A stretch of DNA of 64,000 nucleotides, from NCBI GenBank assembly GCA_016869735.1, contig VGDL01000013.1, positions 1-64,000 of the forward strand. Direction: 5' to 3'. Below are positions 1-64,000 of the stretch, one piece after another. The stretch is from Alphaproteobacteria bacterium. GTDB lineage: Bacteria > Pseudomonadota > Alphaproteobacteria > Acetobacterales > Acetobacteraceae. The translations under genes and the position numbers were made by a program. How positions within the stretch are numbered: position 1 is the first letter of the stretch; the number at the start of each line of letters is the position of its first letter. The notes beneath the pieces were generated by a model. It saw nothing but the letters and a program-made list of their open reading frames with translations. It ran no database searches and was not told where the DNA came from.

Positions 1-1019
1 GCCGGCGTCAGCGCGAAATAGCGCGCCAGCCCATAGACAATGCCAGCCTTGAGCAACACCAAGCCGAAAGCCAGCCCCAGCAGCAGCACCGGTTCCTTCG
101 CCACTTCCCGGAAATCAATGCTCATGCCCACGCTGAAGAAGAAAATGCCCAGTAGCAGGCCTTTGAAGGGTTCAATCGCGGCTTGCACCGCGCGGCGATA
201 TTCGGTTTCGGCCAGCAACAACCCGGCAAAAAAGGCGCCAATCGCCATGGAAAGCCCAGCCTTGGCCGCCATGATGCCGGTCGCGACAATGACGAACAGC
301 ACGGCAGCGATGAAGAGTTCCTCCGAACGCTGCCCACCCACCAGACGGAAAAGCGGCCGGAGCACCACGCGCCCGACCAGCACAATCACCGCCAGCACCA
401 GCAGCGCCTGCCCCAAAGCGGTGGCGATGCTGAGCAGCACGGAACCGCCGCCCTTGGCGCCCAGGATACCGATGAAGAGCAATATGGGCACCACCGCCAC
501 ATCCTGCGCGAGCAGCACGGAAAAACTGGCGCGGCCGCCGCTGGTGAGCAGCCTTTCCTGCTGCGCCAGCAATTCCAACACAATCGCCGTGGAAGAAAGT
601 GCCAAGCAGGCCGCCAGCACCGCCGCAATCTGGGGTGTCAGGCCGAAGGCCAAGGCAATCAGGCTGATCGCAACAAAGCTGATCGCCATTTGCAGTCCGC
701 CAAGGCCCAGCACCAGCCGGCGCATCGCCTTCAGACGCTCAAAGGAAAGTTCAAGCCCAATCAGGAATAGCAGAAAGACCACGCCAAGCTCGGCAATCGC
801 GGTGACGCTTTTCGCGTCAATCACCGTGAACCAATAAAGCAGCGGGTATTCATTGATGAAGGACCCAAGCGCAAGAGGCCCCAGCACCGCCCCGGCACCG
901 AGATAGCCAAGCACCGGGCTGACACCAACGCGGCGCAACAGCGGCACGATCACGCCCGCCGTGCCGAGCACGACCAGCGCATCGCTATAGGCCTGGAAAT
1001 TGATCCCCTCAGCGGCCAC
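1..1019 (-). CDS. Kef-type monovalent cation:proton antiporter (CPA2 family), 3' end outside window
   Basis: Integral membrane K+/Na+:H+ antiporter of the CPA2 (KefB/KefC) family. I translated the minus strand from a GTG at 1019, the first start after an in-frame TAA, with an AAAGGA ribosome site just upstream. The visible 339 residues are strongly hydrophobic and carry the family segments FLIGLELS (about residues 85-92) and ALSSTAIVLELL. The usual length is 550-600 residues, so the missing part should include the end of the exchanger domain and any TrkA-N regulatory domain. No co-directional partner gene is visible. Whether it is glutathione-gated or a plain antiporter cannot be told without the C-terminus. 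Confidence 0.85.
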   Translation of the reverse strand, partial: MAAEGINFQAYSDALVVLGTAGVIVPLLRRVGVSPVLGYLGAGAVLGPLALGSFINEYPLLYWFTVIDAKSVTAIAELGVVFLLFLIGLELSFERLKAMRRLVLGLGGLQMAISFVAISLIALAFGLTPQIAAVLAACLALSSTAIVLELLAQQERLLTSGGRASFSVLLAQDVAVVPILLFIGILGAKGGGSVLLSIATALGQALLVLAVIVLVGRVVLRPLFRLVGGQRSEELFIAAVLFVIVATGIMAAKAGLSMAIGAFFAGLLLAETEYRRAVQAAIEPFKGLLLGIFFFSVGMSIDFREVAKEPVLLLGLAFGLVLLKAGIVYGLARYFALTP

Positions 1020-1090
1020 CCGGCATCCTTTTTACTGACGTAACTAGATTAGGATATGGGTTGCTCGTGGTGAATTTGAGGCAGCGGGAG

Positions 1091-1441
1091 TCAGGTCTTC
1101 AATAAGACAGCGTAACGCGCGGGATCAAAGCCGATCAGCAGCGCACCACCCTTGGTCAGCACCGGGCGCTTGATCATGCTGGGCTGCGCCAGCATCAGCG
1201 CGACCGCGCGGGCTTCATCCAGCCCTTGCTTCTGATCCTCGGGCAATTTGCGGAAGGTGGTGCCGGCGCGGTTCAATAGCGCCTCCCACCCCGCCTTGCC
1301 GACCCAGGCTTGCAGCTTGGCCGCGCTGATGCCGGCGGTCTTGTAGTCATGGAAATCATGGGCGATGCCCTCGGCTTCCAGCCAGGTGCGCGCCTTTTTC
1401 ATGGTGTCGCAATTCTTGATGCCATGGATGGTGATGGTCAT
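1091..1441 (-). CDS. ArsC/Spx-family reductase (YffB-like)
   Basis: 116-residue thioredoxin-fold protein of the ArsC/Spx superfamily. The N-terminus ITIHGIKNCDTMKKA is typical of the YffB subgroup, with one conserved Cys (residue 11) followed by a basic helix. The C-terminal half has IKRPVL, the cis-Pro region of the fold. Family members are thought to be glutathione-dependent thiol reductases; true arsenate reduction is not shown here. The ATG at 1441 is preceded by a GGGGGCG ribosome site. A reading frame continues upstream for 300 codons but only as the antisense of the GST gene, so the short start is preferred. It is divergent from the GST gene 90 bases away. Confidence 0.85.
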   Translation of the reverse strand: MTITIHGIKNCDTMKKARTWLEAEGIAHDFHDYKTAGISAAKLQAWVGKAGWEALLNRAGTTFRKLPEDQKQGLDEARAVALMLAQPSMIKRPVLTKGGALLIGFDPARYAVLLKT

Positions 1442-1531
1442 GTCGCCCCCGGTCTGATCGCCCCGCGATACCAGCCTTGCGCGCTGCGGCCAATCGCGCC
1501 AGCCTCGGCCCAACCGATCAGGAGCCTCCGC

Positions 1532-2413
1532 ATGAGCAGCACCAGCGATTACACGCCCCCCAAGGTCTGGACCTGGAACAAGGCCAATGGCGGGCGCTTT
1601 GCCAATATCAACCGCCCCATCGCCGGCCCGACGCATGACAAGGAATTGCCTGTGGGCCGCCACCCGATGCAGCTTTATTCGCTCGGCACGCCCAATGGCC
1701 AGAAGGTGACAATCCTGCTGGAGGAGCTTTTGGCGCTGGGCTACGCAGGCGCGGAATACGATGCCTGGCTGATCCGCATTGGTGAGGGCCAGCAATTCGG
1801 CAGCGGCTTTGTCGCGGTGAATCCGAATTCGAAAATCCCCGCGTTGTTGGATCGGAGCGGGCCGAAGCCCATTCGCGTTTTCGAAAGCGGTGCCATTCTG
1901 GTGCACCTCGCGGAAAAATTCGGCGCCTTCCTGCCGCAAGACCCAGCGCTGCGTGCCGAATGCCTTTCCTGGCTGTTCTGGCAAATGGGTAGCGCGCCCT
2001 ATCTTGGCGGTGGTTTTGGCCATTTCTACGCCTATGCGCCGGTGAAGATCGAATACGCGATTGACCGCTTCACTATGGAAACCAAACGGCAATTGGATGT
2101 GCTGGACCGGCGGCTGGCAGAAAGCGCCTATCTGGGTGGGGATGACTATACCATCGCCGATATCGCCGTTTGGCCCTGGTATGGCGGGCTGGTGCGCGGA
2201 TACCTGTATGGAGCAGCGGAATTCCTGGCCGTGCATGAATACAAGCATGTGCAGCGCTGGGCCGAGGCGATCTTTGCCCGTCCCGCCGTCAAACGCGGAC
2301 GCATGGTGAACCGCGTCACGGGCGATCCATCCGAACAATTGCATGAACGCCATGACGCGCGTGATTTCGATACAAAAACGCAAGACAAGCTCGCGCCTGG
2401 TGGCGCGGCCTGA
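1532..2413 (+). CDS. yghU: YghU-type glutathione S-transferase
   Basis: 293-residue soluble nu-class GST. The long N-terminal extension (TPPKVWTWNKANGGRFANIN) before the thioredoxin-like domain is characteristic of YghU/YfcG enzymes, which act as glutathione-dependent disulfide-bond oxidoreductases. The glutathione site appears as LGTPNGQKVTILLEEL (about residues 51-66), with NPNSKIPALLD and FESGAILVHLAEKFG after it, and an all-alpha C-terminal domain with YTIADIAVWPWYG. The ATG at 1532 has AGGAG at 1520-1524. The gene is intact and of normal length. It is separated by 39 bases from the downstream aldolase and may be co-transcribed with it. Confidence 0.9.
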   Translation: MSSTSDYTPPKVWTWNKANGGRFANINRPIAGPTHDKELPVGRHPMQLYSLGTPNGQKVTILLEELLALGYAGAEYDAWLIRIGEGQQFGSGFVAVNPNSKIPALLDRSGPKPIRVFESGAILVHLAEKFGAFLPQDPALRAECLSWLFWQMGSAPYLGGGFGHFYAYAPVKIEYAIDRFTMETKRQLDVLDRRLAESAYLGGDDYTIADIAVWPWYGGLVRGYLYGAAEFLAVHEYKHVQRWAEAIFARPAVKRGRMVNRVTGDPSEQLHERHDARDFDTKTQDKLAPGGAA

Positions 2414-2452
2414 TCAGGCTTCAACTCACATCACTTTCACAGGGGAAACACC

Positions 2453-3238
2453 ATGCCTATCGCTCCGAATTACGCGCGCCGTCGCCTGGAAAAGGGTGAA
2501 CTCGCCCTTGGCTTTGGCGTGCATCATTTGCGCACACCCGCTGTTGGCATGATTGCCGCGGCATCGGGCTTTGATTGGCTGTTCATTGACATGGAACATG
2601 GCGCAATGAGCGTGGATGACGCGACGCGCATGGCCATGGCCGCGCTTTCGCAGGGCGTCACACCCATTGTGCGCTGCTGCAAGGATGCGCTGTTTGAAGG
2701 CACGCGCTGCCTGGATAATGGCGCCATGGGCGTGGTGGTGCCGCATATTGATAATGCCGATGAGGCCCGTGATGTGGTGCGCGCCTTCCGCTATCCGCCA
2801 CTCGGTGAGCGTTCCTGGGGCGGCCCGCCGGCGCAATATGCCTTCCAGGTTTCCGATACCGCCGCGGCGCAGAAGGAATTGAATGAACAGATCATGGTCA
2901 CCGTCATGATCGAAACGCCCGAAGCGGTCGCGAATGCCGATTCAATCGCCGCCGTGCCGGGGGTGGATTGCCTCATGATCGGAACCTCGGACCTGACGGC
3001 TTCCATGGGCATTGCGGGGCAGATCGGTCACCCCGATGTGCGCGCGGCCTATGCCAAGGTGGCGGCGGCCTGCAAGGCGCATGGCAAGGTCATGGGCATG
3101 GGCGGCGTTTATGATGAAAAGGTCGCGCCGGATTACATCGCCCTTGGCGCGCGTTTCCTGTTGTCCGGGTCTGATCACGCCTTCCTCATGGCAGGCGGCG
3201 GTGCGCGGGCGAAGTTTCTCCGCGGCTTGCAGGGGTAG
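2453..3238 (+). CDS. HpcH/HpaI family aldolase
   Basis: 261-residue class II, metal-dependent aldolase of the HpcH/HpaI family, cytoplasmic TIM barrel. Members retro-aldol cleave 4-hydroxy-2-oxo acids to pyruvate and an aldehyde. Visible family features are FDWLFIDMEHG, VVVPHIDNADEA, the substrate loop YPPLGERSWGGPPAQY, the metal ligand region MVTVMIETPEA and GTSDLTASMG. Length is normal for 4-hydroxy-2-oxoheptanedioate aldolase. No other homoprotocatechuate genes lie nearby, so the physiological substrate is open; many stand-alone homologues in this order are promiscuous sugar-acid aldolases. The start ATG has an AGGGGAAA ribosome site. Confidence 0.88.
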   Translation: MPIAPNYARRRLEKGELALGFGVHHLRTPAVGMIAAASGFDWLFIDMEHGAMSVDDATRMAMAALSQGVTPIVRCCKDALFEGTRCLDNGAMGVVVPHIDNADEARDVVRAFRYPPLGERSWGGPPAQYAFQVSDTAAAQKELNEQIMVTVMIETPEAVANADSIAAVPGVDCLMIGTSDLTASMGIAGQIGHPDVRAAYAKVAAACKAHGKVMGMGGVYDEKVAPDYIALGARFLLSGSDHAFLMAGGGARAKFLRGLQG

Positions 3239-3412
3239 TGTAACGGGAGTCGGTAACAAGCGGGGTTTGCCCGAGCTTCAAGCGGCTTTCGCGAAGGGCT
3301 GCCCCGCCTGCCTTGCATGGCAAGCGGCTGCAGGGCGTGGCTAGACTTCACGCAGGGCTCGCTTGATTCGGGCCCATCGCGACATCACCTCTCGCGCCGA
3401 AAGGTTTACCTC

Positions 3413-4444
3413 ATGCGCCGCCGTTCCCTGCTTGCCTTGTCCTTTGCCGCGCCACTGACCGCGCCTGCGCTGGTGGCGGCGCAGGAACGCGCGCTCAATC
3501 TCTATTCATCGCGCCATTACGATACGGATCGTGCGCTATATGAGGGTTTCACGGCAGAGACCGACATTCGCATCCGCCTGATTGAAGGTGATGCGGACCA
3601 ATTGATCGCGCGCATTCAATCAGAAGGGGCGAATAGCCCCGCCGATGTGCTGATTACGGTGGATGCTGCGAAGCTCGCGCGCGCGGTGGATGCCGGCATT
3701 CTCGCCGAAACGCGGAGCGAGATTCTGGAAGCGCGCATCCCGGCGCATCTGCGCGCCGCGGACGGGCAATGGTATGGGCTTTCCAGCCGCGCGCGCGTGA
3801 TCATGTATGACCGCCAGCGCGGCATGCCGGAAGGTGTTGCGCGGTATGAGGATTTGGCTTTGCCGGCGCAGCGTGGGCAGGTGCTGATCCGCGCGGCGGC
3901 ACATCCTTACAATACCTCCCTCATGGCCAGCATTCTTTTGGCCAATGGGGCGGAAGCGGCGGAAGCCTGGGCGCGCGGCGTTGTCGCGAATATGGCCCGC
4001 CCACCGCAGGGCGGTGACACGCCACAATTCCAGGCGGTGGCCGCCGGCGTGGGGCGCATGGCAGTCGCCAATACCTATTACCTGGCGCGGTTCGGTGCCT
4101 CATCCACTGCTCAGGAAAAGGCGCTTTATGATCGAATTGGCGTGATTTTCCCCAATCAGGCGCCCTGGGATCGCGGCACGCATGTGAATGTCTCGGGCGC
4201 TGGTGTGGTGCGGTCTTCTTCGAACAAGACAACCGCGCTCCGCTTCATTGAATACCTCAGCAGCCAGCGCGCGCAGGAATTGTTTGCCAATGGCAATTTC
4301 GAATATCCGGTGGTGCCGGGCATTGCAGCGCATCCGGCGCTGACCGCACTTGGCAGCTTCCGTGCCGATCAATTGAATGCGCAACGCTATGGCGCGCTGG
4401 CGCCGGAGGCGTTGCGGATCATGCAGCGCGCCGGCTGGCGCTAA
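3413..4444 (+). CDS. Ferric-iron ABC transporter substrate-binding protein (FutA/FbpA-like)
   Basis: 343-residue periplasmic binding protein. A positively charged signal peptide (MRRRSLLALSFAAPLTAPAL, ending VAA-Q) precedes LNLYSSRHYDTDRALYEGF, the hallmark start of FutA-type Fe3+ receptors. Further family blocks are NTYYLARF, VNVSGAGVV and IEYLSSQRAQELFANGNFEYPV; the tyrosines of NTYY are the likely Fe3+ ligands. The ATG at 3413 follows an AAAGG ribosome site. The gene ends 5 bases before the end of the permease gene, which runs on the opposite strand, so receptor and permease are convergent. No ATPase of this system is in the window. Confidence 0.88.
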   Translation: MRRRSLLALSFAAPLTAPALVAAQERALNLYSSRHYDTDRALYEGFTAETDIRIRLIEGDADQLIARIQSEGANSPADVLITVDAAKLARAVDAGILAETRSEILEARIPAHLRAADGQWYGLSSRARVIMYDRQRGMPEGVARYEDLALPAQRGQVLIRAAAHPYNTSLMASILLANGAEAAEAWARGVVANMARPPQGGDTPQFQAVAAGVGRMAVANTYYLARFGASSTAQEKALYDRIGVIFPNQAPWDRGTHVNVSGAGVVRSSSNKTTALRFIEYLSSQRAQELFANGNFEYPVVPGIAAHPALTALGSFRADQLNAQRYGALAPEALRIMQRAGWR

Positions 4445-4449
4445 AGAAA

Positions 4450-6108
4450 TTAGTCGCGTCGCATCATCCGCGTAAGGGCGGCCACCGGCAGCAGCCCCAC
4501 CAGCACAATCAGGACGGCCGCGGTCGACGCCTCGGCCAATCTTTCATCGGACGCCAGATTATAGACACGCACCGCGAGCGTATCGAGGTCAAAGGGCCGC
4601 ACGATCAACGTCGCGGGCAATTCCTTCATGGTGTCCACAAAGACCAAAAGCCCCGCGGTCAGCAGCGCGCCACGCGCCAGCGGCACTTCCACTTCGCGCA
4701 CCGCCTGACCGGGCCGCCGGCCCAAAACCCGCGCCGCATCCGTATAGGATGGCTTGAGCCGCGCGAGGCCTGATTCAACGGTGGAGAGCGCCACCGCCAA
4801 GAACCGCACCAAATAGGCAAATACCAGCGCCACCATGGTGCCAGACAGCAAAAGCCCGGATGAAACGCCAAACCGCGCGCGCAGCCAGGAATCGAGCGCA
4901 TTATCGAACAAGCCGAAAGGCACCAGCACGCCCACCGCAATCACCGAACCCGGCAGCGCATAGCCAAGCGATGCCACCCGATTGGCAATGCTGCGCGCGG
5001 GCGATGGGTAAAGCCGCGCCGCCCAGGCCATGCCGGCGGCGAGCAGCACCGCAAGCGAGGCCGTGATGCCGGACAGCACCAGGGAATTGCGCGCATAGGG
5101 CAGATAGCGCCCGGGGCTGAAGGGATCACCGGCTTGCGCCAATAGCCACAACAACGCACCAGCCGGAATGACAAAACCAATCAGCAACGGCAGCGCGCAA
5201 GCAAGCAGCACCATCGCTTCCCGCCAGCCGGAAAGCCGCACGGGGCGAAGCGCCGGGTGGCGTGTCGTGGTTGGGTGAAAGCGCCGCCCGCCGCGCGAGA
5301 AATGCTCCAGCCCCAGCAAAAGGCCAACACAGCCAAGCAAAGCCACGGCAAGCTGCGCGGCTGCCGGGCGGTTATCCATGCCGAACCAGGCCTCATAAAT
5401 GCCGGTCGTGAAGGTTCTTACCGCGAAATGCTGCACCGTGCCGAAATCAGCGAGGGTTTCCATCAAGGCCAGCGCAATGCCCGCCGCCAAGGCCGGGCGC
5501 GCGAGCGGCAGCGCGACATGCAAAAAACTCCGCGCCAGCCCATGGCCCAAGGTGCGCGATGCTTCGATCAGGCACACGCTTTGCTGCAAGAAGGCCGCGC
5601 GGCAGAGCATATAAACATAAGGATACAGCACCATCGAAAGCATGAGCGCCACGCCAGGCAGGCTGCGGATTTCCGGGAACCAGTATTGCCCGAAGGAAAG
5701 CCCGGTCGCGGTGCGGAGCGTGCTTTGCACCGGCCCCGCGACATCCAAAAGCCACGTATAGACATAGCCGCAAAGATAGGCGGGCATGGCAATCGGCAGC
5801 AGCAGCGCCACTTCCAGAAAGCGCCGGCCGCGAAACTCACAAGCCACCACCAGCCAAGCCGTGACGGCACCTGCGCTGCCTGCCATCAGCGCCACCAGCA
5901 GGGCCAAAAGCGCGGAACTGGCCAGCATGCCGGGCAGCGTGGTTGCCGCAATATGCTGCCAGACCTCGCCGCCCGGGGCAGCGGCGGTTACCAGCACGGC
6001 CAGGATCGGTGTCGCCATCGCCAGCGCCACAAGAAATGACCCCCAGGCCCAGGCCGGGCTGCGGCGCCGGGCAGGCATGGGGCTTTGGGTGTCGGTGGCG
6101 GAACTCAT
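4450..6108 (-). CDS. Iron(III) ABC transporter permease (FbpB-like, fused double permease)
   Basis: 552-residue inner-membrane protein with about twelve hydrophobic segments and two binding-protein-dependent transport permease domains in tandem (roughly residues 50-270 and 330-545), the FbpB/SfuB arrangement. The second half contains the EAA-type cytoplasmic loop around YTDAARVLGRRPGQAVREVEVPL; the first half has an equivalent around ASRTLGHGLARSFLHVALPLARPAL. It should pass Fe3+ from the adjacent FutA-like receptor, which is encoded convergently. The ATPase is missing nearby. Start is the ATG at 6108. Confidence 0.88.
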   Translation of the reverse strand: MSSATDTQSPMPARRRSPAWAWGSFLVALAMATPILAVLVTAAAPGGEVWQHIAATTLPGMLASSALLALLVALMAGSAGAVTAWLVVACEFRGRRFLEVALLLPIAMPAYLCGYVYTWLLDVAGPVQSTLRTATGLSFGQYWFPEIRSLPGVALMLSMVLYPYVYMLCRAAFLQQSVCLIEASRTLGHGLARSFLHVALPLARPALAAGIALALMETLADFGTVQHFAVRTFTTGIYEAWFGMDNRPAAAQLAVALLGCVGLLLGLEHFSRGGRRFHPTTTRHPALRPVRLSGWREAMVLLACALPLLIGFVIPAGALLWLLAQAGDPFSPGRYLPYARNSLVLSGITASLAVLLAAGMAWAARLYPSPARSIANRVASLGYALPGSVIAVGVLVPFGLFDNALDSWLRARFGVSSGLLLSGTMVALVFAYLVRFLAVALSTVESGLARLKPSYTDAARVLGRRPGQAVREVEVPLARGALLTAGLLVFVDTMKELPATLIVRPFDLDTLAVRVYNLASDERLAEASTAAVLIVLVGLLPVAALTRMMRRD

Positions 6109-6153
6109 GCACCTGCCCCTATCACGGGTGCCTGCCCTGGGCGAGGTGCCGGC

Positions 6154-6960
6154 CTATCTTCGGACCGGCGCTGAGCCCGGGTTGAAGCCATCCAGCGTCC
6201 AATAATAGGCGGCAGCGCTGGAGCGCATGCTGCCGATACGCGGCGCGCTTAGGTCCAGGATGACCACAATCACCGAAGTCCACATGCCAATCAGCAATAG
6301 CGACAGAATCGGGAGGGAAAGCCCGCGCAGCCCCAATTGATAGCCGAGTGCACCAATGCTCAGCACTGCAATGCCCATCAGCAGCCAGACCATTTGCACC
6401 GGCATGCTTTGATTGAACGCGAAGCGTTCGGCGGTTGAACTGTCAAACACCTCATTCGTGGCGGCCATCAGGGAAGATGAAATCGCATCCGGCCTTTCGC
6501 GCACAATAGCGGTGACATGGTCCCAAATGCGGTTTTGTAGTGCTGAAGTCCGGTCATTGATGCTGCGCACCACATCGCGGTCCAGCGGCGCCGTGATGAA
6601 ATCGGCGCGGACCTTGGTGTATTCTTCGAAAAGCTTGGCCAATTCCTCGCCGCGCGGATGGCCTATTGCCTTGGCGCGCAGCCAGGCGGTCCCAATCGCA
6701 TTGGCTTCCATCAGCGTGCCCTGGCGGCGTTCTTCAAAACGTGTGGTGGCGAAGGAAAGTGTGAGCGCCAACACGAAGGCGAGCAGGCCGAGCATACCGC
6801 CCACCACCACGCTAACTCCTTCCGCCGGTGCGGCGCCGCGCGCCGTATGGCGGCGGCCAAGCCAGGCACCCAGCGCCTGGGCCAGCCACTGCACCAAAAA
6901 AAACAGCAGCCAAAAGGCAAAAAGGCTGAAGGCCAGGATTTCGGCGAGCAGGTTCATCAT
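6154..6960 (-). CDS. DUF4239 (bestrophin-like) membrane protein
   Basis: 268-residue predicted membrane protein. Hydrophobic segments lie near residues 8-30 and 48-72, and a pair at about 190-245, flanking a soluble, charged middle. The block GLLAFVLALTLSFATTRFEE followed by EANAIGTAWLRAKAIG is the signature of DUF4239, a family distantly related to bestrophin channels whose function is unknown. The start codon overlaps the stop of the upstream M20 peptidase gene by 4 bases (ATGA), so the two are translationally coupled. No enzymatic residues are evident. A channel role is only suggested by the fold relationship. Confidence 0.8.
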   Translation of the reverse strand: MMNLLAEILAFSLFAFWLLFFLVQWLAQALGAWLGRRHTARGAAPAEGVSVVVGGMLGLLAFVLALTLSFATTRFEERRQGTLMEANAIGTAWLRAKAIGHPRGEELAKLFEEYTKVRADFITAPLDRDVVRSINDRTSALQNRIWDHVTAIVRERPDAISSSLMAATNEVFDSSTAERFAFNQSMPVQMVWLLMGIAVLSIGALGYQLGLRGLSLPILSLLLIGMWTSVIVVILDLSAPRIGSMRSSAAAYYWTLDGFNPGSAPVRR

Positions 6961-8225
6961 GCGGCATGCTCCGCGCTCAGGAAATCAAACCCCGCCAGGG
7001 CATGGACCTGGGCGATGGCTTCCAATTCCGCGACCGAAACCCATTCATCCGCGCCGCCCATGTTGTGTGGCGTTGGGCCATAAACCACGGTCGGCAGGCC
7101 CGCCATGCGAAACCAGCGCGCATCGGAACCGCCGACGCGCATATTCACGGCCACGGCTTCTTGCAGCACTTCTTCGGCCACTTGATGCACATGGCGCACA
7201 ATGGGCAAGGCTGGGTCAGTGTGGTTGGGTTCAAAACAGCGCAGCACGCGCCAGGTAATGCCGGGCAGCGCATCCAAAGCCTGATGCAGCACGCCCAGCA
7301 ACCGCGCGCTAGGCACACCCACCGGCAGGCGGATATCGCAGGCCGCCCGCGCCGAGGCCGGCACCAGATTGGGCGAGGCACCGCCTTCGATCCGCCCGAT
7401 ATTCACGGTGACACTGCCAAGCACCGCGGCTTCCCCGGCACCTGACAGCGCTTCACTGATTCCGCGCGCGGCGGCGATGGCGGCGGTGACCGCAGGCGGC
7501 GCTTCCGGCGCCAGGCTGCGCAGCGCCGCCACCGCATCCAGGGCAGCGCGCAGTCGGTCAATGGCGTTGTCGCCCAAATGCACATGCGCACCGTGGGAGG
7601 CGCGGCCCGCGGCCTCAATCTCGATCCAGACAAAGCCCTTTTCGCCAAAGCGCAGCACACGCGGGCTGCCGGCATCGCCGATGATCACGCCATCCGCCTG
7701 CGCCAGGCCCGGCACATTGTCCAGCAGCCATTTGGTGCCGAGCGGGCCCATGCTCTCCTCATCGCCCGCCAGCGTCAGCAGTGCCTCCCCCGGCCAGGCA
7801 TGGCGGTATTCGGCCAGCAGGGCGAAGGCCAGCATGGAAGCGGCAATGCCGCCCTTCATATCGGCGACACCGCGCCCATAAAGCCGGCCATCGCGAACAA
7901 GGCCGCCTAGCGGCGGCACGGTCCAGGGCAAAGCCTCATTCACCGGATAGGTATCCAGATGGCCATTATAGGCCAGCAGGCGGCCCGGCCCAGCGCCTTT
8001 GATGCGTGCAACCAGGTTGGTCACCTGGGGGTCTGTCGCATGGAGCGAAATCTCAGCCGCTGGCGCCAGGGCGCGGAGCATCTTGGCGGCTTCCTCAGCC
8101 ACCGCCCGCACATCCCCTGGCGGGTTGGGGGAGGCAATGGCGGTCAGGCGCTGGGTGAGTGCAACAACCCCTGGCGCATGATGGGCGGCGGCGGCGGCAA
8201 AAGCGGCGCGGTCGGAAAGGGTCAT
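6957..8225 (-). CDS. M20 family metallopeptidase (acetylornithine deacetylase/ArgE-DapE type)
   Basis: 422-residue cytoplasmic zinc hydrolase of the M20 family, which cleaves N-acyl amino acids or small peptides. Seen in order: SPNPPGD, the first metal ligand motif [19 protein letters not shown] with the bridging Asp, [15 protein letters not shown] with the catalytic and metal Glu residues, a dimerisation domain with [19 protein letters not shown], and a late metal site region in the [20 protein letters not shown] block. Start is the ATG at 8225; the frame stays open upstream but that stretch is antisense to ppa. It overlaps the DUF4239 gene by 4 bases. Substrate cannot be assigned; it is not a clear argE or dapE by context. 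Confidence 0.85.
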
Positions 8226-8361
8226 CTTACCAGCCTGCGGGGCGGCGCGGTTGCTGGCAAGCCGGAACATGCTTGCATTATTGGCCCGCGCGGTCGTATC
8301 CGGCCCCGAAAGGGCTTTCGCGCGGTCGCAGTGGCCGCCCCGCCGCCCCTGGAGAGACCTC

Positions 8362-8892
8362 ATGCGCATAGATGCCATTCCCATCGGCAATGACCCGCCG
8401 AATGATGTGAATGTGATCATTGAAGTCCCGATCGGCGGCGAGCCCATCAAATATGAGATGGACAAGGCCGCAGGCACGCTTTTCGTGGATCGCTTCCTGC
8501 ACACCCCTATGCGCTATCCGGGGAATTACGGCTTTGTGCCGCACACACTTTCCGAAGATGGCGACCCGATTGATGTGCTTGTCGCCAATACGCGGCCCAT
8601 CGTGCCCGGTGCGGTGTTGAATGTGCGCCCCGTTGGCGTGATGAAGATGGAAGATGATGGCGGGGGGGATGAAAAGATCATCGCCGTGCCATCCACCAAG
8701 CTGACCCAGCGCTATGTCCATGTGCAGAACCACACGGACCTGCCCAAGATCACCATTGAGCAAATCCAGCATTTCTTTGAGCATTATAAGGATCTGGAAC
8801 CCGGCAAATGGGTGAAATTCATCGGCTGGGGCGATGCCGAGGAAGCCCGGCGGCTGATCCGGGAAGCCATTGAACGGGCCAAAACCGCCTGA
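8362..8892 (+). CDS. ppa: Inorganic pyrophosphatase
   Basis: 176-residue family I soluble pyrophosphatase, hydrolysing PPi to two phosphates in the cytoplasm. The diagnostic D-x-D-P-x-D motif is present in EDGDPIDVL, and [27 protein letters not shown] and the KWVKFIGW end block match the family. A ribosome site GGAGAG lies 5 bases before the ATG at 8362. It is divergent from the M20 gene and only 168 bases upstream of the membrane pyrophosphatase hppA in the same direction, so the two PPi-consuming enzymes are neighbours. Confidence 0.97.
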
Positions 8893-8998
8893 ATGGCCAG
8901 CCGGGGGTTAAGGTTTTAGGGGTCAGGCCCCCTCCCCCCGTTGCGCCCTTTCTTCTCCCCTTCTAAGGAAAGTTCAACGAGTCCGGCGTGGATACCCC

Positions 8999-9020
8999 GC
9001 GCCGGTCGCCATACCGGCGC
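8999..9020 (+). promoter_or_regulatory. Hairpin in the hppA leader
   Basis: An 8-bp perfect inverted repeat (GCGCCGGT at 8999-9006 and ACCGGCGC at 9013-9020, 6-base loop) about 40 bases before the hppA start. It has no T run and could be a leader stem or chance in GC-rich DNA. Confidence 0.25.
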
Positions 9021-9060
9021 GCGGCGGCCCGTTCCGCGCCACGAAGGGGGAGTCTGAGCT

Positions 9061-11184
9061 TTGTTGACCTTATCGCTGATCCTGGTGATCGCGCTCGGGG
9101 CGTTGTCCATCGCCTATGGTGTGCTCACGGCCAAGGATGTGCTGTCACGCGATCCCGGTACGCCGCGGATGCAGGAAATTGCTCTCGCCATTCAGGAAGG
9201 CGCATCCGCCTATCTGAAGCGGCAATACGGCACCATCGCCATTGTGGGCGTGGTGCTTTTCGCGCTTGTTGCCTGGCGGCTGGGCTTTACGGTGGCCATT
9301 GGCTTTGCCGTCGGCGCCATCCTGTCCGGCGTGGCAGGCTTCATCGGCATGAATGTTTCCGTGCGCGCCAATTTGCGGACCGCGCAGGCTTCCACGCAAT
9401 CCCTTACCGCCGGCCTTGATGTTGCCTTCAAATCCGGCGCCATTACGGGGATGCTGGTGGCGGGCCTCGCGCTGCTGGGCGTGGCGGTTTACTTCTTTAT
9501 CCTCACGGTGTTTGGCGGCAATGCGCCCAATAGCCGCATGGTGATTGATGCGCTGGTGGCGCTTGGCTTCGGCGCTTCGCTGATTTCGATTTTTGCGCGC
9601 CTGGGCGGCGGCATCTTCACCAAGGGTGCGGATGTGGGCGGCGACATGGTGGGCAAGGTTGAAGCCGGCATCCCTGAGGATGACCCCCGTAACCCCGCGA
9701 CCATCGCCGACAATGTGGGCGACAATGTTGGCGATTGCGCCGGCATGGCGGCTGACTTGTTTGAGACCTATGCGGTGACCATGGTCGCGACCATGGTGTT
9801 GGCGGCAATCGCCTTCACCGATGCGGGCAATATGGTGCGCGGCATGATCTATCCGCTCGCGATTGGGGCGGTGTGCGTCGTGACCTCCATCATCGGCACC
9901 TATTTCGTGAAGCTGCCGGCGAATAATTCCATCATGGGGGCCATGTATCGCGGCTTCATCGTGACGGGCATCTTGTCCTTGATTGTGCTGCTGCCGCTGA
10001 CCTATCTGGTCTTTGGCTTTGACAAGATGACAGCAGCGGGCAGCAGCTTCACCTCCTTCGACCTGTTCCTTTGCGGCGTGGTCGGGCTGGCGGTGACCGG
10101 GCTGATTGTCTGGATCACGGAATACTACACCGGCACAGGCTTCCGCCCGGTGCAGGCAATTGCCGAAAGCTCGGTCACGGGCCATGGCACAAACGTCATC
10201 CGCGGCCTTGCGATTTCCATGGAAAGCACTGCGGTGCCGGCCTTGATCATCATCGCGGGCGTCTTGATCACCTATGCGCTGGCGGGGCTTTACGGCATTG
10301 CCATTGCGGTGACGACCATGCTGGCGCTGGCCGGTGTGGTGGTGGCGCTGGATGCTTTCGGCCCGGTCACGGATAACGCGGGCGGCATTGCCGAAATGGC
10401 TGGCCTGCCCAAGGAAATCCGCCAGACCACCGATGCGCTGGACGCCGTTGGCAATACGACCAAGGCAGTGACCAAGGGCTATGCCATTGGTTCGGCCGGT
10501 CTTGGCGCGCTGGTGCTGTTTGCTGCCTATACGCAGGATCTGAACTACTTCGTGCAGAATGCGGCGCAGTACCCGTATTTCCAGGGCGTTGGCACCCTGA
10601 CCTTCTCTCTTTCCAGCCCATACGTTGTGGTTGGCCTGCTGTTCGGCGGCTTGCTGCCTTATCTGTTCGGCGGCATGGCGATGACAGCGGTGGGCCGCGC
10701 GGCAATGAGCGTGGTGGAAGAAGTGCGCCGCCAATTCAAGGAAAAGCCGGGCATCATGCAGGGCACCGACAAGCCGGATTACGGCCGCGCGGTGGATATG
10801 CTGACCAAGTCGGCGATCAAGGAAATGATCATCCCGTCCATGCTGCCGGTGCTATCCCCGCTGGTGGTGTATTTCGGCATCAATGCCATCGCCGGGAAGG
10901 CTGCGGCCTTTGAAGCGCTGGGCGCGATGCTGCTGGGTGTGATCGTGACCGGCTTCTTCGTGGCGGTTTCCATGACCACCGGTGGTGGCGCATGGGATAA
11001 TGCGAAGAAGTACATTGAAGATGGTCACCATGGCGGCAAGGGTTCTGAAGCCCATAAGGCTGCCGTGACCGGCGACACTGTTGGCGACCCGTATAAGGAT
11101 ACGGCGGGCCCGGCGGTGAACCCCATGATCAAGATCACCAACATCGTGGCGCTGCTGCTGCTCGCGATGCTTGCACATAGCTGA
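9061..11184 (+). CDS. hppA: K+-independent proton-translocating membrane pyrophosphatase
   Basis: 707-residue integral membrane H+-PPase that couples PPi hydrolysis to proton export. PPi/Mg2+ binding motifs are clear: [39 protein letters not shown], and near the C-terminus [18 protein letters not shown]. The segment GNTTKAV places Lys at residue 468 of this frame; Lys at that position marks the K+-independent subclass, whereas K+-dependent enzymes have Ala. About 16 hydrophobic helices fit the family. The start is TTG at 9061 (a second TTG follows immediately), preceded by GAAGGGGGAG. Transcription is closed by a double hairpin at 11189-11250. Confidence 0.95.
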
Positions 11185-11188
11185 GCTT

Positions 11189-11250
11189 ATTTGGGCGGCC
11201 ACTGCCGCCCAAATGAAAAGCCCAGGAGGCGCTGCCTCCTGGGCTTTTTT
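11189..11250. terminator. Double-hairpin bidirectional terminator between hppA and argG
   Basis: Two adjacent perfect hairpins lie between the convergent genes. The first has 11-bp arms at 11189-11199 and 11204-11214. The second has 15-bp arms at 11216-11230 and 11234-11248, with A-rich 5' and T-rich 3' ends, so it can work as an intrinsic terminator in both directions. Confidence 0.9.
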
Positions 11251-11278
11251 GTGCAGGTCAACTTGACTTGGAAGGGCT

Positions 11279-12514
11279 TTACAACTGCCCGCCCTTGCGG
11301 CCGGCCATGGCGCCAAGGCGCAGGCGCAACGCATTCAGCTTGATGAAGCCTAGCGCATCAAACTGGTCATAGGCGCCCTGGTCATCTTCAAACGTCACAT
11401 GCTTCATGGAATAGAGGCTATTGGGCGATTGCCGCCCGGTGACGATGGTATTGCCCTTATAGAGCTTGAGCCGCACCGTGCCTGACACGCTCTTTTGGCT
11501 TTCATCAATCATGGCTTGCAGCATGCGCCGCTCAGGCGCGAACCAGAAGCCGTTGTAGATGATTTCGGCATAGCGCGGCATCAGGCTGTCTTTAAGATGC
11601 GCCGCTTCGCGGTCCAGCGTGATGCTTTCCATGGCACGATGCGCGACATAAAGAATGGTGCCGCCGGGCGTTTCATAACAGCCACGGGATTTCATGCCGA
11701 CAAAGCGGTTTTCCACCAAATCCAGCCGGCCAATGCCGTTTTCCTTGCCGAGTGCATTCAAGCGCGTGAGCAAGGTTGCGGGTGACAGACGTTCACCATT
11801 GATGCCAACCGCATCGCCACGTTCGAATTCAATGGTGATTTCGGTCGCGCGGTCCGGCGCATCCATCGGGCTGATGGTGCGCTGCCAGACCATTTCATCC
11901 GGCGCATCCCAGGGTTCTTCTAGGATTTTGCCTTCGCTGCTGCTGTGCAGGAGGTTGGCGTCCACGCTGAAGGGTGCCTCGCCGCGCTTATCCTTGGCGA
12001 TGGGGATCTGGTGTTCCTCGGCAAATTGGATCAGGCGCGTGCGGCTTGTCAGGTCCCATTCGCGCCAGGGGGCGATCACCTTCACATCCGGCTTCAGCGC
12101 GTAATAGCTGAGTTCAAACCGCACCTGGTCATTGCCCTTGCCGGTTGCGCCATGCGCCACCGCATCAGCCCCCATGGCTTCGGCGATTTCGATCTGGCGC
12201 TTGGCGATCAGCGGGCGGGCGATGGAAGTGCCCAGCAGATACATGCCTTCATAAAGGGCATTGGCGCGGAACATGGGGAAGACAAAATCGCGGATGAATT
12301 CTTCACGCAGGTCATCCATGAAGATGTTTTCCGGCTTGATGCCAAGCAGCAGCGCCTTGTCGCGCGCCGGGCCCAATTCCTCACCCTGGCCAAGATCAGC
12401 GGTGAAGGTGATGACTTCGCATTTATAGGTGGTTTGCAGCCATTTCAGGATAACGCTGGTATCCAGCCCGCCGGAATAGGCGAGCACAACCTTCTTCACA
12501 TCTTTGACGCGCAT
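11279..12514 (-). CDS. argG: Argininosuccinate synthase
   Basis: 411-residue cytoplasmic enzyme of arginine biosynthesis that joins citrulline and aspartate using ATP. The PP-loop SGGLDTS is at residues 14-20; [26 protein letters not shown] and the citrulline/aspartate-binding [17 protein letters not shown] are all present. Length is normal. Start is the ATG at 12514 with AGGGAA upstream; the open frame beyond it has no such signal. It is a monocistronic-looking gene ending at the strong bidirectional terminator shared with hppA. Confidence 0.97.
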
Positions 12515-12592
12515 GTTCTTTCCCTTGGCGAGTGCAAAATATGGCGTCGGTATGCCCCTCGCCCGCGGCCAGGGCAAGCGGGGCTGGCTAGG

Positions 12593-12884
12593 ATGGCCTG
12601 GCCCCGACCAGCCATGCAGAGGCCGAGGCCGCGCCCATTCTGGAAGCGCCGGCCATTTTGGGCCTGCCGGAAGCACGCGAGGCCCGCGTGCGACGCTTTC
12701 TGAACCGGCATAGACCGCGCGTGCTGGCCATTGGCCCCAATGGCGCGTTCGGCTGGCAGGCAGGGGCTGGATGATCTACCGGGAGGCTCGGCGCATAGCC
12801 GGACGCGGCATTACATGATGCCGGCTTTGACGTGTGGCGCATTAACCGCGAACCCAATGCCGTTGGTGCGCGCCGCGCCCGCCT
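12593..12884 (+). pseudogene. Probable degraded gene remnant between argG and the amine oxidase
   Basis: The 370 bases between 12514 and 12885 hold no intact gene. In one plus-strand frame, about 60 codons read like real protein (ending [20 protein letters not shown]), then meet TGA at 12772-12774 and TAG at 12793-12795. The same frame resumes with HDAGFDVWRINREPNAVGAR, running into the 3' end of the amine oxidase gene on the other strand. No start codon with a ribosome site is evident. I do not recognise the family. The protein-like composition on both sides of the stops suggests a decayed gene, but this could be chance in GC-rich DNA. Confidence 0.35.
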
Positions 12885-14129
12885 TCAAGCTGCCAGGCAA
12901 GCGCGGGCCGCCGCTTCGCCACTCAGCCAAGCGCCCGCAACCGTGGCGGCGAAGCGCGGATGGCAGGCCTCGCCGGCGAAGATCAGCCGGCCATCAGCAA
13001 GCGGTTCCGCCAATGCCCGTCGCGCTGCCTGCGCGCCGGGGATGGCGTGGCTATAGCTGCCAAGGAAATACGGGTCCCCACCCCAATCGGTGATGGTGGG
13101 CGGGCCGAGTGCGGCGGCGGCTACGGTACCGAAGACGCGGGTGAATTCGCCGCGCACATGCGCTTCAGTTGCTTGCCTGCCAGCGCGGGAGAGTTCCCAT
13201 GCCAAGGACCCGCCGATGAAAGCCAGCAGCACTGGCGCGCCAAAGGGGCGCGATATCCAGGAAATGGGCCGATCCCCTGGCGCGGCGATATCGCGCCTGA
13301 GGCTCGCAAATGGCTCAAATTCCGGCAGGGTGCCAGGTGCGATGGGGAAGGCAAGCTTGTTCAGCAAGCCAAGCGGCAAAGCGTTGATCGCAGCATGTTT
13401 TTCAGTGGGCAGGTCGGGCGTGAAGGCAATGCCGCCCTGCGCCAGCACGCCGGTTGAAACCGTGATGATGGCGGTGCGTGCGCAGATACGCCCGAAGGTG
13501 CCGCTGGCATCAACGTGTTTGCCGCCCCAATCGAGTTGCGACACTGGTGCATTCAGCCGGATCGGCAGCCCTTCAGCCAGGCGCGCGACCAACGTGCCAA
13601 GGCCATGGCGGAGCAAAAGATTCGGGCCATCTAATGCTGTCGCGGCGAAATCATGCAGGCTCATGCGCGAAAGCTCAGCGGCGCAAATCTGCGCCCCTTC
13701 CCAATGCGCCACCAGCGCATCGAAGCGCCCGCCTTGTGGCGCGGCATCGGATGCTGGGCGATCTGGCGCACCATCAGCAACAGCGGCTTCGATCACGCGC
13801 CAGAAATGATCCTCAGCCGCCATGAAGGCCCTGCGTTCAGCGGTGGTGGCGAAGCGGCCTTCGGTAAACAGCAGGCGCTGGCGCAGCTTATCGTGATCCA
13901 CTGTCTCAAAACCAAGCGCTTCAGCAAAAGCGGTCAGCGGATTGTCATTCGCTTGGTGCAGCCAGGATGCACCATGGTCAAAGCCGGTTGCATCGGTATA
14001 GGCGCGGCCACCGATGCGGTCCTTTGCTTCCAGTATCAGGCAGGAAAGGGCCCGCGCGCGCAAGGCGCGGGCAGCGGCAATGCCGGCCACCCCGGCCCCC
14101 ACCACCAGCACATCAACATCATTACTCAT
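12885..14129 (-). CDS. FAD-dependent amine oxidase family protein
   Basis: 414-residue flavoprotein. The N-terminal Rossmann motif DVLVVGAGVAGIAAARAL (GAGVAG at residues 11-16), then LEAKDRIGGRAYT and GFDHGASWLH, are the FAD-binding blocks of the flavin monoamine oxidase family. The C-terminal FAD contact region reads LIFAGEACHPRFAATVAGAW. Homologues oxidise primary or polyamines to aldehydes with H2O2 release. No signal peptide is seen. Neighbours give no pathway; the next gene, 75 bases away and divergent, is a PLP enzyme. Substrate unknown. Confidence 0.85.
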   Translation of the reverse strand: MSNDVDVLVVGAGVAGIAAARALRARALSCLILEAKDRIGGRAYTDATGFDHGASWLHQANDNPLTAFAEALGFETVDHDKLRQRLLFTEGRFATTAERRAFMAAEDHFWRVIEAAVADGAPDRPASDAAPQGGRFDALVAHWEGAQICAAELSRMSLHDFAATALDGPNLLLRHGLGTLVARLAEGLPIRLNAPVSQLDWGGKHVDASGTFGRICARTAIITVSTGVLAQGGIAFTPDLPTEKHAAINALPLGLLNKLAFPIAPGTLPEFEPFASLRRDIAAPGDRPISWISRPFGAPVLLAFIGGSLAWELSRAGRQATEAHVRGEFTRVFGTVAAAALGPPTITDWGGDPYFLGSYSHAIPGAQAARRALAEPLADGRLIFAGEACHPRFAATVAGAWLSGEAAARACLAA

Positions 14130-14204
14130 GGATTTGGTTTAGCGGGGATTGGCGCGCGGCGCATCGGCAGGGCTATGATAGTTTTAAGTCACGGAGGATG
14201 CCCC

Positions 14205-15311
14205 ATGCTGCAACACCCGCCCGCCGAACCCGGCATGCGCGAAGAAGATATTGATACCCCCGCGCTGGTGATTGACCTGGATGCTTTTGAACACAACCTG
14301 GATACCATGGCCGCGCTGCTGGCGCCCACCGGGGCCAAGCTGCGGGCGCATGCGAAAACCCACAAATCCAGCGTCATCGCCAAACAGCAAATGGCGCGCG
14401 GTGCGGTTGGCCAATGCGTGCAAAAAGTGGCCGAGGCAGAAGCACTCGCCTGGGGTGGCATTCCCGATATTCTGGTGACCAATCAGGTTGTCAGCCCGCG
14501 CAAATTGGCGCGGCTTGCAGCCCTTTCACGCATCGCCGAAGTCGCGGTCTGTGTGGATGACGCGGCGCAAATCGCGCTGATTGAAGCCGCCGCCGAAGCG
14601 GCCGGTGTGCGCCTGCCGGTACTGGTTGAAATTGATGTCGGCATGGCGCGCGGCGGGGTAGAACATGGCCCGCCTGCTGTGGCGCTGGCGGAACGCATCG
14701 CCGTCAGCCGGCATCTGCGTTTCGGCGGCTTGCAGGCCTATCACGGTTCAGCGCAGCACAAGCGCGCGCCGGAAGAACGCGCGGCTGCGATTGGGGAGGC
14801 TGTGGCGCGTTCCAGGCGCACGGTGGAACAACTCCGCCAACGCGGATTGGAATGCCCGATTGTCGGCGGGGCCGGCACCGGCACCTTCCGGCATGAAGCG
14901 GCGAGTGGCGTCTATACCGAAATCCAGGCGGGGTCCTATTGCTTCATGGATGCGGATTACGCCGCGAATGAGGATGCGCCGCCCTTCCGCCAATCGCTTT
15001 TTGTGCTGTCCCAGGTGATGAGCACGGCGGGTGCGGGCATTGCCGTGGTGGATTGCGGGCATAAGGGCGTTTCGGTTGATTCCGGCATGCCGCAAGTTTG
15101 GCAACGCCCGGGGCTGCGCTATGCCGGCGCATCGGATGAACATGGCAAGCTGGTGATCGAAGATGGCAGCGCGCCGGCGCTCGGCGAAAAGCTGCGCCTG
15201 GTGCCTGGCCACTGCGACCCGACGGTGGATCGCTATGATTGGTATGTCGGCGTGCGCAAGGGGCGGGTGGAATGCCTTTGGCCGGTGTCGGCGCGGGGTG
15301 GGATGGCGTAA
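14205..15311 (+). CDS. D-threonine aldolase-like PLP enzyme (alanine racemase N-terminal fold)
   Basis: 368-residue fold-type III PLP enzyme of the D-threonine aldolase / D-serine dehydratase-like family. DTPALVIDLDAFEHNL opens the barrel and RAHAKTHKS carries the PLP Lys (residue 51). The C-terminal domain has PGHCDPTVDRYD, with His336 and Asp338 placed as the divalent metal site of the family. The predicted reaction is metal-assisted retro-aldol cleavage of D-beta-hydroxy-alpha-amino acids to glycine and aldehyde. The ATG at 14205 is chosen over the one at 14198 (other frame) because GGAGG at 14193-14197 is well placed. It is convergent with gyrB, 19 bases away. Confidence 0.88.
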   Translation: MLQHPPAEPGMREEDIDTPALVIDLDAFEHNLDTMAALLAPTGAKLRAHAKTHKSSVIAKQQMARGAVGQCVQKVAEAEALAWGGIPDILVTNQVVSPRKLARLAALSRIAEVAVCVDDAAQIALIEAAAEAAGVRLPVLVEIDVGMARGGVEHGPPAVALAERIAVSRHLRFGGLQAYHGSAQHKRAPEERAAAIGEAVARSRRTVEQLRQRGLECPIVGGAGTGTFRHEAASGVYTEIQAGSYCFMDADYAANEDAPPFRQSLFVLSQVMSTAGAGIAVVDCGHKGVSVDSGMPQVWQRPGLRYAGASDEHGKLVIEDGSAPALGEKLRLVPGHCDPTVDRYDWYVGVRKGRVECLWPVSARGGMA

Positions 15312-15330
15312 TCCGCGCGCTGGCTGCCAA

Positions 15331-17799
<2,469 letters not shown>

Positions 17800-17806
17800 T
17801 TATAGC

Positions 17807-17869
17807 TTTTTCTGGCGCGAAACGCGACCCCGGCAGGGCGTTTTTCTGCGCCATTGCCCGCCAGAAAAA
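17807..17869 (-). promoter_or_regulatory. Mutually exclusive hairpins in the recF-gyrB intergenic region
   Basis: Read on the minus strand, arm A (17869-17859, TTTTTCTGGCG) can pair with arm B (17850-17841, CGCAGAAAAA; 10 pairs with one bulged G, 8-base loop) or with arm C (17817-17807, CGCCAGAAAAA; 11 pairs, 41-base loop). B and C are two copies of the same sequence, so the folds exclude each other. This is attenuator-like, but no T run follows either fold. Function is inferred only. Confidence 0.45.
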
Positions 17870-17922
17870 CCCTTTATTTTCCAACCGATTTCTGCGGGGC
17901 TGGCTGGGGCTGAAAGCCGGCC

Positions 17923-19065
17923 TCAGCCAAGTGCGAAAAGCCCGCCATCGCCCGCGCCAAATAACTGCCCAATGCCCGCCAATGGGGCGAAAACCTCAGC
18001 ATCTGTGCCGGTCATGAAAACCTGAGCCGGCAGCGCGGCAAGTGCCGCAAAAAGCGCTTCCCGTCGCGTCGGGTCCAGATGCGCTGCCACCTCATCCAAC
18101 AGCAAAAGCGGCGCGAAGCCACGCGCTTCGGCAATCAACGTCGCATGGGCCAGCACCACGGAAACCAGCAGCGCCTTTTGCTCTCCGGTTGAACAGAACT
18201 CAGCGCTGATGCCCTTGGGCTTATGCACCAGCACCAAATCCGCCTTATGCGCCCCCCGCGCAGCCCCACCTGCTGCCGCATCGCGCCGGCGGTCCTGGGC
18301 CAAGCCCGCACGCAGCGCATCCTCCACGGCAAGGGCCGGCGTATCTGCCAGCGCCGTCAACATGGGGCAGGCAATATCCATCCGCGCGGCAGGAAAGGCG
18401 CCCGTGGCGCGGCCCGCAGCAAGTTCCGCATTCAGGCGCAGCATCAGCGCGCGCCTTGCCGCCGTAACCGCCACCGCATGGCGCGCCATGGCGTCTTCCA
18501 AGCCTGCCAGCCAAGCGGCATCCGCGCGGCCTTCCGCAAGCAGCCGATTACGCTCCGCCATCGCATTGTCATGCGCGGCCACTTCCCGCGCATGGCCCGG
18601 TTCCAAAGCCCAGACCAGGCGGTCCAGAAAGCGCCGCCTGCCACTCGCCCCTTCCTGGAATAGCCGGTCCATTTGCGGCGTGATCCAGACAGCCGCCATG
18701 CGGTCCGCAAGCATTGCCTGGCTGCGCAGCGCCTGACCATCAAGGCGGTAGATGCGCCGTTCGGCAGCCCCTTCCGGGTCTGTGCCAGTGCCAATTTCCA
18801 TGGGGCCAGCGCGAGTTTCAAACCGCCCCGCCACCGCCCAGGGTAGGGCCGCGCCAGCTTCCTGCCGGCCACATTCAGCCATACGCGCGCCGCGCAAGCC
18901 GCGCCCAGGGGCCAACAGCGATATCGCTTCCAACAGATTGGTCTTGCCAGCGCCGTTTTCGCCGGCGATGCAAATCAGGGACGCGTCAAACCGCGCATCC
19001 AGACCTAGCCATGACCGGAAATTGGTAAGCCGGAGACGCGCAAGAAAAAGCCCTGGCGCCGTCAC
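17923..19065 (-). CDS. recF: DNA replication and repair protein RecF
   Basis: 380-residue SMC-like ATPase that helps load RecA at single-strand gaps, cytoplasmic. Walker A GENGAGKT is at residues 35-42, the ABC-like signature appears as STGEQKALLVSVVLAHA and Walker B as LLLLDEVAAHLDP. Length is typical. Its start overlaps the dnaN stop by 4 bases, giving translational coupling in the conserved dnaN-recF order. A leader-like gap follows before gyrB. Confidence 0.95.
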   Translation of the reverse strand: MTAPGLFLARLRLTNFRSWLGLDARFDASLICIAGENGAGKTNLLEAISLLAPGRGLRGARMAECGRQEAGAALPWAVAGRFETRAGPMEIGTGTDPEGAAERRIYRLDGQALRSQAMLADRMAAVWITPQMDRLFQEGASGRRRFLDRLVWALEPGHAREVAAHDNAMAERNRLLAEGRADAAWLAGLEDAMARHAVAVTAARRALMLRLNAELAAGRATGAFPAARMDIACPMLTALADTPALAVEDALRAGLAQDRRRDAAAGGAARGAHKADLVLVHKPKGISAEFCSTGEQKALLVSVVLAHATLIAEARGFAPLLLLDEVAAHLDPTRREALFAALAALPAQVFMTGTDAEVFAPLAGIGQLFGAGDGGLFALG

Positions 19066-20192
19066 ACTCGCATCGGCATCAGGACGAATAGTGCTTCCGG
19101 CCGGGACGCATCGCGCACAATGGTCGGCGCTGCGCCATCGGCGAACATGAATTCCAGCTTGTCTTGAACAAGATCAGTAATGTCAGACAAATACCGGGCC
19201 TGAAACCCAATTTCCAAAGCGCCGCTGGTATAGGCGACATCATCGCCTTCCAGATCTTCCTGCGCTTCGCCCTGATCGGGGCTCGCCGCCGAAACACGCA
19301 AATGATTGGTGCCAAGGCTGAGCTTCACGGGGCGTGATCTTTCGCTGCTGATCGCGGCCACGCGCTTCACCGCATCGGCGAAATCCTTGCGCGGCACAAC
19401 AAGCTTCTTGTCATTGCCGCGCGGGATCACGCGTTCATATTCGGGGAAGGTGCCATCAATCAGCTTGCTGGTCAGCGTGACAGTGCCAAGCGCGAATTGC
19501 ACCTTGGTATCCGAAAGCCGCACCACGATCTCATCCTGGGTTTCTTCGGCAAGCTTGCGGATTTCGTTGACCGTTTTGCGTGGAATGATCACGCCCGGCA
19601 TGGACTTCGCGCCTTCCGGCAGCGGTTCTTCCACGCGCGCGAGCCGATGCCCATCGGTTGCAACAGCACGCAGCACCGGCTGGCCTTCGCTTTCGGTCGC
19701 GTGGATATAAATGCCATTCAGGTAATAGCGCGTTTCTTCTGTGGAAATCGCGAATTTGGTGCGGTCAATCAAATCGCGCAGCACGCCGGCCTTGATGCTG
19801 AATTGCACCGGCATGCGCCCTTCGGTCATGGAAGGGAAATCATCCACCGCCAGCACGGCCAGGCTGGTGTTGAAGCGCCCGGAACGCAGTGTGAGCGGCC
19901 CATCACCGCCACCATGATCGAATTCAACGCGCGCCCCTTCCGGCAGGTTGCGGATGATTTCGTAAAGGGTTGCCGCCGGCGCTGTGGTGCGCCCCGCGCG
20001 CGCAACGGTCACGCCCGCGATGTCTTCCACCACCGCGATTTCCATATCGGTCGCGGTCAGTTTCAGGGCGCCGCCCGAACTCGCTTCAATCATGACATTG
20101 GCCAGGATGGGGATGGTGTTGCGCCGTTCCACCACGCTTTGCACATGGGTCAGCGCCTTGAGCAATACCGCCCTGTCAACCGAGAATTTCAT
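19062..20192 (-). CDS. dnaN: DNA polymerase III beta subunit (sliding clamp)
   Basis: 376-residue processivity clamp; homodimeric ring around DNA. The N-terminus MKFSVDRAVLLKALTHVQSV, internal RYYLNGIYIH and TDGHRLA, and the extreme C-terminal EALFVLMPMRV (the MPMRx hydrophobic-pocket end) are diagnostic. Overlaps recF by 4 bases and lies 262 bases downstream of dnaA in the same direction. The dnaA-dnaN gap shows no strong hairpin and no consensus DnaA box. Confidence 0.97.
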   Translation of the reverse strand: MKFSVDRAVLLKALTHVQSVVERRNTIPILANVMIEASSGGALKLTATDMEIAVVEDIAGVTVARAGRTTAPAATLYEIIRNLPEGARVEFDHGGGDGPLTLRSGRFNTSLAVLAVDDFPSMTEGRMPVQFSIKAGVLRDLIDRTKFAISTEETRYYLNGIYIHATESEGQPVLRAVATDGHRLARVEEPLPEGAKSMPGVIIPRKTVNEIRKLAEETQDEIVVRLSDTKVQFALGTVTLTSKLIDGTFPEYERVIPRGNDKKLVVPRKDFADAVKRVAAISSERSRPVKLSLGTNHLRVSAASPDQGEAQEDLEGDDVAYTSGALEIGFQARYLSDITDLVQDKLEFMFADGAAPTIVRDASRPEALFVLMPMRV

Positions 20193-20454
20193 CGTTCCGA
20201 CGCCCCGATCCTGTTACGGCGATCTCAGCCGCGGCCTTATGGGCCACGGGGGTGAGCCGCCAGTGAAATCAAGCCCGGGCTGCAAAGCTGCCGAATCGGC
20301 GCGGTGCGGCACCCGGATTCGACTTCCTTTACCAGCCTGGAACGGGCCAGAAAAGCGGCCTAGTGGTGCCATTCACGCTGCGGTCGGCGAGCGTCAGCAG
20401 TGATCGGACTAATCGCCTGTTTAAAACTTCCTTTTGCGGTCCTTTCGCGGCGCT

Positions 20455-21924
20455 TCAGGTTTCCAGCATGCGCCGGAGAAGCTCCACATCCTCAGCGAAG
20501 GACCCATCCGCCTGCATGAGTTCCGCAATGCGGGACACAGCATGCATCACGGTCGTGTGGTCCCGATTGCCAAAACGCCGCCCGATTTCCGGCAAGGAAC
20601 GAGAGGTAAGCTGCTTCGCCAGATACATCGCCACCTGGCGGGGCCGCGCCACATTGCGCGCGCGCCGGGCAGAGGACATGTCCGTCAGCCGCAAATTATA
20701 ATGTTCGGCGACCTTGCGTTGGATTTCCTCAATCGTGACGCGCCGGTCATGGGCGCGGAGGATATCATGCAGCACCTCCTGCGCGCCTTCCAAGGTGATG
20801 GGGCGGCCAAACAGATTGGCCCAGGCGATCAGGCGATTAAGCGCGCCTTCCAATTCGCGGACATTGGAGGTGATCTTATGCGCCAGGAATTCCATCACGC
20901 GCGACGGCACCGCAACGCCCGATGACGCGGCCTTGGCTTCCAGGATGGAAATGCGCAATTCATAAGTTGTGGCGTGCAGATCAGCCACCATGCCGCAGCC
21001 AAGCCGCGTGCGCAGCCGGTCTTCAATGCCGGAGAGATCAGAAGGCGATTTGTCGGCAGAAATCACAATCTGCTTGCCGGCATCCACCAGCGCATTGAAG
21101 GTATGGAAGAATTCTTCCTGCGTATTATCCTTGCCGATCAGGAATTGCAGGTCATCCACCATCAGCACATCAACCGAACGCAAGGTTTCCTTGAATTCCA
21201 TGGTTGATTGGCTACGCAGTGCCGCGATGAAGCGATACATGAACTTCTCGGCGCTCATGTAGGCTACCTGACGCGCGGGGTGCTGTTCGCGGATGACCCA
21301 GGCGATGGCATGCATCAGATGCGTCTTGCCAAGCCCCACACCGCCATAAAGGAACAGCGGATTGAAGCCCGGCATGGCAGGCTTTTCCGCCACGCGGCGC
21401 GCGCAGGCATGGGCGAATTCATTGGGCTTGCCAACGATGAAGGTATCGAAGGTGAAGCGCGGATCAAGCGGCGCTGACCAATCGCCGCGCGGATCAGCGG
21501 CGCGGGGCGCGATACTGGCAGGGCCCGCCGCCAAGGCATTCACCGCGCTTTCCGAAGCTTCGGTCGCGGCCGCGCGGCTGCCAGCCGCAACGCGCAAATC
21601 CACGCGGCGGATGGAAGGATTTTCCTGCTGCCATAAGGCACGAAGCCGGTCGCCATAATGGCTGCTGACCCAATCGCGCAGAAAGCGCGTGGGCAGCGCA
21701 ATGGATGCCTCATCACCATCTATGGAAGTGAGTGTCATTTGCCGAAGCCAGCTGCGGAATTCCACATCGCCGACTTCTTCGCGCAGCTTGGCGCGAATGC
21801 GGGCCCATGCTTCGGCCCAGGCAGCGGGACCTTGCGGGGCTATGCTATCGCTTAGCTTCTCCGTGCTTCGCAAACCACTGACCCCCTGCCCAGTCACTTC
21901 TTTGACCCTGTTACTCATCATCAT
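20455..21924 (-). CDS. dnaA: Chromosomal replication initiator DnaA
   Basis: 489-residue AAA+ initiator that melts oriC. Domain I is at residues about 35-100 (WARIRAKLREEVGDVEFRSWL), followed by a low-complexity linker. The AAA+ core has Walker A GGVGLGKTH (194-202) and Walker B VDVLMVDDLQFL. The C-terminal DNA-binding domain has the family signature ARPRQVAMYLAKQL and GNRDHTTVMHA. Three consecutive ATG codons begin the frame; the ribosome site is weak. rpsT lies upstream in the same direction, a common alphaproteobacterial order. I found no cluster of perfect TTATCCACA boxes around it, so oriC is probably elsewhere. Confidence 0.97.
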   Translation of the reverse strand: MMMSNRVKEVTGQGVSGLRSTEKLSDSIAPQGPAAWAEAWARIRAKLREEVGDVEFRSWLRQMTLTSIDGDEASIALPTRFLRDWVSSHYGDRLRALWQQENPSIRRVDLRVAAGSRAAATEASESAVNALAAGPASIAPRAADPRGDWSAPLDPRFTFDTFIVGKPNEFAHACARRVAEKPAMPGFNPLFLYGGVGLGKTHLMHAIAWVIREQHPARQVAYMSAEKFMYRFIAALRSQSTMEFKETLRSVDVLMVDDLQFLIGKDNTQEEFFHTFNALVDAGKQIVISADKSPSDLSGIEDRLRTRLGCGMVADLHATTYELRISILEAKAASSGVAVPSRVMEFLAHKITSNVRELEGALNRLIAWANLFGRPITLEGAQEVLHDILRAHDRRVTIEEIQRKVAEHYNLRLTDMSSARRARNVARPRQVAMYLAKQLTSRSLPEIGRRFGNRDHTTVMHAVSRIAELMQADGSFAEDVELLRRMLET

Positions 21925-22138
21925 GGTGCGGTGAGCGAGAAAAATTCAATACTAAAAATACAGCGCCGAAAATTTTCTGACATCCGCACGGATTTTTCGA
22001 TTTTCAGGCTTGACTCATGCGTTCGAAAGGCGATGCCACATACCAAATTGCGGCCTGACCTGCACGCGCGACACATCACTCGCGCGGCACCTGCCGCGCA
22101 AGCACATCCCTTATCATGAAAGAAGAAAAATCGAGCCC

Positions 22139-22405
22139 TTAGGCGCCGATAGATTTCACGCGCGCGGAAAGCCGAGACAATTTCCGCGCGACAGTATTCG
22201 CGTGAACCACACCCTTGGTTGCAGCGCGCTGCATTTCAGGTTGCGCTGCGCGAAAAGCTTCCTGCGCCGCGGCCTTGTCGCCCGACTTCACCGCTTCTTC
22301 GACCTTGCGCAGAAAGCTGCGCACACGCGACTTGCGCGCCTTGTTGCGCGCAGTGCGCTTTTCAGTCTGACGAATGCGCTTGCGCGCGGAAGCGTTATTG
22401 GCCAT
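22139..22405 (-). CDS. rpsT: 30S ribosomal protein S20
   Basis: 88-residue, lysine/arginine-rich protein that binds 16S rRNA in the small subunit. It starts [21 protein letters not shown], the standard S20 N-terminus, and ends with [19 protein letters not shown]. Start is the ATG at 22405; an upstream in-frame ATG would add 13 residues foreign to the family. It lies 214 bases upstream of dnaA. That gap contains AT-rich DNA near 21935-22010 and a 7-bp GC hairpin (22082-22088 with 22093-22099), which may be the dnaA promoter region. Confidence 0.95.
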
Positions 22406-22569
22406 GGGCTGTCTGTTCAAACCTGCAGAAGGAAAGGCCGACATGCGGCCAGCGAAGGGCGGGTAACTACCCCCGGAGCATGGCCCCCGTCAAGCCGCCT
22501 GAGTGATCATCACCCCCGACCTTCCGCCAGCGCCTTTTCTTTACCCTCCGACCCGCTAAATAGCGCCAT

Positions 22570-23277
22570 ATGAAGCGTTTCTGGGAAGCGGCCCTGGCCG
22601 TGCCAAGGCTTGAAGGCGGTTGCGGGGTGGTGCTGGATGGTCGCCCGCTCCGGCTGCCAGGCGGCAGCATCCTTACCACCAAAAGCCGCCCCTTGGCTGA
22701 GGCGATCGCCGAGGAATGGCACAAGGCCGGCGGCGCCAAGGGCGGCGAAATGCGCCAGGATGATGTGCCGCTTACCCGGCTTTTGGGCGCCGCGCAGGAA
22801 CGCATCGCGCCAGACCCGAAGCCAATGGTCGAAGGCATCACCAAATATGGCGAAACCGATCTGCTTTGTTACCGGGCGGCAGATCATCGCCTTGCCGCCC
22901 GTCAGGCAGAGGCCTGGCAGCCTGTGCTTGAATGGGCCGCGCTGGCGCTGGATGCGCCGCTTGGCATCACCCACACCCTGATGCCGGTGCGCCAACCCCC
23001 GTCAAGCCTGGCCGCGCTTGAGGCCGCCGTCGCGCGGCATGATGCGGCGGGGCTCGCGGCGCTTGGCGTCGCCGTGCCGGCGCTCGGCAGCCTGGTGCTG
23101 GGCTTGGCGCTCAGCCTTGGGCGCCTTGATGCCGAGGAAGCGCATCGGCTGGCCATCCTGGATGAGCTGTTTCAGGAAGAATTCTGGGGCAGCGATGATG
23201 AAGCCGCGGCGCGGCGCGCTGACCGGCTGAATGAGGTAAGGCTGGCGGCACGCTTCATGGCGCTGATGGCCGACTGA
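22570..23277 (+). CDS. ATP12-family F1-ATPase assembly chaperone
   Basis: 235-residue protein of the ATP12 family, which in mitochondria binds the F1 alpha subunit during assembly; alphaproteobacterial homologues are thought to do the same. The N-terminal block FWEAALAVPRLEGGCGVVLDGRPLRLPGG, the EAIAEEWHKAGG segment, PLTRLLGAAQERI, TDLLCYRA and the C-terminal LDAEEAHRLAILDELFQEEFWG are all family features. The F1 operon itself is not in the window. Divergent from rpsT. A hairpin with a T5 tail follows at 23314-23341. Confidence 0.88.
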   Translation: MKRFWEAALAVPRLEGGCGVVLDGRPLRLPGGSILTTKSRPLAEAIAEEWHKAGGAKGGEMRQDDVPLTRLLGAAQERIAPDPKPMVEGITKYGETDLLCYRAADHRLAARQAEAWQPVLEWAALALDAPLGITHTLMPVRQPPSSLAALEAAVARHDAAGLAALGVAVPALGSLVLGLALSLGRLDAEEAHRLAILDELFQEEFWGSDDEAAARRADRLNEVRLAARFMALMAD

Positions 23278-23313
23278 GGTTTTTGCGTTGCCGCGCTGGG
23301 TTATTGCCAAAAT

Positions 23314-23341
23314 CGGTCGTGCCGATCCCGACCGGCTTTTT
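23314..23341 (+). terminator. Candidate intrinsic terminator after the ATP12 gene
   Basis: CGGTCG at 23314-23319 pairs with CGACCG at 23329-23334 and is followed by GCTTTTT. The short stem and an alternative ATCGG/CCGAT pairing make it moderate only. Confidence 0.45.
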
Positions 23342-23425
23342 CAGATGGGACCATCTAACCTGAGCCAGGATTTGTGCGGACAGCCAAATACGGCCCGCGC
23401 TGCGGCGCCGTGATCGGGTTTCCCG

Positions 23426-24664
23426 CTATGCCTCGATCGCCTGATAGGTCAGCATATTGATCAGGCGGCGATAGCGCTGGCGCAATTCACCCGGCGTATG
23501 GGCCATGAAGACAACGCTCAGGCGTTCAGCCGGATCGGCCCAAAAATAGGTGCCCCAAACGCCGGACCAGCCAAACGCGCCCGGCGCACCCATCAAGCCA
23601 GACCCGCCACGCGAACGCCGCACAGCAACCGTCAGGCCAAAGCCATAACCCTCCAAAGCCGGGTCCATGGACGCCACACGATTTTCGATGCCCTGCAGAT
23701 GATCAGATGCCATCCAGGCAACCGTCTGCGGCGCTAGCACACGCACGCCATTCAACACGCCGCCGGCGCGCAGCATTTCGGCAAAGCGCAGATAATCGGC
23801 AGCGGTGGAAACCAAGCCCGCGCCGCCCGTTTCCATTTTCGGTGCGCGGAGCGGCGCTTCCACGGTTTGCGCGGCACCCGTGATCGGGTCCTTCGCAAAG
23901 GGCCGCGCAAAGCGCGCCAGTTTTTCCTGGGGCAGCACATAGCCGGTTTCTGCCATGCCGAGCGGCGCGAAAACACGTTCCCGCATCAGCGCCCCGAGTG
24001 AAGCACCGCCGGCGCGTTCCGCAACCCCGCCCAGCACATCGGTGGAAAGCCCATATTCCCAAACCGTGCCGGGATGATGGCGCAGCGGCAGGCCGCTGAG
24101 GGTCTCAGCAAAACCCTCCGTATCCATATTCTCGGCGACCCAAAAGGATCCTGGGGGTGCAATGGCATGCACCGCCGAACCATCACGACCACCATAAACA
24201 AGGCCCGTGGTGTGGCGCATGGCATCCTGCACCGTCATGGGGCGCCTTGCCGCTTCGGTTTCAATCGGGCCTCTGCCGGAGAGCATTTCAGGTGTTGGCT
24301 TCGCCACCTGCATCTGCATGAGCGGCGGCAACCAGGCACCGACCGGGTCTGTCACCAGCAGTCGGCCTTCTTCAATCAGCGAAAGCGCCACCACGCCCGT
24401 GACAGGCTTGGTCATGGACGCGATGGAGAACATCGCATCAGCCTGCATTGGCGCGCCACTTTCGGAATCGCGATGGCCAATGGCTTCCAGATGCACAAGC
24501 TTGCCATCGCGCGCGATGGCGACAACGCAGCCCGGCAGCCTTCCCGCCGCCATTTCACGTTCCATTGCCGGGCGAATACGCGCGAGCCGCGTGGGCGACA
24601 TCCCAACCAATTCCGGCCGTGTGCCAGGCAGTGGCGGCGCATCGGTTTCAATTACCGGGCTCAT
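23426..24664 (-). CDS. Serine hydrolase of the beta-lactamase/penicillin-binding (class C-like) family
   Basis: 412-residue alpha/beta serine hydrolase. The SxxK catalytic motif is SMTK (Ser83, Lys86), followed by EGRLLVTDPVGAWLP. The second motif Tyr is likely in WEYGLSTDVLGG. The C-terminal part has GFGLTVAVRR and the late GAFGWSGVWGTYFW block, resembling esterase-type members. No signal peptide is seen, so a cytoplasmic esterase or amidase role is more likely than cell-wall work or beta-lactam resistance. Start ATG at 24664 overlaps the stop of the upstream metallo-hydrolase by 4 bases, forming part of a minus-strand operon. Confidence 0.85.
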   Translation of the reverse strand: MSPVIETDAPPLPGTRPELVGMSPTRLARIRPAMEREMAAGRLPGCVVAIARDGKLVHLEAIGHRDSESGAPMQADAMFSIASMTKPVTGVVALSLIEEGRLLVTDPVGAWLPPLMQMQVAKPTPEMLSGRGPIETEAARRPMTVQDAMRHTTGLVYGGRDGSAVHAIAPPGSFWVAENMDTEGFAETLSGLPLRHHPGTVWEYGLSTDVLGGVAERAGGASLGALMRERVFAPLGMAETGYVLPQEKLARFARPFAKDPITGAAQTVEAPLRAPKMETGGAGLVSTAADYLRFAEMLRAGGVLNGVRVLAPQTVAWMASDHLQGIENRVASMDPALEGYGFGLTVAVRRSRGGSGLMGAPGAFGWSGVWGTYFWADPAERLSVVFMAHTPGELRQRYRRLINMLTYQAIEA

Positions 24665-25308
24665 GGTGCGTTTTCTCCAACAAAGGGATTGCCACGACGT
24701 TCCGCACCAAAGCTGGAAGCCGGGCCATGACCGCAAAGGAATTGGATATGATCACCCAAAGGAAACAGTTTTGTGCGAATGGCATTCAGCAAGGCTGCTG
24801 TATCGCCATAGGGAAAATCCGTGCGCCCGATGGAACCCTGAAACAGCACATCACCCACAATCGCAATGCCCATGCCTGGATTGATAAAGACCACATGGCC
24901 CGGCGTGTGGCCAGGGCAATGCAGCACATCGAAGGCGATGCCGGCGATCTCCACCTGCTCACCTTCTTCAAGCCAGCGGCTGGGAGTGACAGCGCAGCAT
25001 TCAAGCCCGTATTTCGCACCTTGTTCCACCAGACCTTCCAGCAGAAAGGCATCGGCGAGGTGCGGACCTTCAATGGGAATATTGCCCAGCACCTCAGCCA
25101 ATTCCGCGGCACCGCCGGCATGGTCCATATGGCCATGCGTCAGCAAAATGCGGTCAATGGTGATGCCGGCCTCGGTAATGGCGCCTTCGATACGCGCAAC
25201 ATCACCGCCCGGGTCTATCACCACGCCGCGCTTGGTGTCCTGATCCCAGATGAGGGCGCAATTTTGCTGGAAGGGCGTGACAGGGATGATGGCGGCGGCA
25301 AGGGTCAT
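24661..25308 (-). CDS. Metallo-beta-lactamase fold hydrolase (glyoxalase II-like)
   Basis: 215-residue binuclear metal hydrolase. The metal-binding signature THGHMDHAGG is complete, followed by the His of CPGHTPGH, the bridging Asp of IVGDVLF and the late His of LCGHGP. It fits the short YcbL/glyoxalase II-like group, which hydrolyse thioesters such as S-lactoylglutathione. The ATG at 25308 is chosen on family N-terminus (TPFQQNC). It lies 40 bases downstream of another metallo-hydrolase and overlaps the serine hydrolase start. Confidence 0.87.
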   Translation of the reverse strand: MTLAAAIIPVTPFQQNCALIWDQDTKRGVVIDPGGDVARIEGAITEAGITIDRILLTHGHMDHAGGAAELAEVLGNIPIEGPHLADAFLLEGLVEQGAKYGLECCAVTPSRWLEEGEQVEIAGIAFDVLHCPGHTPGHVVFINPGMGIAIVGDVLFQGSIGRTDFPYGDTAALLNAIRTKLFPLGDHIQFLCGHGPASSFGAERRGNPFVGENAP

Positions 25309-25348
25309 GGGCAAAAGCTGGCCTGAATGGCGAAAAAGGTAAAGGCGT

Positions 25349-26233
25349 TCAGGCCTTCCCAGAAGCAAGCGGCAAGGTCAGCCCATCGCGCCCAACAACC
25401 AAAGGCCCCGCGTAAAGGGCGCGCACCGCTGCAACCCAATGCTGTTCCGTGACCAAAGGATCATCCGCCGGCACGAGATGATTGAGCGCGAGCAGCCCCA
25501 CACCTGCTGCCGTCGCAATACGCCCGACATGTTCTGCCAGCGTATGGCTGCCCAGCAAATGCTGCTTCAGCCGCGCACCATTGCCGACACGCGCAACAAG
25601 CCGATCCACCCCTGGTTCATAAATCGCCTCATGCACCAGGATATCCGCGCCACGCGCAAATGCCGCAAGCGGCGGGAAATAGGTTGTATCGGCCGAGAAA
25701 ACCACCGCACCCGCAACATGATCAAAGCGCAGCGCGAAACAATCTGTCACCGGTGGATGTTCAACCCGCAATGCCGAAACCGTCACCCGCGCATCGGTGA
25801 AGACATGACCATCGGCATATTCCAGCACCTCTACCATCGCGGCCAAATCGGGCCGGCCTTCATCTTCGATGCGGATCGCAATGTCATAGGCAAGCGATGC
25901 CAAAAACCCCTGCCAGACGGCGCGCGTGCCAGGCGGCCCATGCACCACAACCTTCTCCTTCAACCCGGCTGTCCAGGCCGTATGGATCAACGGTCCCATT
26001 TCCAGCACGTGATCCGAATGGAGATGCGTGATGATGATGTTCCGCAATTCCGGCAAAGGCATTCCCGCTTCCACCAGGGCGCGCGTCACGCCAAGCCCGC
26101 AATCAACAACATAGGGATGGGCACCAATCACCAGCAAATGCGCGGTTGGTGAAGGCCCACCCTTGCGGATGGCAGGCCCACCCTTGGTGCCAAGCAGCAC
26201 TAGCCGATCCTGATTGGGCTGCATCGCCTTCAT
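25349..26233 (-). CDS. RNase Z/AtsA-like metallo-beta-lactamase fold hydrolase
   Basis: 294-residue metallo-hydrolase. LVLLGTKGGPAIRKGGPSP is the glycine-rich start of the AtsA/RNase Z-like group; metal ligands appear in THLHSDH, the Asp of VFSADTTYF and the His of VHEAIYEP and LNHLVPADD. The tRNA-processing exosite arm of true RNase Z is not obvious, so a small-molecule ester or sulfatase-type substrate is more likely. It sits between the Bug receptor and the second metallo-hydrolase in one minus-strand run. Confidence 0.85.
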   Translation of the reverse strand: MKAMQPNQDRLVLLGTKGGPAIRKGGPSPTAHLLVIGAHPYVVDCGLGVTRALVEAGMPLPELRNIIITHLHSDHVLEMGPLIHTAWTAGLKEKVVVHGPPGTRAVWQGFLASLAYDIAIRIEDEGRPDLAAMVEVLEYADGHVFTDARVTVSALRVEHPPVTDCFALRFDHVAGAVVFSADTTYFPPLAAFARGADILVHEAIYEPGVDRLVARVGNGARLKQHLLGSHTLAEHVGRIATAAGVGLLALNHLVPADDPLVTEQHWVAAVRALYAGPLVVGRDGLTLPLASGKA

Positions 26234-26296
26234 CCTATGATGCTTGCCAGCGCAGTCGATGCTTTGGTCGTTGGCATGGTCCGGCTAAGGCCCGCT

Positions 26297-27274
26297 TCAG
26301 TCAAGCTTGGCGCCGGAAATACGCACCAATTCCGCCACGCGCGGCATTTCCGCTGCGAAGAAGCTGGTGAATTCCTCAGGCGTGCTGCCGATCGGTTCAT
26401 AGCCAAGGGATAGCACGCGTTCGCGTATCTGCGGGTCCCGCAAGCCCGCGGCCAGCGCTTGCGACATGCGCTGCACCGCAGCGGGCGGCGTTCCCGCCGG
26501 CGCAAAAGCGCCAAGCCAGGACGAAAACTCATAGCCCGGCACTACTTCCGCCACTGCCGGCACATCAGGGAATTCCGGCGCGCGTTGTGTCCGTGTGATG
26601 GCGATTGGGCGCACCTGATCGGCGCGGATTTGCTGCACCGTCTCGACAATCGGTGAGAACACAATGTCAACGCGCCCGGCGACAAGATCAATCATCGCCG
26701 GCGCACCGCCCCGGTAATTGACATGCGTGAGCTGCACCTTCGCCAAATGCTCAAACAGCGAAGCCGCGAAATGCTGCGAAGACCCAGCCCCCGCAGTGCC
26801 GACATTGACGCGGCCCGGATTGGCGCGCGCAAAGGCCACCAGATCAGCCAGGTTGCGCGCGGGAAAGCCCGGATGCGCCACTAGCATGTTGGAACTTTTC
26901 ACAAAAAGCGATACCGCCGTGAAATCCTTGACCGGATCGAAGGGCAGGTTGCGATACAGCGCCGCATTCACCGCCTGAGAGCCCATGGAAGCGACCACCA
27001 GCGTATGCCCATCCGGCGCGCTGCGCGCGACATGCTCGGTCGCGATGTTTCCTGCCGCACCCACGCGATTTTCGACAACGGCGGGTTGCGGCAAGGCCGC
27101 CGACAGCGCCTGTGCCATCAGCCTTCCGGTCGTATCCGTGGACCCGCCAGCGGCGAAACCCACCACCAGGCGAATGGGCCGGCTTGGCACCCAATCAGTG
27201 CCTTGCGCGGAAGCACCACGCACCAGAAACGGCGCGGCTGCCATGCTGGTCATCAAATGCCGACGATTGATCAT
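26297..27274 (-). CDS. Bug-family tripartite tricarboxylate transporter substrate receptor
   Basis: 325-residue periplasmic binding protein (TctC/Bug family). The signal peptide MINRRHLMTSMAAAPFLVRG ends at ASA-Q; then PIRLVVGFAAGGSTDTTGR, VVENRVGAAGNIATEHVAR and the NYRGGAPAMIDLVAGRVD block are family-defining. Bug proteins bind small carboxylates; many copies per genome are orphan receptors, as this one appears to be (no TctA/TctB nearby). The start at 27274 has GGGGAGAG upstream. It is the first gene of a likely operon with the three downstream hydrolases, suggesting the operon takes up and hydrolyses a small acid ester or amide. Confidence 0.92.
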   Translation of the reverse strand: MINRRHLMTSMAAAPFLVRGASAQGTDWVPSRPIRLVVGFAAGGSTDTTGRLMAQALSAALPQPAVVENRVGAAGNIATEHVARSAPDGHTLVVASMGSQAVNAALYRNLPFDPVKDFTAVSLFVKSSNMLVAHPGFPARNLADLVAFARANPGRVNVGTAGAGSSQHFAASLFEHLAKVQLTHVNYRGGAPAMIDLVAGRVDIVFSPIVETVQQIRADQVRPIAITRTQRAPEFPDVPAVAEVVPGYEFSSWLGAFAPAGTPPAAVQRMSQALAAGLRDPQIRERVLSLGYEPIGSTPEEFTSFFAAEMPRVAELVRISGAKLD

Positions 27275-27435
27275 GGTCTCTCTCCCCGTTTTTGCGCCAG
27301 ACATCAAAGACCGCTGGCCCTTCTGCGCCTTGGCCTTGATGAGAGGACCAGCCGCAAGGCGCGTCAAGCGGCATAACCCCCTTTCCTGACCTTGGCGCGC
27401 TTGTGTCCTTTATTCACCCGCGCCAAGCTGATGCG

Positions 27436-28440
27436 ATGATTCCCGATATCCCCGCGCCCGGTCAGGCCGCGATACTCCGGCCCGGTTTGCGCTGGCTGCG
27501 CTTTCCCCTGCCCTTCCCACCGAGCCATGTGAATGTATGGCTTTTGGAAGATGGGCCGGGATGGCTCGTGATTGATTGTTCCATCGCCAATGATGCGTCC
27601 CGCGATTTATGGCGGGAGGCGATGGCAGGGGATGCCTTTGCCGGGCGCCCCTTGTATCGGCTGCTGGTGACGCATTTCCACCCGGATCATGCCGGGCTGA
27701 TGGGCTGGCTTGCGGAAGGGCATGGGCTTGTGCCGCTGATGACCAAGATCGAATGGTTGCAAGCCCGCGCGTTATTTTTCGACACAGGGTCCGAGATGGT
27801 GGAACATCAGGCACGCTTTGCCGCAACCGCCGGCGCGCCGGTTGAATATGCTGATTTTATCCGCGCGCGCGGGCCGCTTTATGTGAAATCTGTCGCACCT
27901 TTGCCGCGCGTCTTCGAAGCCATCGCCGATGGTCAGGATATCATGATTGGCGGGCGCCCATGGCGCGTGATGACTGGCCAGGGCCATGCGCCGGATATGG
28001 CCTGCCTGTTCAATACCGAGGACCATGTGCTGATCGCCGCCGATCAGATCCTGCCACGCATTTCGCCCTATATCGGGCTGCATGCCGGGGAACCCTCAGC
28101 CGATCCGTTGGGCGCGTTTCTGGCATCGCTGGATCGCTTTCGCGCGCTGCCGGAAGACACGCTGGTGCTGCCTTCCCATGGCGAACCCTTCTACGGCTTG
28201 CATGCGCGGCTCGATTGGCTCGCGGCGCATCATGCGGAGCGACTTTCCCTGTTGATGGACGCCATGGCGGATAGCAGCGCGCATGATCTGCTGCCGGTGC
28301 TGTTTCGCAGGCCGCTCGATATGCGTAATCTTGGTTTCGGGCTTGGCGAAACCCTGGCCCATTTGCGCCGCTTGCAGGTGATGGGCGAAGCAGTGGCGGA
28401 ACAGGATGGCGCCGGCGTGATGCGTTGGCGCCGCGCGTAA
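27436..28440 (+). CDS. Metallo-beta-lactamase fold hydrolase (MBL, long form)
   Basis: 334-residue metallo-hydrolase with the signature VTHFHPDHAG, the Asp in LIAADQILP and the His of LPSHGEPFYG. A C-terminal helical region (about 260-334) is shared with the group sometimes annotated as LACTB2-like or glyoxalase II-like. The ATG at 27436 is chosen on protein alignment; the ribosome site is poor and a GTG at 27403 would add 11 residues. Ten bases before the next gene (M20 peptidase), so co-transcribed. Divergent from the Bug receptor operon. Confidence 0.82.
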   Translation: MIPDIPAPGQAAILRPGLRWLRFPLPFPPSHVNVWLLEDGPGWLVIDCSIANDASRDLWREAMAGDAFAGRPLYRLLVTHFHPDHAGLMGWLAEGHGLVPLMTKIEWLQARALFFDTGSEMVEHQARFAATAGAPVEYADFIRARGPLYVKSVAPLPRVFEAIADGQDIMIGGRPWRVMTGQGHAPDMACLFNTEDHVLIAADQILPRISPYIGLHAGEPSADPLGAFLASLDRFRALPEDTLVLPSHGEPFYGLHARLDWLAAHHAERLSLLMDAMADSSAHDLLPVLFRRPLDMRNLGFGLGETLAHLRRLQVMGEAVAEQDGAGVMRWRRA

Positions 28441-28450
28441 GGAGGATGTG

Positions 28451-29671
28451 ATGACCCCGGATGAGACAATTGCCGCCATTCGCGCCGATGCGCGCTTTGC
28501 CGCTGCCTGCACCAAACTCGCCGCTGATCATGCGCGCATGGTGGAAGATTGCATCACGCTCACGCAAATCCCAGCCCCTCCTTTTGCCGAGGAAGAACGC
28601 GCAGCCGCTTACCTTGCCATGCTGCGCGATCATGGGCTTGAGGAAGTGGAGCAGGATGAGATCGGCAATGTGATGGGGCTGCGCCGCGGTTTCGGCAATG
28701 GCGAAATTCTGGTAGTGGCCGCGCATCTAGACACTGTCTTTCCCGCTGGCACGGATGTGCGCGTCAGGCGCGAAGGCACCAAGCTTTTTGCACCGGGCGT
28801 GAGTGACGATACCTGGTCGCTTGCCGTCAATCTCGGGCTTTTGCGGGCTTTGGATGCGGCGGGCATTCGCACGCGCCACGATCTGTTGTTTGTAGGTGAT
28901 GTGGGTGAAGAAGGCTTGGGCGATTTGCGTGGCATTCGCCATGTTTTCACCAAGGGGCGACATCGTGCGCGCATTCGTGGCTTCCTCACGGTGGATAGCC
29001 CGCAGGTGGAAGGCATTGTCAGCGGCGGTGTGGGGTCCAAACGCTATCGCGTGACCTTCCAGGGGCCGGGCGGGCATTCCTATGCCGCTTTCGGTCTGGT
29101 GAATCCCATGTATGCCATGGCTGAATGTGCGCGTGGCTTGGCTGGCGTGAAGGTGCCCGAAAGCCCGCCCACCACGCATTGCGTGAGTGTTGTCTCGGGC
29201 GGCACTTCCATCAATGCCATCGCCAATCGCGTGGTGATTGAAGTTGATTTGCGTTCAGCCTCGGCCGCCGAACTTGCCAAGCTTGATCGGGCATTTCTGG
29301 ACATTGTGGACCTTGCGGTCGCTACCGAAAACGCCGCGCGTTCCACCACAAATGGCGCCATCACGGCGGAGATCACACCGGTGGGAGATCGCCCGGCAGG
29401 GGAAACGCCGCCAGCTAGCCCAATCCGCGCCCTGGCGGCGGCAGCGGTTTCGTCGGAAGGCTATCGGCCAAGCTTTGAATGGTCTTCGACGGATGCGAAT
29501 ATTCCAATGTCACTCGGCATTCCGGCGCTGAAGATTGGCGCGGGCGGGCGCGGCGGGCGGGCGCATTCGCTTGATGAATGGCTGGATGTGGAACCCACGG
29601 AAGCGCTGCGCGGCATGCGGTCAAGCCTTGCGGCGATTCTCGCCATCGCCGGCATGGAAGGCATAGGGTAA
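28451..29671 (+). CDS. M20/M28-type metallopeptidase (peptidase T-like)
   Basis: 406-residue zinc hydrolase. Metal and catalytic motifs: AAHLDTVFP, GVSDDTWSLAVNLGLL, VGDVGEEGLGDLRG, with the dimerisation domain entered at GPGGHSYAAFGLVNP and the last ligand region GGRAHSLDEWLDVEP. This resembles M20 family tripeptidase-like enzymes. Start ATG at 28451 with GGAGG at 28441-28445; the preceding GTG is too close to it. The substrate is unknown; it shares an operon with the upstream metallo-hydrolase. Confidence 0.85.
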   Translation: MTPDETIAAIRADARFAAACTKLAADHARMVEDCITLTQIPAPPFAEEERAAAYLAMLRDHGLEEVEQDEIGNVMGLRRGFGNGEILVVAAHLDTVFPAGTDVRVRREGTKLFAPGVSDDTWSLAVNLGLLRALDAAGIRTRHDLLFVGDVGEEGLGDLRGIRHVFTKGRHRARIRGFLTVDSPQVEGIVSGGVGSKRYRVTFQGPGGHSYAAFGLVNPMYAMAECARGLAGVKVPESPPTTHCVSVVSGGTSINAIANRVVIEVDLRSASAAELAKLDRAFLDIVDLAVATENAARSTTNGAITAEITPVGDRPAGETPPASPIRALAAAAVSSEGYRPSFEWSSTDANIPMSLGIPALKIGAGGRGGRAHSLDEWLDVEPTEALRGMRSSLAAILAIAGMEGIG

Positions 29672-29751
29672 AGCACCGCGCCGCCATTCGTGATGGCCGC
29701 CCTGCGCCAAAGCAAAGGCGAAGGTTAGCCCTTTGCCCTATTAAGGGCGGC

Positions 29752-30315
29752 ATGGAAACGCCCCTCAATATCGCCTTTCGCGATACCGAAGCCTCCCCCG
29801 CGCTGGAAGCGCGCATTCGGCATGAAGCCGACCATCTCGCGCGCCGTGCGCCGCGCCTCACGCGTTGTGATGTGGTGCTGGAAGCGCCGCATCGGCACAA
29901 ACATCAGGGTATGCTGTGGCGTGTGCATATCCGTCTTGCCTTGCCAGGCGGCGAAGTGGTGGTCACGCATGAAAGCCCGCGTGATCACGCGCATGAAAGT
30001 GCCGCGGTTGCCTTGCGCGATGCGTTTCGCGCGGCGGAACGGCAGGTGGAAAGGCATCGTGAAAAGCAGGAAGGCGATGTGAAGGCGCATGCGGCGCCCC
30101 CATCGGGCCGCGTGACGCGCCTGGTGCCCCAGGCCGATCATGGCTTCGTCACCTTGGATGATGGGCAGGATGTTTATTTCCATCGTCATAGCGTCGCAGA
30201 GCATGGCTTCGATGCGCTTCGCATCGGTGATGCGGTAACCCTGATCATGAGCGAGGGTGAGGAAGGCCCGCAGGCCAGCCTGGTGCGCCCCGTCGGCCAG
30301 GGCCCTGGGGCGTAA
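29752..30315 (+). CDS. Ribosome hibernation (HPF/RaiA-like) domain fused to a cold-shock domain
   Basis: 187-residue two-domain protein. Residues 1 to about 110 resemble an HPF/RaiA S30AE fold (NIAFRDTEASPALEARIRHEA, then CDVVLEAPHRHKHQGMLWRV and HESPRDHAHESAAVALRDAFRAAERQ). After a short linker, residues about 117-185 form a cold-shock domain with RNP1-like DHGFVTLDDG and RNP2-like DVYFHRHSV. The predicted role is binding the ribosome, and possibly mRNA, in slow growth. ATG at 29752 follows AAGGGCGG. The next small gene starts 3 bases downstream, so the two are coupled. Confident on the domains, inferred on the role. Confidence 0.85.
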   Translation: METPLNIAFRDTEASPALEARIRHEADHLARRAPRLTRCDVVLEAPHRHKHQGMLWRVHIRLALPGGEVVVTHESPRDHAHESAAVALRDAFRAAERQVERHREKQEGDVKAHAAPPSGRVTRLVPQADHGFVTLDDGQDVYFHRHSVAEHGFDALRIGDAVTLIMSEGEEGPQASLVRPVGQGPGA

Positions 30316-30318
30316 TTC

Positions 30319-30543
30319 ATGTCGGGTCAGATCACCGCCGCTGAAATCCGCGCCATTCTGGGCCATGTGGATGATGTGCTTTTGGTCGAAATCGCGCGCA
30401 CCGGCGCGACAGCTGCTGATGTGCTGGAAGCCTTCACACGACTTGAAGGTGAAGAAGCACAGCGCGGCGCCAATGACACGGTGCGCGCCGTCATGGCCCT
30501 GTTGCTCGCCGCCGAGCTGCCCAGCGGAGCAGAGCACGAATGA
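30319..30543 (+). CDS. Small uncharacterised protein (74 aa)
   Basis: 74-residue acidic, helix-rich protein (ITAAEIRAILGHVDDVLLVE, then TGATAADVLEAFTRLEGEE). I do not recognise the family. It follows the hibernation/cold-shock gene by 3 bases, in the same direction, so it is probably in that operon. No membrane segment or metal motif is seen. Confidence 0.6.
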   Translation: MSGQITAAEIRAILGHVDDVLLVEIARTGATAADVLEAFTRLEGEEAQRGANDTVRAVMALLLAAELPSGAEHE

Positions 30544-30631
30544 CCCGCCGGCCAACTGGACAAGAAGGTGAGCCTGCCGAATATGACCCTAATAACGGCG
30601 AATCGCGCACGCATTATGGGGGTAAAAAATC

Positions 30632-31204
30632 GTGGCAGGTCATGGGCATGGGGCGGATCATGGCGGGGAAGGCCATAAGGGCGTTGCGCTGCTGATTGCC
30701 GTTTTGGCGCTGTTTCTGGCATTGGCTGAAACCGGGGCCAAAAGCGCACAGACGGAAGCGCTCGCGAAGAACGTGGAAGCCGCCAATCTTTGGGCTTTCT
30801 TTCAGGCGCGCACCATCCGCCAGACCAATGTCCGCACCGCGGCAGAACAGGTAACCCTGGACCTGGCCGCAGCACCTGAGGGCCAGCGCGCCGCCATGCA
30901 GCGCCAGATCGAAGCCTGGCGCGCATCGGCTAGTCGTTGGGAGAGTGAGCCCGATACCGGTGAAGGTCGCCGCGAATTGATGGCCCGCGCCAAGGCGGCC
31001 GAGGAAAAGCGCGATACCGCCAGCGCTGCCTACCATAATTACGAAATCGGCTCGGCAGCCTTTCAGGTGGCCATTGTGCTCGCCTCGGCCTCCATCATCA
31101 CGGGGGTTGGCTTATTGGCCATGGTGGCTGGCGGGCTTGGCGTGGTCGGCCTGATCCTGACCGGCTTCGCCTTCTGGGCGCCGCACGCGCTCCATCTGTT
31201 CTGA
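30632..31204 (+). CDS. DUF4337 membrane protein
   Basis: 190-residue protein with a His-rich N-terminus ([15 protein letters not shown]), a membrane segment at about 18-32, a long charged, coiled-coil-prone middle (about 40-140) and two membrane segments at the C-terminus (about 145-185). This order matches DUF4337, of unknown function. The start is GTG at 30632 with GGGGG upstream; a nearby ATG at 30616 is in another frame. It lies 88 bases after the small gene. Confidence 0.8.
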
Positions 31205-31256
31205 TGCCGGTTTTGGGCTTCACAAGCCCGCCCCGCCGGGCCATCAGTTTCCCATC

Positions 31257-33470
31257 ATGATCGCTGCCGCCCCCCTTCTGCCCCCCGAACGCGCCATACA
31301 GCTTGCCGCCGAATTCGGCCTGAAGCCCGATGAATATGAACGGGTGCTCGCCATCCTTGGCCGCACGCCGCGGCTGGCAGAGCTTGGCCTGTTCAGCGTG
31401 ATGTGGTCGGAGCATTGCTCCTACAAATCATCGCGCGTGTGGCTGCGTGAATTGCCGACCAAGGCGCCTTGGGTGATCCAGGGACCTGGCGAGAATGCCG
31501 GCGTGATTGATATTGGCGAAGGCTTGGCGGCGGTTTTCAAAATGGAAAGCCATAACCACCCTTCCTTCATCGAACCCTATAATGGCGCGGCCACTGGTGT
31601 TGGTGGCATTCTGCGCGATGTCTTCACCATGGGCGCGCGGCCCATTGCCAATTTGAATGCGCTGCGTTTCGGCGCGCCGGATGCGCCGCGCATGAAGCGC
31701 ATCATTGATGGTGTGGTGCGCGGCATTGGCGGTTACGGCAATTGCGTGGGCGTGCCGACGGTGGGCGGCGAGGTAAATTTCCACCCCCGCTACAATGGCA
31801 ATCCCTTGGTCAATGCCATGACGGTTGGCATTGCGCGGGCCGATCGCATTTTCACCGCCAAGGCGACCGGCATTGGCAATTCCGTTGTCTATGTCGGTTC
31901 CAAAACCGGCCGCGATGGCATCCATGGCGCCACCATGGCGAGCACGGAATTCAGTGCCGATTCGGAAGAAAAGCGCCCCACCGTGCAAATCGGTGATCCC
32001 TTCGCCGAAAAGCTGCTGATCGAAGCCTGCATGGAATTGATGGCAACCGATGCGATTGTCGCCATTCAGGATATGGGCGCGGCGGGGCTCACCAGCTCCA
32101 GTGTTGAGATGGCCGGCAAGGGCGGCATGGGCATTGAACTTGAAATGGAAGCCGTTCCGCAGCGCGAAGAAGGCATGTCGGCCTATGAGATGATGCTGTC
32201 CGAAAGCCAGGAACGCATGCTGATGATCCTGAAGCCAGGCCGTGAGGCGGAGGCTGAGGCGATTTTCCGCAAATGGGAATTGGATTTCGCGGTGATCGGC
32301 AAGCTGACCGATACCGGGCGCATCGTGATCCGCCATAAGGGCGTGCTGGAAGCTGATATTCCCCTCGCGCCGCTGGAATCCGAAGCACCGCTCTATCGCC
32401 GCCCGACGGCGGAAACGCCGAAACAGCCGGTGCTGGCAGCGTCTGCCATTCCTGATCCGGTCGGCCTTGCGCCGGCCTTGATGACGCTTGTTGCCTGCCC
32501 TGATCTTTGCTCCCGCCGCTGGATTTGGGACCAATATGACAGCCTGGTGAATGGCCAGACAGTGCAGCGCCCAGGTGGCGCGGATGCGGCTGTGGTCAGG
32601 ATTGAAGATCATGACCGCGCGCTGGCGATGACCACGGATTGCACGCCGCGCTATTGCCTGGCGGACCCGGAAGAAGGCGGCAAACAGGCCGTGGCCGAGG
32701 CGTGGCGCAATATCACGGCGGTGGGCGCACTGCCCTTGGCGATCACCGACAATATGAATTTCGGCAATCCGGAAAAGCCCGAAATCATGGGGCAGTTTGC
32801 CTCGGCTGTGCGGGGCATGGCGGCGGCCTGCATCGCGCTCGATTTCCCAGTCATCTCGGGCAATGTGTCGCTTTACAATGAAACCGAAGGTCGCGCGATT
32901 TTGCCGACACCAGCGATTGGCGGGGTTGGCGTGCTGGAAAAAGCGGCGCAGGCGGTGGGGCTGGCCATGCCGGCCAAGGCTGATCTGGTGCTGATTGGCG
33001 AGACAACGGGCTGGCTTGGGCAATCCTTGTGGCTGCGGGAAATCGCGGGGCGCGAAGAAGGCGCGCCGCCACCGGTTGATCTGGCCGCCGAACGCCGCAA
33101 TGGCGATTTTGTCCGCGCACGCATCCTGGCCGGTGAGGTTCTAGCCAGCCATGACTGCGCCGATGGCGGGCTACTGGTGGCCGTGGCGGAGATGGCGATG
33201 GGAAGTGGTATTGGCGCAAGGCTCGGCCCGACGCCCGAGGGCATTCCGCCCCATGGCTTCTGGTTCGGCGAAGATCAGGCCCGCTATGTGCTGGCGGTGG
33301 CCGATGGTGCGGCGCTGACTGCCAAGGCAAGCGCGGCGGGGGTTCCCGCCCGGCTGATCGGCACTGCTGGCGGGGGGGACTTGGTTCTGCCCGATGGCAC
33401 TGCCATATCGGTCTCATCGCTGGCGGCGGCCCATGAGGCGACGCTGCCCGCACTGATGGGGGAGAAATAG
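31257..33470 (+). CDS. purL: Phosphoribosylformylglycinamidine synthase subunit PurL
   Basis: 737-residue small-form PurL that converts FGAR, glutamine-derived ammonia (with PurQ/PurS) and ATP to FGAM in purine synthesis. Seen: [68 protein letters not shown], and the second half motif [17 protein letters not shown] and [10 protein letters not shown]. Normal length. It is 5 bases before the bolA gene and begins a purL-bolA-grxD operon. purQ and purS are not in the window. Confidence 0.97.
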
Positions 33471-33475
33471 CAGCC

Positions 33476-33709
33476 ATGGGCATGCAGGCCGCGGAAATTG
33501 AGGCGCTGATCAAGGCAGCGCTGCCGGATGCGGAAGTGACGATTGAGGATTTGGCCGGCGATGGTGATCATTACGCCGCGAAAGTCGTATCCTCGGCCTT
33601 CAAGGGCTTGCCCCGTGTGCGCCAACATCAGATTGTCTATGCCGCGCTACAGGGCCGCATGGGGGGTGTTCTTCATGCGCTGGCCTTGCAAACCTCTGCC
33701 CCGGAATAG
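33476..33709 (+). CDS. BolA family protein
   Basis: 77-residue BolA/IbaG-type protein. The pattern [31 protein letters not shown] followed by [15 protein letters not shown] is the BolA fold with its invariant C-terminal His (RQHQIVY). It partners with monothiol glutaredoxins in [2Fe-2S] cluster handling; the Grx4 gene follows 11 bases downstream, supporting that role. Confidence 0.92.
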
Positions 33710-33720
33710 GAGCCAACAAC

Positions 33721-34059
33721 ATGAGCAACCCGACCTTTGAACGTATCGAAGCCGATATCAAGGCGAACCCCGTTGTGCTGTTCATGAAGGGCACACCGGT
33801 TTTCCCGCAATGCGGCTTTTCCGCCCGTGTCGTGCAAATTCTTTCCCATATGGGCGTGCCCTTCAAGGGCGTGAATGTGCTGGAAGATATGGAAATCCGT
33901 GAAGGCATCAAGGAATTCACGAATTGGCCGACCATACCGCAGCTTTATGTCGGCGGTGAATTCGTCGGCGGCTGCGACATTATTACTGAGATGTTCCAGT
34001 CCGGTGAGCTTTCCGGCCTGCTTAAGGAAAAGGGCGTGGCGCATAAGGCCGACGCCTGA
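33721..34059 (+). CDS. grxD: Grx4-family monothiol glutaredoxin
   Basis: 112-residue thioredoxin-fold protein with the monothiol active site CGFS at residues 31-34, the KGTPVFP loop before it, and [19 protein letters not shown] containing the cis-Pro and glutathione contacts. It binds a [2Fe-2S] cluster with glutathione and a BolA partner, which is the gene immediately upstream. The operon ends at a complex palindromic terminator region. Confidence 0.95.
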
Positions 34060-34079
34060 GGTTTCGCTTCCCTGAAAAG

Positions 34080-34212
34080 AAAAACCCCGCCTAGAGCATT
34101 TTCAAGCCAAGTGGCGACACTTGGCGGCTCGGAAAATGCAATCAAACCGAAGCTTAGTGCGTGTCCCATGAACGAACGCAAACTGGACACGCACTAAAAG
34201 GCGGGATTTTTT
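34080..34212. terminator. Bidirectional terminator split by nested palindromes
   Basis: Outer arms AAAAACCCCGCC (34080-34091) and GGCGGGATTTTTT (34200-34212) are complementary with one mismatch and A/T tails on both sides. They look like a bidirectional terminator between grxD and the convergent small gene. The loop is 108 bases and holds two further palindromes. Confidence 0.6.
34096..34197. repeat. Palindromic element pair inside the terminator loop
   Basis: Palindrome 1 has outer arms GCATTTTC (34096-34103) and GAAAATGC (34132-34139) with inner arms CCAAGTG (34107-34113) and CACTTGG (34118-34124). Palindrome 2 has 13-bp perfect arms at 34154-34166 (TTAGTGCGTGTCC) and 34185-34197. The pair resembles an inserted intergenic repeat unit. 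No other copy was seen in this window. Confidence 0.6.
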
Positions 34213-34218
34213 GCTGGA

Positions 34219-34464
34219 TTAGCCTGCGGTTGAAGGGCTGCGCGGGGCGCGGTTGCGGTTGGCCTTATTGCTGCCGCTCCGCTTTTGCCGATTGGCCTTC
34301 TGGCCCTGGGACGTGCTGCGGTTGCGCGTGGATTGGGTACGCTGCGTGGTGCTGCTGGTCGCTTCCGTACCCTCAGCGGTACGGCGCGGCGCGGCATCCG
34401 CAGGCAGCGCGCTGGTGGCAAAAACCAAACCGCCAAGCGCAGCCAGAAGCATAAACCGTTTCAT
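34219..34464 (-). CDS. Small secreted basic low-complexity protein
   Basis: 81-residue protein: an N-terminal signal peptide (MKRFMLLAALGGLVFATSAL, then PADA-A cleavage), followed by a mature part of about 58 residues rich in Ser, Thr, Gln, Arg, Lys and Asn with no hydrophobic core. It would be exported and probably disordered. The ATG at 34464 has AGGAAGG upstream. The family is not recognised; a nucleic-acid or polyanion-binding role would fit the composition but is unsupported. It is convergent with grxD across the palindromic region. Confidence 0.55.
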   Translation of the reverse strand: MKRFMLLAALGGLVFATSALPADAAPRRTAEGTEATSSTTQRTQSTRNRSTSQGQKANRQKRSGSNKANRNRAPRSPSTAG

Positions 34465-34586
34465 CTGATCAAAAACCTTCCTGAAAAAATGCCGAAGCCC
34501 CGCCCGATTCGCCAAAGGCAGGGCGCTGCCAAAAGGGGCTACCCGCGCCCCCCTGTCCGTGACATTTCAAAAAAATGAATCTTGCG

Positions 34587-35309
34587 TCATTCGCCAGATT
34601 CTTTGGCCTTGGCTTCCTCGGCACTGCCGATCCCGCCATGCGCCTTGGACCAGCCCACCGGGTCTTCCAGGAATTTCCGCACTTCCTTGAGCGCGCCTTC
34701 GCTGAAATAGGGCCGTTCCCGGCACACCTCCAGCACATCCCACCAGGTGCAAAGGTGGTGCAGGTTCAGGCCCATGCCCTTCATGGTTTCAAAGGAACCC
34801 GGAAAGACGCCGTAATAGAAAACCACGAAGGTATGGTCACAAATAGCGCCCGCATCGCGCAAGGCATTCGCGAAACGGATTTTGGAGGCGCCATCCGTGG
34901 TCAAATCCTCCACCAGTAGAGTGCGCTGGCCGACCGGCACCTCGCCTTCAATCAGCGCATTACGGCCAAAACCCTTTGGCTTTTTCCGCACATAGGCCAT
35001 GGGGGCCAGCATGCGGTCCGCGATCCAGGCGCCGAAGGGAATCCCCGCCGTCTCACCGCCCACCACCACATCAATTGATTCATAGCCGACATGCCGGCCA
35101 ATCTTTTCCACGCCCAGATCGCAAATCCGGTTGCGCGCCCGCGGGAAGGAGATGATCTTGCGGCAATCAATATAAACGGGGCTCTTCCAGCCGCTGGTAA
35201 AGGTGTAGGGCTCTTCCGGGCGGAAATTCACCGCCTTGATTTCAAGCAGGATACGCGCAGTCGTCAAAGCGGCGTCGCGATCCCAGTCGGAGGCATGAAG
35301 CGCGGGCAT
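34587..35309 (-). CDS. pyrE: Orotate phosphoribosyltransferase
   Basis: 240-residue cytoplasmic enzyme of pyrimidine synthesis joining orotate and PRPP to OMP. The PRPP-binding motif is [30 protein letters not shown] at the N-terminus and [16 protein letters not shown] are family blocks. The C-terminal tail is about 20 residues longer than many PyrE proteins. ATG at 35309 with GAGGAG upstream. Divergent from the ELM1-like gene, 54 bases apart. Confidence 0.93.
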
Positions 35310-35363
35310 GGGTAGGGCTCCTCTCTTTCCGGGCTTTGGTAATGCGGCGGGCGGGCTGCGTCC

Positions 35364-36308
35364 ATGACCCCGCCCGAGTCGCCCCGTATTTGGGTGTTGG
35401 CGGACCCGCGCGCCGGCACGGCAGCCCAGGCTTTGGGCATTGCCGAACGGCTGGGGGAACCCTTCCGCCGGGTGGATTTGGCTTGGGCGGCGCTGGCGCG
35501 GCTGCCTTTGCCCTTCGCCACATTGGCCGGGCTGACGCCGGAGGCCCGCGGCGCCTTCGCGCCCCCCTGGCCTGATTTGGTGATCTCGGCGGGGCGGCGG
35601 AGCGCGCCGGTGGCGCTTTGGCTGAAGCAAAAAGGCGCGCGGCTGGTGCATTGCATGCGCCCTGGCTTTGGCGCGGCGCGTTTCGATCTTTTGGTGATTG
35701 GCCGGCATGATGCGCCCAAACCCGCGCCCAATATCCTGCCCATTCTGGGCGCGGCGCATCGGATTTCGCCTGAAAAACGCGCCGCAGCGCGGGCCGAATT
35801 CGCCGGACTTGCTGCGCTGCCTTCGCCGCGCGTTGCGTTGCTGATGGGCGGGCCGCCGCGCGCAGAGGGGATGGACGCAGCTGTGGCCGGCGCCATCACC
35901 GCCAAGGTGGCAGGTTTTGCGGGCAGCGTGCTGGCGACCGCTTCGCGCCGCACCGGGCGCGCCGCGGAAGAAGCCATGGCAGCAGCTTTGGCCGGGCATC
36001 CGCATACGCTGTTCCGCTGGGGTGATGCGCCGCCCAACCCCTATGCCGGATTCCTCGCCTTGGCGGATCAGGTGGTGGTGACGGGGGATTCGGTTTCCAT
36101 GCTGTCAGAGGCACTCGCGACCAATGGGCCGGTTTTCATCGCCGATCCCGGCGGGCTTGGGCCGCGCCATCAACGGCTCGCGCAGAGCCTGATTGAAGCT
36201 GGCCAGGCGCGGGATTTGGCCGCCGCGCCCACACCCTTCGCGCGCGATGCCCTTGATGAAAGCGGGCGCATCGCTGCCGAGGTTAGGCGGCGCGGCTTGC
36301 TGGCGTAA
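35364..36308 (+). CDS. ELM1-family protein (mitochondrial fission ELM1 homologue)
   Basis: 314-residue protein of the DUF1022/ELM1 family. The N-terminus [37 protein letters not shown], the central [20 protein letters not shown] and the late [20 protein letters not shown] are typical. Plant ELM1 recruits dynamin-like proteins; bacterial versions have a glycosyltransferase-like (GT-B) fold and unknown function, sometimes linked to envelope sugar synthesis. No signal peptide. The last 116 bases overlap an open frame leading to the next gene, which I start at 36370. Confidence 0.8.
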
Positions 36309-36369
36309 GCAAGGCCGGCTGACCTGCCCGCAAAGCGGTCTATTCTTCATGTTCCTGGGAGATACCACC

Positions 36370-37995
36370 ATGACCCGCAGCCTGAGCCTTGCCTTTTCGC
36401 CGCGCTTCATCTGCCTGACGCTGGCTTGCCTCGCCGTCATTGGCTTCGCGGTTGCGCTATTGGTGGCACCCGGCTTCTGGACCGGCTTCGGCTTTGTCAT
36501 TGCGGCAGCACTTGGCGCGCTTGGGCTGCGCGATCTGTTCCACCCGACGCATGCCATTCTGCGCAATTATCCAATCGCGGCGCATCTGCGTTTCATCATG
36601 GAAGAAATCCGCCCCGAAATGCGGCAGTATTTCTTTGAGGATGAAAAACACGGCACGCCCTTCAGCCGAGACAAGCGCGCCATTGTCTATCAGCGCGCGA
36701 AAAAGCAATTGGATAAGCGGCCCTTCGGCACGCAATATGATGTTTATGAAACAGGCTTTGAATGGTTGCAGCATTCGCTCGCTGCTCGCGCGCCTGCGAA
36801 GGAATTGCCGCGTATTCTGATCGGCGGGCCGGATTGCACGCAGCCTTATTCCGCTTCCATATTAAATATCTCCGCCATGAGTTTCGGGTCGCTTTCCGCC
36901 AATGCCATTCGTGCGCTGAACCAAGGTGCGAAGCGTGGCGGCTTTGCGCATGATACGGGCGAAGGCGGGCTCAGCCCCTATCACCGCGAAGCGGGTGGCG
37001 ATCTGATTTGGGAAATCGGTTCCGGCTATTTCAGCGCACGCAATGCAGATGGCAGGTTTTCGCCGGAGCGCTTCGCAGAAGTCGCGGCGCTCAATCAGGT
37101 GAAAATGGTGGAACTCAAGCTCAGCCAAGGCGCCAAGCCTGGCCATGGCGGCGTGCTGCCGGCCGCCAAGGTGAGTGCGGAAATCGCTGCGACACGCGGT
37201 GTGGCCATGGGGCAGGATTGTGTTTCTCCGCCCGCACATAAGGCATTTTCCACCCCGGTTGAGATGATGCGCTTCATAGCCGAGATGCGCCGCCTGTCAG
37301 GCTGCAAGCCTGCGGGCTTCAAGCTGTGCATTGGCCATCCTTGGGAATTCCTCGCCATCTGCAAGGCGATGATCGAAACCGGTATTGCACCGGACTTCAT
37401 TGTGATTGATGGCGCAGAAGGCGGCACCGGCGCCGCACCGCTGGAATTCATGGATCATGTCGGCATGCCGCTGCGTGAAGGGTTAAGCTTCGCGCATAAC
37501 GCGCTGATCGGCATTGGGCTGCGTGATCAGATCAGGCTTGGCGCCAGCGGCAAAATCGCAAGTGCCTTTGACGTTGCGCGTGCGCTGGCCCTTGGCGCTG
37601 ATTGGTGTAATGCGGCGCGTGGCTTCATGTTCGCCATTGGCTGCATTCAATCGCTTTCGTGCCATACGGATCACTGCCCAACCGGTGTGGCGACACAAGA
37701 CCCAACTCGCCAACGCGCGCTACGTGTGCCGGACAAGGCGCCGCGCGTGCATCAATTCCATGCCGCGACATTGGAAGCTTTGAATGAACTGGTCGCCGCC
37801 GCCGGGCTTGCCCACCCATCCGAATTGCGCGGGGACCATTTCAGCCGGCGCATTTCGCCAAGCGTGGTGAAGAATTTTGCCGAGCTTTACCCGCCGCTTG
37901 CGCCGGGCGCATTGCTCATCGGCACGGATGATCCGCGTTTTGCCGAGGCTTGGGCCATGGCGGATGCACATAGCTTCGCCCCACGCCGCGCGTGA
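36370..37995 (+). CDS. FMN-binding glutamate synthase-family protein
   Basis: 541-residue protein with two N-terminal membrane segments (about 12-30 and 36-50), then a glutamate-synthase-type TIM barrel. Visible blocks: NISAMSFGSLSANAIRAL, GGFAHDTGEGGLSPYH, KPGHGGVLPAAKVS, the FMN phosphate site VIDGAEGGTGAAPLEF, GLRDQIRLGASGKI, and the cysteine cluster CIQSLSCHTDHCPTGVATQD that binds a [3Fe-4S] centre in GltB. It lacks the amidotransferase domain, so it is a stand-alone family member that is not assimilatory GOGAT; the reaction is unknown. ATG at 36370 with GGGAG upstream. Its stop overlaps the start of the next gene. Confidence 0.87.
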   Translation: MTRSLSLAFSPRFICLTLACLAVIGFAVALLVAPGFWTGFGFVIAAALGALGLRDLFHPTHAILRNYPIAAHLRFIMEEIRPEMRQYFFEDEKHGTPFSRDKRAIVYQRAKKQLDKRPFGTQYDVYETGFEWLQHSLAARAPAKELPRILIGGPDCTQPYSASILNISAMSFGSLSANAIRALNQGAKRGGFAHDTGEGGLSPYHREAGGDLIWEIGSGYFSARNADGRFSPERFAEVAALNQVKMVELKLSQGAKPGHGGVLPAAKVSAEIAATRGVAMGQDCVSPPAHKAFSTPVEMMRFIAEMRRLSGCKPAGFKLCIGHPWEFLAICKAMIETGIAPDFIVIDGAEGGTGAAPLEFMDHVGMPLREGLSFAHNALIGIGLRDQIRLGASGKIASAFDVARALALGADWCNAARGFMFAIGCIQSLSCHTDHCPTGVATQDPTRQRALRVPDKAPRVHQFHAATLEALNELVAAAGLAHPSELRGDHFSRRISPSVVKNFAELYPPLAPGALLIGTDDPRFAEAWAMADAHSFAPRRA

Positions 37996-38372
37996 GGGCG
38001 CTTTGGCAACGCTTGCGCTTTTGGGCGCGTTTGGTGTTGCGCGATGGCCTGGCGCTTTACATCGCCGCACGAGATGTACGCACGCCCTGGTTTGCCAAGT
38101 TGCTCGCACTTCTTGTCGCGGCCTATGCGCTTTCCCCGATAGACCTGATCCCCGACGCCATTCCGGTGCTTGGCCTGCTGGATGAGGTGATCCTGCTGCC
38201 CATTGCGATTGCCTTGATCGCGCGGTTGATCCCGGCGGTTGTCATAGCTGAAAGCCGCGCGGCAGCGCAGGCCATGGTCGAAAGGCCGCGCAGCAAGGCA
38301 GGTGCCGCTATCATCATCGGGATTTGGGTCTTGGGGGCTGGCGCCCTGCTTTGGTGGTTCTTCACGCGCTGA
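37992..38372 (+). CDS. DUF1232 (YkvA-type) membrane protein
   Basis: 126-residue protein. The DUF1232 signature is seen as YALSPIDLIPDAIPVLGLLDEVILLP, with a further membrane helix near the C-terminus (IIIGIWVLGAGALLWWF). The start GTG overlaps the stop of the glutamate-synthase-like gene by 4 bases, so they are coupled. Function of the family is unknown. Confidence 0.85.
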   Translation: MRALWQRLRFWARLVLRDGLALYIAARDVRTPWFAKLLALLVAAYALSPIDLIPDAIPVLGLLDEVILLPIAIALIARLIPAVVIAESRAAAQAMVERPRSKAGAAIIIGIWVLGAGALLWWFFTR

Positions 38373-38374
38373 AC

Positions 38375-38392
38375 CAAGCCAGCCTAGGCTTG
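38375..38392 (+). terminator. Weak hairpin after the DUF1232 gene
   Basis: CAAGCC (38375-38380) pairs with GGCTTG (38387-38392) across a 6-base loop just after the stop codon. No T run; low confidence. Confidence 0.3.
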
Positions 38393-38420
38393 TGTTCATC
38401 AAAACTAAGGGAGAGAAACT

Positions 38421-38834
38421 ATGGCCAAATCCGCACTCTGGAAAAAGGGCGATGCGGTCCGCACGCGCCTAATGGGTTAAGCCACTGTCAAGAATATGAA
38501 TAAGGGCGTCTATGACGACCCCATCATGGAAAAATTCGGCGACTACGCGCGTGAAGCGGTGTTTGGCATGCTCTGGTCCCGGCCGGGACTTGACCTCAAA
38601 ACCCGCGCGCTAATTTGCGTCATTTCCGATACCGCCATTCATGCCTGGCCCGAACTTGCCATCCATCTTCGCATGGCGCGGCGCATGGGCTGGACCGAGG
38701 ATGAGCTCTCGGAAGCGCTGATGCAGCTCTGCGGTTATATCGGCCTGCCAGCGGTGCGGGAAGCGATGATCGTGGCAAAGGGCGTCTTTGCCGAAATGCG
38801 TACGGAACCCGATGGTGGCCTGGGCGAAGCGTAA
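38421..38834 (+). pseudogene. Carboxymuconolactone decarboxylase-like gene with an in-frame TAA at codon 20
   Basis: The frame starts at ATG 38421 with a strong AAGGGAGAG ribosome site and reads AKSALWKKGDAVRTRLMG, then TAA (38478-38480), then ATVKNMNKGVYDDPIMEKFG and on to 38834 in the same frame. The interrupted segment aligns with the CMD/AhpD-like family pattern where G-x-x-VRRxVLG-[DE] is followed by a helix, so the TAA stands where an acidic residue is usual. The rest (112 residues from ATG 38496) has the family core LDLKTRALICVISDTAIHAW. Reinitiation at 38496 is possible, but there is no good ribosome site. Either a true nonsense mutation or a sequence error. Confidence 0.7.
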
Positions 38835-38918
38835 ATTTTGTTTTCGTGAATAATTATCCTAGAAACAAATGGGCAGGCGGTTTCGCCCGCCCGACAATGA
38901 GACGGAACCGCAGCGCCC

Positions 38919-40757
38919 ATGTCCCATACCAACCTTGCCTCCATCGGCTTCCCGGCAAAGGAAGGGGCGCGCGGATTTACGACGCGGCCTGAAATCAGCG
39001 GCACCTTTGGCGCGGTGGCCTCCACGCATTGGATCGCATCCCAAGTTGGCATGGCGGTGCTGGAACGCGGCGGTAATGCTTTTGATGCCGCTGCCGCCGC
39101 CGGCTTCACGCTGCAAATCGTGGAACCGCATTTGAACGGGCCAGGCGGCGATTGCCCCATTTTGCTGCATAGCGCGCAGACCGGTCAGCAACAGGCGATT
39201 TGCGGCCAAGGCCCGGCCCCCGCCGGCTTGAATGTCGGGCTGATGAAAAGCCTGGGCCATGAGATCATGCCCGGCACCGGCATGCTGGCAGCACCCACCC
39301 CCGGCGCTTTTGACGCCTGGATGCTGATGCTGCGCGATCACGGCACCTGGAAGCCACGCGATATCCTTGCCTATGCGATAGGCTATGCGCGGCATGGCGC
39401 GCCCATGGTGCCGCGTGTGCGCGCCACGATTGATTCGGTGCGCCCCTTGTTTGAGGCGGAATGGAAAACCTCTGCGGCGCTCTGGCTACGCAATGGCGGC
39501 CCGGCGCCGGGTGGGCTTTATGCCAACCCGACGCTCGCCGATACCTATGAACGCGTGGTGCGCGAGGCGGAGGCCGCCGGCGGGGATCGCGTGGCGCAAA
39601 TTGAAGCCGCACGGCGCGCCTGGTATCGCGGCTTTGTGGCGGAGGCGATTGATCGTTTTTGCCGCACGAAAGAAGCGATGGATACATCCGGGCGCCGCCA
39701 CCGCGCTGTTTTGAATGGGCAGGATTTGGCGGGCTGGTCCGCAACCATCGAAGAACCGCTCGGCTTGGATTACCACGGCCATCGCGTATTGAAATGCGGC
39801 CCCTGGAGCCAGGGGCCCGCCATGCTGCAAACGCTCGCCTTGATCGCGGGCGATGATATTGCAGCGATGGACCCGCTAGGCGCGGATTTTATCCATCTGG
39901 TCGCGGAAGCCATGAAGCTCGCCTTCGCAGATCGGGAAGCGTTTTACGGCGACCCCAATTTCACTGATGTGCCAATGGCGACGCTTCTTTCGCCCGCCTA
40001 TAACGCCGCGCGCCGCGCTTTGATTGGCACTGCCGCCAGCATGGAATTCCGCCCGGGTTCGCCGGATGGCCGCGCGCCGCGCACGGATTATGCCGCTGCC
40101 ATCCGTCGCGCGCAGGAAATGGCCGCCGCTGCCGGCAGTGGTGAGCCCACCGTCTCTCGCCTTGGGGCTGCGGGTGGCGATACCTGCCATGTGGATGTGA
40201 TTGACGCTGCCGGGAATATGGTGAGTGCGACACCTTCCGCGGGTTGGCTGCAATCCTCGCCCGCCATTCCAGAGCTTGGCTTCTGCCTTGGCACGCGCTG
40301 CCAGATGTTCTGGCTGGATGAAACACTGCCGAATGGCCTGCAACCGAACAAGCGCCCACGCACCACGCTTTCACCGGCGCTGGTGCTGCGCGATGGAAAG
40401 CCCTGGATGAGCTTCGGCACACCCGGCGGCGAACAGCAGGATCAATGGCAGTCCATCATGCTGCTGCGGATGCTGCATCACGGCATGAATATACAGGAAG
40501 CGATTGATGCACCTTCCTTCCACTCGGAACATTGGATCAGCAGCTTCTGGCCGCGTGGCGCCAAGCCCGGCAAGCTGGTGATCGAAGGGCGCTATGCGCC
40601 GGAAGTGCTGGCGGCGCTGAAGGCGCGCGGCCATCAGGCGGAAGCGGGTGGCGATTGGTCCGAAGGGCGGCTGACCGGCGCGCGGCTTGAAGCCGATGGC
40701 ACCATCCGTGCCGGCGCCAATCCGCGCGGCATGCAGGGTTATGCAGTGGGGCGGTGA
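38919..40757 (+). CDS. Gamma-glutamyltransferase family protein
   Basis: 612-residue Ntn-hydrolase. The large-subunit part begins [20 protein letters not shown] and has [20 protein letters not shown] and [11 protein letters not shown]. The catalytic Thr is at residue 422, inside [20 protein letters not shown], where the precursor should self-cleave. The small subunit has [20 protein letters not shown] and [10 protein letters not shown]. No signal peptide is evident, so a cytoplasmic hydrolase of gamma-glutamyl or related amides is more likely than a periplasmic GGT. It overlaps the start of the decarboxylase gene by one base. A GC hairpin (38871-38892) lies in its leader. Confidence 0.88.
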
Positions 40758-41743
40758 TGGAAAAGATGAACGACACAAAACGCGAATACCACGCGCGCAA
40801 ACGCATCCTGGTCACCGGTGGCGCCGGCTTTGTCGGCAGCCATTTATGCGATGCGTTATTGGCTGCAGGACATGAGGTTCTCTGCGCCGATAATTTCTTC
40901 ACCGGCAATAAGGCCAATATCGAAGCACTGCTGGCGCATCCTTATTTCGAATTGATCCGCCATGATGTGACCTTCCCGCTTTATGTCGAAGTAGACGAGA
41001 TCTACAACCTCGCCTGCCCAGCATCGCCCATTCATTACCAGCATGACCCGGTGCAAACGCTGAAAACCAGCGTGCATAGCGCGATCAATATGCTGGGCCT
41101 TGCGAAGCGCTTGAAGGCACGCATTCTGCAAGCTTCCACCAGCGAAGTTTATGGCGACCCCAATGTGCATCCTCAGCCCGAGGAATATTGGGGCAATGTG
41201 AACCCGATCGGGCCGCGGTCCTGTTATGATGAAGGCAAGCGCTGCGCAGAGACGCTGTTCTTTGACTATCACCGCCAGTTCCGCCTGCCGATCAAGGTGG
41301 CGCGCATCTTCAACACCTATGGCCCGCGCATGCACCCGAATGACGGGCGCGTTGTGTCCAATTTCATTGTGCAGGCTTTGTGCGGTGACCCCATCACCAT
41401 CTATGGCGATGGCAAGCAGACAAGGTCCTTCTGCTTTGTGTCAGACCTGGTGGAGGGTTTGCGCCGCCTGATGGATTCGCCAGAAGAAGTCACGGGGCCG
41501 ATCAACCTTGGCAATCCGGGCGAATTCACCATAATCGAATTGGCCGAAGCGGTGATCCGGCTGACCGGTTCCACTTCCAGCTTGGTGTTCCGCCCCGCAC
41601 CGGTGGATGACCCGCGTCAGCGCCAGCCGGATATCACCAAGGCGCGCGCGAAGCTTGGCTGGGAACCAACCATCCCGCTGGAACAGGGCCTGGTGCATAC
41701 CATCGCTTATTTCGACAGGCTTTTATCCAAGGGAAATGCCTGA
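40757..41743 (+). CDS. UDP-glucuronate decarboxylase (UDP-xylose synthase, SDR family)
   Basis: 328-residue NAD-dependent short-chain dehydrogenase. [11 protein letters not shown] at residues 20-30 is the NAD site; [12 protein letters not shown] and the catalytic pair Tyr157/Lys161 in SCYDEGK are specific to UXS-type enzymes that turn UDP-glucuronate into UDP-xylose. [19 protein letters not shown] and [10 protein letters not shown] follow. Start ATG at 40757 shares its first base with the stop of the GGT gene. The product feeds cell-surface polysaccharide synthesis, in line with the unrecognised downstream gene 2 bases away. Confidence 0.9.
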
Positions 41744-41745
41744 GC

Positions 41746-42624
41746 ATGCGGATCCTTCTTACCATTGCGCATTTTTCTCGCGCCGAGGAAGGATCAAACC
41801 ACAGCTCTACCGATGCGCATCGGCGTGATCAACGCGCGGCCGCGATCCGCAGCGTGATAGATGCCTGGCGCGGGCATTGCGGCCCGGTATCCAGCATCAA
41901 TGTCTGGCAGAAGCGTTTTGAACCCATGGCGGGGGTGGCGGATCAGCTTGACATCATTGTGCTGGTGAATGGCGAGAACCATTTGCTTGATCCGGATTAC
42001 TGCCGTGCGCGGGGTGTGCGGCTTTATGATGCGAAGCTGGATAATCCGCGCATGCTGGGCTTCACCGCGCATAAGCTATTTGCCGATGCACGCAATATCT
42101 ATGACGTCTTCGCCTTTTCCGAGGATGATCTGCGCCCCACCGGTGGCGATATGATCCCGCGCATCCTGACTTTTCAGGATGATCATGGCTGGCGGCGTGT
42201 CTTGTTTCCCAATCGTTTTGAATGGAACCCGCACGGCCCGGCGCTGAAGACCTATATTGATGGCATGTTGCGCCCGGGGCTGCTTGCACCCTTCGAAGCA
42301 GCGCTACCGGATGAGCGTTTCCTGAAAGGCCGCCATGGGACAAGGCCGCCAAGCTTTCAGCGCGCGACCAATCCGCATTCGGGCTTTTTGCCCCTCACCA
42401 CCGAACAGCTTGCCTATTGGATGGCGCAGCCACATTTTGGTGATCAGGACTTTAGTTTCATCTCACCGCTTGAAAGCGCTGCAACCCTCGGCATCCTGAA
42501 AACCTTCCCAATCTACAAGCCCTTTGGCCGTGATATGGGCTGGCTTGAGATCGAACATCTGGATACGCGTTTTTCCGGCCTGAATTTGCCGGGGCGCCCG
42601 AAACCCACGCCCCGGCCAGGCTGA
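41746..42624 (+). CDS. Unrecognised protein, possible glycosyltransferase-like partner of UDP-xylose synthase
   Basis: 292-residue soluble protein, 2 bases downstream of the UDP-xylose synthase. Seen: an N-terminal beta-strand start (MRILLTIAHFSRAEEG), an interior LDIIVLVNGENHLLD, and an acidic patch FAFSEDDLRPTGGDMIPRIL. The latter could act as a DxD-like nucleotide-sugar/metal site. Towards the end ISPLESAATLGILKTFPIYK. No signal peptide or membrane helix. The position next to UXS suggests use of its product, but no family is recognised and the function is inference only. Confidence 0.7.
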   Translation: MRILLTIAHFSRAEEGSNHSSTDAHRRDQRAAAIRSVIDAWRGHCGPVSSINVWQKRFEPMAGVADQLDIIVLVNGENHLLDPDYCRARGVRLYDAKLDNPRMLGFTAHKLFADARNIYDVFAFSEDDLRPTGGDMIPRILTFQDDHGWRRVLFPNRFEWNPHGPALKTYIDGMLRPGLLAPFEAALPDERFLKGRHGTRPPSFQRATNPHSGFLPLTTEQLAYWMAQPHFGDQDFSFISPLESAATLGILKTFPIYKPFGRDMGWLEIEHLDTRFSGLNLPGRPKPTPRPG

Positions 42625-42626
42625 AA

Positions 42627-44375
42627 TCAGCGCGGGCGGGGCCCGCTCCGCCGCGGCGCCGGGCCGCGCTTGGCAGCAGCCGGAACCCCTGCCGCTGGCG
42701 CCGCCTTGCCCGATTGCGCGCGCAAATCGGCAATGGTGGCGCGGTTGGTCACCTGTTCCGGGTTCATGCGCACCTCAACAATGGCGGGCTTCCCGGAAGC
42801 GAGCGCACGCTGCACTGCGGGCACCAACTCCTCGGTCTTTTCCACCACCTCACCATGGCCACCAAAGGCTTCAATGAAGCGCGCAAAATCCGGATTGGTA
42901 AGTGCCGTGCCGGAAACGCGATGCGGATAGGTGCGTTCCTGATACATGCGGATGGTGCCATACATCTGGTTGTTGAAGACCAGAATCACTGGGTTGACCG
43001 AATGATGGAAGGCAGTGGCAATTTCCTGCCCCGTCATCAAGAACCCGCCATCGCCCACAAAGCCAATCACCGTCCGTTCCGGATGCACAATTTTCGCACC
43101 AATCGCGGACGGCACCGCATAACCCATGGCGCCATTGGTGGGCCCAAGGAAATCCTGCCCGGCGCCCACATGCATGAAGCGCGTCGGCCAGGTCGCAAAA
43201 TTGCCGGCATCGGTCGTGTAGATGGTATTGGCCGGCAGCGCCTTTTCCAAATCCTGCAAGGCTTTCGCCAGATTGAGCGGCCCTTCGTAATCGGGCGCTG
43301 CTGCCTGCTTCATCCGCGTGGCGCGCAAATCCCGCGTCCAGCCAGCCCAGGCGGGTTTCTTGATGGGCGCAGCCGCCCTGGCCGCGGCGGCAAAGGCATT
43401 CAGGTCCGCGGTAATGCCAAGGGCGGGACGATAGACGCGCCCGATTTCCGATTGCTCAGGATAGACATGCACAATCGGCGTCGCGCCCGCCATATCCAAA
43501 AGCGTATAGCCCTGGCTGAAAGTCTCCCCAAGGCGCGATCCAATCGCGATGATCAAATCCGCATCCTTGGCGTGTGCCACCAGGCCCGGATCGGCACCAA
43601 CACCAAGATCACCCACATAATTTTCCGAAGTACCGTCAAAAATCCCCTGACGGCGGAAGCCAACCGCCACCGGCAGATCATTCGCCAGCAGAAAATCGCG
43701 GATATCGGCCTTGCCCTGATCCGACCAGCGTGACCCACCCAATACCGCGAGCGGCCGCTTGGCCTTGCCCAGCATCGCCATCATACGCGAAACGGCATCA
43801 GGCGCGGGGTGCGGCGGCAGTACCGTGGCGGGGCCGATATCCGGCACATTCGCCATGCGCTTTTGCATTTCCTCACTGATCGCGATCACCACCGGGCCGG
43901 GGCGGCCAGACACCGCGACATCAAAAGCATGCGCCATCAATTCGGGGATGCGCTTTTCATCATCAATCTGCGTCACCCATTTGGCGATGGGGCTGAACAT
44001 GCGGCGATAATCAACTTCCTGGAAGGTTTCGCGGTCTGTCTCCTCCACCGGGATTTGCCCGACCAGCAGCACCAGCGGCGTTGAATCCTGTTGCGCGACA
44101 TGCACCCCAATCGCGGCATGGCAGGCGCCAGGCCCGCGCGTCACAATCGCCACACCTGGTTTGCCGGTGAGTTTCCCATAGGCTTCCGCCATGTGGATCG
44201 CGCCAGCTTCAAAACGGCAGGTCACCAGCTGCAACCGATTGCGCACGGAATAAAGGCCATCGAGCAGATCAAGATAGCTCTCACCCGGCACACAAAACGC
44301 ATGGGTGACGCCCTGCGCCACCAGCGCATCAGCCAAAAGCTTGCCGCCTGTCCGCCCTGTTTTCGCTTCAGCCAT
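42627..44375 (-). CDS. Thiamine pyrophosphate-dependent enzyme, acetolactate synthase-like
   Basis: 582-residue ThDP enzyme with the three-domain acetohydroxyacid synthase/pyruvate oxidase architecture. The catalytic Glu is E56 in TCRFEAGAI; the ThDP/Mg2+ motif is VGDGGFLMTGQEIATAFHHS followed by VFNNQMYG. The last about 25 residues are a low-complexity Ala/Pro/Arg tail. No small regulatory subunit gene is adjacent, so it is probably not the biosynthetic IlvB but a paralogue (sulfoacetaldehyde, benzoylformate or oxalyl-type cannot be separated). The ribosome site GGGGAAG lies inside a strong hairpin. Confidence 0.85.
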   Translation of the reverse strand: MAEAKTGRTGGKLLADALVAQGVTHAFCVPGESYLDLLDGLYSVRNRLQLVTCRFEAGAIHMAEAYGKLTGKPGVAIVTRGPGACHAAIGVHVAQQDSTPLVLLVGQIPVEETDRETFQEVDYRRMFSPIAKWVTQIDDEKRIPELMAHAFDVAVSGRPGPVVIAISEEMQKRMANVPDIGPATVLPPHPAPDAVSRMMAMLGKAKRPLAVLGGSRWSDQGKADIRDFLLANDLPVAVGFRRQGIFDGTSENYVGDLGVGADPGLVAHAKDADLIIAIGSRLGETFSQGYTLLDMAGATPIVHVYPEQSEIGRVYRPALGITADLNAFAAAARAAAPIKKPAWAGWTRDLRATRMKQAAAPDYEGPLNLAKALQDLEKALPANTIYTTDAGNFATWPTRFMHVGAGQDFLGPTNGAMGYAVPSAIGAKIVHPERTVIGFVGDGGFLMTGQEIATAFHHSVNPVILVFNNQMYGTIRMYQERTYPHRVSGTALTNPDFARFIEAFGGHGEVVEKTEELVPAVQRALASGKPAIVEVRMNPEQVTNRATIADLRAQSGKAAPAAGVPAAAKRGPAPRRSGPRPR

Positions 44376-44411
44376 AACCGCTTCCCCAATGATTCGAAAT
44401 CATGGGGAAGC
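44376..44411 (-). promoter_or_regulatory. Hairpin that sequesters the ribosome site of the ThDP enzyme gene
   Basis: On the minus strand, GCTTCCCC-ATGATT pairs with AATCAT-GGGGAAGC (14 pairs, one bulged T, 3-base loop, 44380-44411). The 3' arm contains GGGGAAG, the only ribosome site for the gene, 5 bases before its ATG. If formed, this stem would block translation; it could instead be a dyad operator. Confidence 0.55.
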
Positions 44412-44423
44412 TAGCCGATAAAT

Positions 44424-44445
44424 CCGGGGCGTGAAATCACCCCGG
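44424..44445 (-). terminator. Hairpin after the RND permease gene
   Basis: CCGGGG (44424-44429) and CCCCGG (44440-44445), extended by TGA/TCA inside, form a stem between the RND permease stop and the next gene. Downstream on the minus strand is ATTTATC, so termination is plausible but weak. Confidence 0.45.
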
Positions 44446-44459
44446 GACAAGGGGCTGCG

Positions 44460-47400
44460 TCATTCCGCCGCCTGATGGCCGTGGCCGGCGGCGGGGCGCT
44501 TTTCCAATTCCGCAAGCTTGGCTGCAATGGCGCCAATCGGCTTGGTATAGGGCGCCAGCAGCAGGTAAAGCGCGGGCACGGCATAAAGCGTCACAATGGT
44601 GGAAAGCGTAATGCCGCCCACAATCACCACGCCCAAAGCCTGACGGCTTTCTGCCCCCGCCCCGGTTGCCATGGCAAGCGGCACGGCACCGAGCACGGTC
44701 GCGATGGAAGTCATCAGGATTGGGCGCAGCCGCACGACAGAGGCTTCCAGCACCGCATCCCGCACACTCATGCCCCGATCACGGAGCTGATTGGCAAATT
44801 CCACCACCAGAATGCCGTTCTTGGCCATCAGGCCGATCAGCAAGACCATCCCGATCTGGCTGAAAACATTCAGCGACTGCCCCGTCATCCATAGCGCCAA
44901 CAGCCCACCCGTCACCGCCAAGGGCGTGGACAGCAGAATGACAAAGGGATGCACAAAGCTTTCGAACTGCGCGGCCAGCACCAGAAACACCACCAGCAGC
45001 GCCAGTGCGAAGGTCACGTAAAGCGCGCCGGAGCTTTCACGGAATTCCAGGCTCTGCCCCAGATAGGAAATACGTGCTTCTTGCGGCAGCACTTCCTTCG
45101 CGGTGCGGTCAAGGAAATCCAAAGCGTCGCCCAGGGAATAGCCAGGCGCGAGAGAGGCCGTGATGGTAATGGCGCGCACACGATCCTGCCGCGACAGGGT
45201 TTGCGCGCGGGCGCGTTCGGACAGCGTCACCACATTGGAAAGCGGCACCAGCCCGCCGCTGCCCGTGCGGACAAAGACATTCTGCAGATCATAGGGCGAC
45301 AGCCGGGCTGATTCCGGCGCCTGCAACAGCACCTTATATTCCTGACCGCCCACAACATAGGTTGTGACTTCGCGCGATCCCATCATGGTTTCAATTGTGC
45401 GGCCCACAGCAGCAATGGAAATACCAAGATCGGCGGCCTTGCGCCTATCAATATCCACACGCACTTCCGGCTTTGTTTCCTTGAAATTATGGTCAAGGTT
45501 CAGCAAGCGTGTGTTGGTGCGCGCCTTTTCAAGAAACACATCACGCCAAGCGATCAGCGTATCGTAATCCGGCCCACCAATCACGAACTGCACCGGCGGT
45601 TGGAAGCCGCGCCGCCCAAGAGAAGGGGGGTTCAGCGCAAAGCCACGAATACCTGGAATACTCGACACCAGCGGGAATATTTCAGCGGCAATGGCCTGTT
45701 GTTTGCGCTCACGCTCACTCCACGGGGCCAAGCGCACAAAGACATTGGCGATATTGCCGACGGCGGGGCGTTGGAAACCACCAACAGTCGCGAAAACCGC
45801 GTAAGCTTCGCCATTATCCAAATAGCGTTGCAGCAGGCTTTCCAGGCGCATGACATGTTCAATGGTGTAAGGGAAGGACGCGCCCTCAGGCCCGGTGGTC
45901 GGAATAATAACAACGCCACGGTCTTCGGTTGGCGCGAATTCCTTGGGCAAAGCATTGAACAGCACCACGGCAAATAGCGACATGGCCGCCGATGCGCCCA
46001 TGACCAGCAGCGGCGCGCGCAAGGCGCGATCAAGTGTCCAGCGCAAGCCTTCATTAAGCGCAAGGAAGAAAGGTTCAGTTATGCGCACCAGCAGGCTTTC
46101 ACCTTCATGCGCGCGCAAAAGCTTGGAACACATCATCGGCGTCAGGGTCAGCGCAATCACCCCGGAAAATAGAACCGAGGCAGCCAGAGCCAAGCCAAAT
46201 TCCGTAAAAAGCCGGCCCGTATTGCCGCCCATAAAGGAAAGCGGCACAAAGACTGAAATAAGCACGAGGGTGGTCGCAATGACCGCGAAGGCGATTTCTC
46301 GCGAACCAAGCAGGGACGCAAGAAGTGGATCTTCCCCCAATTCGATCCGCCGATGCACATTTTCAAGCACCACAATGGCATCATCCACCACAAGCCCAAT
46401 AGCCAGCACCAGCCCGAGTAGCGTCAGCACATTGATCGAAAAGCCCATCACCGCCATGGCCATGAAGGACGCGACAATGGAAACAGGAATGGCAACAGCG
46501 GGGATGATGGTGGCACGCACAGACCGCAGGAAAAGGAAAATGACGCCAACCACCAGCGCAAGCGCAATCATGAGCGCGTGCTCCACCTCATAAATGGATT
46601 GCGCGATGAAAAGGCTTTCGTCGTAGCCAATGGTGGTATCAACGCCAGGCGGTAGGCTTGGCTTGATCTTTTCCAGTTCATCTTTGACGCCTTCCGCGAC
46701 AGAAAGCGTGTTGGCCGTGGATTGCCGATAAATGCCAAGGCCAATGGCCGGGCGCCCATTAATTCGGTATCCCCCGCGGGTATCTTCTGCGCCAACCTCA
46801 ATCTGCGCCACTTCTCCCAACAGCACCTGCGCTCCACCTGCGCCACGCGCCACCACAACCTGGCGAAACTGGTCGGGCGAACTCATCCGCGTATCCGTGC
46901 GCACCGTCAATTCGCGGGCATTGCTTTCAATGCGCCCGCCCGGCAATTCCACATTTTCGCGTCGGATCGCGTCTTCCACATCCTGCACGGTCAAGCCACG
47001 CGCCGCCAAAGCCTGACGATCAAGCCAGATCCGCATGGAAAAACGACGCTCACCTAGGATAAGTACCTGCGCCACACCTTCAACAATCGCCAATCGATCA
47101 ACAATGCGCCGACGTGCGACATCCGTGATATCAAGCGGCGAGAGGGTTTCCGAATTGAGCGCGATCCACAAAATGGGCCGACTATCACCATCTACCTTTT
47201 GTACAATCGGCGTATCAGCTTGTTCCGGCAGGCGCGCCAATGCACGCGCCACACGATCGCGCGCATCATTGGCAGCACTATCCACATCGCGCGTCAGGCG
47301 GAATTCCAACGTGATCTGGCTTCGTTCATCGCGCGATTGGGATTGAATGGATTTGATCCCTTCAATCCCCGCGACGGCACCTTCCAGGATTTCCGTGATC

Positions 47401-47585
47401 TGATTATCCACAACGGGCGCCGAAGCACCGCGATAGGTGGTGATAATCTGGATGATCGGCGGGTCAATCTTCGGGTATTCCCGGATCGGCATTTTGAACA
47501 AGGCGGCCAAGCCAAGGACAATCAGCATCAGGCTGATAACGGTTGCAAAGACCGGCCGTTTGATCGAGGTATCGGAAAGGACCAT
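44460..47585 (-). CDS. RND efflux transporter permease (HAE1 type)
   Basis: 1041-residue inner-membrane pump with twelve membrane helices and two large periplasmic loops. N-terminus LSDTSIKRPVFATVISLMLI is typical of AcrB/MexB-like subunits; the central IGLVVDDAIVVLENVHRRIE holds the paired Asp of helix 4, and the C-terminal half has GLMAKNGILVVEFANQLRDRG. The porter and docking domains fit normal length. It exports lipophilic compounds with an adaptor (the gene 14 bases upstream) and an outer-membrane channel not present here. Regulator absent. Confidence 0.95.
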   Translation of the reverse strand: MVLSDTSIKRPVFATVISLMLIVLGLAALFKMPIREYPKIDPPIIQIITTYRGASAPVVDNQITEILEGAVAGIEGIKSIQSQSRDERSQITLEFRLTRDVDSAANDARDRVARALARLPEQADTPIVQKVDGDSRPILWIALNSETLSPLDITDVARRRIVDRLAIVEGVAQVLILGERRFSMRIWLDRQALAARGLTVQDVEDAIRRENVELPGGRIESNARELTVRTDTRMSSPDQFRQVVVARGAGGAQVLLGEVAQIEVGAEDTRGGYRINGRPAIGLGIYRQSTANTLSVAEGVKDELEKIKPSLPPGVDTTIGYDESLFIAQSIYEVEHALMIALALVVGVIFLFLRSVRATIIPAVAIPVSIVASFMAMAVMGFSINVLTLLGLVLAIGLVVDDAIVVLENVHRRIELGEDPLLASLLGSREIAFAVIATTLVLISVFVPLSFMGGNTGRLFTEFGLALAASVLFSGVIALTLTPMMCSKLLRAHEGESLLVRITEPFFLALNEGLRWTLDRALRAPLLVMGASAAMSLFAVVLFNALPKEFAPTEDRGVVIIPTTGPEGASFPYTIEHVMRLESLLQRYLDNGEAYAVFATVGGFQRPAVGNIANVFVRLAPWSERERKQQAIAAEIFPLVSSIPGIRGFALNPPSLGRRGFQPPVQFVIGGPDYDTLIAWRDVFLEKARTNTRLLNLDHNFKETKPEVRVDIDRRKAADLGISIAAVGRTIETMMGSREVTTYVVGGQEYKVLLQAPESARLSPYDLQNVFVRTGSGGLVPLSNVVTLSERARAQTLSRQDRVRAITITASLAPGYSLGDALDFLDRTAKEVLPQEARISYLGQSLEFRESSGALYVTFALALLVVFLVLAAQFESFVHPFVILLSTPLAVTGGLLALWMTGQSLNVFSQIGMVLLIGLMAKNGILVVEFANQLRDRGMSVRDAVLEASVVRLRPILMTSIATVLGAVPLAMATGAGAESRQALGVVIVGGITLSTIVTLYAVPALYLLLAPYTKPIGAIAAKLAELEKRPAAGHGHQAAE

Positions 47586-47599
47586 GGCTTCAGGCCTGC

Positions 47600-48715
47600 T
47601 CAGCTTGTCGGACGCGTAATGGTTTCAATGATGCGGACCGGTGCATCCGGGCGCAAGCGCTGAATGCCGCGCACCACCACCGGCTCACCCGCCGCGACAC
47701 CCTCGCGGATTTCAACTTCACCCGGCAAGCGGAGCCCAAGCTTCACTTCCTGGCGTTTCGCGCGCCCGTCACGGATCACATAGACAAAAGCGCGGTCGCC
47801 CACCGGGTCCATCGCTTCTTCAGCCACAAGCAGCGCGGTTGGGCGTTCTTCCAACACCATTTCCACATTCAGAAACAGGCCAGGGCGCAAGGCTTCATCC
47901 GCATTGTCGAATTCGCTGATCACGCGCACGCTGCGGGTTGCCGGGTCAATGCGCGTGTCAATGATCGCGACCTGGCCATTGAAGCGCCGATCACCATAGG
48001 CGGTGCTGCGCGCCGTAACTTGGCGCCCCAATTGCACCCGCGCCAGATAGACTTCAGGGACGGAAAATTCCACCCGCACGCGTGACACATCATCCAAGGT
48101 TGTAATCGCCGTGCCAGGCTGGATCAGCGCGCCAAGGCTTACCTGCCGCAAGCCCACCCGCCCGCTGAAGGGCGCAGTCACCCGCAATTCTTCAAGCTTC
48201 GCTTCGGCCTGCCGCACGCGCCCTTCGCCCTGCCGGGCAAGGGCTTCAAGCGTATCCAACCGCTGCGCCGCAATGGTCTGCCCGGGCTGCAAGCCGCGCG
48301 CGCGCTGCAATTGATTGCGCGCGTCATCCAAAATGGCACGCGCCTGATCCAGTTCCGCCGAAACAGCGCCGGAATCCAGTTCCACCAGGGTTTCACCCGC
48401 CTGCACCTTCTGACCCTCGGTGAAGCGGATTTGGGTGACAATGCCAACAATCTTGCCGGTAATGGTGACAGCTTCGCGCGCCCGCACGGTGCCGACACTT
48501 TCAACCCGATCCACAACCAAACCGGTGCGGACCGGCTGCACCACCACGCCTACCGGCCCCGAAGGCCCACCGCGTGCGGGGCCCTGGCTGCTGCTGGATT
48601 GTAGCCCGGCCAATTCCAAGGGCTTGGGCAGGCCCCATTCCTCGGCCTTGAAATGCCAAGCCGCGCCAGCGCCGGCGATCAGGGCCAAAAGGCCAAGCTG
48701 TGTCATGCTACGCAT
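47600..48715 (-). CDS. RND efflux periplasmic adaptor (membrane fusion protein)
   Basis: 371-residue periplasmic adaptor. An N-terminal membrane anchor (MTQLGLLALIAGAGAAWHF) is followed by a lipoyl-like half (RAREAVTITGKIVGIVTQIRF and EGQKVQAGETLVELDSG), a coiled-coil hairpin (about 130-180), VTAPFSGRVGLRQVSLGALIQPG and the beta-barrel domain. It joins the RND permease encoded 14 bases downstream. ATG at 48715 is chosen because it places the anchor at the start; an ATG nine bases downstream (48706) is an alternative. The start has a weak ribosome site. Confidence 0.9.
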   Translation of the reverse strand: MRSMTQLGLLALIAGAGAAWHFKAEEWGLPKPLELAGLQSSSSQGPARGGPSGPVGVVVQPVRTGLVVDRVESVGTVRAREAVTITGKIVGIVTQIRFTEGQKVQAGETLVELDSGAVSAELDQARAILDDARNQLQRARGLQPGQTIAAQRLDTLEALARQGEGRVRQAEAKLEELRVTAPFSGRVGLRQVSLGALIQPGTAITTLDDVSRVRVEFSVPEVYLARVQLGRQVTARSTAYGDRRFNGQVAIIDTRIDPATRSVRVISEFDNADEALRPGLFLNVEMVLEERPTALLVAEEAMDPVGDRAFVYVIRDGRAKRQEVKLGLRLPGEVEIREGVAAGEPVVVRGIQRLRPDAPVRIIETITRPTS

Positions 48716-48865
48716 ATCATTCCAACCCAAGCCGCCCCGCAGGGTCAGCACAAAGGCGGAACGCGGCCATCAAAGCGGCCCCGCACCGCGGGAAAAAGCC
48801 AAGTGAAATCACCAAGCTCCAAACCTTGTGCCGCGCCCACCTGGCCGCTGCAAGTTTCTCTTTTT

Positions 48866-49876
48866 TTACTTTTCGCCCTGAGCGGCACGGGCAGCCACCC
48901 GGATACAGCGCGCCAGCCGATCCGGCCCGAAGGGTTTCAGCATCGGCACACCATTATGGCAGCAATCAATCAGTTCCGGGCAACGGGGCGCGAAGGCGCA
49001 GCCCGTGGGGACCTTGTCCAGCATCGGCGGCGCGCCAGGGATGGTCGTCAGGCGCTTACCGCGCATCCCGGCATGCACCGTGGCGCCCAGCAGCCCCTTC
49101 GCATAGGGGTGCAAAGGCCCGGCCATGAGCGCGCCAACGGGGCCTTCTTCCACTACCTTGCCGGCATACATTACCGCCACGCGATCGGCGATTTCCCCAG
49201 CAACACCAAGGTCATGGGTCACAAACACCACCCCCATGCCAAGCTGTTCCTGCAAGGAACGCAGCAGCAGCAGCACCTGGATTTGCACCGTGGCATCCAA
49301 GGCCGTGGTGGGTTCATCCGCCAGCAGCAGCTTGGGCCGGCAGGCCAGCGCCACCGCAATCATGGCGCGCTGACGAAGCCCGCCCGATAATTCATGCGGA
49401 TAGGCGGAAAGCCGGCGCTTGGCCGAGGGGATTTGCACCAATTCCAGCAATTCCAGGGCCCTGGCATCGGCGGTGCTGCGGCTGGCGCCTTCATGGCGCT
49501 GCACGGTCTCCGCAATCTGCCGGCCGATGGTGAAAACCGGGTCAAGCGCCGTCATGGGTTCCTGGAAGATCATCGCCACATCGCCGCCGCGGAAATCGGC
49601 CAGCTGGCCTTCATTCATGGCCTGCACATCGCGCCCGGCTACCTGGATTTCGCCTGTGACCTTCGCGGTTTTCGGCAAAAGCTTCATCAGCGCACGCAGT
49701 GTCACGGATTTGCCGGAACCGGACTCGCCCAGGATGCAAAGCACCTCCCCCGCCGCAAGGTCCAGGTCAACGCCATTCACCGCATGCACGGTGCGATCAC
49801 GGGATTCAAAGCGAACATGCAAATCACGCAGCCGGATCAGCGGCGCCTCATTGGCAGGTTTCAAAACCGCGCTCAT
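48866..49876 (-). CDS. Peptide/dipeptide ABC transporter ATPase (OppD/DppD-like)
   Basis: 336-residue ABC ATPase. Walker A GESGSGKS, signature LSGGLRQRAMIAVALAC, Walker B LLADEPTTALD and the C-terminal oligopeptide-transporter domain with CAFAPRCPELIDCC. It pairs with the OppF-like ATPase whose end overlaps its start by 4 bases. The permeases and binding protein of this importer are not in the window, which is unusual because they are usually in the same operon. Substrate: probably peptides, inferred from family. Confidence 0.92.
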   Translation of the reverse strand: MSAVLKPANEAPLIRLRDLHVRFESRDRTVHAVNGVDLDLAAGEVLCILGESGSGKSVTLRALMKLLPKTAKVTGEIQVAGRDVQAMNEGQLADFRGGDVAMIFQEPMTALDPVFTIGRQIAETVQRHEGASRSTADARALELLELVQIPSAKRRLSAYPHELSGGLRQRAMIAVALACRPKLLLADEPTTALDATVQIQVLLLLRSLQEQLGMGVVFVTHDLGVAGEIADRVAVMYAGKVVEEGPVGALMAGPLHPYAKGLLGATVHAGMRGKRLTTIPGAPPMLDKVPTGCAFAPRCPELIDCCHNGVPMLKPFGPDRLARCIRVAARAAQGEK

Positions 49877-50925
49877 GCTGCGATCCCCCCGGCCTTGCTG
49901 TGGCCACTGCCGGGCAGGGCCATGTGGCAGGCGGCGGTATGGCCAGGACTAAGGGTGGCGGCGATGGGTGGGACATCGGCGCAAACCGCCTCGGCAAAGG
50001 GGCAGCGGGTGCGGAAACGGCAGCCGGAAGGCGGGTTCACCGGATTGGGCGGATCGCCCGTCAGCGGCGGTTCGGTGCGCCGCTGCGCCGGGTCCATGGA
50101 AGGGCGCGATGCCAAAAGGGCGCGGGTATAGGGATGCGCCGGGCGGGCATAAATTTCATCCACCGGGCCTTCTTCCGCCACCTGACCCAGATACATCACC
50201 AGCACGCGGTCGCTGATATACTGCACCACATTCAGATCATGGCTGATGAAAACATAAGTCAGGCCAAAGCTTTCCTTGAGGTCCACGAGCAGGTTCAGCA
50301 CCTGCGCCTCTACGCTTTTATCAAGTGCGGAGACCGGTTCATCCAGAATGACCAGACGCGGGCGGAGCGCCAAGGCGCGGGCGATATTCACCCGCTGGCG
50401 CTGACCGCCGGATAATTCATGCGGGTAGCGCCGGGCGAATTGCGCGGGCGCAAGACCCACGGCAGCGAGCAATTCACGCGCCCTTTCGCGGGCTTCCCCC
50501 GCCGGCACGCCATGCACTTCGGGGGCAAAGGCGATGCTGTCTTCGATCGGCAGGCGGGGGTTCAGGGACGCGTAGGAATCCTGGAACACCAACTGCACCT
50601 GGCGACGATACTCTTTCAGCGATATGCCGCCGGCCAGATCGTCCCGCCCAACGGGTTCGCCATCAAAAATCATCTCCCCCGCGCCGGGGTCGAGCAGGCG
50701 CATCAGCAGTCGGGCCATGGTGGATTTGCCGCAGCCGCTTTCGCCCACAATGCCCAGGGTTTCACCCTTTCGCACGCTCAGCGAGACACCATCCACCGCG
50801 CGAACCTCCCCCATCTGGCGGCCAAACAGGCCACCGCGGATGGGAAAATGCTTTACGAGACCGCGGGTTTCGAGCAAGGGCTGAGCGGCGCCGCCGTGAT
50901 CTGGGGCAGGAGGGGGCAATACCAT
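49873..50925 (-). CDS. Peptide/dipeptide ABC transporter ATPase (OppF/DppF-like)
   Basis: 350-residue ABC ATPase with Walker A GESGCGKST, LSGGQRQRVNIARAL, Walker B LVILDEPVSALD and the C-terminal CRFRTRCPFAEAVC block. Begins the two-gene ATPase pair and overlaps its partner by 4 bases. The promoter should lie in the 184-base gap to the divergent RAM-domain gene; no clear operator is seen there. Confidence 0.92.
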   Translation of the reverse strand: MVLPPPAPDHGGAAQPLLETRGLVKHFPIRGGLFGRQMGEVRAVDGVSLSVRKGETLGIVGESGCGKSTMARLLMRLLDPGAGEMIFDGEPVGRDDLAGGISLKEYRRQVQLVFQDSYASLNPRLPIEDSIAFAPEVHGVPAGEARERARELLAAVGLAPAQFARRYPHELSGGQRQRVNIARALALRPRLVILDEPVSALDKSVEAQVLNLLVDLKESFGLTYVFISHDLNVVQYISDRVLVMYLGQVAEEGPVDEIYARPAHPYTRALLASRPSMDPAQRRTEPPLTGDPPNPVNPPSGCRFRTRCPFAEAVCADVPPIAATLSPGHTAACHMALPGSGHSKAGGIAA

Positions 50926-51109
50926 GATCCTTTGTTAGCAAGCCTCATGCCGCCTGGAGAGGGAACCCGACCGGCTTTTGGGCGATTTTCCGCCTAAAAC
51001 TTAGTCATAATGCCATGCTCTTTGCAAACTAATCCACCTTCCAAGTGGCGCGATTTCCCGACGGCTGGGTTCCGCGTTACCATGTGGGAAGTTCAGGGGA
51101 GCCAATGCC

Positions 51110-51364
51110 ATGCGCGCCATATTCGTGATGATCAAATGCGAAATGGGCCAAGCCTATCGCGTTGCGCGGGAGATGGCCGATGGCATCCCCGAGCTTTCGG
51201 AGATGCATTCGATCTCCGGCCAATATGATTTGCTCGGCAAATTCTATCTGGATGCAGGGCGCGATATCGGGCTTTTCGTGGTGGAAACCATCCAGGCCGT
51301 AGCCGGCGTGAAGGACACCTACACCCTGCAAACCTTCAATGCATTTTCCGGGCGCGGGGGGTAA
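51110..51364 (+). CDS. Stand-alone RAM (Lrp/AsnC C-terminal) domain protein
   Basis: 84-residue protein consisting only of the ligand-binding RAM domain of Lrp/AsnC regulators (MRAIFVMIKCEMGQAYRVAR, MHSISGQYDLLGKFYLD, VKDTYTLQTFNAF). The helix-turn-helix domain is absent and no helix-turn-helix sequence precedes the ATG. Such domains can bind amino acids and oligomerise with full-length Lrp proteins or act alone. AGGGGAG ribosome site lies before the start. Confidence 0.85.
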   Translation: MRAIFVMIKCEMGQAYRVAREMADGIPELSEMHSISGQYDLLGKFYLDAGRDIGLFVVETIQAVAGVKDTYTLQTFNAFSGRGG

Positions 51365-51380
51365 GGCTCCGCCGCGCCCG
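51349..51380. terminator. Convergent hairpin between the RAM protein and the PrpB-like gene
   Basis: CGGGCGCGG (51349-51357) and CCGCGCCCG (51372-51380) form a 9-bp stem with a 14-base loop. It overlaps the end of the plus gene and sits before the end of the minus gene. No T run. Confidence 0.5.
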
Positions 51381-51388
51381 AAGGCGAT

Positions 51389-52309
51389 TCAGTTTTGCGG
51401 CATGCCTTCCGGCACTATGGTCCGCACCAGGCTGGCATCGAGCGATTCATAGGCGTGATATCCAATCGTCTCATAAAGTGCGGCGCGGGTTTGCATGCGC
51501 CCCACCATGTTATGCGTGCCGCCATCAGCCTTGATCGCGCCGTATAAATCTTCCATGGCCTTGGCGGCGATGCGCAAATGGCTCACGGGCCAGATCACCA
51601 TGGCATACCCCATTTGCTGGAATTCGGTGGCGGTGAAAAAGGGCGTGCGGCCAAATTCGGTCATATTGGCGAGCAGCTTCACACCCGGCATACGGGCTGC
51701 GAATTCGCGGAACATCTCAGCGGTGGTCAAAGCTTCCGGGAAGATGGCATCCGCACCCGCTTCCAGATAGCGCTTGGCGCGGGCAACAGCGGCGTCCATG
51801 CCTTCATTCGCCACCGCATCGGTACGCGCGATGATCACCAGGTTGCGCCGCGCCTTGCGTGCCGCCGCCACCTTGGCCGCCATTTCATCCACCGGGGCCA
51901 GCTTCTTGTCGTTCAAATGCCCGCATTTCTTGGGCAGCAACTGGTCTTCCAGATGCACCGCGCCCGCACCCGCTTCTTCAAAGCAGCGCACCATGTGCAT
52001 GACGTTCAGCGCTTCCCCATAGCCGGTATCGCCATCCACCAGCACCGGCAGGCCGGAAGCGCGCACCACCTGGCGGACATGCCAGGACACGTCATCCACC
52101 GTGATCATGCCAAGATCAGGCAAGCCCATGGTGGCCGACATGGCCGCACCCGACATGTACAGCGCCTCAAACCCTGCCTTTTTCGCGAGCAAGGCCGCGA
52201 TGCCCAAATGCGCGCCAGGCATTTCAAGGATTTGCAGGCGTTCCAGCAAGCGGCGGAAGCGCACACCGGCGGGTTCATGGGGCAGATCATCGGCGATTAC
52301 GTAAGGCAT
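51389..52309 (-). CDS. Isocitrate lyase/PEP mutase superfamily enzyme, methylisocitrate lyase-like
   Basis: 306-residue TIM-barrel lyase. DGDTGYG (92-98) is the Mg2+ site and KKCGH (127-131) the catalytic loop with Cys129, as in PrpB/ICL-type lyases. AHLEDQ and IIARTDAVA are also present. PrpB cleaves 2-methylisocitrate to pyruvate and succinate, but no prpC or prpD is in the window, so oxaloacetate decarboxylase or other 2-hydroxyacid lyase roles are possible. Eleven bases after the antiporter stop in the same direction. Confidence 0.8.
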   Translation of the reverse strand: MPYVIADDLPHEPAGVRFRRLLERLQILEMPGAHLGIAALLAKKAGFEALYMSGAAMSATMGLPDLGMITVDDVSWHVRQVVRASGLPVLVDGDTGYGEALNVMHMVRCFEEAGAGAVHLEDQLLPKKCGHLNDKKLAPVDEMAAKVAAARKARRNLVIIARTDAVANEGMDAAVARAKRYLEAGADAIFPEALTTAEMFREFAARMPGVKLLANMTEFGRTPFFTATEFQQMGYAMVIWPVSHLRIAAKAMEDLYGAIKADGGTHNMVGRMQTRAALYETIGYHAYESLDASLVRTIVPEGMPQN

Positions 52310-52319
52310 CGAAGTTTCC

Positions 52320-53714
52320 TCAGAAGAAAATGAACGTCACCAGCACAAAAAGCGGGATCAGGACCACGAAAGCCCAGGCGCAATAGCCAAAGAAGGATGG
52401 CATGCGCACACCCTGTTCTTCGACAATCGCCTTGACCATGAAATTCGGCGCATTGCCGATGTAGGAATTGGCCCCCATGAAGACCGCGCCGCAAGAAATC
52501 GCGGCCAGGGTCAGGGCACCTTCCGCCATCAGGTGCGCGGGATCGCCGCCGGCCAGGTTGAAGAACACCAGATAGGTTGGCGCATTATCCAGGAAGGAAG
52601 ACAGCACGCCGGTCAGCCAGAAATAGACCCACGGAATAGGCTCCCCGCCCGCGCCAGAGGTCAGCGCCACAAGCGGTGCCGCCGCGCCTGCCGTCCCGGC
52701 GCGCAGAATGGCGAGAACGGGGGCCATGGTGACAAAAATGGCCGCGAAAAGCTTGGCCACTTCCAAAATGGCGCCCCAGGCAAAGCCATTATCTTCCCGC
52801 CATTGCCGCGGCGTCACCCGCATGGAAATCACCGCAATGGCGACGAATACGGCCACCCCGACCAGCCTTTCCAGGCCAATCTTTTCGCCAAACAGCGCCA
52901 CATCGCCCGGGCGCCAATAGCCCTGCGCCAAGACCATCAGCACCACCGCGCCAATCAGCCAAAGATTGGCATAGCCTTTGATGGCCAGCTTTTCCCGCTT
53001 TTCGATAACCGGCGCCACCGGCTTTTCGCGCGCCCAAGCCCAGCTATCCAGCACGTAATAGGCGGCCAGCAGCAGCACCGCGCAGACCAGGAATTCGCCA
53101 AACATATGCGTGGTTGTCCAGAAGAAGGAAACGCCCTTCAGGAAGCCAAGATAAAGCGGCGGATCACCAAGCGGCGTCAGCGAACCGCCAATATTGCTGA
53201 CCAGAAAAATGAAAAACACGAAAGTATGGGTCTTGCGCTGACGAAAGGCATTGGCGCGCAAAACGGGGCGGATCAGCAGCATGGAAGCGCCCGTGGTGCC
53301 CATCACACTCGCGATCAGGGTGCCGAAGGCAAGCAGCGCGGTATTGGTGGCCGGCGCGCCGATCAAAGTGCCCTTCAGCAGCACACCGCCGCCGGTGACG
53401 TAAAGCGCCAGCAGCAGCGCAATGAAGGGGATGTATTCCTGCAACAGGATATGCCAAACCTCGGACGCTGCGACTTCAGGCCCGAAAGCGATCGCAAAGG
53501 GCAGCACCAGCAACAGCGCCCAGCCGGCGGCGATCTTGCCGTAATGATGGTGCCAGATGGCACCCGCGACCAAGGGCATCAGCGCGATGGACAGCAAAAG
53601 CCCCGCGAAAGGCAGGCCCCATAAAAGGCTCATGCCCACGCCCGAAACCCCGGCGGCCTGAACCGGCAGGGGCAGGGCAAGAAACAGCATCAGGGCGAAG
53701 CTGGTCGTTTTCAT
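52320..53714 (-). CDS. NhaD/CitMHS-type sodium:proton antiporter
   Basis: 464-residue membrane protein with about eleven or twelve helices. Signal-like start (MKTTSFALMLFLALPLPVQA), then LYVTGGGVLLKGTLIGAPATN and NIGGSLTPLGDPPLYLGFLKG, which match the arsenite/NhaD permease superfamily (a repeated GG-x-L-x-P-x-GDP motif). A second half has FVTMAPVLAILRAGTAGAAA and DNAPTYLVFFNLAGGDPAHL. Upstream of the PrpB-like gene with 10 bases between; divergent from coxG. Ion specificity is inferred. Confidence 0.83.
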   Translation of the reverse strand: MKTTSFALMLFLALPLPVQAAGVSGVGMSLLWGLPFAGLLLSIALMPLVAGAIWHHHYGKIAAGWALLLVLPFAIAFGPEVAASEVWHILLQEYIPFIALLLALYVTGGGVLLKGTLIGAPATNTALLAFGTLIASVMGTTGASMLLIRPVLRANAFRQRKTHTFVFFIFLVSNIGGSLTPLGDPPLYLGFLKGVSFFWTTTHMFGEFLVCAVLLLAAYYVLDSWAWAREKPVAPVIEKREKLAIKGYANLWLIGAVVLMVLAQGYWRPGDVALFGEKIGLERLVGVAVFVAIAVISMRVTPRQWREDNGFAWGAILEVAKLFAAIFVTMAPVLAILRAGTAGAAAPLVALTSGAGGEPIPWVYFWLTGVLSSFLDNAPTYLVFFNLAGGDPAHLMAEGALTLAAISCGAVFMGANSYIGNAPNFMVKAIVEEQGVRMPSFFGYCAWAFVVLIPLFVLVTFIFF

Positions 53715-53789
53715 GGGCCAGGGCCTCCCTCAATCCCGGCGGGCTGATACCCGTCCGATACGTGATTGCCGGATGATCCGCCCTGCCAC

Positions 53790-53805
53790 AAGGGGGCGCC
53801 CCCTT
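53790..53805. promoter_or_regulatory. Perfect palindrome in the antiporter/coxG divergent region
   Basis: AAGGGGGCGCCCCCTT is a 16-base perfect palindrome between the two divergent start codons. It may be an operator, or chance in GC-rich DNA. Confidence 0.3.
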
Positions 53806-53855
53806 TCCCCCATGGCCTTGCGCCCCTAGTTTGGGGAGAATTAGGAGAACACCCG

Positions 53856-54473
53856 ATGGATATGAATGGCGAGCGCCGCATCCCCGCGCCCCGCCAGCGC
53901 GTCTGGGACGCGCTGAACGACCCCGAAATGCTGAAAGCAGCGATTCCCGGCTGCGAAAGCGTGATGAAGACCGCCGATGACGCGTTTGAGGCCAAGGTGG
54001 CGGTCAAGATCGGCCCCATGGCCGCGAAATTCGGCGGCAAGGTGAAGCTGGAAAACATCCAGGCACCGGCTTCCTACACGATTTCCGGGGAAGGCAATGG
54101 CGGCGCCATAGGCTTCGCCAAGGGTGGCGCTGATGTCGCACTCGAAGAAGTAGGCCCCAATGAGACTTTGCTGAAATTCGCGGTGAAGGCGCAGGTCGGC
54201 GGCAAGATGGCGCAGCTTGGTGCGCGGCTGATTGATGCGACGGCCAAGCAAATGTCCGATCAATTCTTTGACCGCTTCGCCGCTGCCGTGGCCGCCGCTG
54301 AACCCGCAGCCGCGGCACCCGGCGCTGCCCACGCCCCCCTGCCCGCCCCGCCCGTGACCGGCGGCGGCATTTCCATCTTTGATCTGCTGCCGGAAGCCCC
54401 GCTTGGCATTCCGCTGCTCGCCTGGGCGGGGGGCGCGATCTGGCTTGTGATTGTCGCATTGATGTTCAAGTGA
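53856..54473 (+). CDS. coxG: CoxG-like SRPBCC protein (carbon monoxide dehydrogenase subunit G family)
   Basis: 205-residue protein. Residues 1 to about 145 form the CoxG SRPBCC domain (NGERRIPAPRQRVWDALNDP, MLKAAIPGCES, GPMAAKFGGKVKLEN, ANAKQMSDQFF-like end), then a Pro/Ala linker and a C-terminal membrane helix (about 185-203). In carboxydotrophs CoxG helps attach the CO dehydrogenase to the membrane; the C-terminal anchor fits. AGGAG before the ATG. Its stop overlaps the next gene. Promotes the inference that the operon serves a membrane-attached molybdenum hydroxylase. Confidence 0.88.
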   Translation: MDMNGERRIPAPRQRVWDALNDPEMLKAAIPGCESVMKTADDAFEAKVAVKIGPMAAKFGGKVKLENIQAPASYTISGEGNGGAIGFAKGGADVALEEVGPNETLLKFAVKAQVGGKMAQLGARLIDATAKQMSDQFFDRFAAAVAAAEPAAAAPGAAHAPLPAPPVTGGGISIFDLLPEAPLGIPLLAWAGGAIWLVIVALMFK

Positions 54474-55357
54474 GCCTGCCCGGAAGCGTTGCCGAAACCC
54501 AGGCGCTCCTTGCCTCGGGTGGCTATGTCGCGGACAAGGCGCTCGCCACCACCATTCATTTGGCACTCACCATGGGCAGGCCACTGTTCCTGGAAGGTGA
54601 GCCAGGCACAGGCAAGACAGAAATCGCAAAAGTGCTGGCAGCAAAACTGCCGCGACGGCTGGTTCGGCTACAATGTTATGATGGCCTCGATATCTCCTCG
54701 GCCGCCTATGAATGGAATCACGCGCGGCAATTGATGGCGATACGGCTTGCGGAAGCATCGGGGGAAGCCGATCGCGCCGCGCTGGAACGCGGCATTTATG
54801 ACCGCAAATTCCTCCAACCACGGCCCTTGCTTGATGCTTTGGAAGGCAGCCCGGCCGTTTTGCTGATTGATGAACTTGACCGCGCCGATGAACCTTTTGA
54901 GGCGTTCCTGCTCGAAATTCTCGCGGATTTTCAGATCACCATTCCTGAGCTCGGCACGGTAAAGGCGGCAACCCCGCCGGTTGTGATCATCACATCAAAC
55001 CGCACGCGCGAAGTGCATGATGCGGTGCGCCGGCGCTGCCTGTATCATTGGGTGGGTTATCCGGATGCGGCGCGCGAACACGCCATCCTGAAACTGCGCG
55101 CCCCTGGCCTGCCGGAAGCGCTTTCCGCCCAGGTGGTCGCCTTTGTGCAGAAGCTGCGCGATGGCGATTACTTCAAGCTGCCCGGTGTCGCGGAGACCAT
55201 TGATTGGGCGCAGGCGCTCGCCGCACTTGATGCCAAGGCGCTGGAACAGGGCGTGGTGGATGAAACCCTCGGCGTTTTGCTGAAATACCAGGATGACATC
55301 GCCAAGCTGAAGGGCGAGGAAGCGGCGCGGCTGATTGCGGAAGCACAAGCCGGGTGA
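54470..55357 (+). CDS. coxD: MoxR-family AAA+ ATPase (CoxD-like)
   Basis: 295-residue AAA+ chaperone. Walker A GEPGTGKT (43-50), LDISSAAYEWNHARQ and Walker B LLIDELDRADEPFEAFLLE are MoxR-type. In cox operons CoxD works with the VWA protein CoxE to build the active-site cluster of the Mo-Cu enzyme. Start GTG overlaps the coxG stop by 4 bases; the end overlaps coxE by 4 bases. Confidence 0.9.
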   Translation: MSLPGSVAETQALLASGGYVADKALATTIHLALTMGRPLFLEGEPGTGKTEIAKVLAAKLPRRLVRLQCYDGLDISSAAYEWNHARQLMAIRLAEASGEADRAALERGIYDRKFLQPRPLLDALEGSPAVLLIDELDRADEPFEAFLLEILADFQITIPELGTVKAATPPVVIITSNRTREVHDAVRRRCLYHWVGYPDAAREHAILKLRAPGLPEALSAQVVAFVQKLRDGDYFKLPGVAETIDWAQALAALDAKALEQGVVDETLGVLLKYQDDIAKLKGEEAARLIAEAQAG

Positions 55358-56607
55358 CGCCGGATCGTGACCCTGCCCGGATCATCGCCGGCGGCCAGCC
55401 CTTGCTGGCCTCGGCGCCCGGCGCGGGCGGCCATATCGCGACCAATTTGCTGGCCTTTACACGATTGTTGCGCCGTTCTGGCCTGCCGCTCGGGCCGGGT
55501 GAGGCGCTGAGTGCGCTTGCTGCGCTGAACGCGATTGAGATTGGGGATCGAAGGCAAGTCCATGCCGCCTTGCGCGCCGTGATGGTGCATCGGCGTGAGC
55601 ATTTTGAATTGTTTGATCAGGCGTTTCAGCTGTTCTGGCGCGATCCGGAAGCCGCCGCCCATGCCGCCGCCATGGCCGCGCTGGATGGCAACAAGGCGCC
55701 CGCCGAAAAACCGCCGCCGGCATCGCGGCGCCTCGCGGAAGCGATGCAGGGCGAAAAACCGAAGCCCCGCCCGCCTGAGCCGGAACCGCCGCGCCAGGAT
55801 ATGAGCTTCACGGTCAGCGACCGGGAAAAACTGCAAAAGCTGGATTTTGAGGCCATGTCGGCGGCTGAAATCGCCGCCGCCAAGCAGGAAATTCGCAAAT
55901 TATCACTGCCGTTTGATGAAAAACCAACGCGGCGCTTTCGCACGCACCCATCGGGCCGCATCGTTGATTTGCGCGCGACACTGCGCCAAAGCCTGAGGCT
56001 TGGGGGCGATATCCTGAAGCTGGAGCACAAGCAGCGCCAGGAAAAGCCGCCGCCTTTGGTGGTGCTGTGTGACATCAGCGGCAGCATGGCGCGTTATGCG
56101 CAAATCCTGCTGCATTTCCTCCATGCCGTCACCAATGAACGCGACCGGGTGCATAGCTTCCTGTTCGGCACGCGGCTCACCAACGTCACGCGGCAATTGC
56201 GCCATCGCGATCCCGAATTCGCCTTCGAAATGGTATCCCACATCGTGCCTGATTGGTCGGGCGGCACGCGGATTGGCGAAAGCCTTGGCCTGTTCAACAA
56301 GCTTTGGGCCAGGCGCGTACTCGGCCAGGGTGCCGTGGTGCTGCTGATCACGGATGGGCTGGACCGCGAAGGCGCAGCGGGGCTGGCGGAGGCCACGGAT
56401 CGGCTCCGGCAATCCTGCACACGTCTGATCTGGCTCAATCCGCTATTGCGCTTTTCGGGCTTTCAACCGAAATCCCAGGGCATTCGTGCCATGCTGCCCC
56501 ATGTGGATGATTTCCGGCCCGTGCATAATCTTGAAAGCCTGCGGGCGCTGATCCAAACCTTATCCGATCCGCGCACCGGCCAAAGCAGAAGGATGATGGT
56601 CGCATGA
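55354..56607 (+). CDS. coxE: VWA-domain protein (CoxE-like)
   Basis: 417-residue protein with a von Willebrand A domain. The metal-ion adhesion site is D240-x-S242-x-S244 (in CDISGSMARYAQ), with a further conserved Asp in ITDGLDREG. Partners with the MoxR ATPase encoded just upstream, as in CoxD/CoxE. A long Pro-rich, charged region (about 110-160) precedes the VWA fold. Start is GTG, overlapping the coxD stop. Role in enzyme maturation is inferred from family and context. Confidence 0.88.
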   Translation: MTPDRDPARIIAGGQPLLASAPGAGGHIATNLLAFTRLLRRSGLPLGPGEALSALAALNAIEIGDRRQVHAALRAVMVHRREHFELFDQAFQLFWRDPEAAAHAAAMAALDGNKAPAEKPPPASRRLAEAMQGEKPKPRPPEPEPPRQDMSFTVSDREKLQKLDFEAMSAAEIAAAKQEIRKLSLPFDEKPTRRFRTHPSGRIVDLRATLRQSLRLGGDILKLEHKQRQEKPPPLVVLCDISGSMARYAQILLHFLHAVTNERDRVHSFLFGTRLTNVTRQLRHRDPEFAFEMVSHIVPDWSGGTRIGESLGLFNKLWARRVLGQGAVVLLITDGLDREGAAGLAEATDRLRQSCTRLIWLNPLLRFSGFQPKSQGIRAMLPHVDDFRPVHNLESLRALIQTLSDPRTGQSRRMMVA

Positions 56608-56933
56608 CCCAGAATGATAATGCCGAAGATATCCTGGCGATCGCCGCCAATTGGAAAGCGGCGGGGGAAGATGTCGCCATCGCGACCGTGGTGGAAACCT
56701 GGGGGTCTTCGCCGCGCCCGGCGGGATCGCGCCTCGCCATCACCAAATCGGGCAAGCTGGCGGGCTCGGTTTCCGGCGGCTGCATTGAAGGGGCCGTTGC
56801 CGATGCCGCGCGGCAATCCATGGCGAGCGGGGCGCCGCAATTGCTCGATTTCGGTATTTCCGATGAGCGTGCCTGGGAAGTCGGGCTTTCCTGCGGCGGC
56901 AAGGTGAAGGTGTTTGTGGAGCCTCTGTCATGA
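56604..56933 (+). CDS. XdhC/CoxI N-terminal domain protein
   Basis: 109-residue protein with only the first XdhC/CoxI domain (IATVVETWGSSPRPAGSRLA, SGKLAGSVSGGCIEGAV, then EVGLSCGGKVKVFVEP). XdhC binds molybdenum cofactor and is needed for its sulfuration before insertion into xanthine-oxidase-family enzymes. It is followed, with 4 bases overlap, by a second gene with the Rossmann half, so the normally fused protein is encoded as two pieces here. Confidence 0.88.
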   Translation: MTQNDNAEDILAIAANWKAAGEDVAIATVVETWGSSPRPAGSRLAITKSGKLAGSVSGGCIEGAVADAARQSMASGAPQLLDFGISDERAWEVGLSCGGKVKVFVEPLS

Positions 56934-57643
56934 AATCCGCGATCCTTACGCGCCTGCAAGCCGAACGCGCCGCCAAGCGCCCGGTGGTGCTGCTGACCAG
57001 GCTTTCCGATGGCGCGCAGCTGCTTTGGCCCGGCGATGAGATGCCGGCGGAATTGGTGGAAGCGTCCAAGGCCGCACTCGGCAGCGAAGAAGCCGGCAAT
57101 GTGACGCTGGGCGATGATAGCTGGTTCATCCATCCGCATAACCCGCCGCTGCGCATCATTGTTGTGGGTGCCGTGCATATCGCCCAGGCCATGGCGCCCA
57201 TGGCCGCGCCGCTCGGCTTTTCCATGGTTGTGGTGGACCCGCGCCGCGCCTTTGCCAGCGAAGAACGCCTGCCCGGTGTCACGCTTTCCACCGATTGGCC
57301 GGATGAGGCGATGGAAGTCTTGGCGCCTGATGCGCGCACCGCCGTCGTGACACTGACCCATGACCCGAAGCTGGATGATCCCGCCTTGGATGCCGCGCTG
57401 AAAAGTGAAGCGTTCTACATCGGCGCTCTCGGCAGCCGGCGCACACACGCGAAGCGCGTCGCGCGGCTTGCGGAATTGGGCCATGGCGCTGAGGCGATGG
57501 GGCGGATCCATGCGCCGGTCGGCTTGAATATTGAAGCGATCACGGCGCCGGAAATAGCGCTTTCCATCATGGCGGAAATTGTCGCGGCGCGGCGCGGTGC
57601 CGCACTGGGTGCGGTGCGGCCCATCCCCGGTGTCACGGAATGA
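56930..57643 (+). CDS. XdhC/CoxF Rossmann-domain protein
   Basis: 237-residue protein carrying the C-terminal XdhC Rossmann-like domain (RIIVVGAVHIAQAMAPMA, VVDPRRAFAS, VVTLTHDPKLDDPAL, YIGALGSRRTHAKR, HAPVGLNIEAITAPEIALSI). Residues 1 to about 70 resemble a second, degenerate copy of the small domain. With the upstream 109-residue protein it would reconstitute a two-part XdhC. The stop overlaps the next gene by 4 bases. Confidence 0.87.
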   Translation: MKSAILTRLQAERAAKRPVVLLTRLSDGAQLLWPGDEMPAELVEASKAALGSEEAGNVTLGDDSWFIHPHNPPLRIIVVGAVHIAQAMAPMAAPLGFSMVVVDPRRAFASEERLPGVTLSTDWPDEAMEVLAPDARTAVVTLTHDPKLDDPALDAALKSEAFYIGALGSRRTHAKRVARLAELGHGAEAMGRIHAPVGLNIEAITAPEIALSIMAEIVAARRGAALGAVRPIPGVTE

Positions 57644-59292
57644 TATTCGGCCCAACGCGGCTTGAAGAAGCGAAGGGCGCGATCCTGGCGCATACCATGC
57701 GCCTGGCGGGCCGCGTCTTGAAAAAAGGCACGGTGCTGGATGATGGCGCCATTGCCGCGCTGCGCGATGGTGGGCATCGCGAAATCATCGCGGCGCGGCT
57801 TGAAGTGGGTGACGTGCCGGAAGATGAAGCCGCCGAAAGGCTCGGCCAGGTTTTGGCCGCGCCCTTGCTGGCGCGGTCCCGCGCAGCCACGGGGCGCGTC
57901 AATATCCTGGCGGAAACGGCTGGGCTTTTGGTGCTAGATACCAAGCGCATCGCGCGCATGAATGCCGTTGATGAAAGCCTGACGCTGGCAACGCTGCCGA
58001 ATTTCACGCCGGTCAACACCAAGGAAATGGTCGCGACCATCAAGGTGATTCCCTTCGCCGTACCGGGGCAAATGCTGGGCGTGGTGGAAGCGGTCGCGAA
58101 AAGCGGCAATGGGCCAGTGCTCGCCATTCATCCCTTCCGCGCGCTGAAGGTTGGCCTGGTGCTGTCCGAATTGCCCGGCATCAAGGAAAGCGTCATGGAA
58201 GGCGCGGTGGAGGCAACAGAAGAACGCATCGCCGGGCTTTGTGGGACATTATTGCCGGTGGAACGCGTGCGCCATGACACAGTCGCGATTTCCGATGCGC
58301 TGTCGCGCCTCAGGCGCGCGGGGGCGGAGATGTTGCTCGTGGCCGGTGCTTCCGCCGTGGTGGATCGGCGCGATGTCGGGCCTGCGGCGATTGTGCGCGC
58401 CGGGGGCGCGATTGATCATTTCGGCATGCCGGTTGATCCGGGCAATCTGCTCTGCCTTGGGCATATCGGCAAAATCCCCGCCATGGTGCTGCCTGGCTGT
58501 GCGCGCAGCCCCAAGCTGAATGGCTTTGATTGGGTGCTGCAACGGCTTTTCGCGGGACTTGCGGTGACGCCGGAAGATATCGGCGCCATGGGTGTTGGTG
58601 GCTTGCTCAAGGAAATCGAAGTACGGCCCTTGCCGCGAGACCAGGCACCACGCACGCCACCGCCCGCGCTTGCCCCGCGTCGCGGCCGGCGCGTTGCGGC
58701 GATTGTGCTGGCGGCGGGCCGTTCGCGCCGCATGGCGCCGCTGAACAAGCTGCTGGTTACGGATAATGATGGCGTGCCCATGGTGGTGCGCGTGGTGGAT
58801 CAGGTGCTTGCCTCCCATGCGCGCCCGATCATTGTGGTGACCGGGCATGAGCATGATCGGGTGGAAGAAGCGCTTGCCGGCCGCGCCGTGCAGTTTGCGA
58901 TTGCCGAGGATTACGCGCAGGGGCTTTCCGCATCGCTGAAGGCCGGGCTGCGCGCTCTGCCCGAAGATATCGAAGGATTTATGGTGTGCCTGGGCGATAT
59001 GCCGCTGGTGAGTGCTGCCATGCTTGATCGGCTGATGGCGGCCTTTGATCCGGAAGAAGGTCGCGCGATTGTCATGCCGACCTTCCGCGGCAAGCAGGGC
59101 AATCCCATGCTCTGGTCACGCGAATTTCTGCCGGAGATGTTGACAATTACCGGCGATGTCGGCGCGCGGCATCTGGCCGGCAAATACGCCGATCGCTGCG
59201 TTGAAGTTGAAATGGCCGATGACGCGGTACTGCGCGACTTTGATACGACCGAGGCACTGAAAGGCGTGCCGGGCTATAGCATGGTGCGGTGA
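57640..59292 (+). CDS. Fused MoeA-like molybdopterin-binding and MobA-like NTP-transferase protein
   Basis: 550-residue two-domain protein. Residues 1 to about 330 form a molybdopterin-binding (MoeA/MogA-like) region (MIFGPTRLEEAKGAILAH, then VERVRHDTVAISDAL, AAIVRAGGAIDHFGMPVDPG). Residues about 345-550 are a MobA/MocA-type nucleotidyltransferase (RRVAAIVLAAGRSRRMAP, LGDMPLVSAAMLD, PTFRGKQGNPMLW). MocA makes the cytidine dinucleotide form of the cofactor, which xanthine-oxidase-family enzymes use. Last gene of the six-gene operon; ends at a hairpin. Confidence 0.87.
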   Translation: MIFGPTRLEEAKGAILAHTMRLAGRVLKKGTVLDDGAIAALRDGGHREIIAARLEVGDVPEDEAAERLGQVLAAPLLARSRAATGRVNILAETAGLLVLDTKRIARMNAVDESLTLATLPNFTPVNTKEMVATIKVIPFAVPGQMLGVVEAVAKSGNGPVLAIHPFRALKVGLVLSELPGIKESVMEGAVEATEERIAGLCGTLLPVERVRHDTVAISDALSRLRRAGAEMLLVAGASAVVDRRDVGPAAIVRAGGAIDHFGMPVDPGNLLCLGHIGKIPAMVLPGCARSPKLNGFDWVLQRLFAGLAVTPEDIGAMGVGGLLKEIEVRPLPRDQAPRTPPPALAPRRGRRVAAIVLAAGRSRRMAPLNKLLVTDNDGVPMVVRVVDQVLASHARPIIVVTGHEHDRVEEALAGRAVQFAIAEDYAQGLSASLKAGLRALPEDIEGFMVCLGDMPLVSAAMLDRLMAAFDPEEGRAIVMPTFRGKQGNPMLWSREFLPEMLTITGDVGARHLAGKYADRCVEVEMADDAVLRDFDTTEALKGVPGYSMVR

Positions 59293-59293
59293 A

Positions 59294-59319
59294 GCGTGAT
59301 CCGTGATGACGGATCACGC
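59294..59319. terminator. Convergent hairpin after the Mo-cofactor operon
   Basis: GCGTGATCCGT (59294-59304) and ACGGATCACGC (59309-59319) form a perfect 11-bp stem with a 4-base loop. It overlaps the last codons of the VOC gene and has no T run. Confidence 0.6.
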
Positions 59320-60171
59320 CGCGCGCAGCGTGATGCTATTACCCCAAGGATCGTGCAGAACAGCCCTATCGCCCTGCTGTTCAGCGACCAAGCCTGCCTG
59401 CGCCGCGCGTTCCAGAATGGCCGCCTGATCTTCTGGCCGGTGCAGCAGAAGGTCAAACCCATCCAACCCCGTCGCATTCAGGGGCCGCGTGCCGGCGCCC
59501 TGGCTGTTCCAGGTATTGCAGGCGAGTTGGTGATGATACCCATCGGCGCCGAAGAAACTGGCCTTGGGCAAACGCTTGGTCAGATCAAAGCCAAGCACAT
59601 TGCCGTAAAACCTCTCGGAAGCCGCGGTATCGCCCACCTGAAGATGGATATGGCCAATCAGACCATCCTCGGGAAAGCCCTGCCAGGCCCCGTCCTGCCC
59701 TGCGCCGAGCACGCCATCCGTATCCAAAGCCTGGGTCGTCATCAGCAACTTGCCGCTAGCGTCATGCCAAGCTGATGGCGGGGTATCGGCGTACACCTCA
59801 ATCCCATTGCCTTCAGGATCGGCAAGATAGAACGCCTCACTCACCACATGATCGGACGCACCCTGCACCGGCACACCATTGGCCATGGCGAAGGCCAGCC
59901 AGGCGCCGAGTGACGCGCGGCTTGGCAACAGGAAGGCAGTATGGAACAGCCCGGCATCACGCGGGTTACGCGCAGCGGCTTCCGGCGCCGCGATCAATTC
60001 CAGCAAAGCTGCCTTGGTGGTGCCGAGCACCACCCGCCCAGCCTCGGCAGATATCCGCCTGAGACCGAGGATGTTTTCATAAAACGCCGCGCCGGCTTCC
60101 AGATCGCGCAGCTTCAATCGCACGCGCCCGATACGGCGTGAGGATTGGCGCATGTCGAAGACGTCACTCAT
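59314..60171 (-). CDS. VOC-family (glyoxalase/ring-cleavage dioxygenase-like) protein
   Basis: 285-residue protein with two vicinal-oxygen-chelate modules, the two-fold arrangement of extradiol dioxygenase-like members (IGRVRLKLRDLEAGAAFYEN, then IGHIHLQVGDTAASERFYGN). Putative metal residues are in the FHTAFLLP and HIHLQVG strands and in GIEVYAD. Downstream of DoxX with 33 bases between, probably co-transcribed. Substrate unknown. The C-terminal codons lie inside the shared hairpin. Confidence 0.83.
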   Translation of the reverse strand: MSDVFDMRQSSRRIGRVRLKLRDLEAGAAFYENILGLRRISAEAGRVVLGTTKAALLELIAAPEAAARNPRDAGLFHTAFLLPSRASLGAWLAFAMANGVPVQGASDHVVSEAFYLADPEGNGIEVYADTPPSAWHDASGKLLMTTQALDTDGVLGAGQDGAWQGFPEDGLIGHIHLQVGDTAASERFYGNVLGFDLTKRLPKASFFGADGYHHQLACNTWNSQGAGTRPLNATGLDGFDLLLHRPEDQAAILERAAQAGLVAEQQGDRAVLHDPWGNSITLRAA

Positions 60172-60204
60172 GATAGCACTCCTCCTGAGGCCCAGGCCCC
60201 TTGA

Positions 60205-60645
60205 TTACGCATTATCCTTCTTGAGCGCATAGGCGCCACCGCCAAGCAGCGCCTGCACCACCAGTGCCACCGCCCAGAAGGCCGGGAATTCCCAACCGCC
60301 GCCCGGATTGGAAAACAGGAAGCCCTTGGCGCCATGCGGCACATAGATGGACCCGAGCAGAATGGGCAGCAACGCCAGCGATACCCAGCGCGTGGCAACA
60401 CCCAGCAGCAGGGCGATACCACCGAAAAGCTCGGCCAGGATCACGGTATAGGCGAGCAGGGCGGGCAGGCCGAGGCTCGCGAAGTAACCGGCCGTGCCCG
60501 ATGGCGTGAATACGAAAATCTTGAGGCCGGCATGGGCCAGAAACAATACCCCCATGGAGGCACGCAGCAGCAGCGCCGCCATATCCGCCTTGGCAATCTG
60601 CGCGGGCAGGGAGAGGGTTTGGGGAGCAATGGCAGCTTGGCTCAT
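60205..60645 (-). CDS. DoxX-family membrane protein
   Basis: 146-residue inner-membrane protein with four helices (LLLRASMGVLFLAHAGLKIF, AELFGGIALLLGVATRW and two more). Matches the DoxX/DUF1980-like family, which in other bacteria pairs with oxidoreductase or VOC proteins and is linked to thiol and oxidative stress. It heads a doxX-VOC pair. ATG at 60645. Confidence 0.88.
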   Translation of the reverse strand: MSQAAIAPQTLSLPAQIAKADMAALLLRASMGVLFLAHAGLKIFVFTPSGTAGYFASLGLPALLAYTVILAELFGGIALLLGVATRWVSLALLPILLGSIYVPHGAKGFLFSNPGGGWEFPAFWAVALVVQALLGGGAYALKKDNA

Positions 60646-60743
60646 TGGTTTGCGTCCTTTTGCATTGTGGAATGCGCCGGCGAACCGGCACTGGGCGCAA
60701 GATGATCAAAACCCATCAGGATGATAATACAGCCAAAAAGAAT

Positions 60744-60768
60744 GTTATTTCTTTCAATTTGGAATAAC
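60744..60768. promoter_or_regulatory. Inverted repeat upstream of doxX
   Basis: GTTATT (60744-60749) and AATAAC (60763-60768) flank a 13-base spacer in AT-rich DNA between the broken regulator and doxX. It resembles a LysR-type or other dimeric operator in position, but a match to a known site is not claimed. Confidence 0.3.
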
Positions 60769-60770
60769 CA

Positions 60771-61682
60771 CTACCAGCCATCATCCCAGGCCGGTTTGCC
60801 CTTGAAGCGCTCTGCCAGGAAGTCCACCAGCCGCCTGAGCTTCACCGCCAAATGTCGGCTGTGGGGGTAGAGCGCGTAAAGCGCCAAGGGCTCGGCTTCA
60901 AAGGCCTGAAGCACGCGCACCACCCGCCCGGCGCGCAAGGCCTCGGCAGCGACGAAGCTTGGCATGCACGCAAGGCCAAGCCCGGCCTCGCCGGCCTTCA
61001 GGCAGGCTTCGGCATTGGAAAAGCGCAGCCTTCCCTGCACCGGGGCGCTAAAAGCCTCACCATGCGCATTGCGGAAGGACCAGCGATTTGGCTCACGCAA
61101 ATTCGCATCAATGATGCATTCCATTGTGGCAAGCGCTTCTGGTGTCGCGGGGGTGCCGCTACGCGCCAGAAAATCCGGCGCTGCCACCACCAATAGCCGC
61201 ATGTCGCAAAGCTTGCGCGCAATCATGGCGGAATCATCAGGCCGCCCGATGCGGATCGCGATATCAAACCCCTCATCCACCAGATTGACGATGCGGTCTG
61301 AAAAATTCACATCCAGGGCAATGCGCGGATAGGCCCGCGCGAAATCGCTCAAGACCTGCGTCAGCGCCATGGCGCCAAAAGTAAGCGGCGCGGTAATGCG
61401 CAACCGCCCGCTGGGTTCCTCAGCCGCATCCTTGATGGCGGCTTCCAGACTATCGAATTCCTCAAGCAGGGCGCGCATGCGTTCAAACTAGGCCTGCCCC
61501 GCTTCGGTCGGCGCAATGGCGCGCGTGGTGCGATTGAGCAGCCGCACACCAAGCGCATTTTCGAGCGATGACACCAGCTTGGATGCCTGGCCGGACGAAG
61601 TGCCAAGCCTAGCAGCGGCAGCGGTGAAACTGCCGGTTTCCATCACCGCCAGAAACATGCGGTTGGCGTCAAGCCTATCCAT
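60771..61682 (-). pseudogene. LysR-family transcriptional regulator interrupted by in-frame TAG
   Basis: The frame from ATG 61682 begins MDRLDANRMFLAVMETGSFT and SSGQASKLVSSLENALGVRL, the normal LysR winged-helix N-terminus, and reads to EAGQA, then TAG (61488-61490), then FERMRALLEEFDSLEAAIKD in the same frame through to 60771. LysR proteins usually have Tyr at this place (EAGQ-[AL]-Y/F-x-x), so one base change would restore it. The C-terminal 235 residues form a typical effector domain. Either a genuine nonsense mutation or a sequencing error. It follows the amidase gene by 9 bases in the same direction. Confidence 0.8.
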
Positions 61683-61691
61683 GCCGCAGCA

Positions 61692-62969
61692 TCACAAGGC
61701 GCCGCGCAGCCATTCCCCAATCGCGAGCACCTTGGCATCTTCGCCGATGCGGCCAGCGATTTGCACGCCAAGCGGCAGGCCCTTCGGCCCCACCCCCGCC
61801 GGCACGGTCACACATGGCCCATGCAGCAGCGTCCAAAGCGAATTAAAGGAAGGATCGCCGGTCCAGCCAATGCCGGCCGGTGCCTCACCCGCCGCAGAAG
61901 CGGTGATCACGCCATCAAAGCCTTCCATCGCAGCGGGCAGCGCGGCGCGTGCCTTCGCTTGCACCGCCTTGCAGGCATCAAGCTGCGCGGTTGGGAAGCG
62001 CTTGGCCCAATCAAGTTTTTCCTTGATGGTATCTGAAAGCTGCGCCCGCGCCGCGACCAATTCCCAGCCGAGCGACTGCACGCTTTCCATATTCGTCACA
62101 TATTCATGCGCCTCAAAAGCTTCGCTCATCACCTCGGGCAGGGTGATTTCCACCACCTCAGCGCCGGCCTTGCGGCAGGCGGCGATGGCGCGTTCCATCA
62201 GCGCAATCGTCTCCGGCGCCGCCTTGGCGGCGGGCGGGCCGAGCGTGAAGGCCAGGCGCGGCGCGCGGGGCAGTTTGGCTTCCGGGTTCCCGTAATCGCG
62301 CCCCGTCATCGCGCCCATGGAAAGCGCGCAATCAGCGACACTGCGCGCCATGACGCCGATCGTGTCATGGCTTTCGCTCATCACCTTCATGCCGCCGCGA
62401 TGGATGGCACCAAAACTCGGCTTGAAGCCGACAATGCCGCAAAATGCCGCCGGGCGAATGATGCTGCCGCCGGTTTGGGTGCCGAACGCCAAGGGAAAGA
62501 ACCCTGCCGCCACACCCGCTGCCGAACCGGATGAAGACCCGCCCGGCGTATGGTGCTTATTGGCCGGATTGGTCGTGGCGCCCGGATGGCGCGTGGCGAA
62601 TTCTGTCGTGATGGTCTTGCCGATAATCAGCGCCCCCGCCGCGCGGGCCATGGCAACCGCGGCCGAATCACTCCTTGGCCGATGCCCCGCCCAGATTGGC
62701 GATCCGTATTGGGACGGCATATCGGCCGTATCCAACACATCCTTCACGCCAAAAGGAATGCCCTTCAGCGGCGCCGGCGGCCCGCCCTTGTCCAAGGCCG
62801 CCGCCCCACGCCGCACCAGGGCCGGGTCCAGCCAGGCAAAGGCGCGCACCTCAGGCTCACGCGCCGTGATGCGGGCAAGGCAAGCCTCAGCGAGCGCGGA
62901 GGCGGTCAGGGAACCGGCGGCGATGCGCCGCGCGGCCTCAGAAGCGGTCAGGTTTGCGATGTCGGTCAT
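61692..62969 (-). CDS. Amidase signature family enzyme
   Basis: 425-residue hydrolase with the Ser-cisSer-Lys triad: Lys76 in FGVKDV, Ser145 in TPGGSSSGSAAG and Ser169 in TGGSI. The hydrophobic block FKPSFGAIHRGG and the long central region are typical of aryl or acyl amidases. No GatC or GatB is nearby, so it is not the glutamyl-tRNA amidotransferase subunit. Substrate unknown. Upstream of the broken LysR regulator. Confidence 0.9.
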   Translation of the reverse strand: MTDIANLTASEAARRIAAGSLTASALAEACLARITAREPEVRAFAWLDPALVRRGAAALDKGGPPAPLKGIPFGVKDVLDTADMPSQYGSPIWAGHRPRSDSAAVAMARAAGALIIGKTITTEFATRHPGATTNPANKHHTPGGSSSGSAAGVAAGFFPLAFGTQTGGSIIRPAAFCGIVGFKPSFGAIHRGGMKVMSESHDTIGVMARSVADCALSMGAMTGRDYGNPEAKLPRAPRLAFTLGPPAAKAAPETIALMERAIAACRKAGAEVVEITLPEVMSEAFEAHEYVTNMESVQSLGWELVAARAQLSDTIKEKLDWAKRFPTAQLDACKAVQAKARAALPAAMEGFDGVITASAAGEAPAGIGWTGDPSFNSLWTLLHGPCVTVPAGVGPKGLPLGVQIAGRIGEDAKVLAIGEWLRGAL

Positions 62970-63062
62970 GCCGCAAAGAGTGCCGCGCCCATGGCTGGCG
63001 TCAAGCGGTTCGCGCAGCCTATGACTGGTGCGGCGCCTCTAGCCGGTCCAAAAAGGGGGCGC

Positions 63063-63557
63063 ATGACCAGCCCGATCAGGATCATCCCAAGCCAAGATGG
63101 GGCGCTGACCTACGCCATCCCCTTCCCGCCGGAGGAAACGCCCGCCGTCACCTCGCGCGATCTGCTGGGTGCCTGGGAAGCGGCGCGCGGTGCAGCGGGG
63201 GCGGAGATCTGGGGCAGCCCGCGCCGGCTGGTGTTTCGCCGTGCGGATGGGGAGGCGATGGAATTGCTGCTGGCTGATGCCGATGCCGCCTGCTGGGCCG
63301 AAGCGGTGGATGCGCGCCATGGCCTTGCGACCCCTCAGGGCCTCGCAATTTGCCTGAGGCTGCTGGCGCTGATCGAAGCCATGGGGCGGATCGCGCGGCT
63401 CAGGGGGTTTTTCCGGCTGAACGCCACCGGGGCGGAATTGCACCCGGCGCTGCTCCGCGCTGCGGCCAGCCTGCCGCTTGATCCCGCGGGCAGGTTCGAC
63501 GAAGCCGGCCTTACCGCGCTATTGTCTCGCGTGATTCCGGCGGGAGCCCCCTCATGA
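63063..63557 (+). CDS. Uncharacterised protein (164 aa)
   Basis: 164-residue protein with no recognised domain. Visible segments are AVTSRDLLGAWEAARGAAGA, EIWGSPRRLVFRRADGEAME and GLAICLRLLALIEAMGRIAR. No signal peptide or membrane helix. ATG at 63063 with AGGGGG upstream; an open frame extends further upstream but is antisense to the amidase. Overlaps the lipoprotein gene by 4 bases. Confidence 0.7.
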   Translation: MTSPIRIIPSQDGALTYAIPFPPEETPAVTSRDLLGAWEAARGAAGAEIWGSPRRLVFRRADGEAMELLLADADAACWAEAVDARHGLATPQGLAICLRLLALIEAMGRIARLRGFFRLNATGAELHPALLRAAASLPLDPAGRFDEAGLTALLSRVIPAGAPS

Positions 63558-63910
63558 TTCGTCTTTTGCCCTTGCTTCTGGTCCTTGCGGCCTGCGCCCA
63601 GCGTGAAGCGCCCCCTACGCCACGCGCCGCCGGCGCCGGCGCAACGCCCGAATTGCTGCGCATTTGTACGCAGGAAGCCGAACGCGTGGTCAATTTCCGC
63701 GAACGCGGGCAGATGATGCGCCAGGACGCGAATTTCGGTGATAGCGACATGACCAATGATGTGCCTGTCGCGCGGCTTCGTTCCGATAATTTTCAGCAGC
63801 AGACCTTGCGCGATGAGTTGATCCGCGAATGCATCCGCAATGCGGGAACCGGCCAGCCGCCGGTTGATCCGGGGAACCAACGCCCACAACAGCTTCGCCC
63901 GCGACGCTGA
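63554..63910 (+). CDS. Small lipoprotein (118 aa)
   Basis: 118-residue putative lipoprotein. The N-terminus MIRLLPLLLVLAACAQREAP contains a lipobox (LAAC, Cys at residue 14), so it should be exported and lipidated. The mature part is polar (ERGQMMRQDANFGDSDMTND, LRDELIRECIRN), with a second Cys (residue 38) and third near the end. I do not recognise the family. Coupled to the preceding gene by a 4-base overlap. Confidence 0.75.
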   Translation: MIRLLPLLLVLAACAQREAPPTPRAAGAGATPELLRICTQEAERVVNFRERGQMMRQDANFGDSDMTNDVPVARLRSDNFQQQTLRDELIRECIRNAGTGQPPVDPGNQRPQQLRPRR

Positions 63911-63923
63911 AGGCAGCGCGCGC

Positions 63924-64000
63924 ATGGCATCCCTTTCGGTTCTGACGCGCGCGCTTTCCCATCGTAATGCCAAGGTTTTCTTTACTGCCTCCCTGATTTC
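63924..64000 (+). CDS. Start of a probable MFS transporter (cut by window edge)
   Basis: Only 25 codons are visible: MASLSVLTRALSHRN, then AKVFFTASLIS. The pattern of a short cytoplasmic start followed by HRN-x-x-x-FF and a hydrophobic helix resembles the first helix of major facilitator exporters, but this is a weak basis. Confidence 0.4.
   Translation, partial: MASLSVLTRALSHRNAKVFFTASLI

Follow-up and report, generated by a model that had tools for sequence, protein, structure and literature searches.

A probable recent nonsense mutation in a carboxymuconolactone decarboxylase-family gene of an Acetobacteraceae genome

A gene of the carboxymuconolactone decarboxylase (CMD) family in a draft Acetobacteraceae genome is interrupted at codon 20 by an in-frame TAA, which raises the question of whether the gene has been broken, has been misread in the assembly, or is still expressed in some other way. 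We examined it within the window, the whole stretch of 64,000 nucleotides that was analysed, and in its relatives. The balance of evidence favours a real and recent nonsense mutation (CAA to TAA) in a gene that is dispensable in the genus, to which we assign a probability of about 0.76; a consensus error or strain mixture ranks second, functional reinitiation third, and readthrough, which is very unlikely, last. The features of the locus are as follows.

37992..38372, + strand: DUF1232 protein, upstream neighbour (PF06803, 2.1e-11); it also precedes the CMD gene in G025, G005 and G002
38407..38420, + strand: ribosome-binding region AAGGGAGAGAAACT serving the ancestral start; same or near-same motif in close relatives; -7.7 kcal/mol with the anti-Shine-Dalgarno (anti-SD) sequence
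38421..38834, + strand: CMD-family gene, interrupted; 138 codons with the natural stop; PF02627, 5.1e-15; aligned to relatives over residues 1-137
38478..38480, + strand: TAA in frame, codon 20; the seven closest intact relatives carry CAA or CAG here
38496..38834, + strand: residual open frame of 112 aa from Met26, lacking a good ribosome site; could be translated by reinitiation
38724..38726, + strand: codon 102, CAG (Gln); His in all of the best 80 of 110 named loci
38919..40757, + strand: gamma-glutamyltranspeptidase-family (GGT) protein, downstream neighbour, intact (PF01019, 1.1e-107)

The interrupted frame, its family and its start

Translation of 38421-38834 gives MAKSALWKKGDAVRTRLMG, the stop, and then ATVKNMNKGVYDDP and onward; the TAA of codon 20 is the sole internal stop, and the natural stop lies at 38832-38834. 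The PF02627 match (55.7 bits against a cut-off of 23) falls wholly downstream of the TAA, and alignments with relatives span it, most of them beginning at residue 1. The assembly thus contains what the preliminary description had reported, a TAA splitting a CMD-like frame. The gene shares 91% nucleotide identity with its orthologue in G024. The source genome (3.25 Mb, 99% complete) holds 14 CMD-domain matches, the interrupted gene included, and no close second copy of this gene was found there, the next-best matches being 32-34% identical.

The structure modelled was that of the intact orthologue in G024 (41 sequences, pLDDT 92) rather than that of the truncated frame in the window. Its best solved match is the CMD protein 2af7 (Z 17.2, rmsd 1.7, 120 aligned, model residues 4-129), and the intact orthologue is accordingly modelled with a CMD fold. 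The window gene resembles the PcaC-like CMD family (PF02627) in its domain match, as its intact orthologue does in fold. It differs in being interrupted and in its score: the 112-aa frame reaches 61.5 bits and two intact orthologues 70.5 and 67.4, all below the PcaC equivalog cut-off of TIGR02425 (155.7 bits), so the exact enzyme activity is left open.

The ATG at 38421 is the ancestral start, since it and a ribosome site of the AGGGAGAG type are common to close relatives. Both this motif and the start MAKS recur among them with minor variations, and position 1, aligned in 78 of the best 80 of 110 loci, is Met in 76 and Val in two. Among these best 80 the start has been lost in one, L046, the record of G026. 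Pairing with the anti-SD sequence is -7.7 kcal/mol at 38421, a value equalled or bettered by 161 of the 2615 ATGs in the window; at 38496 it is -3.2 kcal/mol, the window median. The strong ribosome site described earlier for the first ATG is therefore borne out. The similarity between the window and G024 starts at 38407, at this ribosome site. Proteins of relatives starting at the second ATG had been named as evidence that would count against an interruption: intact relatives keep the first start, whereas G026 has lost it and has a frame open from the second. An automatic annotation that starts at 38496 would conceal the interruption.

Codon 20 in relatives and constraint on the gene

Relatives came from 99 genomes, among them the window's own, and from named genome contigs, of which the best 80 of 110 loci were compared. 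The comparison of close orthologues that had been proposed at the outset yields no stop at codon 20 in any of these 80. All 80 have a sense codon there (E 40, A 16, Q 8, D 8, P 4, K or S 4), so chance does not explain the observation, and the disabling change is absent from relatives, as in a recent pseudogene. One other of the best 80 loci carries a stop, L072, at position 131, past the conserved domain. In the nearest orthologue (G024), whose protein is 96% identical, codon 20 is CAA. The seven closest intact relatives (G024, G002, G025, G018, G008, G023 and G028) all encode Gln, six with CAA and one with CAG; the damaged copy in G026 has CAA, and the next relative, G005, has GAA. The acidic residue that the preliminary description placed at the stop therefore holds for the wider family (E or D in 48 of the best 80 of 110 loci) but not for the closest relatives. 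A single-base origin of the stop from GAA is unlikely in the window's lineage, and we rejected that step on the CAA or CAG of these relatives. Since they carry Gln, a C-to-T transition from CAA to TAA is the likely change.

Within the first 402 bases, 36 differ between the window and G024, affecting 29 codons synonymously and five non-synonymously, the stop included; dN/dS, with stop codons excluded, is 0.044. Changes were polarised with eight relatives, taking a majority of at least six and omitting six unclear sites. The window branch received 18 changes, 15 synonymous and three protein-altering (the stop, H102Q and A128T). Neutral simulation predicts 11.1 protein-altering changes, and none of 20000 runs gave as few as three. 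On the sister branch to G024, two of 12 changes alter the protein. The few protein changes on the window branch thus point to a gene constrained until recently. Their low count would fit a young stop, a residual frame that is still used, or a stop that is an error, and as a sign of relaxed constraint the three non-synonymous changes in 18, counting the stop and H102Q, are too few to date the event. A 41-row alignment of relatives shows no variation at H102, nor do the best 80 loci, and H102Q adds to the case for a nonsense mutation in a dispensable gene. However, the corresponding residue in 2af7 is Gln, so H102Q is not necessarily damaging. Separately, 15 of the 18 window-lineage changes (codons 17-128) run from G/C to A/T, compared with seven of 12 in the sister G024.

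In the proposed sequence of events, a C-to-T transition would have converted CAA to TAA at codon 20, ribosomes initiating at the normal start would stop after 19 residues, and at most a weak, N-terminally truncated product would be made from Met26. We infer fixation of the stop in the living strain, loss of the gene's function and a locus that the organism does not need. Such a gene resembles other bacterial pseudogenes made by nonsense mutation in its single in-frame stop, its intact relatives and the presence of other damaged copies in the genus; it differs in its very early stage, with almost no further decay and a frame open after the stop. That open and conserved frame from Met26 also speaks against gene death, since a shortened protein could still work. 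A literature search on CMD together with pseudogene and premature stop found nothing.

Error, reinitiation or readthrough

The preliminary description had listed a nonsense mutation, a sequencing error, reinitiation and programmed readthrough as options. The first is now the best supported, the second and third keep a small share of the probability, and the last has lost its footing. The strongest competitor is that the TAA entered the consensus through an error of sequencing or assembly, or from an allele of a minority strain, with the population's main copy intact. We consider this unlikely, though it fares better than the other alternatives. It would need a single base change in a gene that otherwise looks constrained, and the genome is a draft in 131 contigs. 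Its rpoB is split across two of them (G000:C56 and G000:C78), a sign of fragmented assembly. On the other hand, the CMD gene is the only one judged broken among those compared with G024 over 38.4-59.3 kb, H102Q falls in this same gene, and relatives, too, have damaged or largely deleted copies of the locus.

That comparison took 38 ORFs of at least 80 aa from the relative, of which 19 match the window at more than 55% identity, and stops occur in the window alignment of five of the 19, the CMD gene being one. Another, an ABC transporter, was not counted as broken, because its stop falls within a 5' extension that precedes the likely start. The ORFs at 18049, 18959 and 19425 of L120 were likewise set aside, as they have no Pfam match and are antisense to frames open in the window. 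The greedy choice of the longest ORF in this comparison can hide shorter real genes, and other frames were inspected around 53.1-55.4 kb. With no other gene judged real broken over 38.4-59.3 kb, we rejected a general loss of sequence quality.

Somewhat less probable still is functional reinitiation, in which ribosomes ending at the TAA would restart 15 nt downstream at the ATG of 38496 and make a working CMD protein of 112 aa. The Met26 frame is open and contains the entire Pfam CMD match, and Met26 is kept in 79 of the best 80 of 110 loci. G026 similarly lacks the 5' end but has the frame from Met26. According to part of a review (PMC5972666), prokaryotic reinitiation is considered frequent and E. 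coli inter-cistron gaps are mostly <30 nt. The window shares with truncations rescued by reinitiation the 15-nt gap from stop to ATG and the open frame, but differs in that its second ATG has no ribosome site: no SD was found at 38496, where pairing is at the window median, but so short a gap could by itself permit coupling. Pairing before Met26 exceeds the window median in three of eight relatives (L045, -4.7; L044, -6.6; L048, -7.9 kcal/mol), so an internal start is possible in those three.

The structures also bear on both sides. Some solved CMD structures (1p8c, 1vke, 3d7i and 5dik) align only from model residue 19-33, others from 7 or before, showing that a shorter CMD fold exists. Yet the G024 model has helices at 5-18 and 20-29, both covered by the best match 2af7; with a start at Met26, this model would lose helix 5-18 entirely and the greater part of helix 20-29. 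Gly10, Arg14, Leu17 and Gly19, all N-terminal to Met26, are invariant in the best 80 of 110 loci, and the missense changes in G026 described below suggest decay rather than use of the shortened frame.

A broader form of the same idea, which we hold to be a little more doubtful again, is that at least two lineages of the genus are shifting to a shortened CMD protein from Met26, the window by its stop and reinitiation and G026 by start loss and an upstream insertion. In both, the lesions lie before Met26 and the remaining frame is open. If this were true, the two N-terminal helices would be dispensable and the damage would be a convergent shift of start, not gene death.

Programmed readthrough or recoding of the TAA to give the full-length protein, which would account for the open and conserved frame on either side, was rejected as extremely improbable, because none of the best 80 of 110 relatives has a stop at codon 20 and because TAA appears to serve this genome as a normal stop, terminating nine of 44 long non-overlapping frames in the window as well as the CMD gene itself.

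Damage and loss across the genus

The reading of a recent nonsense mutation in a dispensable gene draws on the state of the locus in the 35 genomes of the genus, the window's included. An uninterrupted copy is present in 16, a full-length but broken copy in two (the window and G026), a fragment in one (G013), and no orthologue was found in the remaining 16. One of these last, G009, is only 78% complete, and a weak match of 37 bases in G021 was left out of the orthologue count. GGT is matched in 34 of the 35 genomes.

Damaged or mostly deleted copies are present in three relatives. In the G026 copy (G026:C20, VGDM01000020.1, L046) the start codon is gone and an A run near codon 8 contains an insertion. 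This copy also has eight missense changes seen in no other row of the ten compared. Four of these affect sites kept in 79 of the best 80 of 110 loci, and the eight together suggest that the copy is decaying independently. In G013 (G013:C113, about 7750), which is without the DUF1232 gene, a deletion runs from the end of a glutamate-synthase-like gene into codon 97. G015 has no orthologue, and a remnant of the last ~20 CMD codons precedes GGT; none of 500 shuffles reached its score of 58, the highest being 35. Candidate remnants upstream of GGT in G007, G020, G031, G033 and G034 were not significant, with 37 to 53 of 500 shuffles scoring as high. These five genomes align with others just downstream of the tested remnants, and a shared old deletion is likely in them.

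We then set these states on an rpoB tree of 32 of the 35 genomes, leaving out G023 and G028 (no rpoB match) and G030 (a fragment). The intact state needs at least nine changes, and the three broken copies sit on separate branches. Shuffled labels require 10.4 changes on average, and 118 of 500 shuffles were as low as the intact label, whose distribution is patchy, no more scattered than chance and not clearly clustered. The closest CMD gene, that of G024, does not come from the nearest rpoB relative. Scars back loss directly in some genomes, and gain by transfer may have occurred in others.

The upstream neighbours of the CMD gene vary. An EamA-type transporter precedes it in G024, G008 and G028, and the DUF1232 gene with a glutamate-synthase-like gene precedes it in the window, G025, G005 and G002. 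These differing neighbours, with the start of the G024 similarity at 38407, suggest a rearrangement point beside the CMD gene.

Read as a recent nonsense mutation, the locus is an instance of everyday gene loss and offers no new insight into the genetic code or decoding. It would provide a small, clean case of gene loss caught at several stages within one genus, from intact copies through newly stopped, decayed and partly deleted ones to a remnant.
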